64,000 nt of DNA from an uncultured Ruminococcus sp. (GTDB taxonomy: Bacteria > Bacillota > Clostridia > Oscillospirales > Ruminococcaceae). Position numbers and translations under genes: made by a program. The stretch lies in NCBI GenBank assembly GCA_902780505.1, contig CACZFN010000002.1:149044-213043 (forward strand), read 5' to 3'. The notes under the pieces were generated by a model. The model was not told the DNA's origin. It searched no databases and saw nothing but the letters and a program-made list of their open reading frames with translations. This document shows positions 1 to 64,000 of the stretch, piece by piece. Within the stretch, counting starts at the first letter, position 1; every line of letters starts with the position of its first letter.

Positions 1-1280
1 GTCATTCCGAGAAGCCCTTGGTTTTTTCCCCTGTCCTCTATCGGGAAGCACACCCTTTTCCCCGACTGTTCGGGATAGATACAGAAATTGTAATACTTTT
101 CCTCTAACACCGCAGGTGTGACTTCACTCTGCTGATACTGCTTTGTGGTGTCTGCAAGTGCAATGAGCTCCTTTGCCTTGACAAGTGTCTGTGTGTCCAC
201 CCTGCCGACAAATCCGATATCTTCGATCATGACAAGGTCATCATCACCGCTTTTATACATTTCAAGGAAGCTGCCGCCGTATGGGTGGGGTGTATAGTAA
301 TTATGAAAAACCGCCGTAAACGCCGAACCGTCCTCTGTAATAAAAAACGCTTCTATGCCGTCATAATCGCCCTGCTCCCCGAGGGCTGCCGTAGCAGAAT
401 ATATCACTTTGTCTGTATCAAACAAAGGCTCTGTCATAACAGGGGTGTCGGGATCATCAGGGGTGTCTGGCGTGCTGCTGTCTATGATCAGCACAGAGTT
501 TGTGTCTTTCTCACCGCCGAAGCCTTCACGGGTGTTTGCAAAATGCATAGCAGCCGGCACGCCGATAACGACAGCACCCGCAGCAAGTCCCGCTGCGATC
601 TTCAGCCCGAACGCCGTTTTCACAGCGCCGCCCTTTGCAAGTGCCGCTGCCGAGGTATCGTCAAAGCTAAGACCTACCACTGCCCCAAGCGGCACGGCAC
701 AAAGTGTCTTGCCGCCCGTGAAGCTTTCTATCTCACGCCCTATCTTTTTCCTTGCTTTGTAAAGGCGCGCTTTGACTGCACTTTCGCTTATGCCGAGCGT
801 TTTTGCCGTTTCACTTACAGACATTTCTTCGTAATAATAAAGTATCACGGCGCTTCGCATTTTAGTATCAAGGGCTTCTATAGTCTGCTTCAGCCTTGCA
901 CGAAGCTCACGGTCTTCGGCGTATTCTTCCGGCAGCATAACGGGGTTTTGCAGCTGATACTTATCCATTTCTTTCAGGGGCATATCATCAATATCTGTAT
1001 ACCGTGTATCACTTCGCTGCTTCAAAGTGTCCATACACTTTGTATAAGCTATTCTGTAAACCCATGCACTGAATGCTGACTTGTCCTTCAGTGCGGGCAG
1101 CTTTTCAAAGGCGGTGACAAAGGTTTCCTGCAAAATATCCTGTGCATCGCTTTCACTGCCGACGTTTTTCAGTATAAAGAAATATATCCTCGGTCTGAGC
1201 TCGGTATAAAGCTTCTCAAATGCCTCCTTATCACCCTCTGCCGCATTTTGTGCAAGTGATGTGCAAGTATTCTTATCCAT
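1..1280 (-). CDS. ECF-type sigma-70 factor fused to a membrane-anchored outer domain (partial, runs off the window)
   Basis: The frame starts at ATG 1280 behind a GGCGGAGGAGA ribosome site and stays open for about 426 codons to the window edge. Residues ~1-90 look like sigma region 2 (DAQDILQETF, AFSAWVYRIAY). Residues ~140-200 look like region 4 with a helix-turn-helix (SVSETAKTLGISESAVKARL). A hydrophobic stretch near residues 225-245 (LAAGAVVIGVPAAMHF) is followed by a Thr/Pro/Asp-rich linker and a domain of about 170 residues. Typical ECF factors are ~170-200 residues, so this one carries an attached membrane anchor and probable sensor or anti-sigma region. It would direct RNA polymerase to a small regulon, possibly in response to an envelope signal. 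The target genes and signal cannot be told. The C terminus is missing here. Confidence 0.85.
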   Translation of the reverse strand, partial: MDKNTCTSLAQNAAEGDKEAFEKLYTELRPRIYFFILKNVGSESDAQDILQETFVTAFEKLPALKDKSAFSAWVYRIAYTKCMDTLKQRSDTRYTDIDDMPLKEMDKYQLQNPVMLPEEYAEDRELRARLKQTIEALDTKMRSAVILYYYEEMSVSETAKTLGISESAVKARLYKARKKIGREIESFTGGKTLCAVPLGAVVGLSFDDTSAAALAKGGAVKTAFGLKIAAGLAAGAVVIGVPAAMHFANTREGFGGEKDTNSVLIIDSSTPDTPDDPDTPVMTEPLFDTDKVIYSATAALGEQGDYDGIEAFFITEDGSAFTAVFHNYYTPHPYGGSFLEMYKSGDDDLVMIEDIGFVGRVDTQTLVKAKELIALADTTKQYQQSEVTPAVLEEKYYNFCIYPEQSGKRVCFPIEDRGKNQGLLGM

Positions 1281-1383
1281 TCTCCTCCGCCCCTTTCTTT
1301 GTGCAGATACTATCAGCTGCTATTTCGGTTTCAAGTATCATTTCGCTGATTATATCCCTTATAAGTACACTCAGCTCGGTCAT
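1273..1383 (-). CDS. possible 36-residue upstream peptide overlapping the sigma factor start
   Basis: An ATG at 1383 opens a 36-codon frame (starting MTELSVLIRDIISEM) whose TAA lies inside the sigma-factor start (ATGGATAA), an 8-nt overlap that would allow translational coupling. The ribosome site (GGTGAAG) is weak. No family is recognised. It could be a small regulator or leader peptide, or a chance frame. Confidence 0.3.
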   Translation of the reverse strand: MTELSVLIRDIISEMILETEIAADSICTKKGAEENG

Positions 1384-1555
1384 AAGAGCTTCACCGTCCC
1401 CCTGTGTGTTCTGTTCTCTCCTTTTGTCTGTTCGCTTATTAGACGGTGAACAGGCTCTGACGGTTACTTTCAGCGCTTATTTTTGTATCACTGCACAAAA
1501 ACATACACCCGCTTTTGTTAATTATAACATAAGCGGATACACTTGTAAATAGTGC

Positions 1556-1584
1556 TTGAAAAGTTCATAATATTGTGTTAGAAT
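1556..1584 (+). promoter_or_regulatory. promoter for the SGNH esterase
   Basis: TTGAAA (1556-1561) and TAGAAT (1579-1584) are separated by 17 bp, a good vegetative-sigma promoter just upstream of the esterase. Confidence 0.6.
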
Positions 1585-1623
1585 AGTTTTGGCGATAATA
1601 TTATGAACAGAAAGGAAATACAT

Positions 1624-2940
1624 ATGCTTATTAAAAAGACACTTGCTTATTTATGCGCATCTGCAATAATGCTTACAAGCATACCCTCTGCCTTTGCCGA
1701 GGAAAAACTCAACCAGTTCAAGCCGACTGATGACAATGTAAAGCTTATAGGGCGCACATACTATTACAACAACGAAGAACTATGGTTCGGCCTGACAGAT
1801 TCGGGCATATCCTTTGACTTTACAGGCAAATACGCCGAAATGAACCTTATGGGCGACAGCGGGGCGTTCGGCGAGGAAAACGGCGCACGCATAAAAGTAT
1901 ACGCTGACGGCAAGGAAGTATATGACAAATGCCTGACCGAGTACCCGTTTGAAACTATAAAGGTGGAATTTGACAGCGAAGGCGAGCATACAGTAAAACT
2001 CCTCAAAGTTTCGGAATGTGCAAATAACACCGTACTGCTTGAAAACATTTTTGTTGACGGCGACAGCATAAAGCCATCGGGCAGCGGCTCACATACGATA
2101 GAATTTGTCGGCGACTCCATAACCTGCGGCTACGGCGTTGACGCCGAAAGCCAGAACGAGCACTTCCTGACATCTACCGAGGACGGAACAAAAACATACG
2201 CATATAAGACCGCACAGCATTTCAATGCAGACTATTCTATGGTAAGCTACAGCGGCTGCGGGGCAGTATCAGGCTACACAAACGAAAGCAAGCCAAACAC
2301 CTTGAATCTTATGAAGGATTTCTATGAGCTTGTGGGACATTCCTTTGCAAACTACAGCGGTACGAGCATTGACAGCCTTTCGTGGGATTTCAAGCAGCAG
2401 CCAGAACTTATCGTTGTGAACTTAGGCACAAATGATGCTTCATATACCAAAGGCAATGCTGAAAGAATTGATGAATTCAAGTCAGCCTATACAGATCTTT
2501 TAAAGCAGATAAGGAGTAAAAACCCCGATGCAGAGCTTCTTTGCATACTTGGGCTTATGGGGCAGGATCTTTACCCCGCCATCGAAGAAGCTGTTGAAAG
2601 CTATAAGACTGACACAGGTGACAGCAAGATAAACACCTTTATGCTTGATCCGATAGACTCAGCCAATGAAGGCTACGGCGCTGACTACCACCCGAAGGAG
2701 GCAAGCCACGAGCGTGCCGCAGAAGCACTTATCGGCAGGATCGAAGAACTCTACGGTTGGACAGACCATGATCCCGCTATGGTTCAGTCTGTTAAGGCCT
2801 CGGAAAGTGCAGATTCATCTTCATCGTCTGAGAGCGAAAAAAGCTCAGGTATGCTTTCCACTGTACTTATCTGTGCAGGCGGTGTGTGCCTTGCGGCGGC
2901 TGTTGTAATGATAGTGGTAAAGAAAAAGAAAAAAGCATAA
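1624..2940 (+). CDS. membrane-anchored SGNH/GDSL esterase, carbohydrate esterase family 2-like
   Basis: A secreted carbohydrate esterase, probably removing acetyl groups from plant polysaccharide. The start is placed at ATG 1624, seven nt after AGAAAGGA; an ATG 21 nt upstream would put that ribosome site inside the gene. Residues 1-26 form a signal peptide ending at AFA. Residues ~30-150 look like the jelly-roll module of CE2 enzymes. The SGNH part has the nucleophile block FVGDSITCGYG (~160), the GTND block (~267) and the catalytic DYHP block (~353). A Ser-rich linker leads to a C-terminal membrane helix (~409-434) and a run of lysines, so the enzyme is tethered to the cell rather than released. 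The exact substrate is inferred. Confidence 0.85.
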   Translation: MLIKKTLAYLCASAIMLTSIPSAFAEEKLNQFKPTDDNVKLIGRTYYYNNEELWFGLTDSGISFDFTGKYAEMNLMGDSGAFGEENGARIKVYADGKEVYDKCLTEYPFETIKVEFDSEGEHTVKLLKVSECANNTVLLENIFVDGDSIKPSGSGSHTIEFVGDSITCGYGVDAESQNEHFLTSTEDGTKTYAYKTAQHFNADYSMVSYSGCGAVSGYTNESKPNTLNLMKDFYELVGHSFANYSGTSIDSLSWDFKQQPELIVVNLGTNDASYTKGNAERIDEFKSAYTDLLKQIRSKNPDAELLCILGLMGQDLYPAIEEAVESYKTDTGDSKINTFMLDPIDSANEGYGADYHPKEASHERAAEALIGRIEELYGWTDHDPAMVQSVKASESADSSSSSESEKSSGMLSTVLICAGGVCLAAAVVMIVVKKKKKA

Positions 2941-2946
2941 GATCAT

Positions 2947-3146
2947 TCCCGTCTGATGTTATCAGGCGGGACAGCTTGTCGCAAAACTATGTTTTTGTGA
3001 TACGCGCAAAACGAACTGAAAACTCAAAGGCTGTCCACGCCCTATTTTTGGGGGCTTTCCGATCGCCCCCAAACCCCTTCGGATATGCATTCACCCCAAA
3101 AGACTACTTTATCAACAGACTGTCCCGTCTGATGTTATCAGGCGGG
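2947..3146. repeat. intergenic element (copy A) flanked by a perfectly duplicated terminator hairpin
   Basis: The hairpin at 2947-2970 (arms CCCGTCTGAT/ATCAGGCGGG) recurs base for base at 3123-3146. Only the right copy keeps a T-run. The 152 bp between them (2971-3122) match, in reverse orientation, the segment at 40016-40166: GCTTGTCGCAAAA at 2974-2986, a palindromic core at 3045-3091 (GGGGGC/GCCCCC), and CTTTATCAACA at 3107-3117. No protein-coding frame is convincing. It looks like a small mobile element that duplicated the terminator on insertion. Confidence 0.8.
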
Positions 3147-3154
3147 TTTTTTTT
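3123..3154 (+). terminator. rho-independent terminator after the esterase (right copy)
   Basis: Stem CCCGTCTGAT/ATCAGGCGGG followed by eight T residues; the functional copy of the duplicated hairpin. Confidence 0.8.
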
Positions 3155-3155
3155 C

Positions 3156-3184
3156 TTGACAAAGGTATTAAAATATTATAAAAT
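3156..3184 (+). promoter_or_regulatory. promoter for the purine operon
   Basis: TTGACA (3156-3161), 17-bp spacer, TAAAAT (3179-3184), just after the terminator T-run and 42 bp before the purine nucleoside phosphorylase start. Confidence 0.65.
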
Positions 3185-3225
3185 ATTAGTAACCTATTTT
3201 TTAAATCATCAGAGGAGGATATTAT

Positions 3226-4071
3226 ATGACACCTTATGAAAAGCTTACGCATTGCTATGAACAGGTAAGGGCAAGAACGGATCTTGTGCCGCAGATAGCA
3301 CTTGTGCTCGGCTCAGGACTCGGCGATTATGCAAACGGCATAAAGCAGGAATGTGTGATAGACTACAGTGAGATAGACGGCTTCCCCATGTCTACTGTTG
3401 AGGGGCACAAGGGCAGGTTCGTTTTCGGGTATGTTGATGAAGTGCCCGTTGTTATAATGCAGGGGCGTGTTCATTATTACGAGGGGTATGATATAAAGGA
3501 CGTTGTACTGCCTGCAAGGCTTATGGGTATGCTCGGTGCAAAGGTACTTTTTCTGACAAATGCTTCGGGCGGTATAAACAAGGCTTTTCACGCAGGTGAT
3601 TTTATGATAGTTACCGACCATATCGCTTCATTTGTGCCAAACCCGCTTATCGGGAAAAACATAGATGAACTCGGCACACGCTTCCCGGATATGTCAGAGG
3701 TATATAACAAACGCCTTGTGAATATAATCAGAGAAACAGCCGAAGATGACGGCATAAAGGTACAAAGCGGCGTTTATCTTCAGCTGACGGGGCCTTCATT
3801 TGAAACACCTGCCGAGATAAGAATGGCACGCACACTCGGCGCAGATGCCGTAGGTATGAGCACAGCTGTGGAAGCGATAGCCGCAAACCATATGGGGCTT
3901 AAAGTTTGTGCGATATCCTGCGTGTGCAATCTTGCTGCGGGTATGAATGAAACACCGCTTACCCACGCTGAGGTACAGGAAGCCGCCGACAGGGCAGCAC
4001 CGCTTTTTAAAATGCTTATAACACATTCGATAGAGAATATTTCCGACGAACTGCTGACAAAAGGGATATGA
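3226..4071 (+). CDS. punA: purine nucleoside phosphorylase (trimeric PNP family)
   Basis: Phosphorolysis of purine (deoxy)nucleosides to base and (deoxy)ribose 1-phosphate in the cytoplasm (salvage). The 281-residue length fits the low-molecular-mass, inosine/guanosine-preferring family. Visible blocks are the phosphate loop LVLGSGLGDYA (~27), EGHKGRFVFG, GRVHYYEGYD, NASGGINKAFHAGDFM, LTGPSFETPAEIRM and GADAVGMSTAVEAIAA. AGAGGAGG lies 8 nt before the ATG. It heads an operon with an amidohydrolase likely to act on a related nucleoside, which supports a purine salvage role. Confidence 0.93.
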   Translation: MTPYEKLTHCYEQVRARTDLVPQIALVLGSGLGDYANGIKQECVIDYSEIDGFPMSTVEGHKGRFVFGYVDEVPVVIMQGRVHYYEGYDIKDVVLPARLMGMLGAKVLFLTNASGGINKAFHAGDFMIVTDHIASFVPNPLIGKNIDELGTRFPDMSEVYNKRLVNIIRETAEDDGIKVQSGVYLQLTGPSFETPAEIRMARTLGADAVGMSTAVEAIAANHMGLKVCAISCVCNLAAGMNETPLTHAEVQEAADRAAPLFKMLITHSIENISDELLTKGI

Positions 4072-4113
4072 TATACCGCTTGCAGGCGCACAAAAAACAG
4101 AAAGGACAAAACT

Positions 4114-5406
4114 ATGATTCGCTTTAAAAATGCAAGGATAATGACACTTGCGGGGGATAACCCGTTTAAGATCACCGAAGGTGAGGTGTGGACTGACGGC
4201 GACAGGATATCGTTTGTCGGCACACCCACTGATGAACAGCTTAAAAACACACAGTTTGAACGAGAGATATGCGTTATGAAAAACCTGATTATGCCCTCGT
4301 TCAAAAATGCACATACACATTCTGCAATGACCTTCCTGCGCTCTTACGCTGATGACCTGCCATTACAGAAATGGCTGTTTGACAAGGTATTCCCACTTGA
4401 AGCAAAGCTTACGGGAGAGGATGTTTACTGGTTTGCGTCCCTTGCAAACCTTGAATACCTGACAAGCGGCATCACTGCAAATTTCGATATGTACTTTATG
4501 CTTGACGATTATGTAAAGGCCTGCATGGATACCGGCTTTCGCAGTGTCTTGTGCGGCTCGGTCTCGGGCGGGGCTGAAAGGTCTTTTGAACTTGAAGAAA
4601 ACTACAATAAGTATAACAACACCTATCCGCTTATATCCTACAGGCTCGGTTTCCATGCAGAATACACCTGCGAGCGCGGCCTTTTGGAAAACATAGGCAA
4701 ACTTGCCGAAAAGTACAAGGCACCCGTTTACACCCACAACAGCGAGACTGCCAAAGAGGTAAACGACTGTATTGAAAAATACGGTATGACACCTACCGCG
4801 CTTTTTGACAGCCTCGGCATCTACAATTACGGCGGTGCAGGGTTCCACTGCGTTCATATGACAGAGCAGGATCTCGACATTTTCAAAAACAGGGGCGCAT
4901 ATATCGTTCATAACCCGGGTTCCAACTCAAAGCTTGCAAGCGGGATAGCAGATATAAAGGCAATAAAGGAAAAAGGTATAGGGATAGCCCTTGGCACTGA
5001 TGGCCCTGCAAGCAACAATGCACTTGATATGTTCAGGGAAATGTACCTGATGTCTGTGCTGAACAAGCTCAGGGAAAATGACGCTGCGGCGTGTGATGCA
5101 AATGACGTTTTGTACGCGGCAACAGTCGGCGGTGCTAAAGCAATGGGGCTTGATGACTGCGACACGCTTGAGATCGGCAAACAGGCTGACCTTATCATAC
5201 TTGACTTAAAGCAGCCGAATATGCAGCCGATAAACAACATTGCAAAAAATATAGTCTACAGCGGTTCAAAATCAAATGTCAAGCTTACAATGTGTGCGGG
5301 AAAGGTGCTTTACGAAAACGGCGGGTTTACAAGCGCCGATGCACAGGAGATATACAAAAATGTCCAAAAGCACGCCGAAAGGATACAGTCGGAGGTATCA
5401 GGCTGA
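4114..5406 (+). CDS. amidohydrolase, S-adenosylhomocysteine/methylthioadenosine deaminase-like
   Basis: A TIM-barrel metal-dependent hydrolase of the cytosine deaminase/MTA-SAH deaminase group, 430 residues. Metal and catalytic motifs are NAHTHSAM (~65), HAEYTC, THNSETAKEV, FHCVHMTEQD and GTDGPASNN (~295). A GKQADLIILDL block close to the C terminus closes the composite sandwich domain. It follows punA after 42 bp and probably shares its promoter, so an adenosine-type nucleoside substrate is likely; it could instead act on another amino-purine or pyrimidine. Start ATG 4114 follows AGAAAGGA. Confidence 0.85.
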   Translation: MIRFKNARIMTLAGDNPFKITEGEVWTDGDRISFVGTPTDEQLKNTQFEREICVMKNLIMPSFKNAHTHSAMTFLRSYADDLPLQKWLFDKVFPLEAKLTGEDVYWFASLANLEYLTSGITANFDMYFMLDDYVKACMDTGFRSVLCGSVSGGAERSFELEENYNKYNNTYPLISYRLGFHAEYTCERGLLENIGKLAEKYKAPVYTHNSETAKEVNDCIEKYGMTPTALFDSLGIYNYGGAGFHCVHMTEQDLDIFKNRGAYIVHNPGSNSKLASGIADIKAIKEKGIGIALGTDGPASNNALDMFREMYLMSVLNKLRENDAAACDANDVLYAATVGGAKAMGLDDCDTLEIGKQADLIILDLKQPNMQPINNIAKNIVYSGSKSNVKLTMCAGKVLYENGGFTSADAQEIYKNVQKHAERIQSEVSG

Positions 5407-5798
5407 GCGCCCGTGAGGATATAAAAAAACACGTATGCTGCCTTATCACCGCTTTTGCGCTGATATGCATGATGACAGTATTTTTGTCATACAGGCTTTA
5501 CAGCTTTATTACTTTAAGCGGGGTACTTCTTGACGGTACATGGGCAGCTAACGGGGACACCATAAAAATAAACGGTAATACGGCAGAATTCTACCGGGAC
5601 GGCGCGGCGGAATCTGCCGTTATCTGCATCTTATCGGCAGAGGACAGGCTGATAGAGGAGGGAAAGATAATCTACCACATAGAAGCCTGCTTCCCTCACA
5701 GGATAGAAAGAATAGATATTGAATACACTAACTGCTCAGGCAGTGTGCTCATAGAACTTGTAAACGGCAGCGAAAGTGAAGTATTCCTTTTTGAATAA
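5403..5798 (+). CDS. small membrane-anchored protein of unknown function, probable CTG start
   Basis: I do not recognise a family. Reading from 5403 gives 131 residues: one N-terminal membrane helix (CCLITAFALICMMTVFLSY) followed by a small, probably beta-rich outer domain (GVLLDGTWAANGDTIKINGN). The start is unusual. No ATG or GTG lies at the expected place, but a CTG at 5403 sits 7 nt after GGAGG (5391-5395) and overlaps the TGA of the amidohydrolase, a normal coupled arrangement. An ATG at 5469 would cut the membrane helix; the ATG at 5292 would overlap the previous gene by 115 nt. Last gene of the purine operon. Confidence 0.6.
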   Translation: MSAREDIKKHVCCLITAFALICMMTVFLSYRLYSFITLSGVLLDGTWAANGDTIKINGNTAEFYRDGAAESAVICILSAEDRLIEEGKIIYHIEACFPHRIERIDIEYTNCSGSVLIELVNGSESEVFLFE

Positions 5799-5971
5799 TT
5801 CGTTAAGTAGGCGCAAAATTCACCATTTTACAGTTTCAAACGGGGCGGGGTTAGTGCAAATCTCTGATTTTTTGCAGGATTTGCAAAAATAACTTGCAAA
5901 AACACCGTAAAAAGTATAAAATAATATAGGCAATGACTGTCACTTTTAAATATATGGTGGAGGAAAACGAT

Positions 5972-7249
5972 ATGCTTATGACTGATATGAAAAAGGAAGA
6001 ACTTGAAGCACTTCTTGAAAGCACAAAAAAAGAATATGACGGCTATAAAGCTCTGGGACTTGCACTCAATATGGCAAGGGGCAAGCCCGCTGCCGACCAG
6101 CTTTCACTTACAAAAGATATGCTCGATGCAGTCAGCTCATCATCAGACTGCAAAGCCGCTGACGGCACCGACTGCCGCAACTACGGCGTACTTGACGGAA
6201 TAAAGGAAACAAAGAAGATCTTCTGCGATATGCTCGGTGTAAATGACGAAGAACTTATCGTAGGCGGCAACTCGTCACTTAACCTTATGTATGATACAAT
6301 AGCAAGGAACTACATCTTCGGCGTTGATAAGGAAAGTACCCCGTGGAAGGATCAGGGAAAGCTTAAATGGCTGTGCCCCGCACCCGGATATGACAGGCAT
6401 TTTGCTATAACGGAGCGCTTCGGTTTTGAACTTGTAACTATCCCTATGAAAGCTGACGGCCCTGATATGGATATGATAGAAAAGCTTGTATCGGAAGATG
6501 AAAGCATCAAGGGCATCTGGTGCGTTCCTATGTATGCAAACCCCACAGGTATCACCTACAGCGACGAGGTAGTAAAGCGTTTTGCAGCCCTTAAACCGAA
6601 GGCAAAGGATTTCAGGATATTCTGGGATAACGCTTACTGCGTTCACCACCTGACTGACACCCCGGATAAACTGTTAAACATTCTTGACGAATGTAAAGCA
6701 GCAGGAAACGAAGATATGGTATACATCTTTGCATCGACATCAAAGGTTTCATTTGCAGGCGCCGGTGTGGCAGTAATGGCTGCAAGCAAGAACAATACCG
6801 ACTATGTCAAGTACCATATGACAATACAGACAATAGGCTTTGACAAGATAAACCAGTTAAGGCACGCAAAGTATTTCAAGGATTATGAGGGTGTAAAAGC
6901 ACATATGAAAAAGCACGCAGCAATAATTGCACCCAAGTTTGAAGCCGTTATAAAGGCACTTGATGAAAACATAAAGCCGCTTGGCATAGGCAGCTACAAC
7001 ACTCCCCGCGGCGGATACTTTATCAGCTTTGATACACTTGACGGCTGTGCAAAAAGAGTAGTGTCGCTATGCAAGGAAGCAGGTGTCGTAATGACAGGTG
7101 CAGGCGCTACTTTCCCATATGGCAGGGATCCGAAGGACAGCAACATAAGGATCGCACCTACTCTCCCGCCTATAGCTGAACTCGAACAGGCAATGAAGGT
7201 ATTTATCTGCGCTGTGAAGATAGCAAGTGCAGAAAAACTCCTTGGCTGA
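5972..7249 (+). CDS. PLP-dependent aminotransferase, subgroup Ic aspartate aminotransferase-like
   Basis: A fold-type I aminotransferase resembling the Ic aspartate aminotransferases (as in Corynebacterium), likely moving amino groups between aspartate/glutamate and 2-oxo acids. Features are the early MARGKPAADQLSL block, GGNSSLNLMYD (cofactor phosphate region), VPMYANPTG, the IFWDNAYCVHH aspartate region and the PLP lysine in FASTSKVSFAGAG (~254). The start is set at ATG 5972, eight nt after GGTGGAGG; an upstream ATG at 5933 would bury that site. It stands alone and is closed by the terminator at 7278-7309. Confidence 0.88.
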   Translation: MLMTDMKKEELEALLESTKKEYDGYKALGLALNMARGKPAADQLSLTKDMLDAVSSSSDCKAADGTDCRNYGVLDGIKETKKIFCDMLGVNDEELIVGGNSSLNLMYDTIARNYIFGVDKESTPWKDQGKLKWLCPAPGYDRHFAITERFGFELVTIPMKADGPDMDMIEKLVSEDESIKGIWCVPMYANPTGITYSDEVVKRFAALKPKAKDFRIFWDNAYCVHHLTDTPDKLLNILDECKAAGNEDMVYIFASTSKVSFAGAGVAVMAASKNNTDYVKYHMTIQTIGFDKINQLRHAKYFKDYEGVKAHMKKHAAIIAPKFEAVIKALDENIKPLGIGSYNTPRGGYFISFDTLDGCAKRVVSLCKEAGVVMTGAGATFPYGRDPKDSNIRIAPTLPPIAELEQAMKVFICAVKIASAEKLLG

Positions 7250-7277
7250 TAAGCAAACAAATACACATAAAAGTTTT

Positions 7278-7309
7278 GCCCCGAAGCGTTTTGCAGAGCG
7301 CTCCGGGGC
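7278..7309. terminator. bidirectional terminator between converging genes
   Basis: Stem GCCCCGAAGCG/CGCTCCGGGGC with T-rich DNA on both sides; serves the aminotransferase (plus) and the DHHW gene (minus). Confidence 0.8.
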
Positions 7310-7339
7310 ATTTTGTTTTGCTGACAGTCATTACAGGTT

Positions 7340-8383
7340 TTATCTGACAAGCGAAAACATTTTTCTGTTTACGTTGGTTTCGCTGTCGTGGGCACCTATC
7401 ATAAACGGCGCATAGCAGATTATGACCGTATCATAACCGCCGTCCCTGACAACATCATCATAGACATCAATGTCATCAAAGTCACGCCTTAATATGATAT
7501 TTATTTCATGTACCGAAAGTGACAGAAACGGCTCTGTTATAACATCAAACGAATCACCTAAAATAAGCACCTTGCCCTTTTTAACGTTATTATTAATGCA
7601 GTTTCGGGAAGAATAATTATAGTGAAATGCCTGCCTTGTATCCTTTATAAATGAAGATATAAAATCTCCCTGCTGACCGTCCACAGTGTAGCTTGTTTCA
7701 AACTTAGGGGTAACAAGGGTATAGTCGTCCATTTCGGCACCTGCACCGACAAATTTTTCACCCTGCTCGCCATACCACGCATTTTCGGTCGTCTTGAAAT
7801 CGTAGTTTTCATCATCATAGATACTAAGGTCAATATCATAACCGCAGTATTCATTCAGGGCTGCTGCTATTTTTCCTGCTCCCCACTTGCCTGCGGGGAC
7901 AGTCCAGTGGTGGTCAGTCCTGTAGAACATCTTGTAGATATCAAGCCCGTCTTTTTTAATATCTGCCCTCAGGTCAAGTGTGTTTATCCCCGCTTCATCA
8001 AGGCGTGCAAGGAGTTTGTCTGCATTGCGGTTGCAGTAGCTTTCAACACCAAAGCGGTCAAAAATACTGTCATCAAGGTATTTTGTGGGCTTGTTGACAT
8101 ACAAAAGGTTTATCCCTGCATCATCAAGCTTTTTCTTGAACTGACACATCTGCTCAAATTCATAATCTGTCGTGGTTTCTGGCGAGGGCGACACAACATA
8201 GTCATTTTCTATAAAGTATATTCCCAGATCCGAATAATAACCCTTATCAACTGCCCAGATAACCTTGCTGCCGATATTGACATAACCGCCCGGGTTTGTA
8301 ATATATATTACTGCAGCCGCCATAAACGCAAGGAGGGATATGATACCCGTTATTTTTATGCTTTTCATCATTTTCCTCCCCAC
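7340..8383 (-). CDS. DHHW-family protein, AlgJ/AlgX-like partner of an MBOAT acyltransferase
   Basis: A 347-residue membrane-anchored protein of the DHHW family, whose members resemble the SGNH-like AlgJ/AlgX partners that hand acetyl groups to cell-surface glycans. It has an N-terminal helix (ITGIISLLAFMAAAVIYI, ~10-27), the signature TDHHWT (~155) and a GDSF block (~275) matching the SGNH Ser motif. It starts 2 nt after the MBOAT gene ends, the usual two-gene O-acetylation module. The acceptor polymer is not indicated by the neighbours. Confidence 0.85.
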   Translation of the reverse strand: MGRKMMKSIKITGIISLLAFMAAAVIYITNPGGYVNIGSKVIWAVDKGYYSDLGIYFIENDYVVSPSPETTTDYEFEQMCQFKKKLDDAGINLLYVNKPTKYLDDSIFDRFGVESYCNRNADKLLARLDEAGINTLDLRADIKKDGLDIYKMFYRTDHHWTVPAGKWGAGKIAAALNEYCGYDIDLSIYDDENYDFKTTENAWYGEQGEKFVGAGAEMDDYTLVTPKFETSYTVDGQQGDFISSFIKDTRQAFHYNYSSRNCINNNVKKGKVLILGDSFDVITEPFLSLSVHEINIILRRDFDDIDVYDDVVRDGGYDTVIICYAPFMIGAHDSETNVNRKMFSLVR

Positions 8384-8385
8384 TG

Positions 8386-9756
8386 TCAGAAGTTTGCGTA
8401 TGCAAATGTATCGTTTGCATTGTTTGCCGCAAGTGCAAGCGCAAGAACAAACAATACGACTGTTATGATACTGTAGGCTGTGTCAAACACAATCGCCGAT
8501 TTGCCTTTTGAAAACCTTTCTTTTAGCTTTGGCAGCACAGGCAGTGAAAATACCGCCGCCAGACCTATCACCCACCAGTATATGCCAAAAGATACTTCTG
8601 CCAGTGCTGCACCTGTTTTGCCGGTAGGTATAAACATAGCCTTTATAACATAAAGCCCATTCATAACCCCGTTCGCCCTGAACATAACCCAGCCGACAAC
8701 TATAGCAAGAACAGTTACTATACGCCAGACCATCCTGACATACGTTTTCTGTGATTTATGTATCTTCGTAAAATGCTCTATAGCAGCAAATACAAAATGT
8801 ATCATGCCCCACACCACAAAGCTCAGGCTTGAACCATGCCACAGCCCTGTCAGCAGCCATACTACAAACAGGTTTAAAACCACACGTGGTAGCTTCACAC
8901 GGGAACCGCCAAGCGGAAAGTATACATAATCCCTGAACCATTCACCGAGGGAAATATGCCACCTGCGCCAGAATTCCGATATCGAACCCGAACAATAAGG
9001 GTAGTTGAAGTTTTCTTTGCAGCTATAGCCGAATATGTTTGTCATACCGATAGCCATATCGGAATAGCCCGAAAAATCATAATACAGCTGAAGCGAAAAG
9101 CAGACAGCACCGAGCCATGCCATAGACGTTGAAAGCCCGCTGCCCTGCAAGGCAAAAGCCTTTGAGGATATCTTTGCAAGAGTATCGGCTATAAGCACTT
9201 TTTTGGCAAAGCCCGCCATAATGCGCTGAATACCGCTTGTTATTATGTTGATGTTTTCGGGTACGGTAAGCCCGTTTTTGTACATATCGGCATTTGTAAA
9301 TTCGCTGTACTTCATTATCGGCCCTGATTGCAGCTGCGTAAAAAGCGTTATGTATACAACATCATCGATCGGGTTATCACATGGCTTTGATCTGCCTGTG
9401 TATAGGTCAGCAAGGTATGAAATCTCCCTGAATGTAAAAAACGACAGACCAAGCGGCATAATAAAATCGCTCTTTGCAAAAGTGATCACCTTAGCCCCCG
9501 CAAGGACAAGAACATCTGCCGATACAGCAGCGATCAGCAGTGCCCGCCTCGCCTTTTTGCTTTCAAGCTTTAGCATGGCGCGCCCCGCCGCCACATTCAG
9601 CCCGACTGACGCTATAAAAAGCATATAGTATTCTTCACAATTGCTGAAATAGCTTAACAGCGCTGCGACTATTAGCAGTATACTTCTTACCACAAAGTAT
9701 TTTTTCGGCAAGTGCCTTATCATGCAGCACCCGAAGGCTATCGGGAACATTCTCAA
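8386..9756 (-). CDS. MBOAT-family membrane O-acyltransferase (AlgI-like)
   Basis: A polytopic membrane enzyme expected to move acetyl groups from cytosolic acetyl-CoA across the membrane, working with the DHHW protein. MBOAT motifs are YYDFSGYSDMAIGMTNIFG, SEFWRRWHISLGEWFRDYVY and the conserved His in LLTGLWHGSS (~305). The start is uncertain. TTG 9756 lacks a ribosome site; the frame stays open back to the kinase stop at 9805, and an ATT codon near 9786 lies behind GGGGTG. That longer start would add the short N-terminal segment that MBOAT proteins usually have. It sits in one operon with the upstream sensor kinase. Confidence 0.88.
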   Translation of the reverse strand: MRMFPIAFGCCMIRHLPKKYFVVRSILLIVAALLSYFSNCEEYYMLFIASVGLNVAAGRAMLKLESKKARRALLIAAVSADVLVLAGAKVITFAKSDFIMPLGLSFFTFREISYLADLYTGRSKPCDNPIDDVVYITLFTQLQSGPIMKYSEFTNADMYKNGLTVPENINIITSGIQRIMAGFAKKVLIADTLAKISSKAFALQGSGLSTSMAWLGAVCFSLQLYYDFSGYSDMAIGMTNIFGYSCKENFNYPYCSGSISEFWRRWHISLGEWFRDYVYFPLGGSRVKLPRVVLNLFVVWLLTGLWHGSSLSFVVWGMIHFVFAAIEHFTKIHKSQKTYVRMVWRIVTVLAIVVGWVMFRANGVMNGLYVIKAMFIPTGKTGAALAEVSFGIYWWVIGLAAVFSLPVLPKLKERFSKGKSAIVFDTAYSIITVVLFVLALALAANNANDTFAYANF

Positions 9757-9804
9757 TACTATAAATTCAATATCTGTGTAATTAATAATATCACCCCAAA
9801 GAAA

Positions 9805-11949
9805 CTATTCTTTTTCAAGCGCCTGCCATATCTTTGCAAACATATTCTTTGTATCTATCGGCTTTGCTATATGGCCGTTCATGCCGACAGAAAGCGCCTT
9901 TGACACATCTTCGGAATATGCATTTGCGCTCATGGCAAGGATAGGTATGTCTGCTGCCTGCGGGTGAGAAGATGCTCGTATCAGCTTTGCTGCTTCATAT
10001 CCGTCAAGTTCCGGCATAAGTATATCCATAAGTATTATATAATAGCGGCCCTGTTCGCTTTGTTCAAACATCTCTACTGCCTGCCTGCCGTTTTCGGCAT
10101 GGTCTGCTTCAAGGTTTGCCATTGAAAGCAATGCGAGCGCTATCTCGGTGTTCATCGGGTTATCCTCAACGAGCAGGCAGCGCTTTCCGGTAAAATCATA
10201 ACTTCCGCCGTCAGCTGACTGCCTGTGCTCGTGCTTCATTTCGCAGCCGACGGGCAGCTCTACATTAAACTCTGTGCCCTTTCCCTTTTCAGATGTGACT
10301 GTTATGGCACCATGCATCATATCCACAAGACTCTTTACTATAGAAAGCCCAAGCCCTGAACCGCCGTGGTATCTGGCAGTGGCGGCGCTTTCCTGCTCGA
10401 AGGGCTTGAACAGCCTTGCCTTCATGTCCTCGTCCATACCCTCGCCTGTATCGGAAACGCAGATATTAAGAAACATCTTGTCGCCGTCAAGCTTCTGCGC
10501 GGCAGTAAGTGAAACTATCCCTCCGTCGCCTGTGAATTTAAGTGCGTTTGAAAGAAGATTCAGTATTATCTGGTTTACCCTTAACGAATCGCCGATTATT
10601 TCATCATACTCGATACCTGATGTATCAAGACTCAGCTCTACATTTTTCTGCCTGCACTGCGGGCTGTATATCGTATATATCCCGTCGATAAGCTCTCTTA
10701 TGTCAAAAGGCTCGTTTGCTATCTTCAGCTTTTCATTCTCTATAGCAGACATATCAAGCACATCATTGATTATACCGAGCAAAAGCTTTGAAGATGAATC
10801 TATCTTACCAAGCGTGTCAAGTGTTTTTTCCTTGTCGCCTGCATCACGCCTTGCTATCTCGGTAAGGCCTATCACAGCATTCAGAGGCGTTCGTATCTCG
10901 TGGCTTATGCGTGAAAGAAACCTTCCCTTTGCGGCATTTGCGTTTTCGGCATGGGTATATGCCTGTGCAAGCTTTAAGTTATTTTGCTTGTGTACAGACA
11001 TTATTACCATTATAACAAGTGCAAAAAGCAGTATCAGCAGAAAAATTATAACACTTGTCATAATTATGGAATTCTTCCTTACAGGGGTAAGTGTCCTGTC
11101 GATATAATCCTGTGTTACGACCTTTAAAAGCGCCCACCCGTTTACAGATATCGGTGTATAGAAGACCTGCCTTCTGTTGCCGCTAAATCTGCTTGCAAAA
11201 TGCCCTGTGCGCCCCTGACGAATATCGTCGATTATTTCCTGTGCCTGTGCCTTGTCATTAACTGCAAGTTCAATTGCCTGCCATACGTCCGAGCCTTTTT
11301 CGAGCGCACTCCTTGCATTGGCGGTAGATATGATCTGGCTTCCGTCAGGGGCAACTATAAAGCTGTAGCTTTCACCGCCGAGGTTGTCGCTCTCTATTGT
11401 CCTTGAAAGCACAAAAGGATCATAAAGCCCGTGAATAGTGCCCTTTATCTTGCCGTCATTTATAATAGGTGCCGAAAACACGAGCATTTCCTTATCTATG
11501 GCATCATTTCCGTCGGAAAGCATTATAAGTTCTTCCCCAAGAGCCGCCCGCCTGAAATACTCACGCCCCGAAATATCAAGTTCTGTCCCGCCGCTTGTGA
11601 CAGCTAAGCCGTCAAGCTCGCTGACAAGTATCTCGTTAAACTGTGATCTGGACAGAATATACCGCATTTCCTTTAAATGGTGAGATGATTTGATCACAGG
11701 TTCTTCATTGAACTGTTCGGAAGCCGCACCTATGAAGCTCAATGCATTTTCAAGTTCTTTCCTTGAAGCATATGCATCTGTTTCTGCATACTCACGCATA
11801 AGTACATAGTTTGAATCAATTATGCGCTTTGTGGTATTGTCGATAAATGCTTTTATCAGAAAAGCCGCAGATACCACAATAACAAAAGCCGCCGCTGCAA
11901 GAAGTATTATTTTTATCCTTAGCCTTTCGGGATATACTCTTTTAGTCAT
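9805..11949 (-). CDS. hybrid sensor histidine kinase (dCache - HisKA - HATPase - receiver)
   Basis: A 714-residue membrane sensor. Order: membrane helix (~9-30), an extracellular double-Cache-like ligand region (~35-290), second helix (~305-330), HisKA with phospho-His motif SHEIRTPLN (~353), HATPase with NLLSNALKFT, DTGEGMD and GGSGLGLSIV, and a C-terminal receiver (LLVEDNPMN; phospho-acceptor Asp in MDILMPELDGY, ~636). No DNA-binding output domain is attached, so a partner is needed. The start is placed at ATG 11949 because the longer frame would translate the promoter -10. It leads the operon with the O-acetylation pair, suggesting that surface acetylation is linked to a sensed small molecule (inference). 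Confidence 0.88.
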   Translation of the reverse strand: MTKRVYPERLRIKIILLAAAAFVIVVSAAFLIKAFIDNTTKRIIDSNYVLMREYAETDAYASRKELENALSFIGAASEQFNEEPVIKSSHHLKEMRYILSRSQFNEILVSELDGLAVTSGGTELDISGREYFRRAALGEELIMLSDGNDAIDKEMLVFSAPIINDGKIKGTIHGLYDPFVLSRTIESDNLGGESYSFIVAPDGSQIISTANARSALEKGSDVWQAIELAVNDKAQAQEIIDDIRQGRTGHFASRFSGNRRQVFYTPISVNGWALLKVVTQDYIDRTLTPVRKNSIIMTSVIIFLLILLFALVIMVIMSVHKQNNLKLAQAYTHAENANAAKGRFLSRISHEIRTPLNAVIGLTEIARRDAGDKEKTLDTLGKIDSSSKLLLGIINDVLDMSAIENEKLKIANEPFDIRELIDGIYTIYSPQCRQKNVELSLDTSGIEYDEIIGDSLRVNQIILNLLSNALKFTGDGGIVSLTAAQKLDGDKMFLNICVSDTGEGMDEDMKARLFKPFEQESAATARYHGGSGLGLSIVKSLVDMMHGAITVTSEKGKGTEFNVELPVGCEMKHEHRQSADGGSYDFTGKRCLLVEDNPMNTEIALALLSMANLEADHAENGRQAVEMFEQSEQGRYYIILMDILMPELDGYEAAKLIRASSHPQAADIPILAMSANAYSEDVSKALSVGMNGHIAKPIDTKNMFAKIWQALEKE

Positions 11950-12027
11950 GATCTTTTTATGGATAATTATCCATACCCCCGTCTTTATGTCAGGCTTTAA
12001 AAGCCGATTGCCAATAATTACTTTATA

Positions 12028-12056
12028 ATTATAACACATTTTATTAATAAATGCAA
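12028..12056 (-). promoter_or_regulatory. promoter for the kinase-MBOAT-DHHW operon
   Basis: On the minus strand TTGCAT (12056-12051), 17-bp spacer, TATAAT (12033-12028). Confidence 0.6.
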
Positions 12057-12083
12057 CCCTTTAAGCAGCTTTCTGCAAAAAAA

Positions 12084-12403
12084 GAGATACCGCAAAGTAG
12101 CGCGGGCGCAATAAAGAAGTTTTTATTCAGACACTTCTGCTGATATCTCGGCAGAAGTGTCTTTGCGTTACATTGTGCAGCGCCCGCTAAGTGAATAACG
12201 AATAGTGAAAAGTGAATAGTGAATAGAAAAGGTGTCCGCTTTGCGGACGGATTTTAGAATCATCGCCGCAGGCGATACCTTAACTATTCACTATTCGTTA
12301 TTCATTATTCACGCCGATCTTTAGATCGGATTTATTTAGCAGCAGCGCTGCTATGTTGAAATTAACAAATACTTCTTTATCGCTGCTGCGCTTACGGTAT
12401 CTC
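12084..12403. repeat. nested inverted-repeat element (MITE-like or folded intergenic repeat)
   Basis: A 320-bp stretch without genes but full of palindromes. The outer arms GAGATACCG (12084-12092) and ATAAAGAAGT (12111-12120) pair with ACTTCTTTAT (12371-12380) and CGGTATCTC (12395-12403). Inner arms at 12190-12226 and 12280-12312, built from GTGAATA/GAATAGT units, pair with each other. Between them are small hairpins (GTCCGC/GCGGAC, ATCGCC/GGCGAT, CCGATC/GATCGG). No transposase is present, so if mobile it is non-autonomous. Confidence 0.6.
12131..12160. terminator. terminator-like hairpin inside the palindromic element
   Basis: Stem ACACTTCTGC/GCAGAAGTGT with a short T-rich tail. Strong hairpin, but its use as a terminator is uncertain. 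Confidence 0.4.
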
Positions 12404-12430
12404 AGATTTTTATTATTCTTTGCTTTTATA

Positions 12431-13927
12431 TCAGAAATCAAACGGTGCCAAAGGTATGCCTGTTTCGTTAAAGATAGTAACATCAGCGTAGTTGAAATAA
12501 TTATACCGCGCGTGCTTAGGCTCAGCCACCTTGTCTGAGGATATAAATATCCTGCTGCCATCTATTTTCACATCAGCTGTAAAGAACTCGCCGTCGCTGC
12601 CTGCTATCTCAAAGCCTGCTGCTTCACCCTTTATGATAAAGCCCTCCTGCGCATAGTCAAAATAAAGTTCAATGCCGCCGTCCTTGAAAATATGCGACTT
12701 ATACATAGGTCCGAACGCCTTTACATCAAGCCCGTAGAAAAGCTTCATTGCCTGTAAGCATAGCCTTTCACCGACAGGCACCTTATCAACAGGGTGAATG
12801 TTATCAAGCTCGCCGCAGTCAAGAATAACGGCAATGCCTGTATTTTTCACAGTCCTGAACGCACGCATCTGCGCCGCCCTTATCTTGCACCAGTGCTTGT
12901 AGTCGGGATCTTTTTTATACTTGAACATCGGCAGCTGTGTCATAATAAACGGCAGTTCGTCATCGCCCCATTTTTCACGCCAGAGTCTTATAAGTGCCGT
13001 CAGCAGTTCGTAATAGCTGTCAGGCTTATGGTCATCACTTTCGCCCTGATAGTAAAGGAAGCCCTTTATAGTATACGGGCAGACACGCATCAGCATTGTG
13101 TTAAAAAGTCCCGTAGGCCTGAATGGGTTAAATTCACACATAGGCCCCGGCCAGAGGTTTTTGCCTATCTTTTCCTGAAGCTCGTCCCAGCCGATATCCG
13201 GCTGTTCTTTGTATACTTCAAGTGACTTCTGATACCACTTTGCATCATAATCTTCATACTCACGGTATTCCTTCAGCTGAACATCAAGCGGCTTGCCGGC
13301 ACATTTTTCATCGTATTCGTCAATATAAGAACGAATAGCCGCATTATTCTCAAGTGTCTTTCTGTCCACCCACGCAGAAGCAGACGTTCCGCCCCAGTTG
13401 CAGCCTATCAGCCCGACAGTCACGCCAAGCTCACGGCTGAGCTTTCTTGCAAAATAAAAGCCCACAGCACTCCACGCCTTCGAGCTTTCCTTTCCCGCCT
13501 TTGCCCAGCAGGTATTCGCTTCATCAGCGTAGAACATCTCGTCTATATAGCCGCGCTTCTGTGTATAGTAAAAGCGTACATTGCAGCTTTCATCAAGGCT
13601 TTCAAGGACTTCCCTGCCGTGTACTTCGTTTTGCAGTTCAAGTTCCATATTCGACTGCCCGCCGCAAAGCCATACCTCGCCTATCATAACGCCTTTGAAG
13701 GTGAATGAATTGAAATCGTCCTTTACAGTCATTTCATATTTCCCGCCTGCGGGCATTGGCGGAAGTGTGCAGATCCATTTGTTGTCTGCGCCCGCTGAAG
13801 CGGATACAGTAACGCCGTTAAGTGTAACTGTGACACGCCTGTCCTTGTCATCAAGTCCCCATACGGATATATTCTTATCCCTTTGCAAAACCATATTGTC
13901 TGTAAAAATATTTGCGACTTTAAGCAT
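12431..13927 (-). CDS. sialate O-acetylesterase-family carbohydrate acetylesterase
   Basis: A 498-residue SGNH-type hydrolase of the sialate O-acetylesterase (SASA) family. N-terminal beta-sandwich (~1-80), catalytic Ser block LCGGQSNMELEL (~90), GCNWGGTSASAW block, YYQGESDD (~295) and catalytic DxxH region LDNIHPVDKVPVGERL (~375). There is no signal peptide, so it probably deacetylates imported sugars or oligosaccharides in the cytoplasm. Start ATG 13927 follows CAGGAGGATAAG and lies 4 nt after the GNAT gene, making it the last gene of a three-gene operon. The true substrate may be acetylated plant sugar rather than sialate. Confidence 0.85.
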   Translation of the reverse strand: MLKVANIFTDNMVLQRDKNISVWGLDDKDRRVTVTLNGVTVSASAGADNKWICTLPPMPAGGKYEMTVKDDFNSFTFKGVMIGEVWLCGGQSNMELELQNEVHGREVLESLDESCNVRFYYTQKRGYIDEMFYADEANTCWAKAGKESSKAWSAVGFYFARKLSRELGVTVGLIGCNWGGTSASAWVDRKTLENNAAIRSYIDEYDEKCAGKPLDVQLKEYREYEDYDAKWYQKSLEVYKEQPDIGWDELQEKIGKNLWPGPMCEFNPFRPTGLFNTMLMRVCPYTIKGFLYYQGESDDHKPDSYYELLTALIRLWREKWGDDELPFIMTQLPMFKYKKDPDYKHWCKIRAAQMRAFRTVKNTGIAVILDCGELDNIHPVDKVPVGERLCLQAMKLFYGLDVKAFGPMYKSHIFKDGGIELYFDYAQEGFIIKGEAAGFEIAGSDGEFFTADVKIDGSRIFISSDKVAEPKHARYNYFNYADVTIFNETGIPLAPFDF

Positions 13928-13931
13928 AAGC

Positions 13932-14420
13932 TTATCCTCCTGTCAGTTTTTTGTAAAAAAGTATTATGTCTTCATATTCGCCGCTGTCATGCCTGTACCC
14001 GCCTTCGACTGTTCCAAGACGTATAAAGCCCATGCTTTCATAAAGCCCTATGGCACCTGCATTTGATTTAACAACTGCATTGAACTGTAGTATCCTGAAC
14101 CCGAGCTGTGCCGCCTTTTCAAGGCAGTGTGAAACGATTTTCCTGCCTATACCCTGCCCGCGGCGGGAAGCATCTACCGCATAGCTTGCATTTGCAATAT
14201 GCCCGCACCGCCCGATATTGTTCGGGTGAAGTATATAAACGCCCGCTATCTCGCCGCTGTCCTCCAAAACGCCGGTAAAGCTCTGTGAGCTGAAATAATC
14301 ATACGCATTTTCCTCCTCAAGCTCACTGTCCTGCGGGAATGCATTATCAGCCCTTATTACCTCGTTCCATATTCTAAGCATAGAAGGAATATCGCTTTTA
14401 TTGAATTCTCTTATTATCAT
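13932..14420 (-). CDS. GNAT-family N-acetyltransferase
   Basis: A 162-residue GNAT enzyme using acetyl-CoA; the acceptor is unknown. The acetyl-CoA binding motif A is seen as VDASRRGQGIGRKIVSHCLEKA and motif B as VVKSNAGAIGLYESMGFIRLGTVEGG. The start is placed at ATG 14420, which has AAGGTG just upstream and lies 8 nt after the ABC-F stop. Neighbours (ABC-F and an esterase) do not define a substrate; resistance or sugar modification are both possible. Confidence 0.8.
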   Translation of the reverse strand: MIIREFNKSDIPSMLRIWNEVIRADNAFPQDSELEEENAYDYFSSQSFTGVLEDSGEIAGVYILHPNNIGRCGHIANASYAVDASRRGQGIGRKIVSHCLEKAAQLGFRILQFNAVVKSNAGAIGLYESMGFIRLGTVEGGYRHDSGEYEDIILFYKKLTGG

Positions 14421-14428
14421 GGCGCACC

Positions 14429-16045
14429 TTATTCTATAAAACTCTTCATTCCGCGTTCGCGGCGCCATTCAAGGTATTCCTCGTATGTACCCTGACGGTC
14501 TATACAGCCGTCCTCTGTTATTTCTATTATACGGTTTGCCACTGTCTGTATTATCTCGTGGTCATGGCTTGCAAATATCACAACACCCTTAAAGTCTTTA
14601 AGCCCGTTATTTACTGCGGTTATGGATTCAAGGTCAAGGTGATTTGTCGGCCTGTCAAGTATCAGGCAGTTTGAGCCGAAAAGCATCATACGTGAGAACA
14701 TACACCTTACCTTCTCACCGCCCGAGAGCACCTCAACAGGCTTGTAGATATCATCACCCGAGAAAAGCATCCTGCCTAAAAAGCCGCGCAGATATGTATC
14801 GGTGATCTCAGACCTCGAATAAGGCCTTAGCCAGTCAACAATGCTTTCCCTGTGGCCGTTGAAGAACTCGCTGTTATCTTTGGGAAAGTACGATGTCGTG
14901 ATAGTCTGCCCCCAGCGGAAAGTACCCTCATCGGGCTGTTCTTCTTCGGTTATTATCCTGAAAAGCTCGGTTATAGCCTGCTCGCTGTCACCGACAAAAG
15001 CGACTTTATCGTTTCTGCCTATAGTAAAAGATATGTTATTGAGAAGCTTTACACCGTCAACTGTCTTTGAAAGGCTGTCCACCTGCAAAATATCCTTGCC
15101 GGGTTCTCTGTCCATATCAAAGCCGATAAACGGATACTTTCGTGAAGATGCGGGCATTTCTTCGACACTCAGCTTTTCTATAAGCTTTCTCCTTGCGGTT
15201 GCCTGCTTTGACTTTGACTTGTTGGCAGAAAAGCGTGATACGAAATCCTGTAATTCCTTTATCTTTTCCTCAGTCTTTCTGTTCTGCTGCTTCATAAGGC
15301 GCTGCATCATCTGTGATGATTCATACCAGAATTCATAGTTGCCGACATACATCTTTATCTTGGTGTAATCTATATCAACTATATGTGTGCAGACGTTGTT
15401 TAAAAAATGCCTGTCATGCGAAACAACTATAACAGTTCCGAAATACTCCTGCAAAAAGTCCTCAAGCCAGCGTATGGCATCAATGTCAAGGTGGTTTGTG
15501 GGCTCGTCAAGCAGTATGACATCAGGGTTGCCGAAAAGCGCCTGTGCAAGCAGGACTTTAACCTTTTCATTACCCGAAAGCCCTGACATAGCCGAATAAA
15601 GTATACCTTCATCAAGCCCTAATCCCTGAATAAGCTTTGAAGCATCAGCTTCCGCCTCCCAGCCGTTCAGTTCTGCAAATTCGCTTTCAAGTACGCCTGC
15701 ACGTTCGCCGTCCTCCTCGGAAAAATCCTCTTTGGCGTAAAGTGCATCCTTTTCCTGCATAATGTCATAAAGGCGCTTGTTGCCCATTATCACTGTGTCA
15801 AGAACGGTGTATTCATCATATGCAAAATGGTCTTGTTTAAGGACAGACATACGCTTGTCCTTCGGCATTGTGACTGTACCCGTTGTGGGTTCAAGCTCGC
15901 CGTTCAGAATTTTTAAAAATGTAGACTTACCTGCGCCGTTTGCACCGATAACGCCATAGCAGTTGCCCTCCGAAAATTTAAGGTCAACATTCTTGAACAA
16001 GACCTGCCCGCCGAAGCTAAGACTTACATCACTTACTGTAATCAA
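14429..16045 (-). CDS. ABC-F family ATPase (YkpA/YbiT-like) with a degenerate second ATPase site
   Basis: A soluble twin-ATPase protein of the ribosome-associated ABC-F family, 538 residues, no membrane segments. NBD1 is intact: Walker A GANGAGKS (~34), signature LSGNEKVKVLLAQ, Walker B VILLDEPTNHLD. NBD2 is altered: the P-loop region reads GDSEQAIT (~350) without the GK(S/T), and the Walker B glutamate is replaced by arginine (LILDRPTNHLD, ~463), although the signature LSGGEKVRC is kept. Some YkpA relatives also have a weak second P-loop, but the Glu-to-Arg change is striking. Likely role is helping stalled ribosomes; antibiotic protection is not excluded. First gene of the ABC-F/GNAT/esterase operon. 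Confidence 0.88.
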   Translation of the reverse strand: MITVSDVSLSFGGQVLFKNVDLKFSEGNCYGVIGANGAGKSTFLKILNGELEPTTGTVTMPKDKRMSVLKQDHFAYDEYTVLDTVIMGNKRLYDIMQEKDALYAKEDFSEEDGERAGVLESEFAELNGWEAEADASKLIQGLGLDEGILYSAMSGLSGNEKVKVLLAQALFGNPDVILLDEPTNHLDIDAIRWLEDFLQEYFGTVIVVSHDRHFLNNVCTHIVDIDYTKIKMYVGNYEFWYESSQMMQRLMKQQNRKTEEKIKELQDFVSRFSANKSKSKQATARRKLIEKLSVEEMPASSRKYPFIGFDMDREPGKDILQVDSLSKTVDGVKLLNNISFTIGRNDKVAFVGDSEQAITELFRIITEEEQPDEGTFRWGQTITTSYFPKDNSEFFNGHRESIVDWLRPYSRSEITDTYLRGFLGRMLFSGDDIYKPVEVLSGGEKVRCMFSRMMLFGSNCLILDRPTNHLDLESITAVNNGLKDFKGVVIFASHDHEIIQTVANRIIEITEDGCIDRQGTYEEYLEWRRERGMKSFIE

Positions 16046-16081
16046 TTAAAAATCCTCCCAAAAATCAAATCATACGTAATT

Positions 16082-16110
16082 ATAATAACACGAAAGTATA
16101 ATTTTGTCAA
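16082..16110 (-). promoter_or_regulatory. promoter for the ABC-F operon
   Basis: Minus strand TTGACA (16110-16105), 17-bp spacer, TATTAT (16087-16082). Its -35 is 7 bp from the -35 of the divergent tcdA promoter. Confidence 0.65.
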
Positions 16111-16117
16111 TCAATAA

Positions 16118-16146
16118 TTGACAAATCCTATGATAAGTGGTATTAT
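16118..16146 (+). promoter_or_regulatory. promoter for tcdA
   Basis: TTGACA (16118-16123), 17-bp spacer, TATTAT (16141-16146), back to back with the ABC-F promoter; the two -35 boxes form an inverted repeat TTGTCAAT/ATTGACAA. Confidence 0.65.
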
Positions 16147-16184
16147 TGTAAGGCAGGCAAAAAACTGAATGTAAAGGAAAAACT

Positions 16185-16892
16185 ATGGATAAAAGATTTT
16201 CACGCGCAGAAATAATTTTCGGGCAGCGGCTTGAAAAGCTGTGTGCTAAGCATGTTGCTGTTTTCGGTATAGGCGGTGTCGGCAGCTTTGCGGCGGAAGC
16301 CCTTGCAAGAAGCGGTGTGGGCGCTATTGATGTGATAGATTCCGACACTGTTGACATAACAAACATAAACCGGCAGCTGTATGCACTTTCAAGCACAGTC
16401 GGCAGCTATAAGACGGATATAGCGGCACAGCGTATAATTGATATAAACCCGCAGTGCAAAGTGACAGCCCACAGAATGTTTTACAGCGAAGAAACCGCAC
16501 ACCTTATAAATATGGCCGATTATGATGCTGTGATAGATGCTATTGATACTGTGACCGCAAAGCTTTTCCTTATCTGTCAGGCAAAGGCAGCGGGGGTATT
16601 TGTAATATCATCAATGGGGGCAGGCAATAAGACAGATCCCACAAAGCTTGAAGTGACGGACATCTATAAAACATCAGTCTGCCCGCTTGCGAGGATAATG
16701 CGGCATGAACTGAGAAAGCGCGGGGTTTCTTCACTTAAAGTGGTGTATTCCACTGAAGAACCTGTGACGCTCGGCGTGCCGGAAGAAAAGCCGCAAAACG
16801 GCAGGCGCGCGGTTCCGGGTTCAAGTGCATTTGTCCCGCCGGCAGCGGGGCTTATAATGGCAAGGGAAGTTGTTATGCAGCTGCTTGAATAG
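16185..16892 (+). CDS. tcdA: tRNA threonylcarbamoyladenosine dehydratase (TcdA/CsdL, ThiF/E1-like)
   Basis: An ATP-dependent E1-like enzyme that cyclises t6A at tRNA position 37 to ct6A. The 235 residues include the nucleotide-binding VFGIGGVGSFAAEALARSGVG (~23), the DSDTVDITNINRQLYA block typical of ThiF/TcdA, DAIDTVTAK, and the crossover region SSMGAGNKTDPTKL. The late TGVxEEKP-type block (TLGVPEEKPQNGRRAVPGS) matches TcdA rather than ThiF or MoeB. Start ATG 16185 follows AAAGGA. A terminator hairpin at 16978-17025 follows. Confidence 0.9.
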   Translation: MDKRFSRAEIIFGQRLEKLCAKHVAVFGIGGVGSFAAEALARSGVGAIDVIDSDTVDITNINRQLYALSSTVGSYKTDIAAQRIIDINPQCKVTAHRMFYSEETAHLINMADYDAVIDAIDTVTAKLFLICQAKAAGVFVISSMGAGNKTDPTKLEVTDIYKTSVCPLARIMRHELRKRGVSSLKVVYSTEEPVTLGVPEEKPQNGRRAVPGSSAFVPPAAGLIMAREVVMQLLE

Positions 16893-16977
16893 ACAGCCGC
16901 GTTCTGCATTGTAAGAAGACAAATCACAGATCTGTTCCGATCCGCAATGCAATATGCACACTTTCAGAAAAAATACT

Positions 16978-17025
16978 AAGGCAATACCGCACAAAGAGCA
17001 CCTTACGGCTTTGCGGCATTGCCTT
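16978..17025. terminator. terminator hairpin of a dispersed palindrome family
   Basis: Arms AAGGCAATACCGCA and TGCGGCATTGCCTT. The left arm shares an 18-bp identical block (AGGCAATACCGCACAAAG) with the hairpin at 55948-55995, so this is a repeated palindrome as well as the likely tcdA terminator. Confidence 0.65.
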
Positions 17026-17048
17026 AAAAACAAAGAAAGGAAATAACC

Positions 17049-17699
17049 ATGAAGTATATCAGAAAGATCATATCACTCCTGCTTGTGTCGGTATTCGTGC
17101 TGATGCTTGCCTCCTGCGGTGACGATGGCTCGTCCTCCTCCGTTGACCTGAGTAATGCCCCGGAGAAAAAGACCGGCACTTTTGTTATGACACTCTACCC
17201 CAAATACGCACCGATAACAGTCGAAAACTTCCTCTCCCTTGTAGATGACGGGTTTTATAACGGTCTTACATTCCATAGGGTAATGGATAAATTCATGGCG
17301 CAGGGCGGTGATCCCAACGGCAATGGCTCTGGCGGTGCTGACAAAACTATCAAGGGCGAATTTGCCGCAAACGGCGTTGATAATAAACTCAGCCACAAGC
17401 GCGGGATAGTTTCTATGGCAAGAAGTAAATCTTATGATTCTGCATCAAGCCAGTTCTTTATCTGCTATGCTGACGTTAGTGCCACACTTGACGGCGGCTA
17501 TGCGGCCTTCGGCGAAGTTACAGAGGGTATGGAAGTCGTTGATGGATTTCTCCGGTGCGAAAGAAAGCCAAACGCCCGCGGCGAAGTTGCTGTCCCCGTT
17601 TACCCGATAACAATAGAAAAAGCCACCAGACTTGACACCGCCGAGGGAGAAGATCCGAAAGTGCAGTTTGAAGTTTCCTACTACCCTAAGGAGGGCTAA
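17049..17699 (+). CDS. cyclophilin-type peptidyl-prolyl cis-trans isomerase, lipoprotein
   Basis: A lipid-anchored prolyl isomerase acting outside the membrane on secreted proteins; 216 residues. The signal peptide ends in lipobox LASC (Cys ~24), then a Ser/Asp-rich linker. The cyclophilin fold shows [59 protein letters not shown] and [12 protein letters not shown]. The catalytic Arg is present (FHRV) and the FMAQGGDP block is complete; the usual active-site Trp position is not evident, as in many bacterial forms. It ends immediately before the GtrA gene (TAAATG), so the two are co-transcribed. Confidence 0.92.
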
Positions 17700-18164
17700 A
17701 TGGAAAAGCTTATAAAAGCAGTTGTCGGCATACTTCCAAAGCCGCTGCAAAAAATATACTATAAATACGAAGAAAAATGGCTGTACCTTGTTTTCGGTGT
17801 GCTGACAACAGTTGTGTCGATAGTCACAAAGCTTGTGATATTCTACCTTGTCCCGGGCAGACCGATTTGGGAAAACACATTCGGCGTGATAGTCAGCTGG
17901 ATATTTGCCGTGACCTTTGCTTTCTTCACAAACAAGGAATATGTCTTTAAAAACAAGACCGAAACAAAAGAGGAATTTATAAAGGTGTTTATATCTTTCT
18001 ACAGTGCAAGGGCGGCGACGCTTTTAATGGAAGAACTCATCTTCCTTATCTTCTGTGACTGGATAGGTATGAACCAGACACTTATTACATTTTTAGCACA
18101 GGTGCTTATATTTATCGCAAATTATGTGCTGAGCAAGCTGTTTGTTTTCAGAAAAAAGAAATAA
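17700..18164 (+). CDS. GtrA-family small membrane protein
   Basis: A 154-residue protein with four predicted membrane helices (~29-50, 62-80, 100-120, 125-145) of the GtrA family. The GtrA-like FAVTFAFFTNKEYVFKNK and the final NYVLSKLFVFRKK are typical. GtrA proteins are linked to moving lipid-linked sugars across the membrane for cell-surface polysaccharide decoration. The ATG directly abuts the stop of the upstream prolyl isomerase. No glycosyltransferase is adjacent, so the polymer is unknown. Confidence 0.85.
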   Translation: MEKLIKAVVGILPKPLQKIYYKYEEKWLYLVFGVLTTVVSIVTKLVIFYLVPGRPIWENTFGVIVSWIFAVTFAFFTNKEYVFKNKTETKEEFIKVFISFYSARAATLLMEELIFLIFCDWIGMNQTLITFLAQVLIFIANYVLSKLFVFRKKK

Positions 18165-18263
18165 TACAGACAAAACCGCACAGCACACAGTTTTCTTTAT
18201 AAGCGCGGCGGAAATTATAAAACCTTCATTGCCTCGCCTGCGCTTATCTGTGATATCTTTTTG

Positions 18264-19406
18264 TCAAAGCGAATGGGCAGGTTCGTCCATAACATAAGCG
18301 GTGATGAATTTTCTGTCTGCGAATACATCACTGACGGTGTTGTATCTTCTGGCGGTTTCTTCACGGTTAGTGCGGTTATAGACATATACCTTGCCGTATT
18401 TTTTTTCAAAAGCCACGGTATGCAGACCGTCCGTAAAAAACTGAAGCGGGAAGCATCTGCACTTATGCTTTTCCTTATTCCAAAAAGAAAGTATACCGCA
18501 GACTTTATCCTTATCTTTCAGATATTCTTCAAGCTGCTGCGGCTGCTCAAAGCTGTGATAGGGCACATGATGGTGTTCAAAGAAGCGGCATATCTTCCTT
18601 GGTGCTGTACCGAAATAGCCCGAGGGGAAGATAAACTGCATACGGTTAAGTTCAAATTCATATGTAAGCTCGGGCAGAAGCATTTTACGGCCTGTAAGGT
18701 GCAGACAGTTTGCAGCGGCTATAAGCTCACAACCGCACCACTCAAAGGAATGTGTGCCGTAGGTGAGTTTTTTTAGTGCCTGTGTCCCCTGCCCGTGAAG
18801 CACAGATTTTTCAAGCCCCGCAAAAGCCGACTTATTGTTTTCATAGTTATTCATAGCACGCTTTATCCTGTATTTCTGAACGCCGCGGTACTGTTCGGGG
18901 GCTGTTATCCAATCCCTTTTAAACCATGGAAAGCAGCGGTTTACTGTCTTGCAGTAGCTTTTATAAGCTTCACCGTAGAGGTCACGCAGCCATTTTTCCT
19001 CTGTTGCTTTGAGCACTATCGTCATAGCTGCCCAGTAAACGGGCACAAGAACAAGCAGCCAGAGGTTATGATTGATAAGAAGTGCGCCGTCACACACAAG
19101 CATTATGCCCGAATAACATGGATTCCTGACAAACGCATAAACGCCCGTGGTACAGAGTGTATTTGTTTTTATAAAATTATCTATACAGTTTTTTCCGACT
19201 GCCGCAGGAAGCCATACACGCACACCGAGCAAAACTAAAGCTGTGCCGACTATAACCAACAATACGGTAAACAGAGTGTTTTCCACCCTTCCCGAAGCAA
19301 GGAATGATGTCCTTGATACAATGATACCCAAAAGAGTGAGAAGAAGCATACCGCCGCCCAGTAACGGGCCGATCCCAAAGACAGGCAGATGTTGTTTTTC
19401 CATCAT
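18264..19406 (-). CDS. isoprenylcysteine-methyltransferase-like membrane protein fused to a papain-like peptidase-like domain
   Basis: A 380-residue two-part protein. Residues 1-165 hold about four or five membrane helices and the ICMT/PEMT-type methyltransferase signature (TGVYAFVRNPCYSGIMLV, then EEKWLRDLYGEAYKSY). Residues ~190-380 are soluble and resemble small papain-fold or C39-like cysteine peptidases: a Cys in HSFEWCGCELIAAANCL (~223), FGTAPRKICRFFEHHHVPY, a His in GLHTVAF (~327) and an Asn in VYVYN (~337), a plausible Cys-His-Asn set. The methyltransferase call is well supported; the peptidase call is pattern-based. The gene is preceded by a palindromic element in its leader. Possible role: modification and cleavage of a peptide or lipid-linked substrate at the membrane. 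Confidence 0.75.
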   Translation of the reverse strand: MMEKQHLPVFGIGPLLGGGMLLLTLLGIIVSRTSFLASGRVENTLFTVLLVIVGTALVLLGVRVWLPAAVGKNCIDNFIKTNTLCTTGVYAFVRNPCYSGIMLVCDGALLINHNLWLLVLVPVYWAAMTIVLKATEEKWLRDLYGEAYKSYCKTVNRCFPWFKRDWITAPEQYRGVQKYRIKRAMNNYENNKSAFAGLEKSVLHGQGTQALKKLTYGTHSFEWCGCELIAAANCLHLTGRKMLLPELTYEFELNRMQFIFPSGYFGTAPRKICRFFEHHHVPYHSFEQPQQLEEYLKDKDKVCGILSFWNKEKHKCRCFPLQFFTDGLHTVAFEKKYGKVYVYNRTNREETARRYNTVSDVFADRKFITAYVMDEPAHSL

Positions 19407-19431
19407 TTTAAGACCTCTATCTATTATTCTG

Positions 19432-19582
19432 TATGGTCATCCCTTTGACACACCAAGCTCTGACAGCCGTAAACCAGCGTCCTTTGCAGGGGGACGACTC
19501 AACCCCAGCCCCCTCCCTTACGAAGTGGAGGGGCTATGGCAAGCCGCTGTCAAAAGCACGGTGTGTCCGGTATATGACCATA
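19432..19582. repeat. MITE-like palindromic element with ~39-bp imperfect terminal inverted repeats
   Basis: Left arm 19432-19469 (TATGGTCAT, GACACACC, TGACAGC) pairs with right arm 19544-19582 (GCTGTCA, GGTGTGTC, ATGACCATA). A strong inner hairpin (CCCCTCC/GGAGGGG, 19507-19533) sits in the middle. It lies in the 5' leader of the methyltransferase-peptidase fusion gene. No coding frame is convincing. Confidence 0.65.
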
Positions 19583-19635
19583 TTGTTTTATCCCGACTTA
19601 TAAATAATATACCACAAATCCCTATTGCTGTCAAA

Positions 19636-20181
19636 TCAGGTAAGCTTCATTACAGCAAGTACAAACAGCACAGCCGACGACACAAGTGCTGTCCTGTAGC
19701 GTGACATTGTTTTACATAGCTTACGTCCGAGAAACAGGCCTGCTGCTATACATAGCGCGCCGAGCACAAGGCTTATCAGCACTGCAAGAAGTTTATCGTT
19801 CACAGACATTGTTACCCCTGCACCAAAGCCGACGGCGAGTGAATCTGCTGACAATGCAAGGCCTGTAACAACTGCTGATATAAAGCCTAAAGGTTCACCA
19901 TCGGGCGGTAAGGGCGAAGGATCATCCATGCAGGCCGAGCTTAGATTTTTCATAGCGATCAGGATAAGCATTGCGGCACTCAGCTGTGCGCAAAGGGCTG
20001 TTCCCGCAAGGTTTTTCACAAGTGTTGAAGCAAACAGTGACACACCGAGAAACAGAGCACCTATAAATACAATTATACCACAACCGGCAGCGCCTATACG
20101 TATTCTTTTTACACCGTATGCAAGTGCCGCGGCAAACAAGTCAGCACAGACTGCGGCGGCTATCAGTATCGCTTCGGACAT
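19636..20181 (-). CDS. ytaF: MntP/YtaF-like membrane protein
   Basis: A 181-residue protein with six predicted membrane helices. Two related halves start with AAAVCADLFAAALAYGVKRI and GLALSADSLAVGFGAGV, each carrying an acidic residue in the membrane, as in the MntP manganese-efflux/YtaF superfamily. The internal repeat and loop (PSPLPPDGEPLG) fit the YtaF branch, first named as a sporulation membrane protein; a metal export role is possible. AGGGAGGG lies before ATG 20181. It is separated from the downstream fusion gene by a 230-bp gap that holds a palindromic element. Confidence 0.8.
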   Translation of the reverse strand: MSEAILIAAAVCADLFAAALAYGVKRIRIGAAGCGIIVFIGALFLGVSLFASTLVKNLAGTALCAQLSAAMLILIAMKNLSSACMDDPSPLPPDGEPLGFISAVVTGLALSADSLAVGFGAGVTMSVNDKLLAVLISLVLGALCIAAGLFLGRKLCKTMSRYRTALVSSAVLFVLAVMKLT

Positions 20182-20206
20182 AGTTTCTTATCCCTCCCTT
20201 TTATCT

Positions 20207-20236
20207 ATCATATTCGGGGAGGTGCTTTTTTGACAA
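20207..20236 (-). promoter_or_regulatory. probable promoter for ytaF
   Basis: Minus strand TTGTCA (20236-20231), 18-bp spacer, TATGAT (20212-20207). Confidence 0.45.
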
Positions 20237-20483
20237 GATCCAAGCGCAAATATGTACATTTTTACAAAAGCGAAATAATTTCGTCTATAAAATATGTTCA
20301 AACCGTATTAAATTCAGCCGGATATTGTGTCCACTTAAAAAGAAAACGTTTACTACATAAAATATTAACAAATTATTATTCAAATATCTATCACATTTTA
20401 TTAACAATAGTGTATAATATATACAATAGGTGTGTAGTACAATTTAATGTACAGGTCTAAGGCCAGGAAAGGGGCGGTATCTT
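20237..20483. other. AT-rich divergent intergenic region
   Basis: About 250 AT-rich bases between ytaF and the 60-residue gene. A good -10 (TATAAT, 20413-20418) probably serves the small gene; no clear -35 was seen. No stable hairpin or gene was found here. Confidence 0.5.
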
Positions 20484-20666
20484 ATGCTTAAAAAATTTTA
20501 TATTACAAGGAATGCAGGCGGACAGGCAGAGGGTGTTACTGCTCCCGGGCTTGATAAATACCAGCGTATGGAGCAGTTAAACGATATGCTGCGCTTAGGC
20601 TGGGTGATAAAGGAATTCAGGCAGGCAGACGGTGACAGTTACTTTTTGCTTGAAAAGGCTATATAA
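20484..20666 (+). CDS. 60-residue conserved-looking small protein
   Basis: A well-formed small gene: GGAAAGGGGCGG precedes the ATG, a -10 box lies 66 bp upstream, and a terminator follows its stop by 10 bp. The product is soluble, with KFYITRNAGGQAEGVTAPGL, a predicted helix (KYQRMEQLNDMLRLGWVIKEF) and a beta strand (SYFLLEKA). It could be a small DUF-type cytoplasmic protein. No function is claimed. Confidence 0.7.
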   Translation: MLKKFYITRNAGGQAEGVTAPGLDKYQRMEQLNDMLRLGWVIKEFRQADGDSYFLLEKAI

Positions 20667-20675
20667 TAAAAAAAC

Positions 20676-20698
20676 AAGCGGCAGGTCTACTGCCGCTT
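20676..20698. terminator. terminator between the small gene and the phosphatase
   Basis: Stem AAGCGGCAG/CTGCCGCTT with A-run before and T-run after; works in both directions. Confidence 0.8.
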
Positions 20699-20701
20699 TT
20701 A

Positions 20702-21490
20702 TTATTCAAGATAAATGCTTTTGAGCATTTGCTGTTCCTCTTTTGTTATACCTATGCCTTCAAAGAGAAAGCCTTCAAAGCTGCCGTATTTCTTTTGGGC
20801 GGCATCAGACAGCGCATCTAAAAATTCCTCCCTTGCGCCGAAAAGTGTACGTATGGCATCTTCAAGCTGTTTAGGGGAATCATGCGGAAGATAACGCGCA
20901 GTAAGTTCATTTACTTCATCACAAAGGTTTTCGTTTGTGGCAAGGTAATCTGCCGTTATATCGTCCCAACTTACGCCGAGAAGATACAGGACTGCAACAG
21001 CCGCAAAGCCCGTCCTGTCCTTACCCGCAGTACAATGCCAGAGAACCGGTATGCCCTTGCCATTTATAAGCTCACGCACAAAGGCGTGGTATTGCTTTCG
21101 GGTATATTCCGAATGGACAAAATCCCGGTACATTTCACACATATAGTCAACAGCATAGTTATCCTGCTTTAAACACTCTTTTACAACAGCAGCCACAGCG
21201 CCATCATCGGAAGCCTTTTCACGGGTGATACCTGCGGCTAAATCTTTTATAACGGGGAGGTGCAGGTACTGCGCGCCATTTACAGCAGGATCGGGGGCTT
21301 CGGTCACTTCTTCATATGTACGAAGGTCTATTATCTTGCCTATGCCTGCCTGTTCAAGAAGCCTGATATCATTTTCACTTGCTTTAAAAAGCTGTCCGCT
21401 TCTGAAAAGAACGCCTGCTTTTATTTTTTTGCCGTCAGCAGTTTTTAAGCCTGCAAGGTCACGGGTATTATTCAGCTTTTCAAATGTCAA
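20702..21490 (-). CDS. tyrosine/serine protein phosphatase (IphP-like dual-specificity type)
   Basis: A soluble phosphatase of 262 residues. It begins with NNTRDLAGLKTADGKKIK and LFRSGQL, typical of the bacterial tyrosine-phosphatase family, and carries the phosphate-binding loop HCTAGKDRTG (~151) with the catalytic Cys and Arg. The general-acid region is less clear. The start is set at TTG 21490, about 11 nt after AGAAAGGA; it lies 7 nt past the stop of the TrmH-family gene, so the two are translated together. The substrate may be phosphoproteins or phosphoinositide-like molecules. Confidence 0.85.
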   Translation of the reverse strand: MTFEKLNNTRDLAGLKTADGKKIKAGVLFRSGQLFKASENDIRLLEQAGIGKIIDLRTYEEVTEAPDPAVNGAQYLHLPVIKDLAAGITREKASDDGAVAAVVKECLKQDNYAVDYMCEMYRDFVHSEYTRKQYHAFVRELINGKGIPVLWHCTAGKDRTGFAAVAVLYLLGVSWDDITADYLATNENLCDEVNELTARYLPHDSPKQLEDAIRTLFGAREEFLDALSDAAQKKYGSFEGFLFEGIGITKEEQQMLKSIYLE

Positions 21491-21497
21491 AGAAACA

Positions 21498-22319
21498 TCA
21501 GTCCTTTCTGCAAAGTTCCCAGAAAGCCACAGCGCTTGCTGCGGCAACATTCAGCGAATCCACTCCGTGATCCATCGGTATCTTTACTGTATAAGTACAG
21601 CGCTCAATAGTCTGTTCCTTCAGTCCCTCACCCTCAGTACCGAGGATAACGGCAAGCTTTTCTTCCGATTTAAGTGCCTTATCATCTATACTTACCGTAT
21701 CATTCCTTAGTGCCATAGCACAGGTATCAAAGCCGAGTTCTTTAAGGGTATCGACATACACGGGCGGGGCATCATCAAGATACGTCCACGGCACCTGAAA
21801 GACGGTACCCATGCTTACCCTGACACTTCTGCGGTAAAGCGGATCACTGCACGCAGGGGTAAGCAGTACAGCATCAACGCCAAGTGCAGCGGCACTTCTG
21901 AAAACAGCGCCGACATTGGTCTGGTTCATAATATCCTCAAGCACTGCAACACGGCGTGTGTTTTCACCAAGCAAAGCTTTCACTGAGGGGAGAGGCTTTC
22001 GCTTCATAAGGCAGAGCACGCCTTTTGTCAGTTTAAAGCCTGTAAGTTCACAAAGCACACCCTCTGCCGCTGTATATATCGGGGCAGCGCCGACTCGTTC
22101 ACATATATCAGCCGCCTGACGTGAAACATACTTTTCATCGCAAAGCAGCGACAGCGGCTCAAAGCCCGCATCAAGTGCCCGCCTGATGACATTCGGGCTT
22201 TCGGCGACAAACACGCCAAGTTCAGGCTCGTTGATACGCAAAAGCCTGACCTCGGAGGTACATTTGAACGGAAAAAGTTCAGGGGCGTTAAGGTCAGTAA
22301 CAGGGATGATATTTTTCAT
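21498..22319 (-). CDS. TrmH/SpoU-family RNA 2'-O-methyltransferase
   Basis: A 273-residue SPOUT methyltransferase using SAM to methylate ribose 2'-OH in rRNA or tRNA. N-terminal substrate-binding region (~1-105), then the SPOUT motifs: VLEDIMNQTNVGAVFRSAAALGVDA (motif 1), LAVILGTEGEGL (motif 2) and IPMDHGVDSLNVAAASAVAFWE (motif 3), all well conserved. The exact nucleotide is not predictable. It follows the PspA-like gene without a gap (start 22319, stop 22320), so it belongs to the same minus-strand operon. Confidence 0.88.
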   Translation of the reverse strand: MKNIIPVTDLNAPELFPFKCTSEVRLLRINEPELGVFVAESPNVIRRALDAGFEPLSLLCDEKYVSRQAADICERVGAAPIYTAAEGVLCELTGFKLTKGVLCLMKRKPLPSVKALLGENTRRVAVLEDIMNQTNVGAVFRSAAALGVDAVLLTPACSDPLYRRSVRVSMGTVFQVPWTYLDDAPPVYVDTLKELGFDTCAMALRNDTVSIDDKALKSEEKLAVILGTEGEGLKEQTIERCTYTVKIPMDHGVDSLNVAAASAVAFWELCRKD

Positions 22320-22847
22320 TTACTCACCCGTTTCGCTATAGCGCTTTGCATCCGCCATAGCCGTCCTTGTTTCGGCTTCAGATTCAAGCTGCGACATTTC
22401 CTTTTCAAAATCATAGCTGCCGACTGTCTGTGATGCCTTTATCTGCGCATCAGCAGTGGCATTTCTTGCTGACAGAACAGCAAGGCGTGTCCTGGCTTCG
22501 TTTATCTCCCTTACCATTTTATCGTGAAGCTCTATTGCTTTATTACGGGTTTGATTCACCTCTCCTAATTGTTCCGATTGTTCCTTATACGCTTCATCGA
22601 ACCTGTACTTTTCATTCAAAAATGCACGCGCGTCCTGTTCATTGCCCGCCTTTAGCGCCTTAGCTGCATATGCGGCAAGCTCGTCACTTTCAGACTTAGC
22701 ATTGGACGCTTTTTCAAAAAGGCGCTGACGTTCTTCATTGAGCTTTCCCACCTGCTCACGCACCTTTGCAAGCTTTACGGCAAGGTCTGCAAGCTGAAGC
22801 TTTATCTCGTCGGCAGTTTCCTTTTCATCTTTATCAAAAAGTCCCAT
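22320..22847 (-). CDS. PspA/IM30-like coiled-coil protein
   Basis: A 175-residue, highly charged helical protein (MGLFDKDEKETADEI, then long heptads such as LADLAVKLAKVREQVGKLNEER and TRNKAIELHDKMVREINEAR). It has no membrane segment. Length and composition fit a reduced PspA/IM30-like membrane-support protein, but the family match is weak and it could simply be an unrelated coiled coil. It lies 10 nt after the TPM-like membrane gene, the kind of pairing seen in phage-shock-like loci. Confidence 0.65.
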   Translation of the reverse strand: MGLFDKDEKETADEIKLQLADLAVKLAKVREQVGKLNEERQRLFEKASNAKSESDELAAYAAKALKAGNEQDARAFLNEKYRFDEAYKEQSEQLGEVNQTRNKAIELHDKMVREINEARTRLAVLSARNATADAQIKASQTVGSYDFEKEMSQLESEAETRTAMADAKRYSETGE

Positions 22848-22857
22848 AAATGCTCAC

Positions 22858-23892
22858 CTAATTATCGTATTTCTTTTTAAGTTCGTCTATATCGCTTTCC
22901 GGTGATGACGGGTTATAGGCGCCTGCTGATGCACCCGCATTATACGTACCGAATTCGCCGAGGTCTGAGCCGAGTATCTTTTCGGCTGCATTCATTTCGT
23001 CAAGCTTATGCTGTTTGCGCTTTCTCCACCACTTATAGAGTATATACAGTATAACAGCAGCGACTATAAAAACGCCGACCACCCACATTCTGTTCTGGTT
23101 GACTGTCATGATCCTGTCGGCAGAATCGGAGAAGGACTTTGAGAAAAACATTTCCTCGGATAAATCCGAATAATAATAGTAGTCTATATAATCAAGAAGT
23201 ATCTCACGGGCTTCTTCATCCATGACCGTCTTGGCTTCGGTACCGACTACACAGCAGGAACGGTATTCTTCATTGCGTTCAAAGAACACCACAAGCAGGT
23301 GGGCCTCATCCACAAACAAGCTGTCATAGACATTATTTGCAAATTTTTCAAACTTTTCATCAGAAAAAGTTGTACTGTCGCCGTCTACGGTATCAGTGAT
23401 AAAAAGATACGGCTGAACGCCCGTTTCATTATAGAAATACCGCATACCCGATTCAAGATCATTGCGGTTTTTTATCCAGTCAAGCTTATCGGTATAGAAT
23501 TCATCTGACTCGACAAGGGTATTGCTGACAAGCTTTTCACGCTCGACCGTTGACTTGGTAATACCGTCAGATGAGTCGGCAAAAGCATCAAACAGCACAA
23601 GTGCTATCATTATGATGATAAATACCCTTATGATCTTGGCAGTATTGACATAGCTTCTGCCCGAGTTGCTGCGATAGCTGCCGTAACTGCCGCTGTAATG
23701 ATTGCCGCCTGTGTTTATATACGTAAAGCTCGGACGTGATGAATGGTAAGAATGATGATATGAACGTGACGAACTGCTCCACGAGCTGCGTGAGCTGCTG
23801 CGGTGAGATGAACCGGAATGTGAACTGAACCCCCTTGAACCGCCGAAGCTGCTCCCGCGGGAACCTCCCCCGCCACGGCCTGCTCTGCCCAT
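22858..23892 (-). CDS. two-helix membrane protein with a TPM-like (YgcG) outer domain
   Basis: A 344-residue protein. The first ~85 residues are very rich in Ser, Gly, Arg and Tyr (GGGGSRGSSFGGSRGFSSHS), followed by a membrane helix (~88-105, IIRVFIIIMIALVLFDAF), an outer domain (~115-270) that resembles TPM domains (YLFITDTVD, LLVVFFERNEEYRSCCVVG), a second helix (~275-295) and a charged tail. The start is taken as ATG 23892 after GGGGG; the frame is open 10 codons further. It is first in an operon with the coiled-coil and RNA methyltransferase genes. Likely an envelope-stress or membrane-quality role; the TPM call is tentative. Confidence 0.65.
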   Translation of the reverse strand: MGRAGRGGGGSRGSSFGGSRGFSSHSGSSHRSSSRSSWSSSSRSYHHSYHSSRPSFTYINTGGNHYSGSYGSYRSNSGRSYVNTAKIIRVFIIIMIALVLFDAFADSSDGITKSTVEREKLVSNTLVESDEFYTDKLDWIKNRNDLESGMRYFYNETGVQPYLFITDTVDGDSTTFSDEKFEKFANNVYDSLFVDEAHLLVVFFERNEEYRSCCVVGTEAKTVMDEEAREILLDYIDYYYYSDLSEEMFFSKSFSDSADRIMTVNQNRMWVVGVFIVAAVILYILYKWWRKRKQHKLDEMNAAEKILGSDLGEFGTYNAGASAGAYNPSSPESDIDELKKKYDN

Positions 23893-23973
23893 AATATATA
23901 CCCCCTTTTTCAGAAAACACACAGTTTATTTACACATAATAATATACTATATTTTTGTTAAAATGTCAATACA

Positions 23974-23999
23974 AAACCCCCGACATTTATCGGGGGTTT
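23974..23999. terminator. terminator after the InlB-repeat dockerin gene
   Basis: Perfect stem AAACCCCCG/CGGGGGTTT with T-rich tail, 6 bp after the stop of the minus-strand dockerin gene. Confidence 0.85.
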
Positions 24000-24005
24000 A
24001 AGTAT

Positions 24006-26651
24006 TTATACGAGTTCAACGTCCCAGTTAGCAAGCTTTTGCTGCAAGCGGGTAAGGTCTTTCATATTGATATCATTATCGCCATTTACATTAGCGTTTG
24101 ATTCGTTTATAGTAACTTCCCACTTTGCAAGATACTGCTGCAAACGGGTAAGGTCCTGCATATTTACTTTGCCGTCGTCGTTTACGTCACCGGGGATACG
24201 GGCAGCGGCGTCTTTTTCCCATACTGCCTTTAATGTTACGTCACTGTCGGGCATTTCTGCGGGAACCGTCTTATCCCAGCCCTTGAAGGTATAGCCTGTC
24301 TTCACAGGTGTCGGGGCGGTTATCTTCGCACCATAGGCGACTGTACCGCTTGTGTATGTTCCCTCGGCTGTACCGCCGTCCAAGTCAAAGGTAAGTTTAT
24401 ACTTATTCCTTGAATACATTATCTTGCCGCCTTTGCCGCCTAATGTGACAGTATATGTAGAAATAGGTGTTTGAACAGTAAATCCCTTATACTCCTTAGG
24501 TGTGGGGGTGACAACTGAATCTGTGGTTCCCACAAGTTCTTCCTTTTCGGCAAGGGTGAAGGTGCCGCCGCTTAAATCCTCCTTATAATGCTCTATAATA
24601 TAAGGGGTATCGGTATTTGCTTTCCATACAGCCTTTATGGTAAGGTTCTTTGCAGGCATTGTTTTGGGGACATCAATACTCCAGCTGTCAAAGGTATAAC
24701 CCATGCGCATTTTGAGGGGTTCGGTAACAGGTGCACCGTAGTAAACCTCGCCGCTTGTGTATTCGCCGCCAAACTCACCGCCGTTTGCGTCCCATGTAAG
24801 AGTATACTTGTTTCTTGTATAGTTATAGTTTATAACAAGCGAACCGTCGGCTTTAACTGCCGCTGTGCTCTTGTTGGGTGAAGTAAACCCTGTATAGCTC
24901 TTAACATCGGGTGTGACATTCTCGCCTGTCTTGCCTGTAAAGTCTTCGCTTTCAAACTCGACAAAGCTGCCGTCAAGCGCCTGCTGTTTATGTACTACCT
25001 TATATCCCACCTCTACGGCAGTCCACTTGGCATAAAGTGTAATATCCTTTGTAATTGCGGTATTAAAGCTAAACTTATTTGTCAGCGCTTCGTCTGTATA
25101 CCAGCCGTCAAGCGTATAGCCTGTTCTTGTAAGTTCAGGATCAGTGGCTTTGCCGCCCTCCTGCACTGTCTGCTGTGTGACTGAAAGACTGCTTACTCCC
25201 GTGTTGAAATCGACCGTGTAATTGCCAAGCTCTGTCCACTGTGCATAAAGTGTGCCCTGTGCGCCGTTTGAAGACAGGCTTTTGCCTGTAATAGCCTGCA
25301 AGCTTGTGCTGTCGGTGTTAAGTGTCTGCTCGTCGGCAAACGGTGTTCCGCTTCCGTCTGCTTGGGTATTCCAGCCTGTAAATTTATGATCTTTCTTTGT
25401 AAATGCATTAGGGATAATTTTTATGCCGTCACCGAGCTGTTCATAATCGACCAGCTGATCTGACATTGTGCCTTCCCCGCCGTTTGAATCAAAAACTATA
25501 GTGTATTCATTGGGATCATATTTCGGCTTTACGGAAAGAGCGCCTGTCAGCTTATCGCCTTCCTTCCATATTTTCCCCGTTCCATCTATCCAGCTTGTAT
25601 AATGGTAGCCTGCTTTTGAAAGAGTACCAATATAATACCCCGAAACACCAGTCTTGAACCCGACGCTTTCACCAAGTTCGGGTGTGTAGTAATAAATACA
25701 TACATTGCTGTGAGTATCAGCGTTATACAGCACTCTGAATCCCCACTGTGCATACAGTGTAATATCATCCGTTACAGTTATATTAGAAACGCTGTAGCCA
25801 CTCCAGTTATACTCGGGCGCTAATTTGATATTGCAATACCAATCACCGCTGCCGTCAGCTTTGGTGTTCCACCCAAGGAAAGTAGGTGTGCTCTCAGGCC
25901 CGACAAAATCAGTATATGGCACCCTGAATTCTGAGCCTTTCGCAATAGTTTTAGGTTCCATAGTCCCCGTACCGCCGTTTGCATCATAGGTCACGGTAAC
26001 AGGATCAGCCCACTGTGCATATACCGTAAAGCTGCCGTCTTTATAAGGGCTTAAACTATTATTTTGAACAGTAAACTGTAAAAGTGTTTCAAAACTATAC
26101 CATGACGAATTGTATTGAAAGATGTTAGGGTATATACTGTAGCCAGTCCCGTCAGCTTTTGTTTTCCATTCCTTTAAAATCTTTCCGTTATTCTGTATAT
26201 TTGATATGTCTATATCAACGGGGTAGTCAAGAACACTTACCTCGATATCGCTGACACTTCCTGTTCCGCCGCTTAGATCAAAGCTTACAGTGTATTTGTT
26301 CGGTATAAGATCCATATATACTTCAAGATCTTCGGTTACAGGTGTTTCATCAACAATGTATTCTTTGCCGCTGCCGTCCACCCATTTGTCTGCCTGATGA
26401 TAATTAACTACAGGGTTTACTTCAACCGCTGTAAACTTATCACCGACACTGAACTCCTGTTCACCATATGAATCTGTTGCCACATTACCGTTTGTTTGTG
26501 TGCGCCTGCTGTAATACTTTACGGTTACCGTCCCGTCCGCGTTAGCCTTTATCGCACCCTCCGGCACAAACGCGAAGAACGAGAACATAAGTGCAATTGC
26601 CGTAACAAACGTACTTATGCGCATTGATAAAGGTTTTTTTGTTTTTGTCAT
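24006..26651 (-). CDS. secreted InlB-repeat protein with C-terminal type I dockerin
   Basis: An 881-residue secreted, modular protein. Signal peptide ~1-38 (IALMFSFFAFVPEGAIKANA). The body is a series of InlB B-repeat/Listeria-Bacteroides-type modules (YTVSFDLSGGTGSV, WNTKADGSG, ITLYAQW, repeated about ten times). Residues ~820-881 are a type I dockerin with two calcium loops (DVNDDGKVNMQDLTRLQ and NVNGDNDINMKDLTRLQ). The dockerin would plug the protein into a cellulosome-like scaffold through a cohesin; the InlB repeats may serve adhesion or binding. The start is placed at ATG 26651, eight nt after AGGAGG; ATG 26657 is too close to it. Confidence 0.9.
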   Translation of the reverse strand: MTKTKKPLSMRISTFVTAIALMFSFFAFVPEGAIKANADGTVTVKYYSRRTQTNGNVATDSYGEQEFSVGDKFTAVEVNPVVNYHQADKWVDGSGKEYIVDETPVTEDLEVYMDLIPNKYTVSFDLSGGTGSVSDIEVSVLDYPVDIDISNIQNNGKILKEWKTKADGTGYSIYPNIFQYNSSWYSFETLLQFTVQNNSLSPYKDGSFTVYAQWADPVTVTYDANGGTGTMEPKTIAKGSEFRVPYTDFVGPESTPTFLGWNTKADGSGDWYCNIKLAPEYNWSGYSVSNITVTDDITLYAQWGFRVLYNADTHSNVCIYYYTPELGESVGFKTGVSGYYIGTLSKAGYHYTSWIDGTGKIWKEGDKLTGALSVKPKYDPNEYTIVFDSNGGEGTMSDQLVDYEQLGDGIKIIPNAFTKKDHKFTGWNTQADGSGTPFADEQTLNTDSTSLQAITGKSLSSNGAQGTLYAQWTELGNYTVDFNTGVSSLSVTQQTVQEGGKATDPELTRTGYTLDGWYTDEALTNKFSFNTAITKDITLYAKWTAVEVGYKVVHKQQALDGSFVEFESEDFTGKTGENVTPDVKSYTGFTSPNKSTAAVKADGSLVINYNYTRNKYTLTWDANGGEFGGEYTSGEVYYGAPVTEPLKMRMGYTFDSWSIDVPKTMPAKNLTIKAVWKANTDTPYIIEHYKEDLSGGTFTLAEKEELVGTTDSVVTPTPKEYKGFTVQTPISTYTVTLGGKGGKIMYSRNKYKLTFDLDGGTAEGTYTSGTVAYGAKITAPTPVKTGYTFKGWDKTVPAEMPDSDVTLKAVWEKDAAARIPGDVNDDGKVNMQDLTRLQQYLAKWEVTINESNANVNGDNDINMKDLTRLQQKLANWDVELV

Positions 26652-26689
26652 AGCCATTCCTCCTTTATAGCGTAATTTTCCACAGTTTA

Positions 26690-26725
26690 ATTATACTATA
26701 CAATGTTTGCAATAATCAATTGACA
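26690..26725 (-). promoter_or_regulatory. dockerin-gene promoter with TGTCAATTGA box
   Basis: Minus strand TGTCAATTGA (26725-26716), 20 bp, TATAAT (26695-26690). The same box, spacing and TATAATTAA stand in front of the second dockerin gene at 43596-43631. Confidence 0.65.
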
Positions 26726-26781
26726 TATTGCACAAATTATTAACAATTCTGTTATATCTGTACCGGACAAGTAAATGTACA

Positions 26782-26813
26782 TTTTGCAGGATTTAATTTA
26801 CAATCCTGCAAAA
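26782..26813. terminator. free-standing hairpin upstream of glutamine synthetase
   Basis: Stem TTTTGCAGGAT/ATCCTGCAAAA with a 10-nt loop, between the divergent dockerin and glnA genes. It lies before the glnA promoter, so it may block read-through or be a binding site rather than a leader structure. Confidence 0.5.
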
Positions 26814-26890
26814 ATCCGAGAAATGCCGTATATAAAAGTTAAAGGAATGTAAAAAATGACACCTTAAATTATTAAACACGCAAAACCGTA

Positions 26891-26920
26891 TTGACAAACG
26901 CCTTATTTGAATGTTAAAAT
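26891..26920 (+). promoter_or_regulatory. promoter for glutamine synthetase
   Basis: TTGACA (26891-26896) with TTAAAA/TAAAAT at 26914-26920 (17-18 bp spacing); predicted leader only ~20 nt. Confidence 0.6.
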
Positions 26921-26949
26921 ATTTGTAACAACGAAAGGAAGGGAAAGCC

Positions 26950-28254
26950 ATGAAATACTCTGAAAAGGAAGTTATACAGTTTGCGCAGGAAAACGACGTA
27001 AAATTTGCAAAGCTTATGTTCTGTGATATTTTCGGGGGGCTGAAGACCGTGTCGGTACCTGTGGGGAGGCTTAAACAGGTATTTGACGAAGGCGTGCCGC
27101 TTGATGTTTCAAAGGACAGGTCTTTACTTGGCATTTCTGACGGCGATCTGCGGCTTTTTCCCGACCTTGACACACTCGCTATACTGCCATGGCGGCCGCA
27201 GCAGGGGCGGGTAATAAGGTTTATGTGCAACATAAAATACAGCGACGGCACACCCTTTGAGGGTGACGGCAGGTTCTTCCTGAAAACAGCCGAGGAATAT
27301 GCAAGATCAAAGGGCTATGAATTCAGGATAGGTACCTCCTGCGAATTTTACGTTTGCAGGACTGATGATGACGGTATGCCGCTTAAAATACCGCACGACT
27401 ATGCTTCATACTGCGATGCCGCACCCTTTGACAAGGGCGAAAACCTCAGGCGCGACATATGCCTGACACTTGAACAGATGGACATTCTTCCCGAAAGTTC
27501 GCACCATGAAGCAGGTCCCGGCCAGAACGAGATAAACTTTGAATGTGCCGAGCCTTTAGGGGCAGCAGACAATTTTGTGACATTCAAAAACGTAACAAAA
27601 ACATCTGCGGCAAGAAACGGGTTATATGCATCATTTATGCCTAAGCTTTACAAGGACGAAGCCGGAAGCGGTCTGCATATTTCCATTGACTGCCGTAAAA
27701 ACGGCAGAGATCTGATGAGCCTTGAAAACGGCAGCCTTACCCCCGAAGCCGGCGCTATAATAATGGGGATAATGGAAAACATTGCTGACATTACAGTTTT
27801 TTTAAACTCTATACCCAATTCATATCAGAGGCTTGCAAGTGAGTCAGCACCGGGCACGATATGCTGGTCACATTCAAACCTTTCACAGCTGATAAGGATA
27901 CCCACCGACAAAAACGCAAATGCAAGGGTGATACTATGCTCCCCCGACAGCACTTGCAGCCCGTATTTTGCGATAGGGCTTTTAATATACGCCTGCATTG
28001 ACGGGGCGGAGAAAAAGCTTGAACTGTGCAAGCCCGTAGAGCGTTGCTCAGGCAGTGCCGATAAACTGCCAAAGCTTCCCGATACGCTTTTTGCGGCTGC
28101 CAGGAAGTGTCAGGAAAGCGGTTTTATTGAAGACCTTATTGATGCAAAGGTAATAGAATACTTCACAGAACAGAAAATGATGCTATGGGACGAATACCGC
28201 CTTGCAAAGGACAAAGAAAGCTATGAAACGGCGAAGGTCTTCCCTGTGATATAA
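26950..28254 (+). CDS. glnA: glutamine synthetase (GSI-type)
   Basis: Makes glutamine from glutamate, ammonia and ATP in the cytoplasm; 434 residues, close to usual GSI length. Seen are the beta-grasp start (KLMFCDIFGGLKTVSVP), the first catalytic block (RIGTSCEFYV), the metal/substrate block (SHHEAGPGQNEINF), GSGLHISIDC, the ATP-binding region and ESAPGTICWSHSNLSQLIRIP. The usual adenylylation Tyr loop is not evident, as in clostridial enzymes. It is followed by an ANTAR regulator, the pairing known from clostridial nitrogen control (NitR-type). Start ATG 26950 after AAAGGAAGGGAA. Confidence 0.93.
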   Translation: MKYSEKEVIQFAQENDVKFAKLMFCDIFGGLKTVSVPVGRLKQVFDEGVPLDVSKDRSLLGISDGDLRLFPDLDTLAILPWRPQQGRVIRFMCNIKYSDGTPFEGDGRFFLKTAEEYARSKGYEFRIGTSCEFYVCRTDDDGMPLKIPHDYASYCDAAPFDKGENLRRDICLTLEQMDILPESSHHEAGPGQNEINFECAEPLGAADNFVTFKNVTKTSAARNGLYASFMPKLYKDEAGSGLHISIDCRKNGRDLMSLENGSLTPEAGAIIMGIMENIADITVFLNSIPNSYQRLASESAPGTICWSHSNLSQLIRIPTDKNANARVILCSPDSTCSPYFAIGLLIYACIDGAEKKLELCKPVERCSGSADKLPKLPDTLFAAARKCQESGFIEDLIDAKVIEYFTEQKMMLWDEYRLAKDKESYETAKVFPVI

Positions 28255-28294
28255 CTTGAAGTATCATATTCTTAGGGAAGGAGGGTGTTTTTAA

Positions 28295-28879
28295 ACGGAA
28301 CGGATACTGATAGCTTCGGGCAATGAAAAAGCAATAGCGCTGATAGTACCGCTTTTAAAAGAGGCTTATACGGATTCAAGGATATCTGTTTGCAGCAGCG
28401 GCAGTGAAGCCAGAAGAACTGCAAGCGAAAATGACCTTGACATTGTTATAGTGAACACTCCCCTGCCCGACGAATTCGGGGACGAACTTGCTTTGAACAT
28501 AAGCGACACAACAACAGCAGGCTGTTTGCTTATAGCCAAAGCAGAACACGCAGATGCTCTGAGCGAACGGCTTGAAGATTACGGCATAATGGTAGTAGCA
28601 AGGCCTATATCGCGTATGCTGTTCTTTCAGGCGCTAAAGCTTATGAACGCTTCACGCAAGCGGGTTATTGGGCTTGCCAGGGAAAACATAAAGCTGCAAA
28701 AAAAGCTTGACGAGATAAAGATAATAAACCGCGCAAAGCTCGTGCTTATGCAGTACCTTAAATTCTCGGAAAACCAGGCGCACAAATACATAGAAAAGCA
28801 GGCTATGGATATGCGCACAACAAGATATGATGTGGCAATGCGTGTAATAAAGACATATTACCTTGACAAAAGAAACTGA
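28295..28879 (+). CDS. ANTAR-domain response regulator next to glutamine synthetase, probable ACG start
   Basis: An RNA-binding antiterminator of the NitR/AmiR type, ~194 residues. N-terminal pseudo-receiver (ERILIASGNEKAIALIV; the DIVIVNTPLPDEFG stretch near the usual phospho-Asp site), coiled coil (~110-140), and ANTAR domain (~130-194) with the family pattern AKLVLMQYLKFSENQAHKYIEKQAMDMR. The start is unusual: no ATG or GTG precedes the conserved N terminus, but ACG 28295 takes the exact place of the expected ATG (family members begin M-E-R-I/V-L), 10 nt after AGGAGG (28279-28284); a stop codon is immediately upstream. An ATG at 28451 would remove most of the receiver. Likely controls glnA or nitrogen genes by antitermination. 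Confidence 0.85.
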   Translation, partial: TERILIASGNEKAIALIVPLLKEAYTDSRISVCSSGSEARRTASENDLDIVIVNTPLPDEFGDELALNISDTTTAGCLLIAKAEHADALSERLEDYGIMVVARPISRMLFFQALKLMNASRKRVIGLARENIKLQKKLDEIKIINRAKLVLMQYLKFSENQAHKYIEKQAMDMRTTRYDVAMRVIKTYYLDKRN

Positions 28880-28912
28880 CCGGCTGCGGGAATGCAGACG
28901 GTCAGTTTTTTT
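28876..28912 (+). terminator. terminator of the glutamine synthetase operon
   Basis: Stem CTGACCG/CGGTCAG followed by seven to eight T residues; overlaps the stop codon of the ANTAR gene. Confidence 0.85.
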
Positions 28913-28958
28913 TACAGATATTTTTTAATATAAGCTTTTAGCCTTATTCAGGTCCGCT

Positions 28959-29762
28959 TCATTTTCCTTTTATCTCTATTCTGTCAAGTATACCCTGAAC
29001 GCTGACACCGGGGTGGGTGACATACATTCTTGTGACATCAGTGATAAACTGTGTATCTGCGCCTGTTTTATCGGCTATCTGTTCAGGCGTGCAGCCTTTA
29101 TCGACAAGCCTTGCTATCTTTTTTACAAGCGAATATATATCCCCCGCCGCCGACGGCTTTGAAAAAAGCCCTCTGTCCAGTATTGCAGGCCTTGCATGAC
29201 CGTAAAGGACAGTTTTGGGTTTAAGGGCAAGAAGCCGCTGCCAGCTTTCATAAATATCTGTGCCCTTATGGAGTTCAAGCTCGTAAAGAGGGTTCAGGTC
29301 GCCGACAAGGAGTGTTCTTTCCTTATCGAGCCATAGTGTGATACTGTCATCACTATGGCCTTTGGTGCTTATAAGTTCACCGTCTATTCCGAGTGTCTTC
29401 AACAGCGGGCGGCTTTCGCAAAGTGTGATGACTTTTACACCGCTGTCGTCTATGGGAGTGAAATCCGTGCGTTTTTCCTTTGCAAACACCTTATCGGCGT
29501 TATGCATGAACGGCAGCTGGATATCAGCGGCAATAAGCTGAATGCCGGCATCTGCAATATTCTGTGCGATACCGCAGTGGTCGGGGTGAAAGTGTGAAAT
29601 AACAAGCATACTGATATCCTGGAGCCTTTTGCCCTTTTGCCCGAGGGCTTTACACAAAAGCGGGAATGTCCCCGCCCAGCCTGTATCAAAAAGCAGTGAG
29701 CCGCTGCTGCCCTCAACAAGGAATGTATTGGTATTTGAATATTTAAGTTCTGTTATCATCAT
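28959..29762 (-). CDS. MBL-fold metallo-hydrolase
   Basis: A 267-residue metallo-beta-lactamase-fold hydrolase. Metal ligands are in ISHFHPDHCGIAQ (~57-65), GHSDDSITLW, the bridging Asp in LLVGDLNP and the late His in LYGHARP. A C-terminal helical segment (DKGCTPEQIADKTGAD) is typical of the group with glyoxalase II-like or quorum-signal-like members. It overlaps the radical SAM gene by 4 nt (ATGA), so the two are one translational unit and probably act in one pathway. The substrate is unknown. Confidence 0.85.
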   Translation of the reverse strand: MMITELKYSNTNTFLVEGSSGSLLFDTGWAGTFPLLCKALGQKGKRLQDISMLVISHFHPDHCGIAQNIADAGIQLIAADIQLPFMHNADKVFAKEKRTDFTPIDDSGVKVITLCESRPLLKTLGIDGELISTKGHSDDSITLWLDKERTLLVGDLNPLYELELHKGTDIYESWQRLLALKPKTVLYGHARPAILDRGLFSKPSAAGDIYSLVKKIARLVDKGCTPEQIADKTGADTQFITDVTRMYVTHPGVSVQGILDRIEIKGK

Positions 29763-30859
29763 TTCACACTATCTGCGACAAGGGCTTCAACAAGTGAACG
29801 TTTTTCATAGAGCACACAGCCGCCCTCGTGGTCATCAAGAAGTATATCGCCGCTTCTCAGTGCATTAAACAGCGTGGAATTGACCGCTTCACGCAGGGAA
29901 GTGTCTGCTACATTGATATCGGAGTAGGGCGAGAACGGGCAAGGCTCTGCCCCGCCGTGGGAATTGATATGAAAAAAGCCTCTGCCGGCCGCCACGCAGC
30001 CGCCGGAACTTTTCTCGTCGCCGGGGAATGATATAAATACGATATCAGGGCGTTCTTCCCTCAGCCTTGAAAGCATATCCGACATATACTCTCTTTCCTT
30101 ATCCGTCGGGGCAAGCGTCACGGTCTTATCGTTCACGTGAACATATTCGACATATATGACCGCCTTGCAGCCGCGCTTTGAAAGGGTATCAAGAAATTCA
30201 TCACTTGTGACTTCATAGATATTCTTAGCGGTAACTGTAACAGATGCGCCGAAAACTATACCCTTTTCACAAAGCTTATTCATATTGTCTGTAAGCTTAT
30301 CATAGATACCCTCGCCGCGGCGGGTATCGGTAGTGAGCTTATTGCCCTCGATACTAAGCACAGGCAGGAGGTTTCGGCACTTATCAAGCAGTGTCATATA
30401 CTCATCATCAAGATATGTGCCGTTTGTGAATATGGAGAAAAGTATATTCTTTCTTTTGGCAGCTTGTGCGATGACATCACGCCGCAGCATCGGCTCACCC
30501 CCTGCAAGAAGGATAAAGCTGATGCCAAGGTCTTCAGCTTCCGAAAAGATCTTGTGCCAGTCTTCACCTGTAAGCTGGTCAGCAGGGGCGGAATCGACAG
30601 TTGCATTGTTACATCTTGAATAGCAGCCCGCGCAGTGAAGATTACAGCTGCTTGTTATACTTGCAATAAGAAACGGGGGGATATGCTCACCCTGTCCCTC
30701 AAGCATTTTTCTTTTGGCGGATGCTTTTTTTGAAGCGCTGCCGAATTTCAGCATAAAGGCGCTTTCACGGGGGTTTTTAAGTGTTGCTTTAACGGCGTCA
30801 CGCACAACACGCTCAACGCCTCTGGTCATATAATCCTGAATATCGAAGTTATCATTCAA
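29759..30859 (-). CDS. radical SAM enzyme with SPASM-like C-terminal cysteines
   Basis: A 366-residue radical SAM protein. The cluster motif is CNLHCAGC (~74) with the neighbouring YSRCN; the SAM-binding LLAGGEPMLRRD block and FTNGTYLDDE follow. A C-terminal region with GGCVAAGRGFFHINSHGGAEPCPF and a final GGC can hold extra cysteines for an auxiliary cluster, as in SPASM or twitch-type enzymes. It could modify a peptide, a cofactor or a protein. It is coupled to an MBL-fold hydrolase and follows a CotH-type lipoprotein by 29 nt. No precursor peptide is evident nearby. Confidence 0.88.
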   Translation of the reverse strand: MNDNFDIQDYMTRGVERVVRDAVKATLKNPRESAFMLKFGSASKKASAKRKMLEGQGEHIPPFLIASITSSCNLHCAGCYSRCNNATVDSAPADQLTGEDWHKIFSEAEDLGISFILLAGGEPMLRRDVIAQAAKRKNILFSIFTNGTYLDDEYMTLLDKCRNLLPVLSIEGNKLTTDTRRGEGIYDKLTDNMNKLCEKGIVFGASVTVTAKNIYEVTSDEFLDTLSKRGCKAVIYVEYVHVNDKTVTLAPTDKEREYMSDMLSRLREERPDIVFISFPGDEKSSGGCVAAGRGFFHINSHGGAEPCPFSPYSDINVADTSLREAVNSTLFNALRSGDILLDDHEGGCVLYEKRSLVEALVADSVK

Positions 30860-30888
30860 CCTTGTGCACCTCCATTTTTCACATCTCT

Positions 30889-32514
30889 TTACTTATGCCA
30901 GTTTTCGTTCATAAAGCTTACACGTTTTGTCAGCCAGCCGGCAAGGTATTCGGCAGCCTGCTGTTGAGTCTTACAGGCCTTTGAAGCTGCGCAAAGTTCA
31001 CCGGCAGCTTCATTATGAATAATATTATCCCATTTATCGTAATTCCTGTCAAATGCTGCGGCATAAGCCTGCGTTTCATTATTAATAAGGTCTATACCGC
31101 GTGTGAAAACGCCGTCGTCATAGGCATTTGTCCATTTATCCCGGATAATATCGGTATACCAGTCACAATACATAAGCACTGCGAGCCACGGGTTTACACA
31201 TCTGTAATTATCATTTACATCATAAAGAGAATTTGCGGCATAAAAGCCCTCAGCACTTGCACAGCGGTTTTTATTGCCCATAGCGGAATCAAAATCCCAC
31301 GGGCACCCGAAGGTGAGTCTTGTATCGCCGCCGCTGCCAAAATCGGCATACATAAAGAAGCTTGACCAATAGATATCGGCATCACAGGTAAGCTCACTTA
31401 TTATATACATATCCGCAAGTGAATCAAGGTTTACCACCTTTTCCACCGCCTGCTGCGGGGTAATGGCAGAGGTCTCACTTATCTCGCTGAAATCATCATT
31501 AAACACATATGCTTTATTTTCATACGCCGCATAGTACATTATATTATAGACCTTATCGACGTAGCTTTTAATAAAATCATGCTGCTCTTTTGAATATACA
31601 TCACTTTTTATCGACATACCGACAGAATTACTTCCGCCCGCAAGCGGGGTTATACTTCCTGTACCCTTACCGTTATAGGGGGTAAGCGCGGCATCTTTGT
31701 TATAGTATATCTTAAAGCCGTGAAGCTCGTCCTCGGTATAATAATAGCCGTCGTATTCAAGAAAATAGCCTATATCAGTACCTTCATAGCCCTCGTCAGG
31801 CTTGGTGATATCTATTTTATTCTTATTGACCTGATTATACTCGCAAAGCAGATAAACGCCGAAGTATTCACCGTTTACCATTACCTCGACAAGCTGACTG
31901 TCAGCTGCATATATGCCGTCAACAGCGAGCAGTTCATCTGAAATAGAAAGTGCTGACCTGTTTCTCAGCATTGAGCCGTCCTTATACTCAGCAAGCAGAA
32001 GCCAGTTTTTCTGTTTTTCTCCGCCGCCCAGAGAAAGCACAGACTGTTTTTCGTCAAACTTTATCCTGAGCGGCTTTTTATCATAAGCAGTCGTCCAGTT
32101 GCCCCTTACCTTGACCTGTGCAGATGCCCCGTCGATAAGCCTTGTGCCGTCCTTATCATCAAGGGTGATACTGCACGCTTCATAATAAGGCGCCGGAGGC
32201 TTTTTATAGCCGGGTGTCCACTTTGCCTTTTCCTTTGAAACGTGTTCGGCGACAGGCTCGGTTATAAAATCCGCAGCATCATCACCGTCCTTTTCGGTAA
32301 CTATCTGCAAAACGGGCATGACCGGCGAGTCAACAGTCTGTTCAAAGGGAAGTGCAGAGGGCTTTGATGTATTATCCTTTTGCGTTTTAGTGACCGCAGA
32401 GGACGATGAACTATCCGCCGCCTGACTATCCCCTGCCGACGAGCTGCCTGCGCTGTTTGCACACCCTGAAAGCATTACAAGTGACAAAAAGATGCATATC
32501 GCACTTTTTTTCAT
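30889..32514 (-). CDS. CotH-kinase-family lipoprotein
   Basis: A 541-residue lipoprotein: signal peptide with lipobox LSGC (Cys ~18), a long Ser-rich linker, then a CotH kinase-like domain (~105-535). Seen are VKVRGNWTTAYDKKPLRIKFDEK, WLLLAEYKDGSMLRNRSAL, GVYLLCEYNQVNKNKIDI and the metal-binding CPWDFDSAMGN. CotH-type kinases phosphorylate surface proteins; relatives occur in spore coats and, in ruminococci, in cell-surface or cellulosomal proteins. The exact target is unknown. It lies 36 nt downstream of cysK and 29 nt upstream of the radical SAM gene. Confidence 0.88.
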   Translation of the reverse strand: MKKSAICIFLSLVMLSGCANSAGSSSAGDSQAADSSSSSAVTKTQKDNTSKPSALPFEQTVDSPVMPVLQIVTEKDGDDAADFITEPVAEHVSKEKAKWTPGYKKPPAPYYEACSITLDDKDGTRLIDGASAQVKVRGNWTTAYDKKPLRIKFDEKQSVLSLGGGEKQKNWLLLAEYKDGSMLRNRSALSISDELLAVDGIYAADSQLVEVMVNGEYFGVYLLCEYNQVNKNKIDITKPDEGYEGTDIGYFLEYDGYYYTEDELHGFKIYYNKDAALTPYNGKGTGSITPLAGGSNSVGMSIKSDVYSKEQHDFIKSYVDKVYNIMYYAAYENKAYVFNDDFSEISETSAITPQQAVEKVVNLDSLADMYIISELTCDADIYWSSFFMYADFGSGGDTRLTFGCPWDFDSAMGNKNRCASAEGFYAANSLYDVNDNYRCVNPWLAVLMYCDWYTDIIRDKWTNAYDDGVFTRGIDLINNETQAYAAAFDRNYDKWDNIIHNEAAGELCAASKACKTQQQAAEYLAGWLTKRVSFMNENWHK

Positions 32515-32550
32515 AATAAGTTCTCCTTTACATCTTATGCAAATGATATG

Positions 32551-33477
32551 TTATTCAAAAAGCGGAGTTGAAAAATATCTTTCAGCGGTATCGGGCAGTA
32601 TCGTTACGACTGTCTTGCCCTCACCGAGCTTTTTTGCCATTTCAAGAGCCGCAGCCACATTTGTGCCGCTTGATATACCGCACATGATACCCTCCTCCGA
32701 GGCAAGCCGTTTTGCAGTATTTATGGCATCTTCATCGGTAACTATATGTATATGGTCATATATTTCCGTATTAAGTATCTTCGGGATTATCCCGTCGCCT
32801 ATACCCATTTGCAGGTGTGTGCCTACTGTTCCGCCCGCAAGTATAGCAGCGTGTTCGGGCTCTACTGCCCATATCTCCATATCGGGGTTCTGGGAACGGA
32901 GTGTTTCGCCTATACCCGTGATCGTCCCCCCTGTACCGATCCCCGAACAGAAACCGTCTATCTTACAGGCTGTCTGTTCAAGTATCTCAAGGGCGGTATT
33001 GTACTTATGTGCGTAGATATTATTCATATTTTCAAACTGCTGCGGCACATATACATTATTATCGTTTGCAGCCATTTCAAGTGCGGTATCAAGGCAGCGC
33101 TGTATACACTTTCCTATATCGCCGTCGTCGTGGATAAGTATCACCTCTGCGCCATAGTGTTTTACAAGCTTTCTTCTTTCCTCACTTACCGAATCGGGCA
33201 TAACAATTATAGTTCTGTAGCCCCTTACTGCACCGACAAGGGCAAGGCCGATCCCCTGATTGCCGCTTGTAGGTTCAACTATTATTGTATCCTTATTGAT
33301 ACGGCCTTCCTTTTCGGCCGCAACTATCATATTATAAGCTGTCCTTGTTTTTATTGAGCCGCCGACATTCAGGCCTTCAAACTTAACAAGTATCTGTGCA
33401 TTACCCTTTTTATTCATACGGTTGAGCCTTATCATAGGGGTATGCCCCATAGCCTGAAGATTATTATCACATATCAT
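32551..33477 (-). CDS. cysK: cysteine synthase (O-acetylserine sulfhydrylase)
   Basis: A fold-type II PLP enzyme that makes cysteine from O-acetylserine and sulfide; 308 residues, the usual size. The start HTPMIRLNRM, the PLP lysine region GGSIKTRTAYNMI (~42), the phosphate/substrate block EPTSGNQGIGLALVGA and the PLP-phosphate glycine loop SGIGTGGTITGIG are clear, and GISSGTNVAAAL closes the site. A cystathionine beta-synthase-like function is less likely because there is no CBS domain. It lies between the terminator of the RiPP-like cluster and the CotH gene. Confidence 0.93.
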   Translation of the reverse strand: MICDNNLQAMGHTPMIRLNRMNKKGNAQILVKFEGLNVGGSIKTRTAYNMIVAAEKEGRINKDTIIVEPTSGNQGIGLALVGAVRGYRTIIVMPDSVSEERRKLVKHYGAEVILIHDDGDIGKCIQRCLDTALEMAANDNNVYVPQQFENMNNIYAHKYNTALEILEQTACKIDGFCSGIGTGGTITGIGETLRSQNPDMEIWAVEPEHAAILAGGTVGTHLQMGIGDGIIPKILNTEIYDHIHIVTDEDAINTAKRLASEEGIMCGISSGTNVAAALEMAKKLGEGKTVVTILPDTAERYFSTPLFE

Positions 33478-33577
33478 CTCAAAAAACTCCCATCATATGT
33501 TTATACATAGTTATTATAACACAACAGTACAGAAAACTCAACATTTATTTTTTTACATATCCTATATAAAAAGAAAA

Positions 33578-33606
33578 ACACGGCCCGCTCTTATAGCTGA
33601 CCGTGT
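33578..33606 (-). terminator. terminator at the end of the RiPP-like cluster
   Basis: Stem ACACGGTC/GGCCGTGT followed on the minus strand by TTTTTCTTTTT. Confidence 0.75.
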
Positions 33607-33615
33607 CAGGCACTA

Positions 33616-34770
33616 TTATTTTAAGCCAAGCATTACCTTCAGCTCGCCGACAGCTGTTTTTCTTCTGCTTGTAACGCCTCTCAAAAGCCTGTAGAAAAAC
33701 AGCAGGGGCAAACGGCGTTTCCTTTCAAAAAACCAGGGGTAAAAATTTTTAAGAGAAAGATATCTCGGATCATTTTCATCTAACGGGATACCCAGACGGC
33801 TTATGGCATACCTGACTTTTACAAACCTTCCGCCGCCCAGCTTGTCGATCTTATTGTTTACCATATTCTCAAAATTTCCGTATGTACCGCTTGACACGAT
33901 ATATACAAGCATTTGTTTATCTTCATCAGACAGCTTTTCCCCGCCGAAAAGATCCATAGCAAGGCGACGGCTCTGCTTTTCAAAATCACCAATGCCGAGC
34001 TTTTTGCATTCTTCTTCGATATATCCCATATCAAGCCTGTCTGCGTATTCTCTCAGATATACATAAACATCCACAACAGAGCGAAGCCCTGTACCGCCGT
34101 GAACATAATGCTTATACTCATGTGCGAGCATATATATATAAAAATCCTCACAGGTGAAATGATAACCGAATTCGTTTCCCTCATCCTTTACAAGCCTGTC
34201 CATGACATTTCTGTAATAATCAATGATATCCAAAATGCCTAAAGATATATGCGTATCAGAAAACAGTCCCCTATGCATTTCAAAATTGCTTACAGGTTTT
34301 TTGAAATAAACATCATGGTTGCCATTGCCGAATTCTTTTGTTGTAAAGCCCAGGCCTTCCATTATGTTTTTTACATCCTCAGCGCGGGTGTTGTCAAAAA
34401 GAATATCATTATCAGACATCTGTCGCATTCCATAGCGCGGATAGATATCTTTCAGCAGTGAGCCTTTCAGCGGCATATACCATATGCCCGCATCTTCAAA
34501 GCGGTCAAGTATCTGTGCCCTGTCAATATCAAGCTGGGCATTTTTTCGCATAGCTTTACCCATAGCTTGAACAAAACGCTCGTCCCTGATACCTGCCGAT
34601 TCAAGTGCCATAGCACAAACAGACACAAGCATATGCTTTTGAGATGCTTCATATATATAGTCCATATTCATCTTATCAAGTCTTGACTTCACCGGCTTAT
34701 GTTCGTTAAGGGCGCAATAGCAAAGATATATAACGTCCTTTATTGCTTTTATATATTCCTGTCTGTTCAT
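33616..34770 (-). CDS. nucleotidyltransferase-family protein (PF14907-like), last gene of the RiPP-like cluster
   Basis: A 384-residue protein of the large uncharacterised nucleotidyltransferase group found in lasso-peptide and related RiPP clusters. The active-site region is MPLKGSLLKDIYPRYGMRQMSDNDILFD (~97-123), with the Lys and the D-x-D acidic pair of the polymerase-beta-type fold; the HEYKHYVHGGTGLRSVVDVYVY block follows. It overlaps the ABC gene by 4 nt (ATGA), so it is fully coupled. Such enzymes are thought to transfer a nucleotide to the peptide or a protein partner; activity is inferred. Confidence 0.82.
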   Translation of the reverse strand: MNRQEYIKAIKDVIYLCYCALNEHKPVKSRLDKMNMDYIYEASQKHMLVSVCAMALESAGIRDERFVQAMGKAMRKNAQLDIDRAQILDRFEDAGIWYMPLKGSLLKDIYPRYGMRQMSDNDILFDNTRAEDVKNIMEGLGFTTKEFGNGNHDVYFKKPVSNFEMHRGLFSDTHISLGILDIIDYYRNVMDRLVKDEGNEFGYHFTCEDFYIYMLAHEYKHYVHGGTGLRSVVDVYVYLREYADRLDMGYIEEECKKLGIGDFEKQSRRLAMDLFGGEKLSDEDKQMLVYIVSSGTYGNFENMVNNKIDKLGGGRFVKVRYAISRLGIPLDENDPRYLSLKNFYPWFFERKRRLPLLFFYRLLRGVTSRRKTAVGELKVMLGLK

Positions 34771-36476
34771 ATTTCCTCGATTCTATTTTCTTCAAAACTG
34801 AGCACTCTGTCACATATACCGAGTGCTGCGGGACGGTGGGTAACTATAATAACCGTTTTATCTGTCATCTGTTTTAGATTTTCAAGCAGGCGCTTTTCCG
34901 TATTTTCATCAAGGGCAGATGTGGCTTCGTCAAGCAGCATAACAGGGCTTTCAGAAAACACCGCCCTTGCTACCGCAATACGCTGCATCTGACCTTCCGA
35001 AAGGCCTGTACCGCGCTCTCCGAGCAGGGTATCTACGCCGTTTTCAAGGTCATACACAAAATCATCGGCGCAGGATATTTTAAGTGCACGTGCTATTGCT
35101 TCATCATCTGATGATCGGCTTTTATCAGCAAAGGAAATCACCTCTCTGATAGTGCCTGACATAAGCTGATTGCCTTGCGGGACATACGCAAACAGCCTGT
35201 GCCATTTTGTACCGAGCGTCTGAGTCCTGCCTTTATTATCTGTAATGAAGCGTTCGCCGCCGTCAAGCCTGTAAATACACATCATAAGCTTCAGCACTGT
35301 GGATTTTCCGCAGCCGCTGTGACCTGTGAACGCAATATACTCACCTTTTTTCACCCTCACACTGATATTATCAAGCACAGCAGGCTGTGCTTCCTTCGTA
35401 AGGGATCCGATACTTTCGACATTCGGAAAATAAGTGAACACAGCGCCGTCAAGGCCAAAACTGTCAAGTTCATTTTTATAATATTCTTTTATTTCTGCAA
35501 GCGGCAGTGATTTTTCGCCTTCGTCTTCAAAACGCTCTATTTCCATAAGACGTTCAGCACTTGCAGTCATAGCGTAGAATTTAGGCAGATAGCCTGTGAT
35601 ATTTGCAAAGGGCGACTGTATCTGCGAGATAAGCTGTGTTATAGCCGTCAGTGTACCAAAGGTGATAGCGCCGGTAAGGATACCGTAGCCGCAGTAGACC
35701 GCACCGAACAGATACATTCCGTTCATAGCGATACCAAAGCCGATATTGCATAGATTTGAAAAGCGTGTCTTTTTCATTCTTGCGTTTTTATGCTCCTGCA
35801 TTTTCTCACAGGCATCGGCCTCTGTCTGGTCTTCTGAAGCAAACGAACGTATTATCATAAGGCTGCTTATTCTTTCCTGTAGATATATACGCAGCCTGCC
35901 GTCGTTTTCCTGCACGTTTTTGTGCAGGCGTTTAAGCACCTTTCTGAATGCATATGTCAAAAACAGAAGCGCAATACCGGCCGGGATAATTATTACAGCA
36001 AAGCGCTTATCAAGCACGATTATCATAACAAGTGCGCTTATAAGTTTGACCACCATTCCCGCAAGTCCGGGGAGTATCTCGACATAGCTTTCAGCCACCA
36101 CGACTGTGTCATTTGTAAGGCGGTTTAGCCATTCACCTGAATGAACAGCATTCACGCTTGCGAAGTCCTTATGAAGTATATTATGCATAAGGCGGGATTT
36201 GAAGATATTTTCAAAAGTCGCCTTTGAAAGCTCGTTGAGCCAGCGTATCACTGCACGAACAGCTATCTGACCGATAACGAGTGCAATTATCAGAGCAACT
36301 TGCAGCCAGAATTCCGAACTGTTATGTGATACAGCACTGTCAACGATATTGCGAAGCAGCAATGCATAAAGCACCCCGCTTGCACCGTTAAGCGCCTGCA
36401 CGAGCATAAGCGCGGCGATATACCATTTTTTCTTTTCAGGTACGGTATAGAGCCAGTTTAATGCGTTAGTTTTCAT
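34767..36476 (-). CDS. ABC exporter (fused permease-ATPase)
   Basis: A 569-residue half-transporter: six membrane helices (~15-300) then an ATPase with Walker A AFTGHSGCGKST, Q-loop VPQGNQL, signature LSEGQMQRIAVARA, Walker B VMLLDEATSALDE and switch His in VTHRP. There is no N-terminal C39 peptidase domain, so leader removal (if any) must be done by another protein. The start is placed at ATG 36476, which overlaps the TGA of the upstream methyltransferase. In this cluster it is the probable exporter of a modified peptide. Confidence 0.9.
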   Translation of the reverse strand: MKTNALNWLYTVPEKKKWYIAALMLVQALNGASGVLYALLLRNIVDSAVSHNSSEFWLQVALIIALVIGQIAVRAVIRWLNELSKATFENIFKSRLMHNILHKDFASVNAVHSGEWLNRLTNDTVVVAESYVEILPGLAGMVVKLISALVMIIVLDKRFAVIIIPAGIALLFLTYAFRKVLKRLHKNVQENDGRLRIYLQERISSLMIIRSFASEDQTEADACEKMQEHKNARMKKTRFSNLCNIGFGIAMNGMYLFGAVYCGYGILTGAITFGTLTAITQLISQIQSPFANITGYLPKFYAMTASAERLMEIERFEDEGEKSLPLAEIKEYYKNELDSFGLDGAVFTYFPNVESIGSLTKEAQPAVLDNISVRVKKGEYIAFTGHSGCGKSTVLKLMMCIYRLDGGERFITDNKGRTQTLGTKWHRLFAYVPQGNQLMSGTIREVISFADKSRSSDDEAIARALKISCADDFVYDLENGVDTLLGERGTGLSEGQMQRIAVARAVFSESPVMLLDEATSALDENTEKRLLENLKQMTDKTVIIVTHRPAALGICDRVLSFEENRIEEI

Positions 36477-37141
36477 GGAGTATATTCCCATAGTGAAAAG
36501 CCCTGTGGACATCTGTACATATAAAGTCCATGACTTTTATATATCATTTCTCGTCTGATCCTTGTCCAGCCCTTTCTGTTTTCAAGGTAGTCACCGCTTT
36601 GGGTATCCCACCAGTAAAACAATTTGACAGGGTGGATAAGCTTATCTTCAAGTTGATCTATAAATCCATGAAAGGTCTCCGTTTCAAATGGTCTGCCAAG
36701 AAACAGGACGGTATAATCATTAAAGTCAAGATCAAAAGCATTACCGTGTATTATATTTATACTTTTGTATCTTATTGCCCAGCTTTGTGCGTATTCTGCA
36801 ACATCTTTATTGAGTTCTATCCCTGTCAATGAGCAGGGATAGTTTCTGCTTACCAGATATGCGAGCACTCTACCCTTACCGCAGCCCACATCAATAAAGG
36901 AATCATTTTCGTCAAAACGCTCACCTTCAAATATCTTGTCGAGTGCCCAGTAGCAGGTGGCTTCACTTCCTGTTGCCCCCATAGTTTCTCTGTATAAAGA
37001 GGGAACATATTTCACAAGTGAACAGCCGCATATCTTCTTATCTTTTCTACCGTCAAAGAAATGCACCAACCGCCTATTCGCACCAAAATACTTTCTTCTT
37101 ATAAACCGTCTGACCGATTTCTTTTTTGTATTTGTCTGCAT
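36473..37141 (-). CDS. class I SAM-dependent methyltransferase in the RiPP-like cluster
   Basis: A 222-residue enzyme with the Rossmann motif FIDVGCGKGRVLAYLVSR (~98), the acidic ribose-binding GIELNKDV, and the NAFDLDFNDYTVLFLGRP block. The N-terminal part (RRFIRRKYFGANRRL) is basic. It sits 3 nt after the S24/S26-like gene and overlaps the ABC gene, within one operon. The methyl acceptor may be the cluster's peptide, but this is not proven. Confidence 0.8.
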   Translation of the reverse strand: MQTNTKKKSVRRFIRRKYFGANRRLVHFFDGRKDKKICGCSLVKYVPSLYRETMGATGSEATCYWALDKIFEGERFDENDSFIDVGCGKGRVLAYLVSRNYPCSLTGIELNKDVAEYAQSWAIRYKSINIIHGNAFDLDFNDYTVLFLGRPFETETFHGFIDQLEDKLIHPVKLFYWWDTQSGDYLENRKGWTRIRREMIYKSHGLYMYRCPQGFSLWEYTP

Positions 37142-37144
37142 AAA

Positions 37145-37591
37145 CTATTTTCCTTTGATCATTCTTTTTATCTTATTGACAGCACGAAGTACAAACGCTC
37201 TCACAGGAAACAGGTCACACCACAAATGCACATATATCCTGTATTTCAAATCTGTGACCTTTATTTCCTCTCCGTTACGGATAACGGCGGTAAGCACGCC
37301 GATAATATGTCTGTCTGTTATACCGTATTCTTTATTCCAGCGGTTATCGCCGCAGATAACGTAATCATGTTTTCTCACCTGCAATATCCTGTGCAGAACA
37401 TACTGCCCGCTGTCACGCTTATACAGCGGGACATCATACTTTTTAAGCCTGTGTTTCGGCTTTTTACTTATGACAAGCAGATCTCTGCCCTGTTTTATCA
37501 GCGGCATCATACTGTCGCCTCTATTGGTATAGATAAGTCTGCCATCACGGGCTATGACCTGTTCAAAAGTCATATTATTCATCAATCGCAC
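37145..37591 (-). CDS. S24/S26-family peptidase-like protein
   Basis: A 148-residue protein with the signal-peptidase/LexA-type fold: catalytic Ser in NRGDSMMPLIKQGRDLL (~23), KYDVPLYKRDSGQYVLHRILQV with the region where the catalytic Lys usually lies (here Lys/Arg residues nearby), CGDNRWNKEYGI and VLTAVIRNGEEI. There is no clear membrane helix, unlike most S26 signal peptidases. The start overlaps the PqqD-like gene by 17 nt. Members of this group recur in RRE-containing RiPP clusters and may trim the leader. Confidence 0.78.
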   Translation of the reverse strand: MRLMNNMTFEQVIARDGRLIYTNRGDSMMPLIKQGRDLLVISKKPKHRLKKYDVPLYKRDSGQYVLHRILQVRKHDYVICGDNRWNKEYGITDRHIIGVLTAVIRNGEEIKVTDLKYRIYVHLWCDLFPVRAFVLRAVNKIKRMIKGK

Positions 37592-37835
37592 CTATCTTTT
37601 TAAGCTCGGTGATTATTTTATTCACATCACGTTCTATAGCGCCCTCGGGAGCATCATACTTTTCGCGCATTTTCTTTACGATATCCGCTTCTGTCGTTTC
37701 AGTTTCGAGCAGCTCAAGCACCTCACCCGCTGTCTTATTGCCCTTTACAAGGCCTGAAAACTTTGCACTGCCTGTTGCTACGAGCATTGTTTCCTTACCT
37801 GCCTTATGTACAATAAAATCCTTTTTGAGTTTCAT
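37575..37835 (-). CDS. PqqD-like RiPP recognition element protein
   Basis: An 86-residue PqqD-family protein: KDFIVHKAGKETMLVATG, FSGLVKGNKTAGEVLELL, then TTEADIVKKMREKYDAPEG and a final helix DVNKIITELKKIGAI. This winged-helix fold binds leader peptides of ribosomally made, modified peptides and carries them to the tailoring enzymes. It lies 5 nt after the kinase gene. Its presence is the main reason to call the locus RiPP-like. Confidence 0.85.
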   Translation of the reverse strand: MKLKKDFIVHKAGKETMLVATGSAKFSGLVKGNKTAGEVLELLETETTEADIVKKMREKYDAPEGAIERDVNKIITELKKIGAIDE

Positions 37836-37840
37836 AATAT

Positions 37841-38575
37841 CTATCCTTTCATTGCATTATAAGCGACTTCTGCCGCCTGTGGTTCCATATTTGCACTAAG
37901 TTTATAAAGTGCTGTCATATCAGAGAGCTTATCAATAAGTGAAAGTGTCATCGCAAACGACTGCATGTCAGCAGGGCGGTATACCTGCTGCAAAAGCATA
38001 GGGTAAGCTTCACTTTTGTTTATGGGGGTTATTGAATTATGCTCACCTCTTTCGAGGATACATATTGCTTTAAGCGGTACACATATATTATTGCCGAGAT
38101 GATGCTTCCCGTTATATGGGGTGCCGCAGACCAAAGCGCCTGTATCTGTAAGCTTTATCATGGGCTTATCATCATTTACCATTACAGCCCTGTCGCCGAG
38201 CATTTCACGCCAAAGCCTTGTATGTGTGGATTTATCCGTTCCCGACTTTGCCGTAAACAGATACCCCACGCCGTCAACTGCCACGACTGAGCCATGAAAA
38301 ACGAAAGTATCATAATATGGCATCTGTTCGGCTATTTTACGGTAAACAGCCGTCTGTTCAAGAAGCCCCTGAGAAAAATTCCTCGGGTGCTTACCCTCGT
38401 AGATATATTCCGCATCCGATTTCTGCTTTTCCAGATCTATATCAGATTGTGATATACTGACTGATAGTTCGGGTTCTGCGTCAGCTTCATACCCCTCACA
38501 CAAGGTGTGGGTATCGGGGTAAATTGTGCTGAGGGATATCACCTTCCCCGCTATCCTATATGTTCTGGTTATCAT
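37841..38575 (-). CDS. HPr-kinase-like protein with altered P-loop, first gene of the RiPP-like cluster
   Basis: A 244-residue HPr-kinase-related protein, as found in lasso and other RiPP clusters where such kinases phosphorylate the peptide. The N-terminal region (~1-85) is variable; the kinase core begins FVFHGSVVAVDGVGYLF. The P-loop reads AKSGTDKSTHTRLW (~112): the Gly before the Lys of GTGKST is Asp (codon GAT), a change expected to weaken or abolish ATP binding. The metal/active-site block AVMVNDDKPMI, VCGTPYNGKHHLGNN and the final LSLIDKL segment are intact. It follows a promoter and an apparent attenuator. Confidence 0.82.
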   Translation of the reverse strand: MITRTYRIAGKVISLSTIYPDTHTLCEGYEADAEPELSVSISQSDIDLEKQKSDAEYIYEGKHPRNFSQGLLEQTAVYRKIAEQMPYYDTFVFHGSVVAVDGVGYLFTAKSGTDKSTHTRLWREMLGDRAVMVNDDKPMIKLTDTGALVCGTPYNGKHHLGNNICVPLKAICILERGEHNSITPINKSEAYPMLLQQVYRPADMQSFAMTLSLIDKLSDMTALYKLSANMEPQAAEVAYNAMKG

Positions 38576-38597
38576 TTACGCTAATGGGCTCCTTTCA

Positions 38598-38760
38598 TCA
38601 TGGGTAAACGCTCCGTCGATAATCAATAAAAGGCTGTACAGTCACAACAGCTGTACAGCCCCGATCGTTTAAATAAATGATAATCATTCAAGTGCACGAC
38701 CTGTCATCAGTACGAAAATGCTGTGATATCTCTTGCAAAAACGCAGTTATCAAAAAACAT
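38598..38760 (-). promoter_or_regulatory. leader of the RiPP-like operon with overlapping tiny frames
   Basis: Between the promoter and the attenuator lie three short minus-strand frames that overlap stop-to-start: 17 codons (38760-38707), 7 codons (38707-38684) and 29 codons (38687-38598). None has a strong ribosome site and the first would be nearly leaderless. They may be leader peptides, an unrecognised precursor, or chance. Confidence 0.3.
38632..38660 (-). terminator. attenuator-like terminator in the leader of the RiPP-like operon
   Basis: Perfect 10-bp stem (GGCTGTACAG/CTGTACAGCC) followed on the minus strand by TTTTATT. It sits between the operon promoter and the HPr-kinase-like gene, so read-through must be regulated or partial. 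Confidence 0.65.
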
Positions 38761-38767
38761 CAATACC

Positions 38768-38796
38768 TTTATATTATTTAGCCCATATTTTTTCAA
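38768..38796 (-). promoter_or_regulatory. promoter of the RiPP-like operon
   Basis: Minus strand TTGAAA (38796-38791), 17-bp spacer, TATAAA (38773-38768). Confidence 0.55.
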
Positions 38797-39167
38797 GCAT
38801 TTGAAGTATTATTTTATATATTTGTATAGTCAGAAGCTTATTTATACAAGAATTTATGCATTTTACCCATAACAGATCAGCAAAATGCTTTTTATATGCA
38901 TAAAGTTCCGAGGATATCTCTCGCCGGGCATGGCAAGATTTCTGCTTTTTTTGCCCTGTTATATGTGGCTTTTCGTAAATCCCACAAAATCCCGCCGTCT
39001 TTTTTTATTCATATTTGGCGCTGTTTCTTATTGCCAAATGTACACAAATTTCCATTTTGTCCCTTAGAAAAATAGTAAACGCGCCAAATCATTTTGAACT
39101 TTTTTTAAAAAAGGGGCATATCTACGGTAAAATCTGATATAATGTTATTGTAAGATGATTTAAAGAA
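38797..39167. other. AT-rich intergenic region between the RiPP-like cluster and the 3D-domain gene
   Basis: About 370 AT-rich bases. An extended -10 (TG, then TATAAT at 39138-39143) probably serves the plus-strand gene. Short palindromic matches (TTTGGCG/CGCCAAA near 39014 and 39082) were seen. No gene is supported. Confidence 0.5.
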
Positions 39168-39200
39168 ATGACGAGATCTAAAAAAGGAGTGTTTAAGAAA

Positions 39201-39926
39201 ATGCACAGTAACAGAAGTATGATCCGAATGATAAGCCTTTTCGGTTCTGCCGCAGTAATAGCCTGCATGAGCGTTGTAGCTTCATATGCACTTAATGCAA
39301 AGGACAGCGGAAAAGTAGTTTCAGCAGAAAATACAACTGTAAACAGCATACAATCCCTTGAAGCGCTTAAAGAGGGCGCAGTAAACGAAAACTACATTTC
39401 ACTTGTCGGCGGCATTATCAGCAGCGGCACAGACAGCAGTTTAAAAACAGCTTTTGACGAAGCAGAAAAAGCGCAGAAGGAAGCTGAAGAAAAGAAGAAG
39501 GCAGAAGAAAAGAAAAAAGCCGAGGAAAAGAAAAAGGCTGAGGAAAAAAAGAAAGCTGAAGAAGAAGCCGCAAAGCTTTATGTAAACCCCACAGTAAATT
39601 CAAACTGGGATCAAAGCGGGCACCTGAACACATTTTCAGGAATATACTACGGCCCATCGGGCAAGGAAACCTACTACAACCTTGATATGTCAGGCGTTAT
39701 AAGCATAATGCGCGGCATGGGGTATTCCGATGACAGCTATCCCTACTGGGTAAGGGACGACGGCTGCAAGATGTTCGGTGATTACATAATGGTTGCCTGC
39801 AATCTTGATCTGAGGCCGCGCGGAACTCTCGTGGAAACATCGCTCGGCATGGGCATTGTATGTGACACAAGCCCTGTATTCGTAGGCGACAGTGCAACAC
39901 AGGTAGATGTTGCGGTAAACTGGTAA
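39201..39926 (+). CDS. secreted wall protein with EEKKKA repeats and a 3D (double-psi beta-barrel) domain
   Basis: A ~241-residue secreted protein. N-terminal signal anchor (ISLFGSAAVIACMSVVASYALNA), a charged helical stalk with about five EEKKKA repeats (~95-125), and a C-terminal 3D-type domain (~165-241) with GDYIMVACNLDLRPRGTLVETS and GMGIVCDTS, related to lytic transglycosylase/resuscitation-promoting barrels. It probably acts on or spans peptidoglycan. The start is placed at ATG 39201 after AAGGAG; the frame is open to ATG 39168, which has a weaker ribosome site. Confidence 0.78.
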   Translation: MHSNRSMIRMISLFGSAAVIACMSVVASYALNAKDSGKVVSAENTTVNSIQSLEALKEGAVNENYISLVGGIISSGTDSSLKTAFDEAEKAQKEAEEKKKAEEKKKAEEKKKAEEKKKAEEEAAKLYVNPTVNSNWDQSGHLNTFSGIYYGPSGKETYYNLDMSGVISIMRGMGYSDDSYPYWVRDDGCKMFGDYIMVACNLDLRPRGTLVETSLGMGIVCDTSPVFVGDSATQVDVAVNW

Positions 39927-39985
39927 AAATATACTCACCCAAAAGCCCGGTTCAGATGACGCCCGGGCTTTTGTGATACATACGA

Positions 39986-40196
39986 AAATACGGCAGGGAG
40001 ATCATTCCCTGCCGTCACAGAATGTTGATAAAGCATGGACTTTCTGGAAATGCATTTCCGAAGGGGTTTGGGGGCGACCGAAAAGCCCCCAAAATAAAGC
40101 GCGTGACAAGTTCTGTTTCCGGATATATCTTTAATCATTATAAAGCAACCGGGTTTTGCGACAAGCAAATACGGCAGGGAGAACATTCCCTGCCGT
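39986..40196. repeat. intergenic element (copy B) flanked by a duplicated terminator hairpin
   Basis: The hairpin at 39986-40015 recurs at 40167-40196 with one change in the loop (GATCATT versus GAACATT). The 151 bp between them (40016-40166) match copy A at 2971-3122 in opposite orientation: TGTTGATAAAG (40023-40033), the core 40049-40094 with GGGGGC/GCCCCC arms, and TTTTGCGACAAGC (40154-40166). The flanking hairpins differ from those at copy A, so each pair comes from its own target site. It sits between the 3D-domain gene and carB. Confidence 0.8.
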
Positions 40197-40202
40197 TATT
40201 TT

Positions 40203-43200
40203 TTATTCTGTTATGTCTGCATGGTGTGCCTGCAGGGATTTTACGCCGAAGTGGGTGTTTAGCTTTATAGCCTTTATACCCTCTGCGCTTGCCTTTGCAG
40301 CAGCCATTGTGGTAATATAAGGCACGCGGTGCTTTATCGCGGCTTTTCTGATATAGCTGTCATCATGCACGCTTGTCTTGCCTGCGGGGGTATTGATAAT
40401 TAGCTGGATCTCGCCGTTTGCTATCTCGTCTGCGATATTCGGCCTGCCCTCATATATCTTATAGATCTTCTTTACAGGTATGCCCGCCTGCTTTATCATT
40501 TCATAGCTCTTACCTGTTGCGATTATCTTAAAGCCGAGTTCGTTGAACGCATTTGCGATATCGAGCAGCTCGGGCTTGTCCCTGTCATTTACAGAAAGGA
40601 GAACTGTACCCTCCTGCGGGAGTCTTGTCTGGGTAGCCTCCTGCGCCTTATAGTAGGCTTCGCCAAAGCTCGGCGAAATACCAAGGACCTCACCCGTAGA
40701 GCGCATCTCAGGCCCGAGTACAGGATCGACCTCCTGGAACATATTGAACGGGAACACGGCTTCCTTAACACCGTAGTGGCCTATCTTCTTGTCCTTGAGC
40801 GCCGGAACAGGGCTCGGTCTGCCTGTAAGGGGCGCTGTGATTATCTCGGTAGCTATCTTTACCATGTTTATATCGCACACCTTTGAAACAAGCGGAACTG
40901 TCCTTGATGCACGCGGGTTAGCTTCAAGCACATATACAGTATCGCCCTCGATAGCATACTGCATATTCATAAGCCCCATAACGTTCATCTCTACTGCTAT
41001 CTTTCTTGTATATTCCTTTATCGTTTCAACTGTCTTTGCAGAAAGGTTCTTTGAAGGAAGTATGCAGGCAGAGTCACCCGAATGAACACCTGCAAGCTCG
41101 ATATGTTCCATTACTGTCGGCACAAAACAGTTTGTGCCGTCGGATATGGCATCTGCTTCACACTCTGTAGCGTGGTTAAGGAAGCGGTCTATAAGTATAG
41201 GTCTGTCAGGTGTGACACCTACAGCCGCAGACATATAAACACGCATCATATCGTCATCATGCACGATCTCCATGCCCCTGCCGCCGAGCACGTAGGAAGG
41301 TCGAACCATTACAGGGTAGCCAATCTTATTGGCTATCTCAAGTGCTTCATCGACATTTACAGCCATACCAGATTCCGGCATAGGTATGCCGAGCTTATCC
41401 ATCATAGCGCGGAAATGATCCCTGTCTTCTGCAAGGTCGATAGTTTCGGGGGTGGTCCCCAGGATATTAACGCCATACTTTTTAAGGTCATTTGCAAGGT
41501 TAAGGGGTGTCTGTCCGCCGAACTGTGCTATTACCCCGACAGGCTTTTCCTTATCGTGGATAGAGAGCACATCTTCAAGTGTAAGCGGCTCAAAATAGAG
41601 CTTATCGGAGGTATCATAGTCGGTAGAAACCGTTTCGGGGTTACAGTTGACTATAATAGATTCAAATCCAAGCTTTTTAAGTGCAAGTGCCGCATGAACA
41701 CAGCAATAGTCAAATTCGATACCCTGACCTATCCTGTTAGGGCCGCCGCCGAGTATCATTATCTTAGGCTTTTCCGTATTGCAGGGACTCTTGTCTTCGT
41801 CAAGGTGATAGGTGGAGTAATAGTAAGCCGCATTCTTTGTACCGCTTACATGAATGCCCTCCCACGCTTCCTTTATACCGAAGCCGAGTCTTGCGTTTCT
41901 TATCTCCTCCTCTGTCACTTCAAGCAGAGAGCTTAAATACCTGTCCGAGAAACCGTCAAGCTTTGCCTGTCTTAAAGCACTTTCCGCCGGCACAGCACCC
42001 TTGTTCCTGAGGAGTGCCTCCTCCTCATCAACAAGTTCTTTCATCTGTGTGAGGAAGTAGTGCTTTATCTTTGTAAGTTCCCATATCTCGTCGATCGTTG
42101 CGCCCTTTCTGAGTGCTTCATATATAATGAACTGTCTTTCGCTTGTCGGGAAGCGAAGCTTATCGAGCAGTTCTTCCTTTGTAAGCGAATTGAAATTCTT
42201 AGCAAAGCCAAGGCCGTATCTGCCTGTTTCAAGTGACCTTATAGCTTTCTGGAAAGCTTCCTTATAGGTCTTGCCGATACTCATGACCTCGCCGACAGCA
42301 CGCATCTGTGTGCCGAGCTTATCCTCAGCACCCTTGAATTTTTCAAACGCCCACCTTGCAAACTTGATGACAACATAGTCACCGTCGGGGACATACTTGT
42401 CAAGTGTGCCATACTTGCCGCAGGGTATCTCGTCAAGGGTAAGCCCACAGGCGAGCATTGCCGAAACAAGCGCTATCGGGAAGCCTGTAGCCTTTGAAGC
42501 AAGTGCCGATGAACGTGAGGTACGGGGGTTTATCTCGATAACGACTATCCTGCCTGTTTCTGGATCACGCGCAAACTGGCAGTTGCAGCCGCCGATAACT
42601 TCTATCGACTCGATTATCCTGTAGGACATATCCTGAAGTTCCTTCTGAACATCTTCAGGGATAGTGAGCATAGGCGCAGAGCAGAAGCTGTCACCCGTAT
42701 GAACGCCTATCGGATCAATATTCTCTATAAAGCAAACTGTTATTTTATTATTATTGGCATCTCTTACCACTTCAAGTTCAAGTTCTTCCCAGCCGAAGAT
42801 ACATTCTTCAACAAGCACCTGCCCAACAAGCGATGCCTGAAGTCCCCTTGCACATACTACCTTCAGTTCGTCAACGTTATAGACCATACCGCCGCCTGCG
42901 CCGCCCATAGTATAAGCAGGACGAAGCACAACAGGGTATTTGAGTTCTTCGGCGATCTTTACAGCTTCATCAACGCTGTAAGCGACTTCGCTCTTAGGCA
43001 TACCTATGCCGAGGTCCTTCATAGCGTTCTTGAATTCTATCCTGTCCTCGCCGCGCTCGATAGCGTCAACCTGAACACCTATTACTTTTACGCCGTACTT
43101 TTTGAGAACGCCCGCCTTATCAAGTTCGGAGCAGAGGTTAAGGCCCGACTGCCCGCCGAGGTTAGGCAAAAGTGCATCAGGGCGCTCCTTATCAATTATC

Positions 43201-43427
43201 TGCGTGAGCCTGTCAAGGTTAAGCGGCTCGATATATGTTATATCAGCCACATCCGGATCCGTCATGATAGTAGCGGGGTTTGAGTTTACAAGGACTATCT
43301 CATAGCCTAAGCTTCTCAGAGCCTTGCACGCCTGTGTACCCGAATAGTCAAACTCACACGCCTGACCGATTATGATAGGCCCCGAGCCTATTATCATTAT
43401 CTTATTGATATCCTGTTTCTTTGGCAT
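40203..43427 (-). CDS. carB: carbamoyl-phosphate synthase large subunit
   Basis: Makes carbamoyl phosphate from bicarbonate, ATP and ammonia (passed on from the CarA glutaminase) for pyrimidine and arginine synthesis. 1074 residues, full length. Two ATP-grasp halves are visible: PKKQDINKIMIIGSGPIIIG at the start, VVLRPAYTMGGAGGGMVYN, IEINPRTSRSSALASKATGFPIA, then IMILGGGPNRIGQGIEFDYC, VMVRPSYVLGGRGMEIV and VLEANPRASRTVPLVSK. The last ~140 residues form the allosteric MGS-like domain (LLSVNDRDKPELLDIANAF). carA is not adjacent in this window, so it must lie elsewhere. Confidence 0.96.
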   Translation of the reverse strand: MPKKQDINKIMIIGSGPIIIGQACEFDYSGTQACKALRSLGYEIVLVNSNPATIMTDPDVADITYIEPLNLDRLTQIIDKERPDALLPNLGGQSGLNLCSELDKAGVLKKYGVKVIGVQVDAIERGEDRIEFKNAMKDLGIGMPKSEVAYSVDEAVKIAEELKYPVVLRPAYTMGGAGGGMVYNVDELKVVCARGLQASLVGQVLVEECIFGWEELELEVVRDANNNKITVCFIENIDPIGVHTGDSFCSAPMLTIPEDVQKELQDMSYRIIESIEVIGGCNCQFARDPETGRIVVIEINPRTSRSSALASKATGFPIALVSAMLACGLTLDEIPCGKYGTLDKYVPDGDYVVIKFARWAFEKFKGAEDKLGTQMRAVGEVMSIGKTYKEAFQKAIRSLETGRYGLGFAKNFNSLTKEELLDKLRFPTSERQFIIYEALRKGATIDEIWELTKIKHYFLTQMKELVDEEEALLRNKGAVPAESALRQAKLDGFSDRYLSSLLEVTEEEIRNARLGFGIKEAWEGIHVSGTKNAAYYYSTYHLDEDKSPCNTEKPKIMILGGGPNRIGQGIEFDYCCVHAALALKKLGFESIIVNCNPETVSTDYDTSDKLYFEPLTLEDVLSIHDKEKPVGVIAQFGGQTPLNLANDLKKYGVNILGTTPETIDLAEDRDHFRAMMDKLGIPMPESGMAVNVDEALEIANKIGYPVMVRPSYVLGGRGMEIVHDDDMMRVYMSAAVGVTPDRPILIDRFLNHATECEADAISDGTNCFVPTVMEHIELAGVHSGDSACILPSKNLSAKTVETIKEYTRKIAVEMNVMGLMNMQYAIEGDTVYVLEANPRASRTVPLVSKVCDINMVKIATEIITAPLTGRPSPVPALKDKKIGHYGVKEAVFPFNMFQEVDPVLGPEMRSTGEVLGISPSFGEAYYKAQEATQTRLPQEGTVLLSVNDRDKPELLDIANAFNELGFKIIATGKSYEMIKQAGIPVKKIYKIYEGRPNIADEIANGEIQLIINTPAGKTSVHDDSYIRKAAIKHRVPYITTMAAAKASAEGIKAIKLNTHFGVKSLQAHHADITE

Positions 43428-43470
43428 AGTATTACTCCTTTACCTATATATTAAAAAGCCCTTACAGATA

Positions 43471-43499
43471 ATCATACCATATTTTCACCCAAATTGCAA
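43471..43499 (-). promoter_or_regulatory. promoter for carB
   Basis: Minus strand TTGCAA (43499-43494), 17-bp spacer, TATGAT (43476-43471). Confidence 0.5.
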
Positions 43500-43595
43500 G
43501 AAAAATTTTTTATAATGCAAAAATTTATTACTTTTATCAAAATGTTAATATAATATGATTATTTTAACTAAAAATCGTGAATATTTTGTGTAGTT

Positions 43596-43631
43596 TGTCA
43601 ATTGAATGCATTATATACGGTATGATATAAT
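43596..43631 (+). promoter_or_regulatory. dockerin-gene promoter with TGTCAATTGA box (second copy)
   Basis: TGTCAATTGA (43596-43605), 20 bp, TATAAT (43626-43631). Box, spacing and following TAA match the promoter of the InlB-repeat dockerin gene. Confidence 0.65.
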
Positions 43632-43661
43632 TAATGCAATAATTATAGAGGAGGAACAGCC

Positions 43662-45122
43662 ATGATAAAAGCACAGAAAAACTTATCTATCCGCACTATC
43701 ACATTTATAATGACATTTGCGCTTATATTTACCTTCTTTGCGTGTTTTCCCGAGTGTGCTAATAAGGCGTCGGCGCTTTCGGGTGCGGGAACGAAAGCAA
43801 GCCCATATATTGTAACTTCATTTGATGAACTGAAAAATGTTTTAAGCCCGGGCGATTCATCAGAGCATTCATTTACTGAGGATACGGATATCTATGTCAA
43901 GCTCGGCAAGGATATATCGTACAAAGACCTATCTATGGACAGCTATATCCAGACCTATTCAAATTCAGCCAAAATCGTTAATTATCATTTAGACCTTGCA
44001 GGACATACCCTGTACAGGGAATCGGAATACTGCCGCTATCTGTTTATGATCTCATCTAACTCGTGTCTGTCTATAAAAGACAGCGTCGGCAGCGGCAAGA
44101 TAGAAACCAAATTAGTGACCGATTTTGTTCACCCCCATACGTTTTTTGTTATGGGCGGAGGAAGTCTTGTGATAGAAAGCGGAACGTTTACCTCGCTCAA
44201 CACAAAAACGCAGGGATATATTGAGGAATATATTTATAACTATGGCGGAGATGTTACAATAAACGGCGGTACATTTTCGTCCTACGACCGTGTTATTGAG
44301 CATAGCAGCGGAACTGTCACCATAAATGACGCAACATTTATAATTCACGGAACACACCCTGAAAATGCTCCAAAATGTGGGCTTGAACTTTGCAAGGGTG
44401 CAAAGATATATAACTGCACGCTGATAGGAACAGATGAACCGGCATATATATCAACCTCCGGTTGTATGATACCCGATATTCTGCCCGACAACTACACCAT
44501 AACGGCTGACGGAGAAGAAAAGAAAGTGACGGATTTTGAACAGTATTCCGGCGACAGCAGCAAGCCGTATTGGATCTACAGCAGAGAGCTTATAATCAAA
44601 TCACCTGACAAGATAGAAAGAGTTGACCTGACTCTCACCGAGCCGAAGGCAGGTGAGAAGCCCGACAACACCGCGACAGTCACTAAAGGCGAGGCAAAGG
44701 TCACATTGGTACAATGGACGGAAAACAACTTACTTGCCGACACCTTTGAGGAGGGCAAGACATATAATGCAAGGCTGGTGCTTTCACCGCTCGAGGGCTA
44801 TATGTTTACCGAGGACACAAAGGTGTATTTTAACGGCAAGCAGGCAGATGTATGGGCGCTGATGCCGATTTTCGGGGGATATAAAGGCAATGTTATATAT
44901 ACCCTTGATTTTGACTGCAAGGGCGCGCGCCTGCCCGGCGACGTAAACGACGACGGTGATATCAATATGAAAGACCTCACCCGTTTGCAGCAGTACCTTG
45001 CGCAGTGGGAAGTAAAAATAAACAAGGAAAATGCAAACGTCAACGGCGACAGCGATATCAATATGAAAGATCTCACCCGCTTACAGCAAAAGCTTGCAGA
45101 CTGGGACGTTGAGCTTGTATAA
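43662..45122 (+). CDS. secreted beta-helix-like protein with C-terminal type I dockerin
   Basis: A 486-residue secreted protein. The signal peptide (FIMTFALIFTFFACFPECAN, mature end near KASA) is clearly related to that of the InlB-repeat dockerin protein. Residues ~40-290 look like a right-handed parallel beta-helix (NGGTFSSYDRVIEHSSG, SGTVTINDATFIIHG), as in pectate-lyase-like folds, but no catalytic motif is recognised. Residues ~300-420 form a beta-rich segment. Residues 425-486 are a type I dockerin (DVNDDGDINMKDLTRLQ and NVNGDSDINMKDLTRLQ). It could bind or cleave plant polysaccharide on a scaffold. AGAGGAGGAA before the ATG. Confidence 0.88.
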   Translation: MIKAQKNLSIRTITFIMTFALIFTFFACFPECANKASALSGAGTKASPYIVTSFDELKNVLSPGDSSEHSFTEDTDIYVKLGKDISYKDLSMDSYIQTYSNSAKIVNYHLDLAGHTLYRESEYCRYLFMISSNSCLSIKDSVGSGKIETKLVTDFVHPHTFFVMGGGSLVIESGTFTSLNTKTQGYIEEYIYNYGGDVTINGGTFSSYDRVIEHSSGTVTINDATFIIHGTHPENAPKCGLELCKGAKIYNCTLIGTDEPAYISTSGCMIPDILPDNYTITADGEEKKVTDFEQYSGDSSKPYWIYSRELIIKSPDKIERVDLTLTEPKAGEKPDNTATVTKGEAKVTLVQWTENNLLADTFEEGKTYNARLVLSPLEGYMFTEDTKVYFNGKQADVWALMPIFGGYKGNVIYTLDFDCKGARLPGDVNDDGDINMKDLTRLQQYLAQWEVKINKENANVNGDSDINMKDLTRLQQKLADWDVELV

Positions 45123-45128
45123 CACTAT

Positions 45129-45165
45129 AAAAAGAGGTATCACATATATGCGCGATACCTCTTTT
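45129..45165. terminator. terminator between the dockerin gene and queT
   Basis: Stem AAAAAGAGGTATC/GATACCTCTTTT, usable in both directions. Confidence 0.85.
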
Positions 45166-45172
45166 ATATTTA

Positions 45173-45682
45173 TCAGTGTTTTTCCTTTACACACTTCATA
45201 ATGGCGGGGCTTTTCTCAAACGCCTTTATCATTAATGTACCGAGCACAGTCACGCATACAAATTCACCAAGCGCTACGCTAAGTGCCACAGAGAGAAATG
45301 AAAGCGGCTCATGCGAGAGAAGAATTATCTCCGCCCCGACGAACAAAGCGTTGATGACCACGGGGATAAACGAACACAGGACAAGCCTTGATGTGCTGTC
45401 CTCTTTTCTGAAAAAGTAGATAAGTGCTCCTGCTATAACAGTTGCAGCAGTACCCACAAAGGTATCAGCAACACCTATGGTGGAAAAGACATTTGAAATA
45501 AGGCAGCCTATCGACACAGAAATAATATAATCCTTATTATAAAAGCACAGAAGCATCAATGCTTCCGACACACGGAACTGAATGCTCTGATACGCAAATG
45601 ACGAACACATGAGTGTGACAACAACGTATACAGCAGCTGTGATGCCTATTCTTGTGATCCTTCTTGAGCTGAAAATCTCCAT
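45173..45682 (-). CDS. queT: QueT-family transporter (queuosine precursor ECF S-component)
   Basis: A 169-residue integral membrane protein with about five or six helices. It begins with SSRRITRIGITAAVYVVVTL and carries FRVSEALMLLCFYNKDYIISVSIGCLISN, the hallmark of the QueT family of ECF-transporter S-components that import queuosine precursors such as preQ1. An energy-coupling module is not nearby, as usual for group II ECF systems. A hairpin with T-run lies directly before its ribosome site, suggesting a regulated leader. Confidence 0.88.
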   Translation of the reverse strand: MEIFSSRRITRIGITAAVYVVVTLMCSSFAYQSIQFRVSEALMLLCFYNKDYIISVSIGCLISNVFSTIGVADTFVGTAATVIAGALIYFFRKEDSTSRLVLCSFIPVVINALFVGAEIILLSHEPLSFLSVALSVALGEFVCVTVLGTLMIKAFEKSPAIMKCVKEKH

Positions 45683-45688
45683 AGCTTA

Positions 45689-45737
45689 CTTCCTTTTAAA
45701 AACAGGGTGCTTCCGGCAGCGCCAAAAACACCCTGTT
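45689..45737 (-). promoter_or_regulatory. hairpin/terminator in the queT leader, possible riboswitch platform
   Basis: Arms AACAGGGTG (45701-45709) and CACCCTGTT (45729-45737) form a 9-bp stem; on the minus strand it is followed by TTTTTAAAAGGAAG, so the T-run leads straight into the ribosome site of queT. It may simply end the aldolase transcript, or be the expression platform of a preQ1-type riboswitch. No aptamer consensus is claimed. Confidence 0.45.
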
Positions 45738-45792
45738 ATTGTGAATATTCCCTGTTTTTTTGAAATGGTGCCTTGATTTATCCAAGATGTAA

Positions 45793-46668
45793 TTATGCCT
45801 TGCCTACTGAACCGAAAAGCTCCATCTTTTCCTTTACCTTAGCCTTGATAGCTTCAAAGCCGGGGTTTAAGAGTTTTCTCGGATCAAAGCCCTTGCCCTG
45901 CTGATCCTTGCCTGCTTCAATATATTCCCTTGTAGCATCACGGAATACAAGCTGGCACTCTGTATTGACGTTTATCTTGCTGACACCCAAAGATATAGCC
46001 TTTGCTATCATATCATCAGGTATGCCTGTACCGCCGTGGAGTACAAGAGGCATATCAACGCCGTCAGCAATAAGCTTCTTCTTGATAGCGTCAAGTGTTT
46101 CAAAGCTCAGGCCTTCCCAGTTATCGGGATATACGCCGTGGATATTACCGATGCCTGCTGCAAGGAAGTCGATACCAAGTGAAGCGATCTTTGCACACTC
46201 CTCCGGATCTGCACACTCGCCCTTACCGATAACGCCGTCTTCTTCGCCGCCGATAGCGCCTACCTCAGCTTCGATCGAAAGGCCGAGGTGATGAGCAGCA
46301 TGAACAAGCTCTGTTGTCTTTTCAACGTTCTCGTCAAACGGGAGATGTGAACCATCAAACATTATTGATGTGAAGCCTGCCTTGATGCACTTATAGCAGC
46401 CCTCGTATGTACCGTGGTCAAGGTGAAGTGCCACAGGAACTGTGATACCGAGCGACTTGTCCATCGCCTTTACCATAGCCGTTACAGTTTCAAAGCCTGT
46501 CATATACTTACCTGCACCTTCGGAAACACCGAGGATCACAGGCGACTGAAGTTCCTGCGCTGTGAGAAGAATTGCCTTTGTCCACTCAAGGTTGTTGATG
46601 TTGAAATGGCCTACTGCATATCTGCCTTCTTTTGCCTTATCAAGCATATCCTTAGCTGTTACTAACAT
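45793..46668 (-). CDS. fba: class II fructose-1,6-bisphosphate aldolase
   Basis: A zinc-dependent glycolytic aldolase cleaving fructose 1,6-bisphosphate to DHAP and glyceraldehyde 3-phosphate. From ATG 46668 (after GGAGG) it has 291 residues. Seen are AVGHFNINNLEWTKAIL, PVALHLDHGTYEGCYKCIKAGFTSIMFDGS (zinc His and Asp), SIEAEVGAIGGEEDG, LAAGIGNIHGVYP, LVLHGGTGIPDDMI and INVNTECQL. These fit a fructose-bisphosphate aldolase rather than a tagatose enzyme, though that relative is possible. Its own promoter lies at 46717-46745. Confidence 0.94.
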   Translation of the reverse strand: MLVTAKDMLDKAKEGRYAVGHFNINNLEWTKAILLTAQELQSPVILGVSEGAGKYMTGFETVTAMVKAMDKSLGITVPVALHLDHGTYEGCYKCIKAGFTSIMFDGSHLPFDENVEKTTELVHAAHHLGLSIEAEVGAIGGEEDGVIGKGECADPEECAKIASLGIDFLAAGIGNIHGVYPDNWEGLSFETLDAIKKKLIADGVDMPLVLHGGTGIPDDMIAKAISLGVSKINVNTECQLVFRDATREYIEAGKDQQGKGFDPRKLLNPGFEAIKAKVKEKMELFGSVGKA

Positions 46669-46716
46669 AATTACGATCCTCCATACATTCATTTGAGGCT
46701 ATGCCCCATTGAATTA

Positions 46717-46745
46717 ATTATACTCCGTTTTCCCGACAATTGCAA
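46717..46745 (-). promoter_or_regulatory. promoter for fba
   Basis: Minus strand TTGCAA (46745-46740), 17-bp spacer, TATAAT (46722-46717). Confidence 0.65.
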
Positions 46746-46850
46746 TAAGAAAGATTTTTTTTTACATATTGTTAAAAAATTAACTCCTCACAAAAATCAT
46801 CGGCTTAACGGCGCCGGAAGAAAATTTCAGCGATTTTATGCGTTAAAGTC

Positions 46851-46879
46851 TTTACATTTTAAACCAAGTGTGCTATAAT
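46851..46879 (+). promoter_or_regulatory. promoter for the acyl-CoA ligase
   Basis: TTTACA (46851-46856), 17-bp spacer, TATAAT (46874-46879). Confidence 0.65.
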
Positions 46880-46934
46880 GTATTTATTATTGTTTTTATG
46901 ACAAAAATCTATTTTGAAAGGATAAAGGATCAAA

Positions 46935-48569
46935 ATGCCAATTACAGAGCTTCTTGAAAGAAACGCAAGGGAATGTCCCCTTGAAGTTGCGCTCGTTGAG
47001 GTAAACCCCGAAATAAAAGAACGGCGCAGGATAACATGGAAAGAATACGAGCTTATCGAGCCAAACCCGGAAAGCCACTACAGGCGTGAGATCACATGGA
47101 GTGTTTTCAACGAAAAGGCAAACCGTTTTGCAAACCTTCTGCTTTCTCGCGGGGTGGAAAAGGGGGACAAGGTAGGTATTCTGCTTATGAACTGCCTTGA
47201 ATGGCTGCCGATATACTTCGGGGCACTGAAGATAGGTGCTCTGGCTGTTCCGCTTAATTTCAGATATACGGCTGACGAGATAAAATACTGCCTTGACCTT
47301 GCCGAAGTTGACGTACTTGTCTTCGGCCCGGAATTTATCGGGAGGATAGAGGAGATCTGCGATGAGATATCAAAGAACAGGCTGCTTTTCTATGTCGGTG
47401 AGGGCTGCCCGTCATTTGCAGAACATTATGACACGCTTACTGCAAACTGCCCGAGTGTTTCACCCGGCATAAAGCTTACCGACGATGATTTCGCGGCTAT
47501 CTATTTCTCCTCGGGTACAACAGGCTTCCCTAAGGCAATACTGCACAAGCACCAAAGCCTTATGCATTCGGCAAAGGTAGAGCAGAACCACCACGGTCAG
47601 ACAAAAGATGATGTTTTCCTTTGCATACCGCCGCTTTATCACACAGGTGCCAAGATGCACTGGTTCGGTTCGCTGTATTCCTGCTCAAAGGCTGTGCTGC
47701 TCAAAGGCGCAAAGCCCGAATTTATAATCGATACGGTGTCAAAAGAAAAATGCACTATAGTATGGCTGCTCGTTCCGTGGGCACAGGATATCCTTGATGC
47801 TATCGACAGGGGCGATATAGACCTTTCAAAATACGAACTTTCACAGTGGAGGCTTATGCATATAGGCGCACAGCCTGTCCCCCCCTCGCTTATATCAAGG
47901 TGGAAGAAAGTTTTCCCGAACCACAAGTACGATACCAACTATGGCCTTTCGGAATCAATTGGCCCCGGCTGTGTGCATTTAGGCGTTGAGAATATACATA
48001 AAGTCGGTGCGATAGGCAAGGCAGGCTACGGCTGGGAAGTAAAGATAACTGATGAAAACTTTGTAACAGTAAAGCGCGGCGAAGTCGGCGAACTGTGTGT
48101 CAAAGGCCCCGGTGTCATGACCTGCTACTACAGGGACGAAAAGGCAACGAAAGAAACGCTTCGTGACGGCTGGCTTTTAACGGGCGATATGGCACAGGAA
48201 GACGAGGACGGCTTTATATACCTTGTTGACAGGAAGAAGGACGTTATCATTTCCGGCGGTGAGAACCTTTACCCCGTACAGATAGAGGACTTTTTAAGGG
48301 CACACCCCGCAGTAAAGGACGTTGCTGTTATAGGTCTGCCTGATAAAAGGCTCGGCGAGATAGCGGCAGCTATAATCTCCGTCAAGGACGGAATGGAGTG
48401 TACAGAGGACGATATCAACACCTTCTGCGGCAAGCTGCCGAGATATAAAAGGCCGCATAAGATAATCTTTGCGGATGTACCGAGAAACCCCACCGGCAAG
48501 ATAGAAAAGCCGAAGCTCAGAAAGATCTACTGCGGTGAGAGCCTGGTCGAGCAGCAGATAAAGAGCTGA
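46935..48569 (+). CDS. AMP-binding acyl-CoA ligase (class I adenylate-forming enzyme)
   Basis: A 544-residue soluble ANL-superfamily ligase that adenylates a carboxylic acid and joins it to CoA. Motifs are the P-loop-like YFSSGTTGFPKAILH, YGLSESIGPG, LLTGDMAQEDEDGFIYLVDRKKD and the C-terminal Lys region NPTGKIEKPKL (catalytic Lys). A short extra segment near residues 30-55 (RRITWKEYEL, REITWSVFNE) looks like a local duplication but seems usual in this family. The acyl substrate is not fixed by neighbours; medium- or long-chain fatty or aromatic acids are possible. ATG 46935 follows AAAGGATAAAGGA. Confidence 0.88.
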   Translation: MPITELLERNARECPLEVALVEVNPEIKERRRITWKEYELIEPNPESHYRREITWSVFNEKANRFANLLLSRGVEKGDKVGILLMNCLEWLPIYFGALKIGALAVPLNFRYTADEIKYCLDLAEVDVLVFGPEFIGRIEEICDEISKNRLLFYVGEGCPSFAEHYDTLTANCPSVSPGIKLTDDDFAAIYFSSGTTGFPKAILHKHQSLMHSAKVEQNHHGQTKDDVFLCIPPLYHTGAKMHWFGSLYSCSKAVLLKGAKPEFIIDTVSKEKCTIVWLLVPWAQDILDAIDRGDIDLSKYELSQWRLMHIGAQPVPPSLISRWKKVFPNHKYDTNYGLSESIGPGCVHLGVENIHKVGAIGKAGYGWEVKITDENFVTVKRGEVGELCVKGPGVMTCYYRDEKATKETLRDGWLLTGDMAQEDEDGFIYLVDRKKDVIISGGENLYPVQIEDFLRAHPAVKDVAVIGLPDKRLGEIAAAIISVKDGMECTEDDINTFCGKLPRYKRPHKIIFADVPRNPTGKIEKPKLRKIYCGESLVEQQIKS

Positions 48570-48602
48570 TCTCAATGTCCATCCGGACAAGGAGGAGAAT
48601 AA

Positions 48603-48824
48603 ATGGCGTTTATAGGACTTGCAGGAGTATTTCTCTTGTTGGCGATTGCAGCAGGGACGCTTCTTATTGCAGCATTTGCAGCAATAGTTATCGGCACTAT
48701 CCTTGTTAAGCGCACAGAGCATAAAAAACTCGGAAAGACTGTAAGGATACTTGGAATAACGGTATTTATTCCGATAATTATCATTGTAAGTTTTATAATA
48801 GTAAATAAGTTTGTGGATTTTTAA
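48603..48824 (+). CDS. small two-helix membrane protein of unknown function
   Basis: A 73-residue hydrophobic protein with two predicted membrane helices (~3-35 and ~48-70) joined by a basic loop (VKRTEHKKLGKTVR). AAGGAGGAG before the ATG is excellent. It lies 33 bp after the ligase gene and may be co-transcribed. No family is recognised. Downstream is the triple tandem repeat. Confidence 0.7.
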   Translation: MAFIGLAGVFLLLAIAAGTLLIAAFAAIVIGTILVKRTEHKKLGKTVRILGITVFIPIIIIVSFIIVNKFVDF

Positions 48825-49240
48825 CCCCCAAAGCAAGCACCCCGAGGCGGCTTTTGGTGAAATTTTGCGAGCGAAAGCGAGAAAAATGTTCGCCAAAGTT
48901 TTTTCAGCCGCCGACGGGTGCGCGCAGAGGGGGTATGGGGGACTTTTCCCCCCGAGGTAATGTGATTTAACCCCCAAAGCAAGCACCCTGAGGCGGCTTT
49001 TGGCGAAATTTTGCGAGCAAAAGCGAGAAAAATATTCGCCAAAGTTTTTTCAGCCGCCGACGGGTGCGCGCAGAAGGGGTATGGGGGACTTTCCCCACGA
49101 GGTAATGTGATTTAACCCCCAAAGCAAGCACCCTGAGGCGGCTTTTGGTGAAATTTTGCGAGCAAAAGCGAGAAAAATGTTCGCCAAAGTTTTTTCAGCC
49201 GCCGACGGGTGCGCGCAGAGGGGGTATGGGGGACTTTCCC
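48821..49240. repeat. three tandem ~145-bp palindromic repeat units before purB
   Basis: Units start at 48821, 48967 and 49112 (spacing 146 and 145); the third lacks the last ~15 bp. Each has AACCCCCAAAGCAAGCACC, nested arms GCACCC/GGGTGC, GGCGGCT/AGCCGCC and GGCGAA/TTCGCC (units vary between GGTGAA and GGCGAA), and a GGGGGACTTTCCCC end. Differences between units are few. The array covers the space between the small membrane protein and purB, so it is in, or just ahead of, the purB leader. The frames that cross it are repetitive and not considered genes. Confidence 0.85.
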
Positions 49241-49265
49241 CCATTTAAAATAAGGAGTGAAAAGA

Positions 49266-50696
49266 ATGACAAATTCATACGAGAGCCCGTTTTGTACAAG
49301 ATACGCAAGTGAGGAAATGCAGTATGTTTTCTCGGCTGATAAGAAGTTTACTACATGGAGAAGACTGTGGGTGGCACTTGCAAGAGCTGAGATGAAACTC
49401 GGCCTGCCCATAACTCAGGAACAGGTGGACGAACTTGAAGCAAATATAGAGAATATTGACTATGAAGTTGCAAAAGAGCGTGAAAAGCTCGTGCGCCATG
49501 ACGTTATGTCACACGTATATGCTTACGGGAAGGTCTGCCCTAAGGCTGCGGGCATAATACACCTCGGCGCCACAAGCTGCTATGTAGGCGATAATACAGA
49601 TATTATCATTATGCGTGATGCACTTAAAATAGTAAAGAGAAAGCTTTTGGGCGTTATAAAGAACCTTTCAGATTTTGCAGCTGAATATAAGTCGCTTCCC
49701 TGCCTTGCATATACACACTGTCAGCCCGCACAGCTGACAACTGTCGGCAAGAGGGCAACGCTCTGGTGCAACGAACTGCTTTATGATTTAGAACAGATAG
49801 ATTTCCAGATGTCGCGCTTAAAGCTTTTGGGCTCAAAGGGTACAACAGGCACACAGGCATCTTTTATGGAACTATTTGAAGGTGACAGGGAAAAGATAAA
49901 GGCACTTGAAAAAATGATAGCTGATGAAATGGGCTTTGACGGCGTTGTTCCTGTTTCCGGGCAGACATATTCAAGGAAGATAGATTCCTTCGTGGTACAG
50001 GCACTTGCAGGCATTGCTCAGAGTGCATCTAAGTTTTCAAACGATATAAGACTTCTCCAGTCATTCAAGGAGATAGAGGAACCGTTTGAGAAAAACCAGA
50101 TAGGCTCGTCAGCTATGGCTTATAAGAGAAACCCCATGCGTTCAGAGCGTATAACTTCACTTTCAAGATATGTTATGGTTGACGTATTGAACCCGTACTT
50201 CACTGCGGGAACACAGTGGTTTGAAAGAACACTTGATGACTCGGCTAACAAAAGGATATCTGTGGCAGAGGCTTTCTTAGGCACTGATGCTATACTCAAT
50301 ATCATGCTCAACGTGACAAAAGGTCTTGTGGTACATGAAAAGATAATCACAAGGCGTGTAATGGCAGAACTGCCCTTTATGGCAACAGAGAATATAATGA
50401 TGGACGCCGTAAAGAAGGGCGGCAACAGGCAGGAACTCCATGAGAGGATAAGGGAATACTCAATGATAGCAGGTGCAAATGTAAAGGACAAAGGTCTTGA
50501 CAATAACCTGTGCGAGCTTATTCTCCAAGATCCCATGTTTATGATAAACAAGGAGGAAATGGACAGGATAATGAAGCCCGAAAACTTTATCGGTGCAAGC
50601 CCCGAACAGGTCGGCGAGTTTATAGAAAACTGCGTTCGCCCCGTACTTGAAGCAAACGGCATAACCGAGGGCGAGGATATAGAAATAAACGTATAA
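49266..50696 (+). CDS. purB: adenylosuccinate lyase
   Basis: Catalyses two steps of purine synthesis (release of fumarate from SAICAR and from adenylosuccinate). From ATG 49266 (nine nt after AAGGAG) it has 476 residues. Seen are RHDVMSHVYAYG, HLGATSCYVGDNTD, the catalytic His region AYTHCQPAQLTTVGKR, GTTGTQASF, and the flexible catalytic loop GSSAMAYKRNPMRSERI. This length and pattern match the longer eukaryote-like/Firmicute form. It follows the tandem-repeat array. Confidence 0.94.
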   Translation: MTNSYESPFCTRYASEEMQYVFSADKKFTTWRRLWVALARAEMKLGLPITQEQVDELEANIENIDYEVAKEREKLVRHDVMSHVYAYGKVCPKAAGIIHLGATSCYVGDNTDIIIMRDALKIVKRKLLGVIKNLSDFAAEYKSLPCLAYTHCQPAQLTTVGKRATLWCNELLYDLEQIDFQMSRLKLLGSKGTTGTQASFMELFEGDREKIKALEKMIADEMGFDGVVPVSGQTYSRKIDSFVVQALAGIAQSASKFSNDIRLLQSFKEIEEPFEKNQIGSSAMAYKRNPMRSERITSLSRYVMVDVLNPYFTAGTQWFERTLDDSANKRISVAEAFLGTDAILNIMLNVTKGLVVHEKIITRRVMAELPFMATENIMMDAVKKGGNRQELHERIREYSMIAGANVKDKGLDNNLCELILQDPMFMINKEEMDRIMKPENFIGASPEQVGEFIENCVRPVLEANGITEGEDIEINV

Positions 50697-50723
50697 AAGG
50701 CAAATAGAAACCGGAGGAAACTG

Positions 50724-52544
50724 ATGAAAAAGAAGCTACTTGCATTTGCTGTCGCTTTTATTGCCATGACAGGTCTGGCAGGGACGGCAGATGATTTAAA
50801 GCTAAACGCATATGCTCAGGAAACATCTGTAGTACAGCAGGCTGAAACCAAAGCCCCTGTGCTTAGCGCAAAAACAAACGGGAAGGCTGTTAAAGTGACC
50901 TTTAACGCTGTTGAGAATGCAAAAAGCTATCAGCTTTACAGGCAGGCATTGAGTGAAGCTGATGTTGATGCACTTGTTTTCAGCACCGAAGAACAAAAAA
51001 CAAGCTACACCTTCAACGACACCGAAACAGACACGTGTGTAAACTACACATACTACGTAAAGGCGGTTTTTGAAGACGGCAGTGAGGCAGTAAGTGAAAA
51101 GGCATCCGCTTATGCAGGGCTTGACACAGCTTCGGCTAAGGTGAGCGCCCAGGCAGAAGGCAGTATAACACTTCAGCTTGCAAAGGTCGAAAACGCCAAC
51201 AGATACCGCGTTTACATAGTTGACCTTGAAACAGGTATAAAAACAGGCCTTGCAAGGCTTGTAAACGGCAAGACTGAATACACATACAAAAAAGCCGCAG
51301 GCGGGAATGTTTACAAATTCTATGTTGTTGCCGACAATGTTCTTGATGACGGCACTGTAGTATCGGGCAAGGGATCATATGTGCAGGCTTCACAGCCGAT
51401 ATTCGCACCAAAGTTTACGCTAAAAGCTTCTGCCGACACGGCACAGCTCAGCTGGAAGGCTTCCTCGGGCGCTGACTGGTACAAAATATATAAGTATGAT
51501 TCCAATGCAAAAAAATGGAAGGGCGTAAGAACACTTGCAGCGACAAAGACATCTTACACGGTAAAAGGACTTGAGATAGGCAAGGAACACACCTTTGTTG
51601 TAAGGGCGGCGGCTGATACCGGCACAGGTCTTGTATTTGACAAAAAAATGGCTGAACCGCAGACTATGGTATCAAAGCTTGCAACACCCGGTTTTACAGG
51701 TGTCAGCTTCAAAGGCAGGACGGTCACTGTTTCGTGGAAGCAGGTTTCGGGCGCAAGCGGCTACCATATATATATGTATGATGCAGCAAAGAAAAAATAC
51801 GTTCTTTACAAGGGCGTGGCAGCGGGCAGGAGTTCATATTCATCATCATCAAAAATAAAGCTCGGCAGCACATATAAATTCAAGATACGTGCTTTCAAAA
51901 AGCTTGCTGACGGCACTGTGGCATACTCGGTATTCTCAGGCATGAGATCTGCAACACCGAAGGTAAGGATAGTTATTGATCCGGGCCACATTGTAGGCGG
52001 CAATGCATGGGGAACAGAATACGACAATGTAGTGAGCGGCTACAGCGAAGCGAAAATGTCCACAGCACTTTCACACTATATGCGTGATTACCTTGAAAGC
52101 TACGGCATAGAAGTCAAGCTTACAAGAGAAGAAGAAACAGCCTATTACCTTGACCTCAAAACACGCGGTTATATGGCTGAGGGGTATGATTTCTTCCTTG
52201 CACTCCATTCAAACGCAGGCGGCACTTCACAGAATGCAGTATATGCATTCTGCTGTGTAGACGGCAAGGCAGATGCTATCGGTGCAAAGCTCACAGCTGC
52301 TATAGCAAAGACTATGGGCGTTACCGACGGCGGTGTGGTACACAGATATTCGGACGACTATCCCGGACAGGATTACTACTGTGTAGTAAGGACCGCAAAG
52401 GCTGTCGGCGTTTCGGGAATACTTATGGAACATTCCTACCATACAAAACCTTCTGTAAGGGCCTGGCTTATGGATCAGAATAACCTCAAAAAGCTTGGCA
52501 AGGCTGAGGCTGATGTAATAGCAAAATACTTCGGCGTTATATGA
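50724..52544 (+). CDS. secreted N-acetylmuramoyl-L-alanine amidase with Fn3-like domains
   Basis: A 606-residue secreted cell-wall enzyme. Signal peptide ~1-32 (AFAVAFIAMTGLAGTA). Four fibronectin type III-like modules (~45-410; NAKSYQLYRQ, ANRYRVYIVD, GADWYKIYKYD, SGYHIYMYDAAKK). C-terminal Amidase_3 domain (~417-606): VIDPGHIVGG with the first zinc His, the Glu region SGYSEAKMS, LHSNAGG with the second His, and the catalytic Glu in GILMEHSYHT. It likely cuts the bond between muramic acid and L-Ala in peptidoglycan. It lies 27 bp after purB and is followed by a strong terminator. Confidence 0.9.
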   Translation: MKKKLLAFAVAFIAMTGLAGTADDLKLNAYAQETSVVQQAETKAPVLSAKTNGKAVKVTFNAVENAKSYQLYRQALSEADVDALVFSTEEQKTSYTFNDTETDTCVNYTYYVKAVFEDGSEAVSEKASAYAGLDTASAKVSAQAEGSITLQLAKVENANRYRVYIVDLETGIKTGLARLVNGKTEYTYKKAAGGNVYKFYVVADNVLDDGTVVSGKGSYVQASQPIFAPKFTLKASADTAQLSWKASSGADWYKIYKYDSNAKKWKGVRTLAATKTSYTVKGLEIGKEHTFVVRAAADTGTGLVFDKKMAEPQTMVSKLATPGFTGVSFKGRTVTVSWKQVSGASGYHIYMYDAAKKKYVLYKGVAAGRSSYSSSSKIKLGSTYKFKIRAFKKLADGTVAYSVFSGMRSATPKVRIVIDPGHIVGGNAWGTEYDNVVSGYSEAKMSTALSHYMRDYLESYGIEVKLTREEETAYYLDLKTRGYMAEGYDFFLALHSNAGGTSQNAVYAFCCVDGKADAIGAKLTAAIAKTMGVTDGGVVHRYSDDYPGQDYYCVVRTAKAVGVSGILMEHSYHTKPSVRAWLMDQNNLKKLGKAEADVIAKYFGVI

Positions 52545-52553
52545 TAAAGCTAC

Positions 52554-52582
52554 AAAAAGCAGCGTTTGCAGCGCTGCTTTTT
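52554..52582. terminator. terminator after the amidase gene
   Basis: Stem AAAAAGCAGCG/CGCTGCTTTTT with a 7-nt loop. Confidence 0.85.
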
Positions 52583-52597
52583 CGCATATAAAGGATA

Positions 52598-52626
52598 TTG
52601 CAATTTTGATTTGTTTGTGTTATAAT
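52598..52626 (+). promoter_or_regulatory. promoter for the small membrane gene and proS
   Basis: TTGCAA (52598-52603), 17-bp spacer, TATAAT (52621-52626). Confidence 0.65.
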
Positions 52627-52660
52627 AGTAGGGATAAAAGCGCTGGAACGGAGGGGTAAT

Positions 52661-52942
52661 ATGAACAGCGAAACGCTTTCTCTGCTGATAGAGTTTGCGG
52701 TAAAGGCGGTCGTCATTATGGCACTTATCGCTTTTATGGCAGTTATAACCCCGAAGATAGCAGCGTTTATACAAAAACGCCACCCACAGATAAATGAAAA
52801 GCCAAAAACCCCTGATGACGGCGTAAAGGGCGTTTACGATAAGCAGAGTGAAAAATACGATCTTAACTATAAGATCTACAATACTGATATATATGGAGTT
52901 GATTTTAAACATGGCAAAAAAAGGAAACAAGATGGTGAATGA
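52661..52942 (+). CDS. 93-residue single-helix membrane protein overlapping proS
   Basis: One N-terminal membrane helix ([22 protein letters not shown]) and a hydrophilic tail ending [19 protein letters not shown] before the ATG is strong and a good promoter lies 35 bp further upstream, so it is very likely translated. Its last 32 nt overlap the start of proS in another frame. No family is recognised. Confidence 0.65.
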
Positions 52943-54356
52943 TATCACCGCTATGGACGAGGATTTCGCAAAGTGGTATACAGATATCTGCAAGAAAGCA
53001 GAACTCGTTGAGTACACAAGCGTAAAGGGCTGCATGGTAATACGCCCGTACGGTTATGCTATATGGGAAAATATTCAGCATATACTTGACACAATGTTCA
53101 AGGAAACAGGGCATGAAAATGTTTGTATGCCTATGTTTATCCCCGAAAGCCTTTTGCAGAAGGAAAAGGATCACGTTGAAGGCTTTGCGCCCGAAGTTGC
53201 ATGGGTGACATACGGCGGAAACGAAAAGCTTGAGGACAGGCTTTGCGTCCGCCCGACTTCCGAAACGCTTTTCTGTGAGCATTATGCAAATATCGTTCAT
53301 TCCTACCGTGACCTGCCAAAGCTGTACAATCAGTGGGTATCTGTAGTAAGGTGGGAAAAGACCACAAGACCGTTCCTGCGTTCAAGAGAATTCTTATGGC
53401 AGGAGGGACATACGATACACGAAACCGCACAGGAAGCTATTGAAGAAACAGAGAGAATGTTAAACGTCTATGCGAAATTCTGTGAGGAAAGCCTTGCAAT
53501 GCCTGTAGTAAAGGGCAGAAAAACCGATTCGGACAAGTTTGCAGGTGCAGAAGCGACCTATGCGATAGAAGCTATGATGCATGACGGCAAGGCACTTCAG
53601 GCGGGAACATCTCACTATTTCGGCGACGGTTTTGCAAGGGCATTTGGCATACAGTTCACAAGCCGTGAAAACAAGCTTGAATACCCTCATCAGACATCAT
53701 GGGGCGTGACAACAAGACTTATCGGCGCAGTGATAATGACACACGGTGACGACAACGGGCTTGTACTGCCGCCTGCTGTTGCACCTGTTCAGGCTGTTAT
53801 AATCCCGATACAGCAGTTTAAAGAGGGCGTTCTTGAAAAGGCAAAAGAGATCGAGGACAAGCTCAAAGCGCTCGGCATCCGTGTCAAGACAGACGACAGC
53901 GATAATTCACCCGGGTGGAAGTTTGCAGAGCATGAGATGCGCGGCGTTCCTGTACGTATAGAGATAGGACCTAAGGATATAGAAAACAGCCAGTGCGTTA
54001 TCGGCATAAGATACAGCGGCGAAAAGCTGACAGTGTCGCTTGACGAAATGGCTGAGAAGGTAACTGGGCTTTTAAAGACTGATATCCCGAAGGGAATGTT
54101 TAACAAGGCACTTGAAAACCGCAGGAACAGGACATTTGCCTGCAAGACTATCGACGAGATGAACGAAGCACTTGCAGAAAAAGACTGCTTTATCCACGCT
54201 ATGTGGTGCGGTGATGAAGCCTGCGAAGACAAGGTAAAGGAACTTACAGGCGCAGGTTCAAGATGTATACCTTTTGAGCAGGAAAAGATAAGCGATGTCT
54301 GCGTGTGCTGCGGCAAGCCTGCAAGCAAAATGGTACTGTGGGGCAAGGCATACTGA
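52911..54356 (+). CDS. proS: prolyl-tRNA synthetase (ProS type 3, archaeal/eukaryotic-like)
   Basis: Charges tRNA-Pro. From ATG 52911 it has 481 residues, the size of the type 3 enzymes that lack the large editing insertion. The start follows the family's M-A-K-K pattern ([20 protein letters not shown]). Class II motifs: [69 protein letters not shown], and the C-terminal anticodon domain plus a zinc-like [17 protein letters not shown] region. GGAG lies upstream within the overlapping small gene, so translation may be coupled; a second ATG at 52932 has AAAGGA but would drop the conserved start. Confidence 0.94.
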
Positions 54357-54440
54357 TTCTGACAGGGCTTAAAATAACAGAGGTAAGAATAATCCTCCGC
54401 TGCTGGAATGGCGGCGGGGGATTTGTTTAACGGAGTGGCT

Positions 54441-55142
54441 ATGAATATACTCAAAGACAAACGCCTTATGCTGTGCGCCGAAATGGTAAAGGGCGATGCG
54501 GCGGCTGATATCGGGACAGACCACGGGTATCTGCCGACACACCTTGTACTGCAAGGCAAATGCACAAGATGTATAGCGGCGGATATAAACCCCATGCCGC
54601 TTGACGCCGCAAGAAAGACAGTTACCGAAAACGGTGTGAGCACAAAGGTGGATATAGTTTTATCTGACGGGCTTGAAAGTGTTGAACTTACCGGGATCAC
54701 CGATGTAATAATTGCGGGAATGGGCGGTGAGCTCATCGCAAGAATTATTGATGACTGCAAAACACTGCACAGCAAAGACAATGATATAAACCTTGTACTA
54801 CAGCCCATGACAAGACCTGAGGAACTACGCATCTACCTTTACGAAAACGGCTTTGAAGTGACAAGTGAGCGCTGTGTGCGTGAGGGAAGGTTTATATATT
54901 CCGTTATGTGTGCACGTTTTATCGGAGAAAAGCCCGCATACGAAATGGATAAACGCTATATACACTTAGGGCGGACTGACATTACCGAAGGCTTTGGAAA
55001 GGAGTATGCCATTGACAGGATAAACAAGCTTAAAAAAGCCGCAGAAGGTATGCTTAAAAGCAAAGACAGCAGGCAGGAGGGCTTACAGAAAGCTGAACTT
55101 GTTAAAATGCTGACGGATCAATTAAGGGAGGCAGAGCAGTGA
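54441..55142 (+). CDS. trmK: tRNA (adenine-22-N1)-methyltransferase
   Basis: A SAM-dependent enzyme making m1A22 in bacterial tRNAs; 233 residues from ATG 54441 (after ACGGAGTGGC). The Rossmann motif is AAADIGTDHGYLPTHLV, with IAADINPMPLDAARKT, VLSDGLESV and the family block DVIIAGMGGELIARII. The C-terminal coiled coil (INKLKKAAEGMLKSKDSRQEG) is typical for TrmK. It overlaps the Nif3 gene by 4 nt (GTGA), the common trmK-nif3 pair. Confidence 0.92.
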   Translation: MNILKDKRLMLCAEMVKGDAAADIGTDHGYLPTHLVLQGKCTRCIAADINPMPLDAARKTVTENGVSTKVDIVLSDGLESVELTGITDVIIAGMGGELIARIIDDCKTLHSKDNDINLVLQPMTRPEELRIYLYENGFEVTSERCVREGRFIYSVMCARFIGEKPAYEMDKRYIHLGRTDITEGFGKEYAIDRINKLKKAAEGMLKSKDSRQEGLQKAELVKMLTDQLREAEQ

Positions 55143-55900
55143 TACTTGTAAAAGACATATATCAGTTCCTTGATGAACTTGCACCGTTTTCAATACAGGC
55201 GGGGTACGATAACAGCGGACTTGTTATCGGCAATATGTATTACGGCGTAAAGACAGTTCTTGTTGCACTTGACATAACAAACGACATTATAACTGATGCC
55301 GAAGAACTCGGCGCTGAACTTATAATAACACACCACCCGCCTATTTTCCATGCATTAAAGTGCATTGATACCGAAACGCCTGTAGGGGCGCTGGCTGCTG
55401 ACGGGATATCTGTAATATCATCACACACCTGCTTTGACAGCGCACAGGGCGGACTGAACGACATACTGTGCCAGAGGTTATCGCTTGATATACTTGAAAG
55501 CTTAGCTGTCGAGGACGGCGTGCCAATAGGCTGCATATGCAAATGCCCGCCGCAAAGCCCCGAAGCACTTGCTAAGCGTATAAAAGCAACACTTGGCTGC
55601 AACGTGGTAAGGTTCAACGATATGGGCGGCAGCATAGAGCGCGTTGCCGTATGCTCGGGCAGCGGCGGCAGCCTGCTTGCAGATGTTCTGGCGCAGGAAT
55701 GTGATGCCTTTATCACAGGTGATGTAAAGCACGATGTTTTCATTGATGCCTGCAACGCAGGGGTGACGGTCTTTGATGCGGGGCATTTTCATACAGAGGA
55801 TATTTTTGTGGATTACATAGCCCATAAAATCGGTGAGCGCTTCCCAGCCCTGACAGTGCTCAGATCACCATCGGACAGAGATATACTCAGCTACATATAA
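55139..55900 (+). CDS. Nif3-like dinuclear metal protein (YqfO/NIF3 family)
   Basis: A 253-residue Nif3/GTP cyclohydrolase I type 2-like protein that binds two metal ions; biochemical role not settled. Seen are PFSIQAGYDNSGLVIGN (starting metal region), LIITHHPPIFHALKCI, ISSHTCFDSAQGGLND and the late GDVKHDVFIDACNAGVTVFDAGHFHTE block with conserved His and Glu. It starts with GTG 55139 overlapping trmK. It lacks the PII-like insertion seen in longer members. Confidence 0.88.
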   Translation: MILVKDIYQFLDELAPFSIQAGYDNSGLVIGNMYYGVKTVLVALDITNDIITDAEELGAELIITHHPPIFHALKCIDTETPVGALAADGISVISSHTCFDSAQGGLNDILCQRLSLDILESLAVEDGVPIGCICKCPPQSPEALAKRIKATLGCNVVRFNDMGGSIERVAVCSGSGGSLLADVLAQECDAFITGDVKHDVFIDACNAGVTVFDAGHFHTEDIFVDYIAHKIGERFPALTVLRSPSDRDILSYI

Positions 55901-55932
55901 AAAATGCAGGCTGAAAAGGCAGCCTGCATTTT
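55901..55932. terminator. terminator of the proS/trmK/nif3 region
   Basis: Stem AAAATGCAGGCT/AGCCTGCATTTT. Confidence 0.85.
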
Positions 55933-55947
55933 CCGGTCTTTATGTAT

Positions 55948-55995
55948 AGGCAATACCGCACAAAGCCCACGGGCGTTCTTTGTGCGGTGCTGCCT
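55948..55995. terminator. terminator hairpin of a dispersed palindrome family
   Basis: Arms AGGCAATACCGCACAAAG and CTTTGTGCGGTGCTGCCT, immediately after the stop of the minus-strand RqcH gene. The left arm is identical over 18 bp to the hairpin at 16978-17025. Confidence 0.7.
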
Positions 55996-57756
55996 TTACT
56001 TTTTTTCACGGAGTTTTTCGATCAATGCTTCGTCGGGTTTTACATAAAGCGTCCGGTTGTTTGTAAATATCACCATGCCCGGTTTTGCACCGCCCGGCTT
56101 TTTTACAAACTTGACAAGCGTGTAGTCAACAGGCACCTGCGACGAACTTCTTGCAGAAGAATAATACGCCGCTATCTGTGCGGCTTCGGTTATTGCGGTA
56201 TCCGAGACCTCGCCGCCCTTTGACGTAATTATAACATGGCTGCCTGTTATATCCTTTACGTGCAGCCACATATCAAGCTTTTCACTGTCCTTGCAGGTAA
56301 GCATGTCATTTTGCTTATTGTTCCTGCCGACACGTATCTCAAACCCGTCTGATGACTTAAACCTGTAGGGCGGCTGTGTCTTGACGTTCTTTGCCCCCTT
56401 AGAAAGTCTGGCAGATCTTAAATACCCCTGCTCGTGCAGTTCTATCCTCAACTCGTCTATATCCGTTTCGTTCTGCGCCCGGGTAAGTGTATCAAATACG
56501 CTTTCGATATATTTAAGCTCGTCCTCGCCTTTAGCGATAAGTGCGGTGAGTTTTTTCTCGGCGGTATCGGCTTTGCGGTATTCGCTGTAATACTTCTGGG
56601 CATTCTGTGATGGGGTAAGGCGTTTATCAAGCGGTATTGTCACCTCAGGGCAGCCGTCCTCGTAATAGTTGCCCACTATTACACTTTCATCACCCTTTGA
56701 AAAATTATACAGGTTTGCCATAAGCAGATCACCAAAGATCTTCAGGCGTTCACGGTCGGCACATTCAAGAAGTTCCTGCTTCTGGGCGGCAGTGCGGCGG
56801 GTGATACGCTCACAGGTATTTTGCAGGAATTTATAAAGGTCACTTGCACGCTGCTTCATACGTGCTGTTATATCACGTTCGGTATAAAAATAATCAAGCG
56901 TTTCACAGGCCGTCGGGAAATATATCTTTTCAAACAGCCCGCCGTACTGGTCGATATCGGCAAAACAGAAATCCGTCAGCCTGCCGTCATGTGATCTGAG
57001 AACAGTATACTTATTCTCGTTCTTATCTAAAAGGTCAGCCTGCCTTGAGAGGTAAATAAAAAGCCTGTCAAGCTGCGCTTCATCAAGTGACGAGGCTGTA
57101 ATTTCACTGCTGCTGCATTTTAGCGCACACTCCCTTGCAAACACCGGGGAAAGGCCTTCTACAGACCTGAGCAGCGCTTTTGAAAGTTCAGTATTCGGCC
57201 ACTGTGACAGGGCTGAGGAAAGCTCTGCCTTAGTAAGCGTAAAAATCGAAAGCCTGTTTTCTCTCGGCGGCGGGGCATACATCATACCCGGCAGAACAGG
57301 GCGCACACTTGACATCTCGATCCCGACACGCTTTATAGCATCAATTATCCTGCCCTCACCGTCAAGTACAATAAGATTTGAACGCCTGCCCATTATCTCA
57401 ACCGCAAGTGTGATACGAACGATATCGCCCATTTCATTTGACGAATCAAAATCAAAAAAAAGTATACGCTCCTGCCCCTCCTGCCTGATATCCACAAGCC
57501 TGCCTGATGAAAGCAGCTTACGCATGAGCATACAAAACATAGGCGGCACACGTGGGTTATCAATACTTGCGCGCGTAACGTGTACCCTTGCACCGCCCGC
57601 GGAGGTGTTTATAAGCAGCTTATAACCTCCCTCCCTTGTACGGAATGTGATAAGCAGTTCTTCCTTCGATGGCTGGTGTATCTTATCCACCCGCCCGTCG
57701 GTCAGAATGCTTATCTCCTCTTTTACCTTGCTTAAAAATACACCGTCAAGTGCCAA
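55996..57756 (-). CDS. rqcH: ribosome-associated quality-control factor (NFACT family)
   Basis: A 586-residue NFACT protein (RqcH/fibronectin-binding-like). In Bacillus RqcH binds obstructed 50S subunits and adds C-terminal Ala tails. N-terminal NFACT-N region with MALDGVFLSKVKEEI and RPVLPGMMYAPPP, helical/coiled middle (~280-440, YSEYRKADTAEKKLTALIAKG), and C-terminal NFACT-R domain (SDGFEIRVGRNNKQNDMLTCK, WLHVKDITGSHVII). The DxR-like and HVK motifs expected in the family are present. It is the first of the two genes; 5 nt separate its start from the upstream TtcA-like stop. Confidence 0.93.
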   Translation of the reverse strand: MALDGVFLSKVKEEISILTDGRVDKIHQPSKEELLITFRTREGGYKLLINTSAGGARVHVTRASIDNPRVPPMFCMLMRKLLSSGRLVDIRQEGQERILFFDFDSSNEMGDIVRITLAVEIMGRRSNLIVLDGEGRIIDAIKRVGIEMSSVRPVLPGMMYAPPPRENRLSIFTLTKAELSSALSQWPNTELSKALLRSVEGLSPVFARECALKCSSSEITASSLDEAQLDRLFIYLSRQADLLDKNENKYTVLRSHDGRLTDFCFADIDQYGGLFEKIYFPTACETLDYFYTERDITARMKQRASDLYKFLQNTCERITRRTAAQKQELLECADRERLKIFGDLLMANLYNFSKGDESVIVGNYYEDGCPEVTIPLDKRLTPSQNAQKYYSEYRKADTAEKKLTALIAKGEDELKYIESVFDTLTRAQNETDIDELRIELHEQGYLRSARLSKGAKNVKTQPPYRFKSSDGFEIRVGRNNKQNDMLTCKDSEKLDMWLHVKDITGSHVIITSKGGEVSDTAITEAAQIAAYYSSARSSSQVPVDYTLVKFVKKPGGAKPGMVIFTNNRTLYVKPDEALIEKLREKK

Positions 57757-57760
57757 AGTA

Positions 57761-58549
57761 TCACTCCTTAATGCTCAAAAGCTTTTCTATATCTATATTT
57801 TCAGAGCTTGCGAAAATGTTTTCCCGCACATTCGGGATATCCTTTTCAAGGCGCTCAATAAGGCGCTTTATCTCAAGCCTTTTTGAAGTGCTCTCGTCAT
57901 GTGCTGCATTTTCTGTGAACTTGCAGGCACAGGCTAAGAATTCAAGACCGTTTTTATCACGCCATAGCTTTATGTCACGCTCGTTTACAAGATAAAGCGG
58001 GCGGATAAGCTGCATACCCGCAAAATTCTCACTTTGCAGCTTCGGCATCATAGTCCTTGTCTGACCTGACATAAGGCAGGAAAGAAGTATTGTTTCTATC
58101 ACATCATCAAAATGGTGACCGAGGGCTATTTTATTGCAGCCCCTGTCCTGTGCATTTTTATAAAGATACCCTCGCCGCATACGGGCACAAAGGTAACACG
58201 GACTTTTCTCTATCGTAAAAACACTTTCAAATATCTCGCTTTCAAATATCTCAGCCGTTATAGAAAGCTTATTTGCATTATATTCTATCTTTTCACGGTT
58301 TTGTTTGCTGTATCCGGGATCCATCACAAGGTATTTTACACCTATATCATAAAGTCCTGTTTTTTTAAGCTTATCAAACAAAACCGCAAGCAGCATCGAA
58401 TCCTTGCCGCCTGAAATGCACACAGCCACGTTATCACCGTTTTTGATAAGCTTATAGTCCTCTATCGCTTTGAGAAATCTCAGCCATATACTTTCATAAA
58501 ACTCCGTCATCAGGCTTTCCTGCGGGGAAAGTGTCTTATTCATATCCAT
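57761..58549 (-). CDS. PP-loop ATPase, TtcA-like tRNA thiolation enzyme
   Basis: A 262-residue N-type ATP pyrophosphatase with the PP-loop SGGKDSMLLAVL (~47). Family-specific cysteines are in SPCYLCARMRRGYLY (CxxC) and FLACACKFTEN, and GHHFDDVIETILLSCL is typical. These resemble TtcA (2-thiocytidine at tRNA position 32), which holds an iron-sulfur cluster on such cysteines; another tRNA thiolase is possible. It lies 14 nt after the phosphofructokinase gene and 4 nt before rqcH, in one minus-strand operon. Confidence 0.85.
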   Translation of the reverse strand: MDMNKTLSPQESLMTEFYESIWLRFLKAIEDYKLIKNGDNVAVCISGGKDSMLLAVLFDKLKKTGLYDIGVKYLVMDPGYSKQNREKIEYNANKLSITAEIFESEIFESVFTIEKSPCYLCARMRRGYLYKNAQDRGCNKIALGHHFDDVIETILLSCLMSGQTRTMMPKLQSENFAGMQLIRPLYLVNERDIKLWRDKNGLEFLACACKFTENAAHDESTSKRLEIKRLIERLEKDIPNVRENIFASSENIDIEKLLSIKE

Positions 58550-58563
58550 ATAGCAAACCTCAC

Positions 58564-59487
58564 TTAAAGCTCGGATAAAAGCCTTTGTATCATTTCTTTG
58601 CCGGCAAGGCCTTTAGAAAACGCTGTTGCACCGCCCGCGGCAGTGCCGAGTGCAAGGGCATAGTCGTAATCAATAGCGTTATTGTCCCGTTTTGGCGCTA
58701 AAATACAGCCTGCGACAAAACCTGCCACCATTGAATCACCCGCACCGACAGAGTTTACAACCTTGCCGCTGCACACACCTATCGTGTGTGATACACCGTT
58801 TTCATCAAGCAGAAAAGCGCCCTCTCCCGCCATAGACACAAGCACATTCTGTGCACCCATTTCACGTAACCTTCCAGCATAAAACGCTATATCATCAGTG
58901 TTTTTTATAGCTGCATCAAACATCTGTGCAAGTTCAAAATTATTGGGCTTGACAAGAAACGGCCTGTATTTCAAAACGTTCAGGAGAAGTTCGCCCGAAG
59001 CGTCCACTACTGCCCTTATTCCTTTACCGCTTAAACGCTTGAGTATCTTTTCGTAAATACTCAGCGGGAGCGTTGAAGGGATACTTCCTGCAAGGACAAG
59101 CGTATCACCCCCTGACAGCCTGTCAAGCTTTTCAAAAAGTTCAGACAATGCCGCTTCATCTATATCTGGTCCCTGAGCATTCAGCTCTGTTTCGTCGCCT
59201 GATCTAAGCTTTACATTTATACGCGAATTTCCCTGTTTAAGCCTTACAAAATCTGTATCTATACCCATATCGGCAAGGCCTTTTTCTATAGCTTGCCCTG
59301 TAAAGCCCGCTGTAAAGCCGAACGCCGTCGAAGGCACGCCAAGCTCTTTTAGTACCACAGACACATTTATGCCTTTGCCGCCAAAAAACATATCCTCACT
59401 TTTAGTACGGTTCACCTGCCCGAGTTTCAGATCATCTATTTGCAGAACATAATCGATCGCGGGGTTAAAAGTCACTGTATATACCAT
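58564..59487 (-). CDS. fruK: 1-phosphofructokinase (PfkB family)
   Basis: A 307-residue PfkB-type sugar kinase, likely phosphorylating fructose 1-phosphate (or tagatose 6-phosphate). Seen are TVTFNPAIDYVLQID, the early FFGGKGINVSVVLKELG, VLAGSIPSTLP, LVKPNNFELAQ and the catalytic GAGDSMVAGFVAGC with ATP anion hole. No PTS genes or DeoR regulator are adjacent, so the sugar is inferred from the family. It has its own promoter and heads the operon with the TtcA-like and rqcH genes. Confidence 0.88.
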   Translation of the reverse strand: MVYTVTFNPAIDYVLQIDDLKLGQVNRTKSEDMFFGGKGINVSVVLKELGVPSTAFGFTAGFTGQAIEKGLADMGIDTDFVRLKQGNSRINVKLRSGDETELNAQGPDIDEAALSELFEKLDRLSGGDTLVLAGSIPSTLPLSIYEKILKRLSGKGIRAVVDASGELLLNVLKYRPFLVKPNNFELAQMFDAAIKNTDDIAFYAGRLREMGAQNVLVSMAGEGAFLLDENGVSHTIGVCSGKVVNSVGAGDSMVAGFVAGCILAPKRDNNAIDYDYALALGTAAGGATAFSKGLAGKEMIQRLLSEL

Positions 59488-59521
59488 TATGATTACTCCT
59501 CTTAATAGTCTTAACTATCTG

Positions 59522-59550
59522 ATTATAACACATCACGCCGTTTTGGTCAA
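59522..59550 (-). promoter_or_regulatory. promoter for fruK
   Basis: Minus strand TTGACC (59550-59545), 17-bp spacer, TATAAT (59527-59522). Confidence 0.6.
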
Positions 59551-59572
59551 GAAGCAGCGGGAAGTTTGCCAC

Positions 59573-59756
59573 GGAAATCAATTTTTTTAAATTGATTTCC
59601 TTAGATGCAAGATTATCAGAGGCAAGAAGCAAGACAAGGTGTGCCTACGGCAGTTTTTTTGTTTCTTGCATTAATACTCTTACTTTACCAAAATGGGTTT
59701 TTAAAAATTGATTTCCATGATGCAAGATGACCAGAGGCAAGAGGCAAGACAATTGT
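59573..59756. repeat. paired ~50-bp repeats and a hairpin in the fruK/ABC intergenic region
   Basis: Two similar segments (59589-59640 and 59705-59755) share AAATTGATTTCC, GATGCAAGAT, AGAGGCAAGA and GCAAGACAA. The first is preceded by its inverse (GGAAATCAATTT), making a 12-bp stem at 59573-59600. The region separates two divergent promoters and has no gene. Confidence 0.6.
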
Positions 59757-59840
59757 AATCTGTTTTCAGACACATTTCTTACTTCTATATCCTTGCTTTG
59801 CGGAAAGCGCTTATAAAAAAACTGTTCAAAAGCATTTCTC

Positions 59841-59869
59841 TTTACAAATAGCTCGGAATATAGTATAAT
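59841..59869 (+). promoter_or_regulatory. promoter for the ABC ATPase
   Basis: TTTACA (59841-59846), 17-bp spacer, TATAAT (59864-59869). Confidence 0.6.
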
Positions 59870-59891
59870 GATACTAAAGAGGGTGAGTCTG

Positions 59892-60593
59892 ATGGCATTT
59901 GTTCAGTTTAAAAATGTATATAAACGATACAAAATGGGTGAAGTAACTATAACTGCTTCCGACGGTGTCAGCTTTGAAGTTGAAAAGGGTGAGTTTGCTG
60001 TCATTCTTGGTTCGTCGGGCGCAGGCAAGACAACTATACTGAATATGCTCGGCGGAATGGATCGCTGTGACGAGGGCGAAATGATCGTTGACGGGATCGA
60101 CATTGCTAAGCTTTCAAAGAAAGGTCTGACAGAATACAAAAGGTTTGATATAGGGTTTGTTTTCCAGTTTTATAACCTTATCAACAACCTGACCGCCAAA
60201 GAAAATGTTGAACTTGCAACGCAGATATGCAAAGATGCGCTTAACCCTGCCGAAGTGCTTGAAAGTGTCGGCCTGAAGGACAGAATGGACAACTTTCCCT
60301 CACAGCTTTCAGGCGGTGAACAGCAGAGGGTGTCGATCGCACGCGCACTTGCCAAAAACCCGAAACTTCTTCTGTGCGACGAGCCAACAGGCGCACTTGA
60401 CTACACCACAGGCAAGCAGATACTTTCACTCTTGCAGGACACCTGCCGCAAAAACGGAATGACAGTTATAGTAATAACCCACAACAGCGCCATTGTTCCT
60501 ATGGCTGACAGAGTGATACGTGTAAAAAACAGCAAGGTTGTAGATGTGACTCTTAACCCCTCCCCCACTGATGTAAACCTTATCGAGTGGTGA
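59892..60593 (+). CDS. orphan ABC transporter ATPase (MacB/LolD-like)
   Basis: A 233-residue ATPase of the MacB/FtsE/LolD type. Walker [18 protein letters not shown] (~37), Q-loop [12 protein letters not shown], signature [15 protein letters not shown], Walker [13 protein letters not shown] and switch His in VITHNSAIV. It starts at ATG 59892 after GAGGGTGAG. Such ATPases nearly always lie next to an FtsX/MacB-type permease, but here the next feature is a tRNA gene and no permease is in the window, so either the partner is elsewhere or it was lost. Confidence 0.88.
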
Positions 60594-60638
60594 ATATTAA
60601 CAATTTATTAAATTTGAGGGATATCGGTATTTGTGGGC

Positions 60639-60667
60639 TTGACTAAATGCAAGAAACGTGATATAAT
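60639..60667 (+). promoter_or_regulatory. promoter for tRNA-Arg
   Basis: TTGACT (60639-60644), 17-bp spacer, TATAAT (60662-60667). Confidence 0.7.
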
Positions 60668-60683
60668 ATTAAAGTTGAAATGT

Positions 60684-60760
60684 GCGCCAGTAGCTCAGCT
60701 GGATAGAGTGACTGGCTACGAACCAGTAGGTCGGGGGTTCGAGTCCCTCCTGGCGCACCA
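60684..60760 (+). tRNA. tRNA-Arg (anticodon ACG)
   Basis: Complete cloverleaf: acceptor GCGCCAG/CTGGCGC, anticodon loop CTACGAA, T-loop GGTTCGAGTCC, encoded CCA at 60758-60760. Confidence 0.95.
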
Positions 60761-60770
60761 ATACTCCATG

Positions 60771-60806
60771 ATCCGAACACTTTTGTAAACGAAAAGGTGT
60801 TCGGAT
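60771..60806 (+). terminator. terminator after tRNA-Arg
   Basis: Stem ATCCGAACAC/GTGTTCGGAT followed by TTGTTGTTT. Confidence 0.8.
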
Positions 60807-60876
60807 TTGTTGTTTATTACCAATAATTTTGGCACCGATATAAAAAGTCGGCGCCATGTTTTTTGTAAAACGAAAA

Positions 60877-61005
60877 GGGGCTGTTGTGCGTGCAACAACC
60901 CCGTGAAAACAATGCGGTTGGCGGATCATTCAGAGGGACTTCAGTCGCCCGCCTGTACCAGACACTTTTAGTGTCAGTGCAAACCACCCGTTTCATGGGT
61001 GGTTT
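60877..61005. other. cluster of four hairpins, possible remnant end of a mobile element
   Basis: Consecutive palindromes: GGGGCTGTTGT/AACAACCCC (60877-60902; T-run on the minus strand), GGGAC-TTCA-GTC near 60932, GACAC-TTTTA-GTGTC (60961-60975) and AAACCACCC/GGGTGGTTT (60981-61005). The short loops and order resemble the structured ends of IS200/IS605-type elements, but no transposase or TnpB is present. At least the first and last can act as terminators. Confidence 0.45.
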
Positions 61006-61079
61006 TGATTGTTTATTTGGATTTGAAATTGACAAAGCCCAAACATTAGCCTTGTTTTTAGCTTAATGCTACTGTATAA

Positions 61080-62543
61080 TCATCTCGTCTTTTTATGCTC
61101 CTGCTTATGCTCGTACATCAGCTGGTCAGCACGCCTGAATACAGTTTCGGCATCTTCATCTTCGTGTGTGAACTCCGCTATCCCGACAGATGCCGAAAAA
61201 CGATACCAGTGCTTTAGATCCATATTTTTTTCAGTCTCGGCAAATCTTTTCTTCATCTGCTCAATCTTTTCAGCCCTGTCTTTATAATCATTTCCCGTAA
61301 GCACCGCTACGAATTCATCTCCGCCTATGCGGTATATGGGTGAATGCTTGAATGTCTCGCAGAATACCATACAGCAGCCCTTGATATATATATCGCCCTC
61401 GGGATGCCCATAGGTATCGTTTATCGTTTTGAGCATATTGATATCAAGCATCACTATTGCAAACTCTGTATCTCCACGGCGTATGCCTTCATTAAGCTCT
61501 GCCATCTTATCGGTATAGGCCTCTTTATTCCCAACTCCCGTAAGTGAATCACGGTACGCCTTTTTGCTTATAGCGCCTAACTCTTTTTCCTTTTTCCGTA
61601 CATCGTGCTCAGCCATTTCCTTTTCACGGGTTATCCTGGTTATGCTGTTGATATGATCTATTATACGTATCTGCATAGACCTCGTTTCTTCGTAGATGTC
61701 CCTTATCTCGTCATTGCTTTTGACATCGACCGTGATGACTCCGGCTTGCTCATACCCCTTTTCCTCGTCCGGGTTAAAGCGCTTCATGCCCTCTGTCAGC
61801 CTGACGAGCGGACTAACGACCGTTTTGTTTACAAAGACGACTGCGCCTGCAAGGATCACAGCTACCAGAACGACAGCTGTGATAGCAAGGTAGATAAAAA
61901 ATGTCTTTCTGTCATTCATCACATCTTCCATATCAAGATCACAGCCGACTGTGCATATAAGCTCGCCATTGCTGTCGTATACCGGCGCATATGCGGAGCA
62001 GAGCCAGCCCCACTCTCCGTCTGATATGGTAGGCTCTATCTCTTGATGAGCGTCAACGTCTATAAATTCCTTTTCACGCTCCTCATACAGACCTGTTTCG
62101 TATACAGCGACATCATCTCCGTCAAGAAGATACATATTATATTTGCTGCCCTTATCTCCCCAGACCACGATATAAAGGTACTTTATATCGGTTATATTAT
62201 CCATATAGGAGCGGAGCCTGTCCCTTTCGCTCTCATACTGCTCCCACAGCCCCTTTTCTTTAAGGTAAGATATAACAAGCTCCTCATCATCGCTTTCCTC
62301 CGCCTTATCCCGGAGCTGCTGGTACTCATCGGACAAAACGACCGCCTTGAGCTTTTTGAGATACTCAACATCTGTGAGCGATACATAGTTTTTGGCAGAA
62401 TCACGGGTGATGCGTTTATCAAAGCGCTCCATCTGCATAGAGCTTATCATATATGACAGCGCAGCAACGCCCAGAGCTGCAAAAAGCACTACTGCTGCTA
62501 CAAATATGTACATTTTCTTTTCTATCGTAAACCTGCTCTTCAT
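61080..62543 (-). CDS. membrane diguanylate cyclase (Cache-like sensor, HAMP-like region, GGDEF)
   Basis: A 487-residue membrane enzyme making cyclic di-GMP from two GTP. N-terminal helix (~12-33), extracellular Cache-like domain (~35-220), second helix (~222-245), a HAMP-like and coiled-coil linker (~245-330), and a GGDEF domain (~335-487) with DSLTGVGNKEAY, DINMLKTINDTYGHPEGD and the active RIGGDEFVAVL. No RxxD inhibitory site is seen five residues before the GGDEF motif. It probably answers to an outside ligand. It stands alone. Confidence 0.9.
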   Translation of the reverse strand: MKSRFTIEKKMYIFVAAVVLFAALGVAALSYMISSMQMERFDKRITRDSAKNYVSLTDVEYLKKLKAVVLSDEYQQLRDKAEESDDEELVISYLKEKGLWEQYESERDRLRSYMDNITDIKYLYIVVWGDKGSKYNMYLLDGDDVAVYETGLYEEREKEFIDVDAHQEIEPTISDGEWGWLCSAYAPVYDSNGELICTVGCDLDMEDVMNDRKTFFIYLAITAVVLVAVILAGAVVFVNKTVVSPLVRLTEGMKRFNPDEEKGYEQAGVITVDVKSNDEIRDIYEETRSMQIRIIDHINSITRITREKEMAEHDVRKKEKELGAISKKAYRDSLTGVGNKEAYTDKMAELNEGIRRGDTEFAIVMLDINMLKTINDTYGHPEGDIYIKGCCMVFCETFKHSPIYRIGGDEFVAVLTGNDYKDRAEKIEQMKKRFAETEKNMDLKHWYRFSASVGIAEFTHEDEDAETVFRRADQLMYEHKQEHKKTR

Positions 62544-62655
62544 AGCATTGACCTCCCGGGTATAATGTCATCAGCTCAGACTGACAGCATATACTGATAT
62601 GATTATCACAGCATTTGTGATACTTTATTATCATTATACCACCATTCCTATAATT

Positions 62656-62996
62656 TTACAAGTCTATACCCGTTTTTTTATAAGCAGCAAGCTGAGAGGG
62701 TGACATATCAAGCGTTTCGGGAAAGGGCGAGCTTACCGGGAACTCCTCCATATCCTCGACCTTGATCTCATCTTTATTTTACACATTATTTTTTTCGTTC
62801 AAAAAATTCTGATACACACTAAAAGAGAAAAAAGACAGCAGTATGCACACAAGCTGGCAAACAACTATCAGTATAAATAAAGCGCAGGCACCACAGAATC
62901 AAGGACGCAGTATTTGGCTTTATCATACCTATATTGATCGTATTCATTAAAATTATCGTCTACTCCTTTATCCCAAAAAGCATTGATATTCCCCAT
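62656..62996 (-). pseudogene. broken single-helix membrane protein gene
   Basis: Three pieces line up into one ~115-residue protein if two lesions are repaired. 62996 to ~62880 reads MGNINAFWDKGVDDNFNEYD and on to VVPAL; a one-base frameshift near 62874-62884 leads into a membrane helix (LFILIVVCQLVCILLSFF); after an in-frame TAA (62779-62781) it continues to FPETLDMSPSQLAAYKKTGI and stops at 62656. No ribosome site is present at 62996. No family is recognised. Sequence errors could mimic the lesions, but two make decay more likely. Confidence 0.55.
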
Positions 62997-63231
62997 AGGT
63001 GAAAAGAATACCGTATTCTATACCTACAGGAAGTACCGCCCGAATGATGAATATAAAAAATATAACGTGGGCAAAGACACCCCCACAGTCAGAGACGATT
63101 ATGTATATCACTATATAACAGAAAATAACAGCAGGGTAATAGTCTTTTCCTTCTATTCAGGCAGCGATAATTATACCGCACAGCAGGAAAGGGATTATTT
63201 TCTTAGTGTGGTAGATCTCTTGACTGAATAA
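62983..63231 (+). pseudogene. 3' fragment of an unknown gene without a proper start
   Basis: An open plus-strand frame reading NTVFYTYRKYRPNDEYKKYN to the end SVVDLLTE, with a composition like a real soluble protein (Tyr-rich, charged). No ribosome site or good start codon exists; the frame opens at about 62938 without ATG. It probably is the tail of a gene cut off at the junction with the broken minus-strand gene (a GAATAC-CG-GTATTC-like palindrome lies near 63007). Confidence 0.45.
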
Positions 63232-63540
63232 ATCAAACAGGAGTCTGTAAATATTCCAATCGCTGATTATGTCGGCTGCTTGATACGTTCATATTTTAAT
63301 ATTTTAAATTAAAGAAAGTCTGGATCGTCATCTCAAAACAGCAATCCAAAATCAAGTTATAAAAAACATCAAAAAAAGATATGCCAAATTATGAAACACA
63401 CAATTTGGCATATCTTTTTTATCTTTTCATAAACCAAAATTAATTGGTATAACTATAGTCACCAAATAGTCACCAAAACACGATTTTTCACCGCAGATAC
63501 CAAAACAAAAAAGTCCGCAAACGGCGTGTTTACAGACTTT
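63232..63540. other. intergenic region beside the tRNA cluster
   Basis: Holds a strong bidirectional terminator (63373-63420), a short direct repeat ATAGTCACCAAA/ATAGTCACCAAA near 63456-63478, and a hairpin ending the tRNA operon (63508-63541). No gene is supported. Confidence 0.55.
63373..63420. terminator. bidirectional terminator
   Basis: Long stem AAAAAAGATATGCCAAATT/AATTTGGCATATCTTTTTT. Confidence 0.85.
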
Positions 63541-63541
63541 T
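63508..63541 (-). terminator. terminator of the rRNA/tRNA operon
   Basis: Arms AAAAGTC-GCAAAC and GTTTAC-GACTTTT, just after the last tRNA (minus strand). Confidence 0.6.
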
Positions 63542-63544
63542 CAT

Positions 63545-63620
63545 TGGCAGGGGCAGAAGGGATCGAACCCTCGGCACGCGGTTTTGGAGACCGCTGCTCT
63601 ACCGGCTGAGCTATACCCCT
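63545..63620 (-). tRNA. tRNA-Trp (anticodon CCA)
   Basis: Minus-strand cloverleaf with acceptor AGGGGTA, anticodon stem GCGGT with loop CTCCAAA, and encoded 3' CCA. Confidence 0.95.
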
Positions 63621-63624
63621 ATTT

Positions 63625-63701
63625 TGGTGGACCATCAGGGACTCGAACCCCGGACCGACCGGTTATGAGCCGGTTGCTCTAACCAACTGAGCTAATGGTC
63701 C
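63625..63701 (-). tRNA. tRNA-Met (anticodon CAT)
   Basis: Minus-strand cloverleaf, acceptor GGACCAT/ATGGTCC, anticodon loop CTCATAA, encoded CCA. The elongator Met form is likely; a tRNA-Ile with modified CAT cannot be excluded from sequence alone. Confidence 0.92.
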
Positions 63702-63745
63702 ACAAATAGATAAAATCACGCCCCTTAGGTCAAGAGGCGTGACTT

Positions 63746-63820
63746 TGGTGACCCGTGCGAGAATCGAACTCGCGTTACCGGCGTGAGAGGCCGGTGTCTT
63801 AGCCGCTTGACCAACGGGCC
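63746..63820 (-). tRNA. tRNA-Glu (anticodon CTC)
   Basis: Minus-strand cloverleaf, acceptor GGCCCGT/ACGGGTC, anticodon stem CCGGC with loop CTCTCAC, encoded CCA. Confidence 0.94.
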
Positions 63821-63824
63821 AAGT

Positions 63825-63900
63825 TGGTGCACCATCGGGGGCTCGAACCCAGGACCCACTGATTAAGAGTCAGTTGCTCTACCAACTGAGCTAATGGTGC
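63825..63900 (-). tRNA. tRNA-Lys (anticodon CTT)
   Basis: Minus-strand cloverleaf, acceptor GCACCAT/ATGGTGC, anticodon loop ACTCTTAAT, encoded CCA. Confidence 0.94.
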
Positions 63901-63905
63901 ATTAT

Positions 63906-64000
63906 TCCGGCGACTACCTATTTTACCAGGCCGTTGCCAGCCAAGTATCGTCGGCGTAGATGAGCTTAACTTCTGTGTTCGGCATGGGAACAGGTGGGAC
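63906..64000 (-). rRNA. 5S ribosomal RNA (partial, 5' end beyond the window)
   Basis: The minus strand reads GTCCCACCTGTTCCCATGCC, then AACACAGAAGTTAAGCTCATC, and ends GGTAGTCGCCGGA, the conserved 3' two-thirds of 5S rRNA. It lies directly upstream of the tRNA-Lys/Glu/Met/Trp string, as at the end of an rRNA operon. Confidence 0.93.

Follow-up and report, generated by a model that had tools for sequence, protein, structure and literature searches.

A duplicated terminator hairpin at two sites

How did a short non-coding segment come to lie between two identical copies of a terminator hairpin? At site A of the window, which is the whole 64,000-nucleotide stretch of DNA analysed here, the 24-bp hairpin TCCCGTCTGATGTTATCAGGCGGG is present twice without a mismatch, with 152 bp between the two copies, and a T-run is found on the outer side of the right hairpin alone. 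Both points had been made in the first-pass annotation, whose coordinates for copies A and B were also correct. The features of the two sites are listed in Table 1. Copy B repeats the architecture of copy A on the opposite strand; its two hairpins differ by one base and, as had been claimed, are unrelated to those of copy A. The inner segments of A and B had been described as matching in reverse orientation. This holds for part of their length: BLAST aligned 82 nt of the 152 at 82% identity and the ends match as well, but the left-middle part of copy B comes from another subfamily.

Table 1. Features of sites A and B in the window
Feature	Position	Strand	Remarks
Gene reading into site A	1603..2940	+	NCBIfam: sole match AxeC2-type esterase, far under the cut-off
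Left duplicated terminator hairpin of copy A	2947..2970	+	No T-run behind it
Copy A element	2972..3122	+	151 bp, non-coding, CAGCTTGTCGCAAAAC ... TTTATCAACAGACTG
Right duplicated terminator hairpin of copy A	3123..3146	+
T-run	3147..3154	+	Adjoins the right hairpin of copy A only
Purine-nucleoside phosphorylase gene, after site A	3226..4071	+	NCBIfam
Open frame converging on site B	39168..39926	+	No NCBIfam match
Copy B duplicated hairpin, low-coordinate side	39990..40015	-	26 nt
Copy B element	40018..40168	-	151 bp, another subfamily, same ends as copy A
Copy B duplicated hairpin closest to carB	40171..40196	-	26 nt
carB (carbamoyl-phosphate synthase large subunit)	40203..43427	-	NCBIfam; its terminator holds copy B

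The element family

A BLAST search of the source genome with positions 2971-3122 gave 31 matches, including at least 20 two-ended copies. The other matches are four partial or composite copies (L008, L020, L021 and L028) and a remaining seven: five core-only matches within other repeats (L022-L025 and L029), L030, which is the second piece of L012, and one partial neighbour of L008. The figure of 20 is a minimum; with another copy as the query, 39 matches were obtained in the same genome. Eighteen of the two-ended copies are about 150 or 168 bp long, those of about 168 bp having an additional inner palindrome within the core. The other two are shorter: L017 (132 bp), scored as two-ended despite a deletion of about 20 bp that removes the left TGTCG motif, and L018 (116 bp), which has an internal deletion.

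The element ends GCTTGTCGCAAAAC and GCTTTATCAACAG are conserved, while the subfamilies diverge in the left-middle part. The ends read CAG..CTG, and the inverted ends CAGCTTGTCGCAAAAC and CAGTCTGTTGATAAAG are imperfect, with 10 of 16 positions common to both (counted by eye). The family is therefore short, non-coding and multi-copy with (imperfect) terminal inverted repeats, as is usual for MITEs; what it does not have is a characteristic duplication length, the duplication being found in 19 of 21 copies and ranging over 19-36 nt as set by the hairpin. The reading of the family as small, non-coding, MITE-like mobile elements is well supported. RNAalifold predicted 10 pairs for the element, with a covariation term of -0.01. 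Concerning other species, G003 contains one clean copy and G005 one decayed copy. The exact two-end pattern was positive in two of the 396 genomes of the family, namely the source genome (G000) and G003, and is strict, as it recovers only 6 of the 20 source-genome copies and diverged copies escape it.

The element core (GGGGGCTTTCCGGTCGCCCCC..CCCTTCGG) is also found with different surroundings in other repeats of the genus (L034, L040, L181:6400-6510 and others), some of which have GATAAATTGGAATTT-like ends. At L074:1290-1600 two consecutive elements occupy one terminator, which suggests that they inserted one after the other and that an arm of a hairpin was deleted later.

Flanking hairpins

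The hairpin sequence varies from locus to locus, but in 18 of the 20 two-ended copies of the source genome, and in 19 of 21 when the G003 copy is included, each flank is a copy of the same local terminator hairpin. The flank-pair set consists of these 21 copies; L074 and the truncated L028 were left out. When left flanks were aligned with right flanks, 19 of the 21 true pairs outscored the maximum of 420 mismatched pairings. In view of this and of the 31 genome matches, neither the matches nor the pairing of the flanks can be attributed to chance. The exceptions among the 21 are L013, which has two different hairpins, and L018, which has a hairpin at one side only. Of the copies that are not two-ended, L020 and L028 are truncated and possess a hairpin solely at the surviving end, and in L021:1286-1556 two elements are combined so that both sides are right ends; this composite has a direct repeat of 7 bp and lacks a strong hairpin. 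The prediction of many copies, each flanked on both sides by the same local terminator, is thus borne out in this genome. The proposal that the element targets terminators and copies the whole hairpin is likewise supported, with a wider size range (19-36 nt across 19 copies) than the 24-30 bp first suggested.

Duplicated hairpins were also searched for independently of the element, in the window and 40 further stretches of the source genome (848,759 bases); these were chosen partly for contigs holding copies and are not a random sample. Within a distance of 6 kb, 37 pairs were found. Ten have a spacer of 140-180 bp, and nine of these ten contain the element. Of the 12 matched copies that these stretches contain, the scan found nine and missed L003, L017 and L027, the last of which was detected by a stricter scan. 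Two other arrangements were seen. At L181:6534-7263 a segment with a 173-aa ORF has on both sides a roughly 40-bp direct repeat, which includes a terminator hairpin and lies beside a gene that we take by eye to be tRNA-Tyr. At L182:1638-2391 a pair of small ORFs, presumably hicAB-like, lies between two similar terminator hairpins.

Duplication length and hairpin length

Duplication length follows hairpin length with a slope of 1.09 +/- 0.09 (r 0.95, n=19, range 19-36 nt); the duplication length is the mean of both sides, hairpins were called from each flank separately, and the positions of the hairpin feet and of the duplication ends have an uncertainty of 1-3 nt each. Without six copies in which the stem had changed, the loop had an indel or the hairpin call was doubtful, the slope is 1.02 (r 0.93, n=13). 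The summed gaps between element and hairpin feet are independent of hairpin size (slope -0.07 +/- 0.10), whereas a fixed stagger predicts a slope of -1. Decay of the outer flanks cannot yield the observed relation, because the inner junctions alone mark the ends of the duplication. The junctions keep an almost constant spacing from the hairpin feet, so large and small hairpins alike are matched by their duplications; sequence comparison thereby shows that the hairpin is duplicated as a whole. A characteristic length of the target duplication is one of the features by which transposases are classified, and a family in which it matches the entire target hairpin, from 19 to 36 nt, would imply that the stagger can be set by the structure of the target.

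Stem and loop are wholly identical in 12 of the 19 matched pairs. Summed over the pairs, 8 of 394 stem nt and 11 of 84 loop nt are different between the two hairpins. As stems differ less than loops, they appear to have been maintained after insertion, which suggests selection on the hairpin stems.

Empty sites in relatives

The 3' end of carB was readable in four of the six relatives searched (G001, G002, G003 and G006); G004 gave no match and G005 a distant paralogue only. In all four, a single, unduplicated terminator hairpin lies close behind the carB stop codon, and the element is absent from the stretch read. These hairpins were folded for G001 and G006 and assessed by eye for G002 and G003. 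The reciprocal site gives the same picture: the source-genome orthologue of the gene adjoining the G003 copy (91% protein identity) is followed by one such hairpin and no element. The sequence upstream of site A is not alike in the relatives read; in G005 one terminator is found ahead of the phosphorylase gene. An empty site with one terminator had been expected in related strains. It is present in all four relatives readable at carB, but these are other species (69-77% DNA identity at the one gene compared) rather than strains, and their terminators correspond by place, not by sequence.

Neighbouring genes

All 20 two-ended copies of the source genome have a long open frame, as distinct from a curated gene call, running into the site from one side or both. 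A T-run tends to trail the right hairpin and an A-run to precede the left one. The T count of the eight positions is 4.37 on the outer and 3.42 on the inner side (Wilcoxon p 0.014), and the corresponding counts for the A-run are 4.95 and 3.00 (p 0.002); the T enrichment is modest, and the inner values are largely set by the element's own ends. Transcription would be expected to continue beyond the first hairpin, through the element, and to end at the second hairpin. Given the position of the two runs, a gene on either side could still terminate at the far hairpin, with a 3' UTR longer by about 180 nt, so insertion should be well tolerated. This suggests a route by which the element could insert beside many genes and keep a working terminator for either direction.

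Mechanism and alternative explanations

On the sequence evidence, the element is probably non-autonomous and depends for its insertion on an enzyme acting in trans, which joins DNA at the two feet of a terminator hairpin. Such an enzyme would recognise the hairpin or cruciform form of the terminator, the two element ends would be joined to opposite strands, one per hairpin foot, and filling of the single-stranded gaps would copy the hairpin. The more specific version, a structure-measuring integrase that carries out strand transfer at the two feet and reads the size of the duplication from the secondary structure of its target, is a serious candidate to which we give slightly less than an even chance.

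The trans-acting partner is putative; no enzyme with matching ends was found. An end-pattern search of the source genome, a 51-contig draft in which a collapsed IS could be missing, gave no long element sharing these ends. The matches in the source genome and the genus, including the regions behind promising ones, are element copies, a short remnant (L101) and matches judged to be due to chance. One end-pattern scan of viral contigs gave no match and another gave 22, none with the element's neighbouring sequence. A scan of genome contigs, whose coverage may not extend to the source genome and its near relatives, gave seven matches, judged from record titles to be due to chance. The enzyme families rve, Y1_Tnp, Cas1 and DDE_Tnp_1 were tested in seven genomes of the genus. 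Cas1 was found in none of the seven (58-99% complete), and the source genome gave no match to DDE_Tnp_1 and one rve (PF00665) match, IS21-like judging by its two-ORF layout. Contig C24 starts inside an IS21-like gene pair, behind which no matching end was seen. Two multi-copy IS of G001 were rejected, as their ends differ. Separately, a 1.33-kb rve-type IS of G001 (loci L090, L092 and L093) lies, in three of the six copies compared by eye, apparently inside a terminator hairpin, in its loop, so that it separates the two arms.

The same duplications could come from a DDE transposase of the conventional type whose stagger is long and fixed, as in the IS1202 group, and which merely prefers terminators. 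The 24-29 bp duplication class given for that group in the accessible text of PMC10045372 is near the mean here, while the TG..CA ends of the member named there differ from CAG..CTG. We consider this explanation unlikely: a fixed stagger fits neither the spread of the duplications nor the foot-gap slope, and the sole rve match in the source genome looks IS21-like.

Less likely still is single-strand mobilisation via hairpins by an HUH enzyme (IS200/IS605 or RAYT-like), the duplication then arising from replication or repair. Recognising hairpins at a set distance from the foot is a property of HUH enzymes, and the source genome contains one Y1_Tnp gene. However, IS200/IS605 insertion is not known to produce a target duplication, whereas 19 of 21 copies here have one, and Y1_Tnp is present too in G001, G004 and G006, where the exact two-end pattern detects no copy. 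It is very improbable that there was no insertion and that the two hairpins instead arose around an old element, through terminators evolving independently, through slippage or through recombination. The two different hairpins of L013 and the lower divergence of stems than of loops would suit such an origin, but the locus-specific identity of 19 of the 21 pairs, most of them without any stem or loop difference, and the single hairpin in relatives argue against it.

Comparison with known systems

Group IIC introns resemble the element family in that they insert at intrinsic terminators; they are ribozymes with a reverse transcriptase and are not known to duplicate the hairpin. At the gathering threshold, Rfam gave no group IIC intron in the window and no match of any kind on copies A and B, and the element is too short to contain the gene for such a reverse transcriptase. 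Spacer integration by Cas1-Cas2 works in a similar way: both ends of a palindromic unit are attacked and gap filling duplicates the unit. CRISPR integration is array-specific with a fixed repeat, and Cas1 was not found in the genus genomes tested.

Among the titles and abstract openings searched, in literature mostly outside subscription journals, there was no description of hairpin-length duplications at terminators. As described in the accessible text of PMC6382973, MITEAba12 is likewise small, non-coding and multi-copy, with inverted ends and a target duplication, and is moved in trans; its duplications are 9 bp and its ends are common to the co-resident ISAba12, whereas here the duplication tracks the target hairpin and no partner with shared ends was found in the source assembly. 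The BrickBuilt MITE of Porphyromonas gingivalis is also intergenic and terminator-flanked, with a variable duplication length: predicted terminators and/or polyadenylation sites lie beside 10 of 19 copies, and duplications are of unequal length in three of the four copies having both ends (PMC4596501). In the accessible part of that report, the sole duplication shown is a dinucleotide, the example terminator precedes the element, and a duplicated hairpin is not described. The IS1202 group and its IS481 relatives share long target duplications, including the 24-29 bp class. Their lengths fall into separate classes (5-6, 15-17 and 24-29 bp) and TG..CA ends are stated for one member in the available text (PMC10045372), whereas the family here covers 19-36 nt with CAG..CTG ends; no IS481-like transposase was recognised in the source genome. 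In mobile DNA it is unusual for the length of the duplication to depend on how large the hairpin is.
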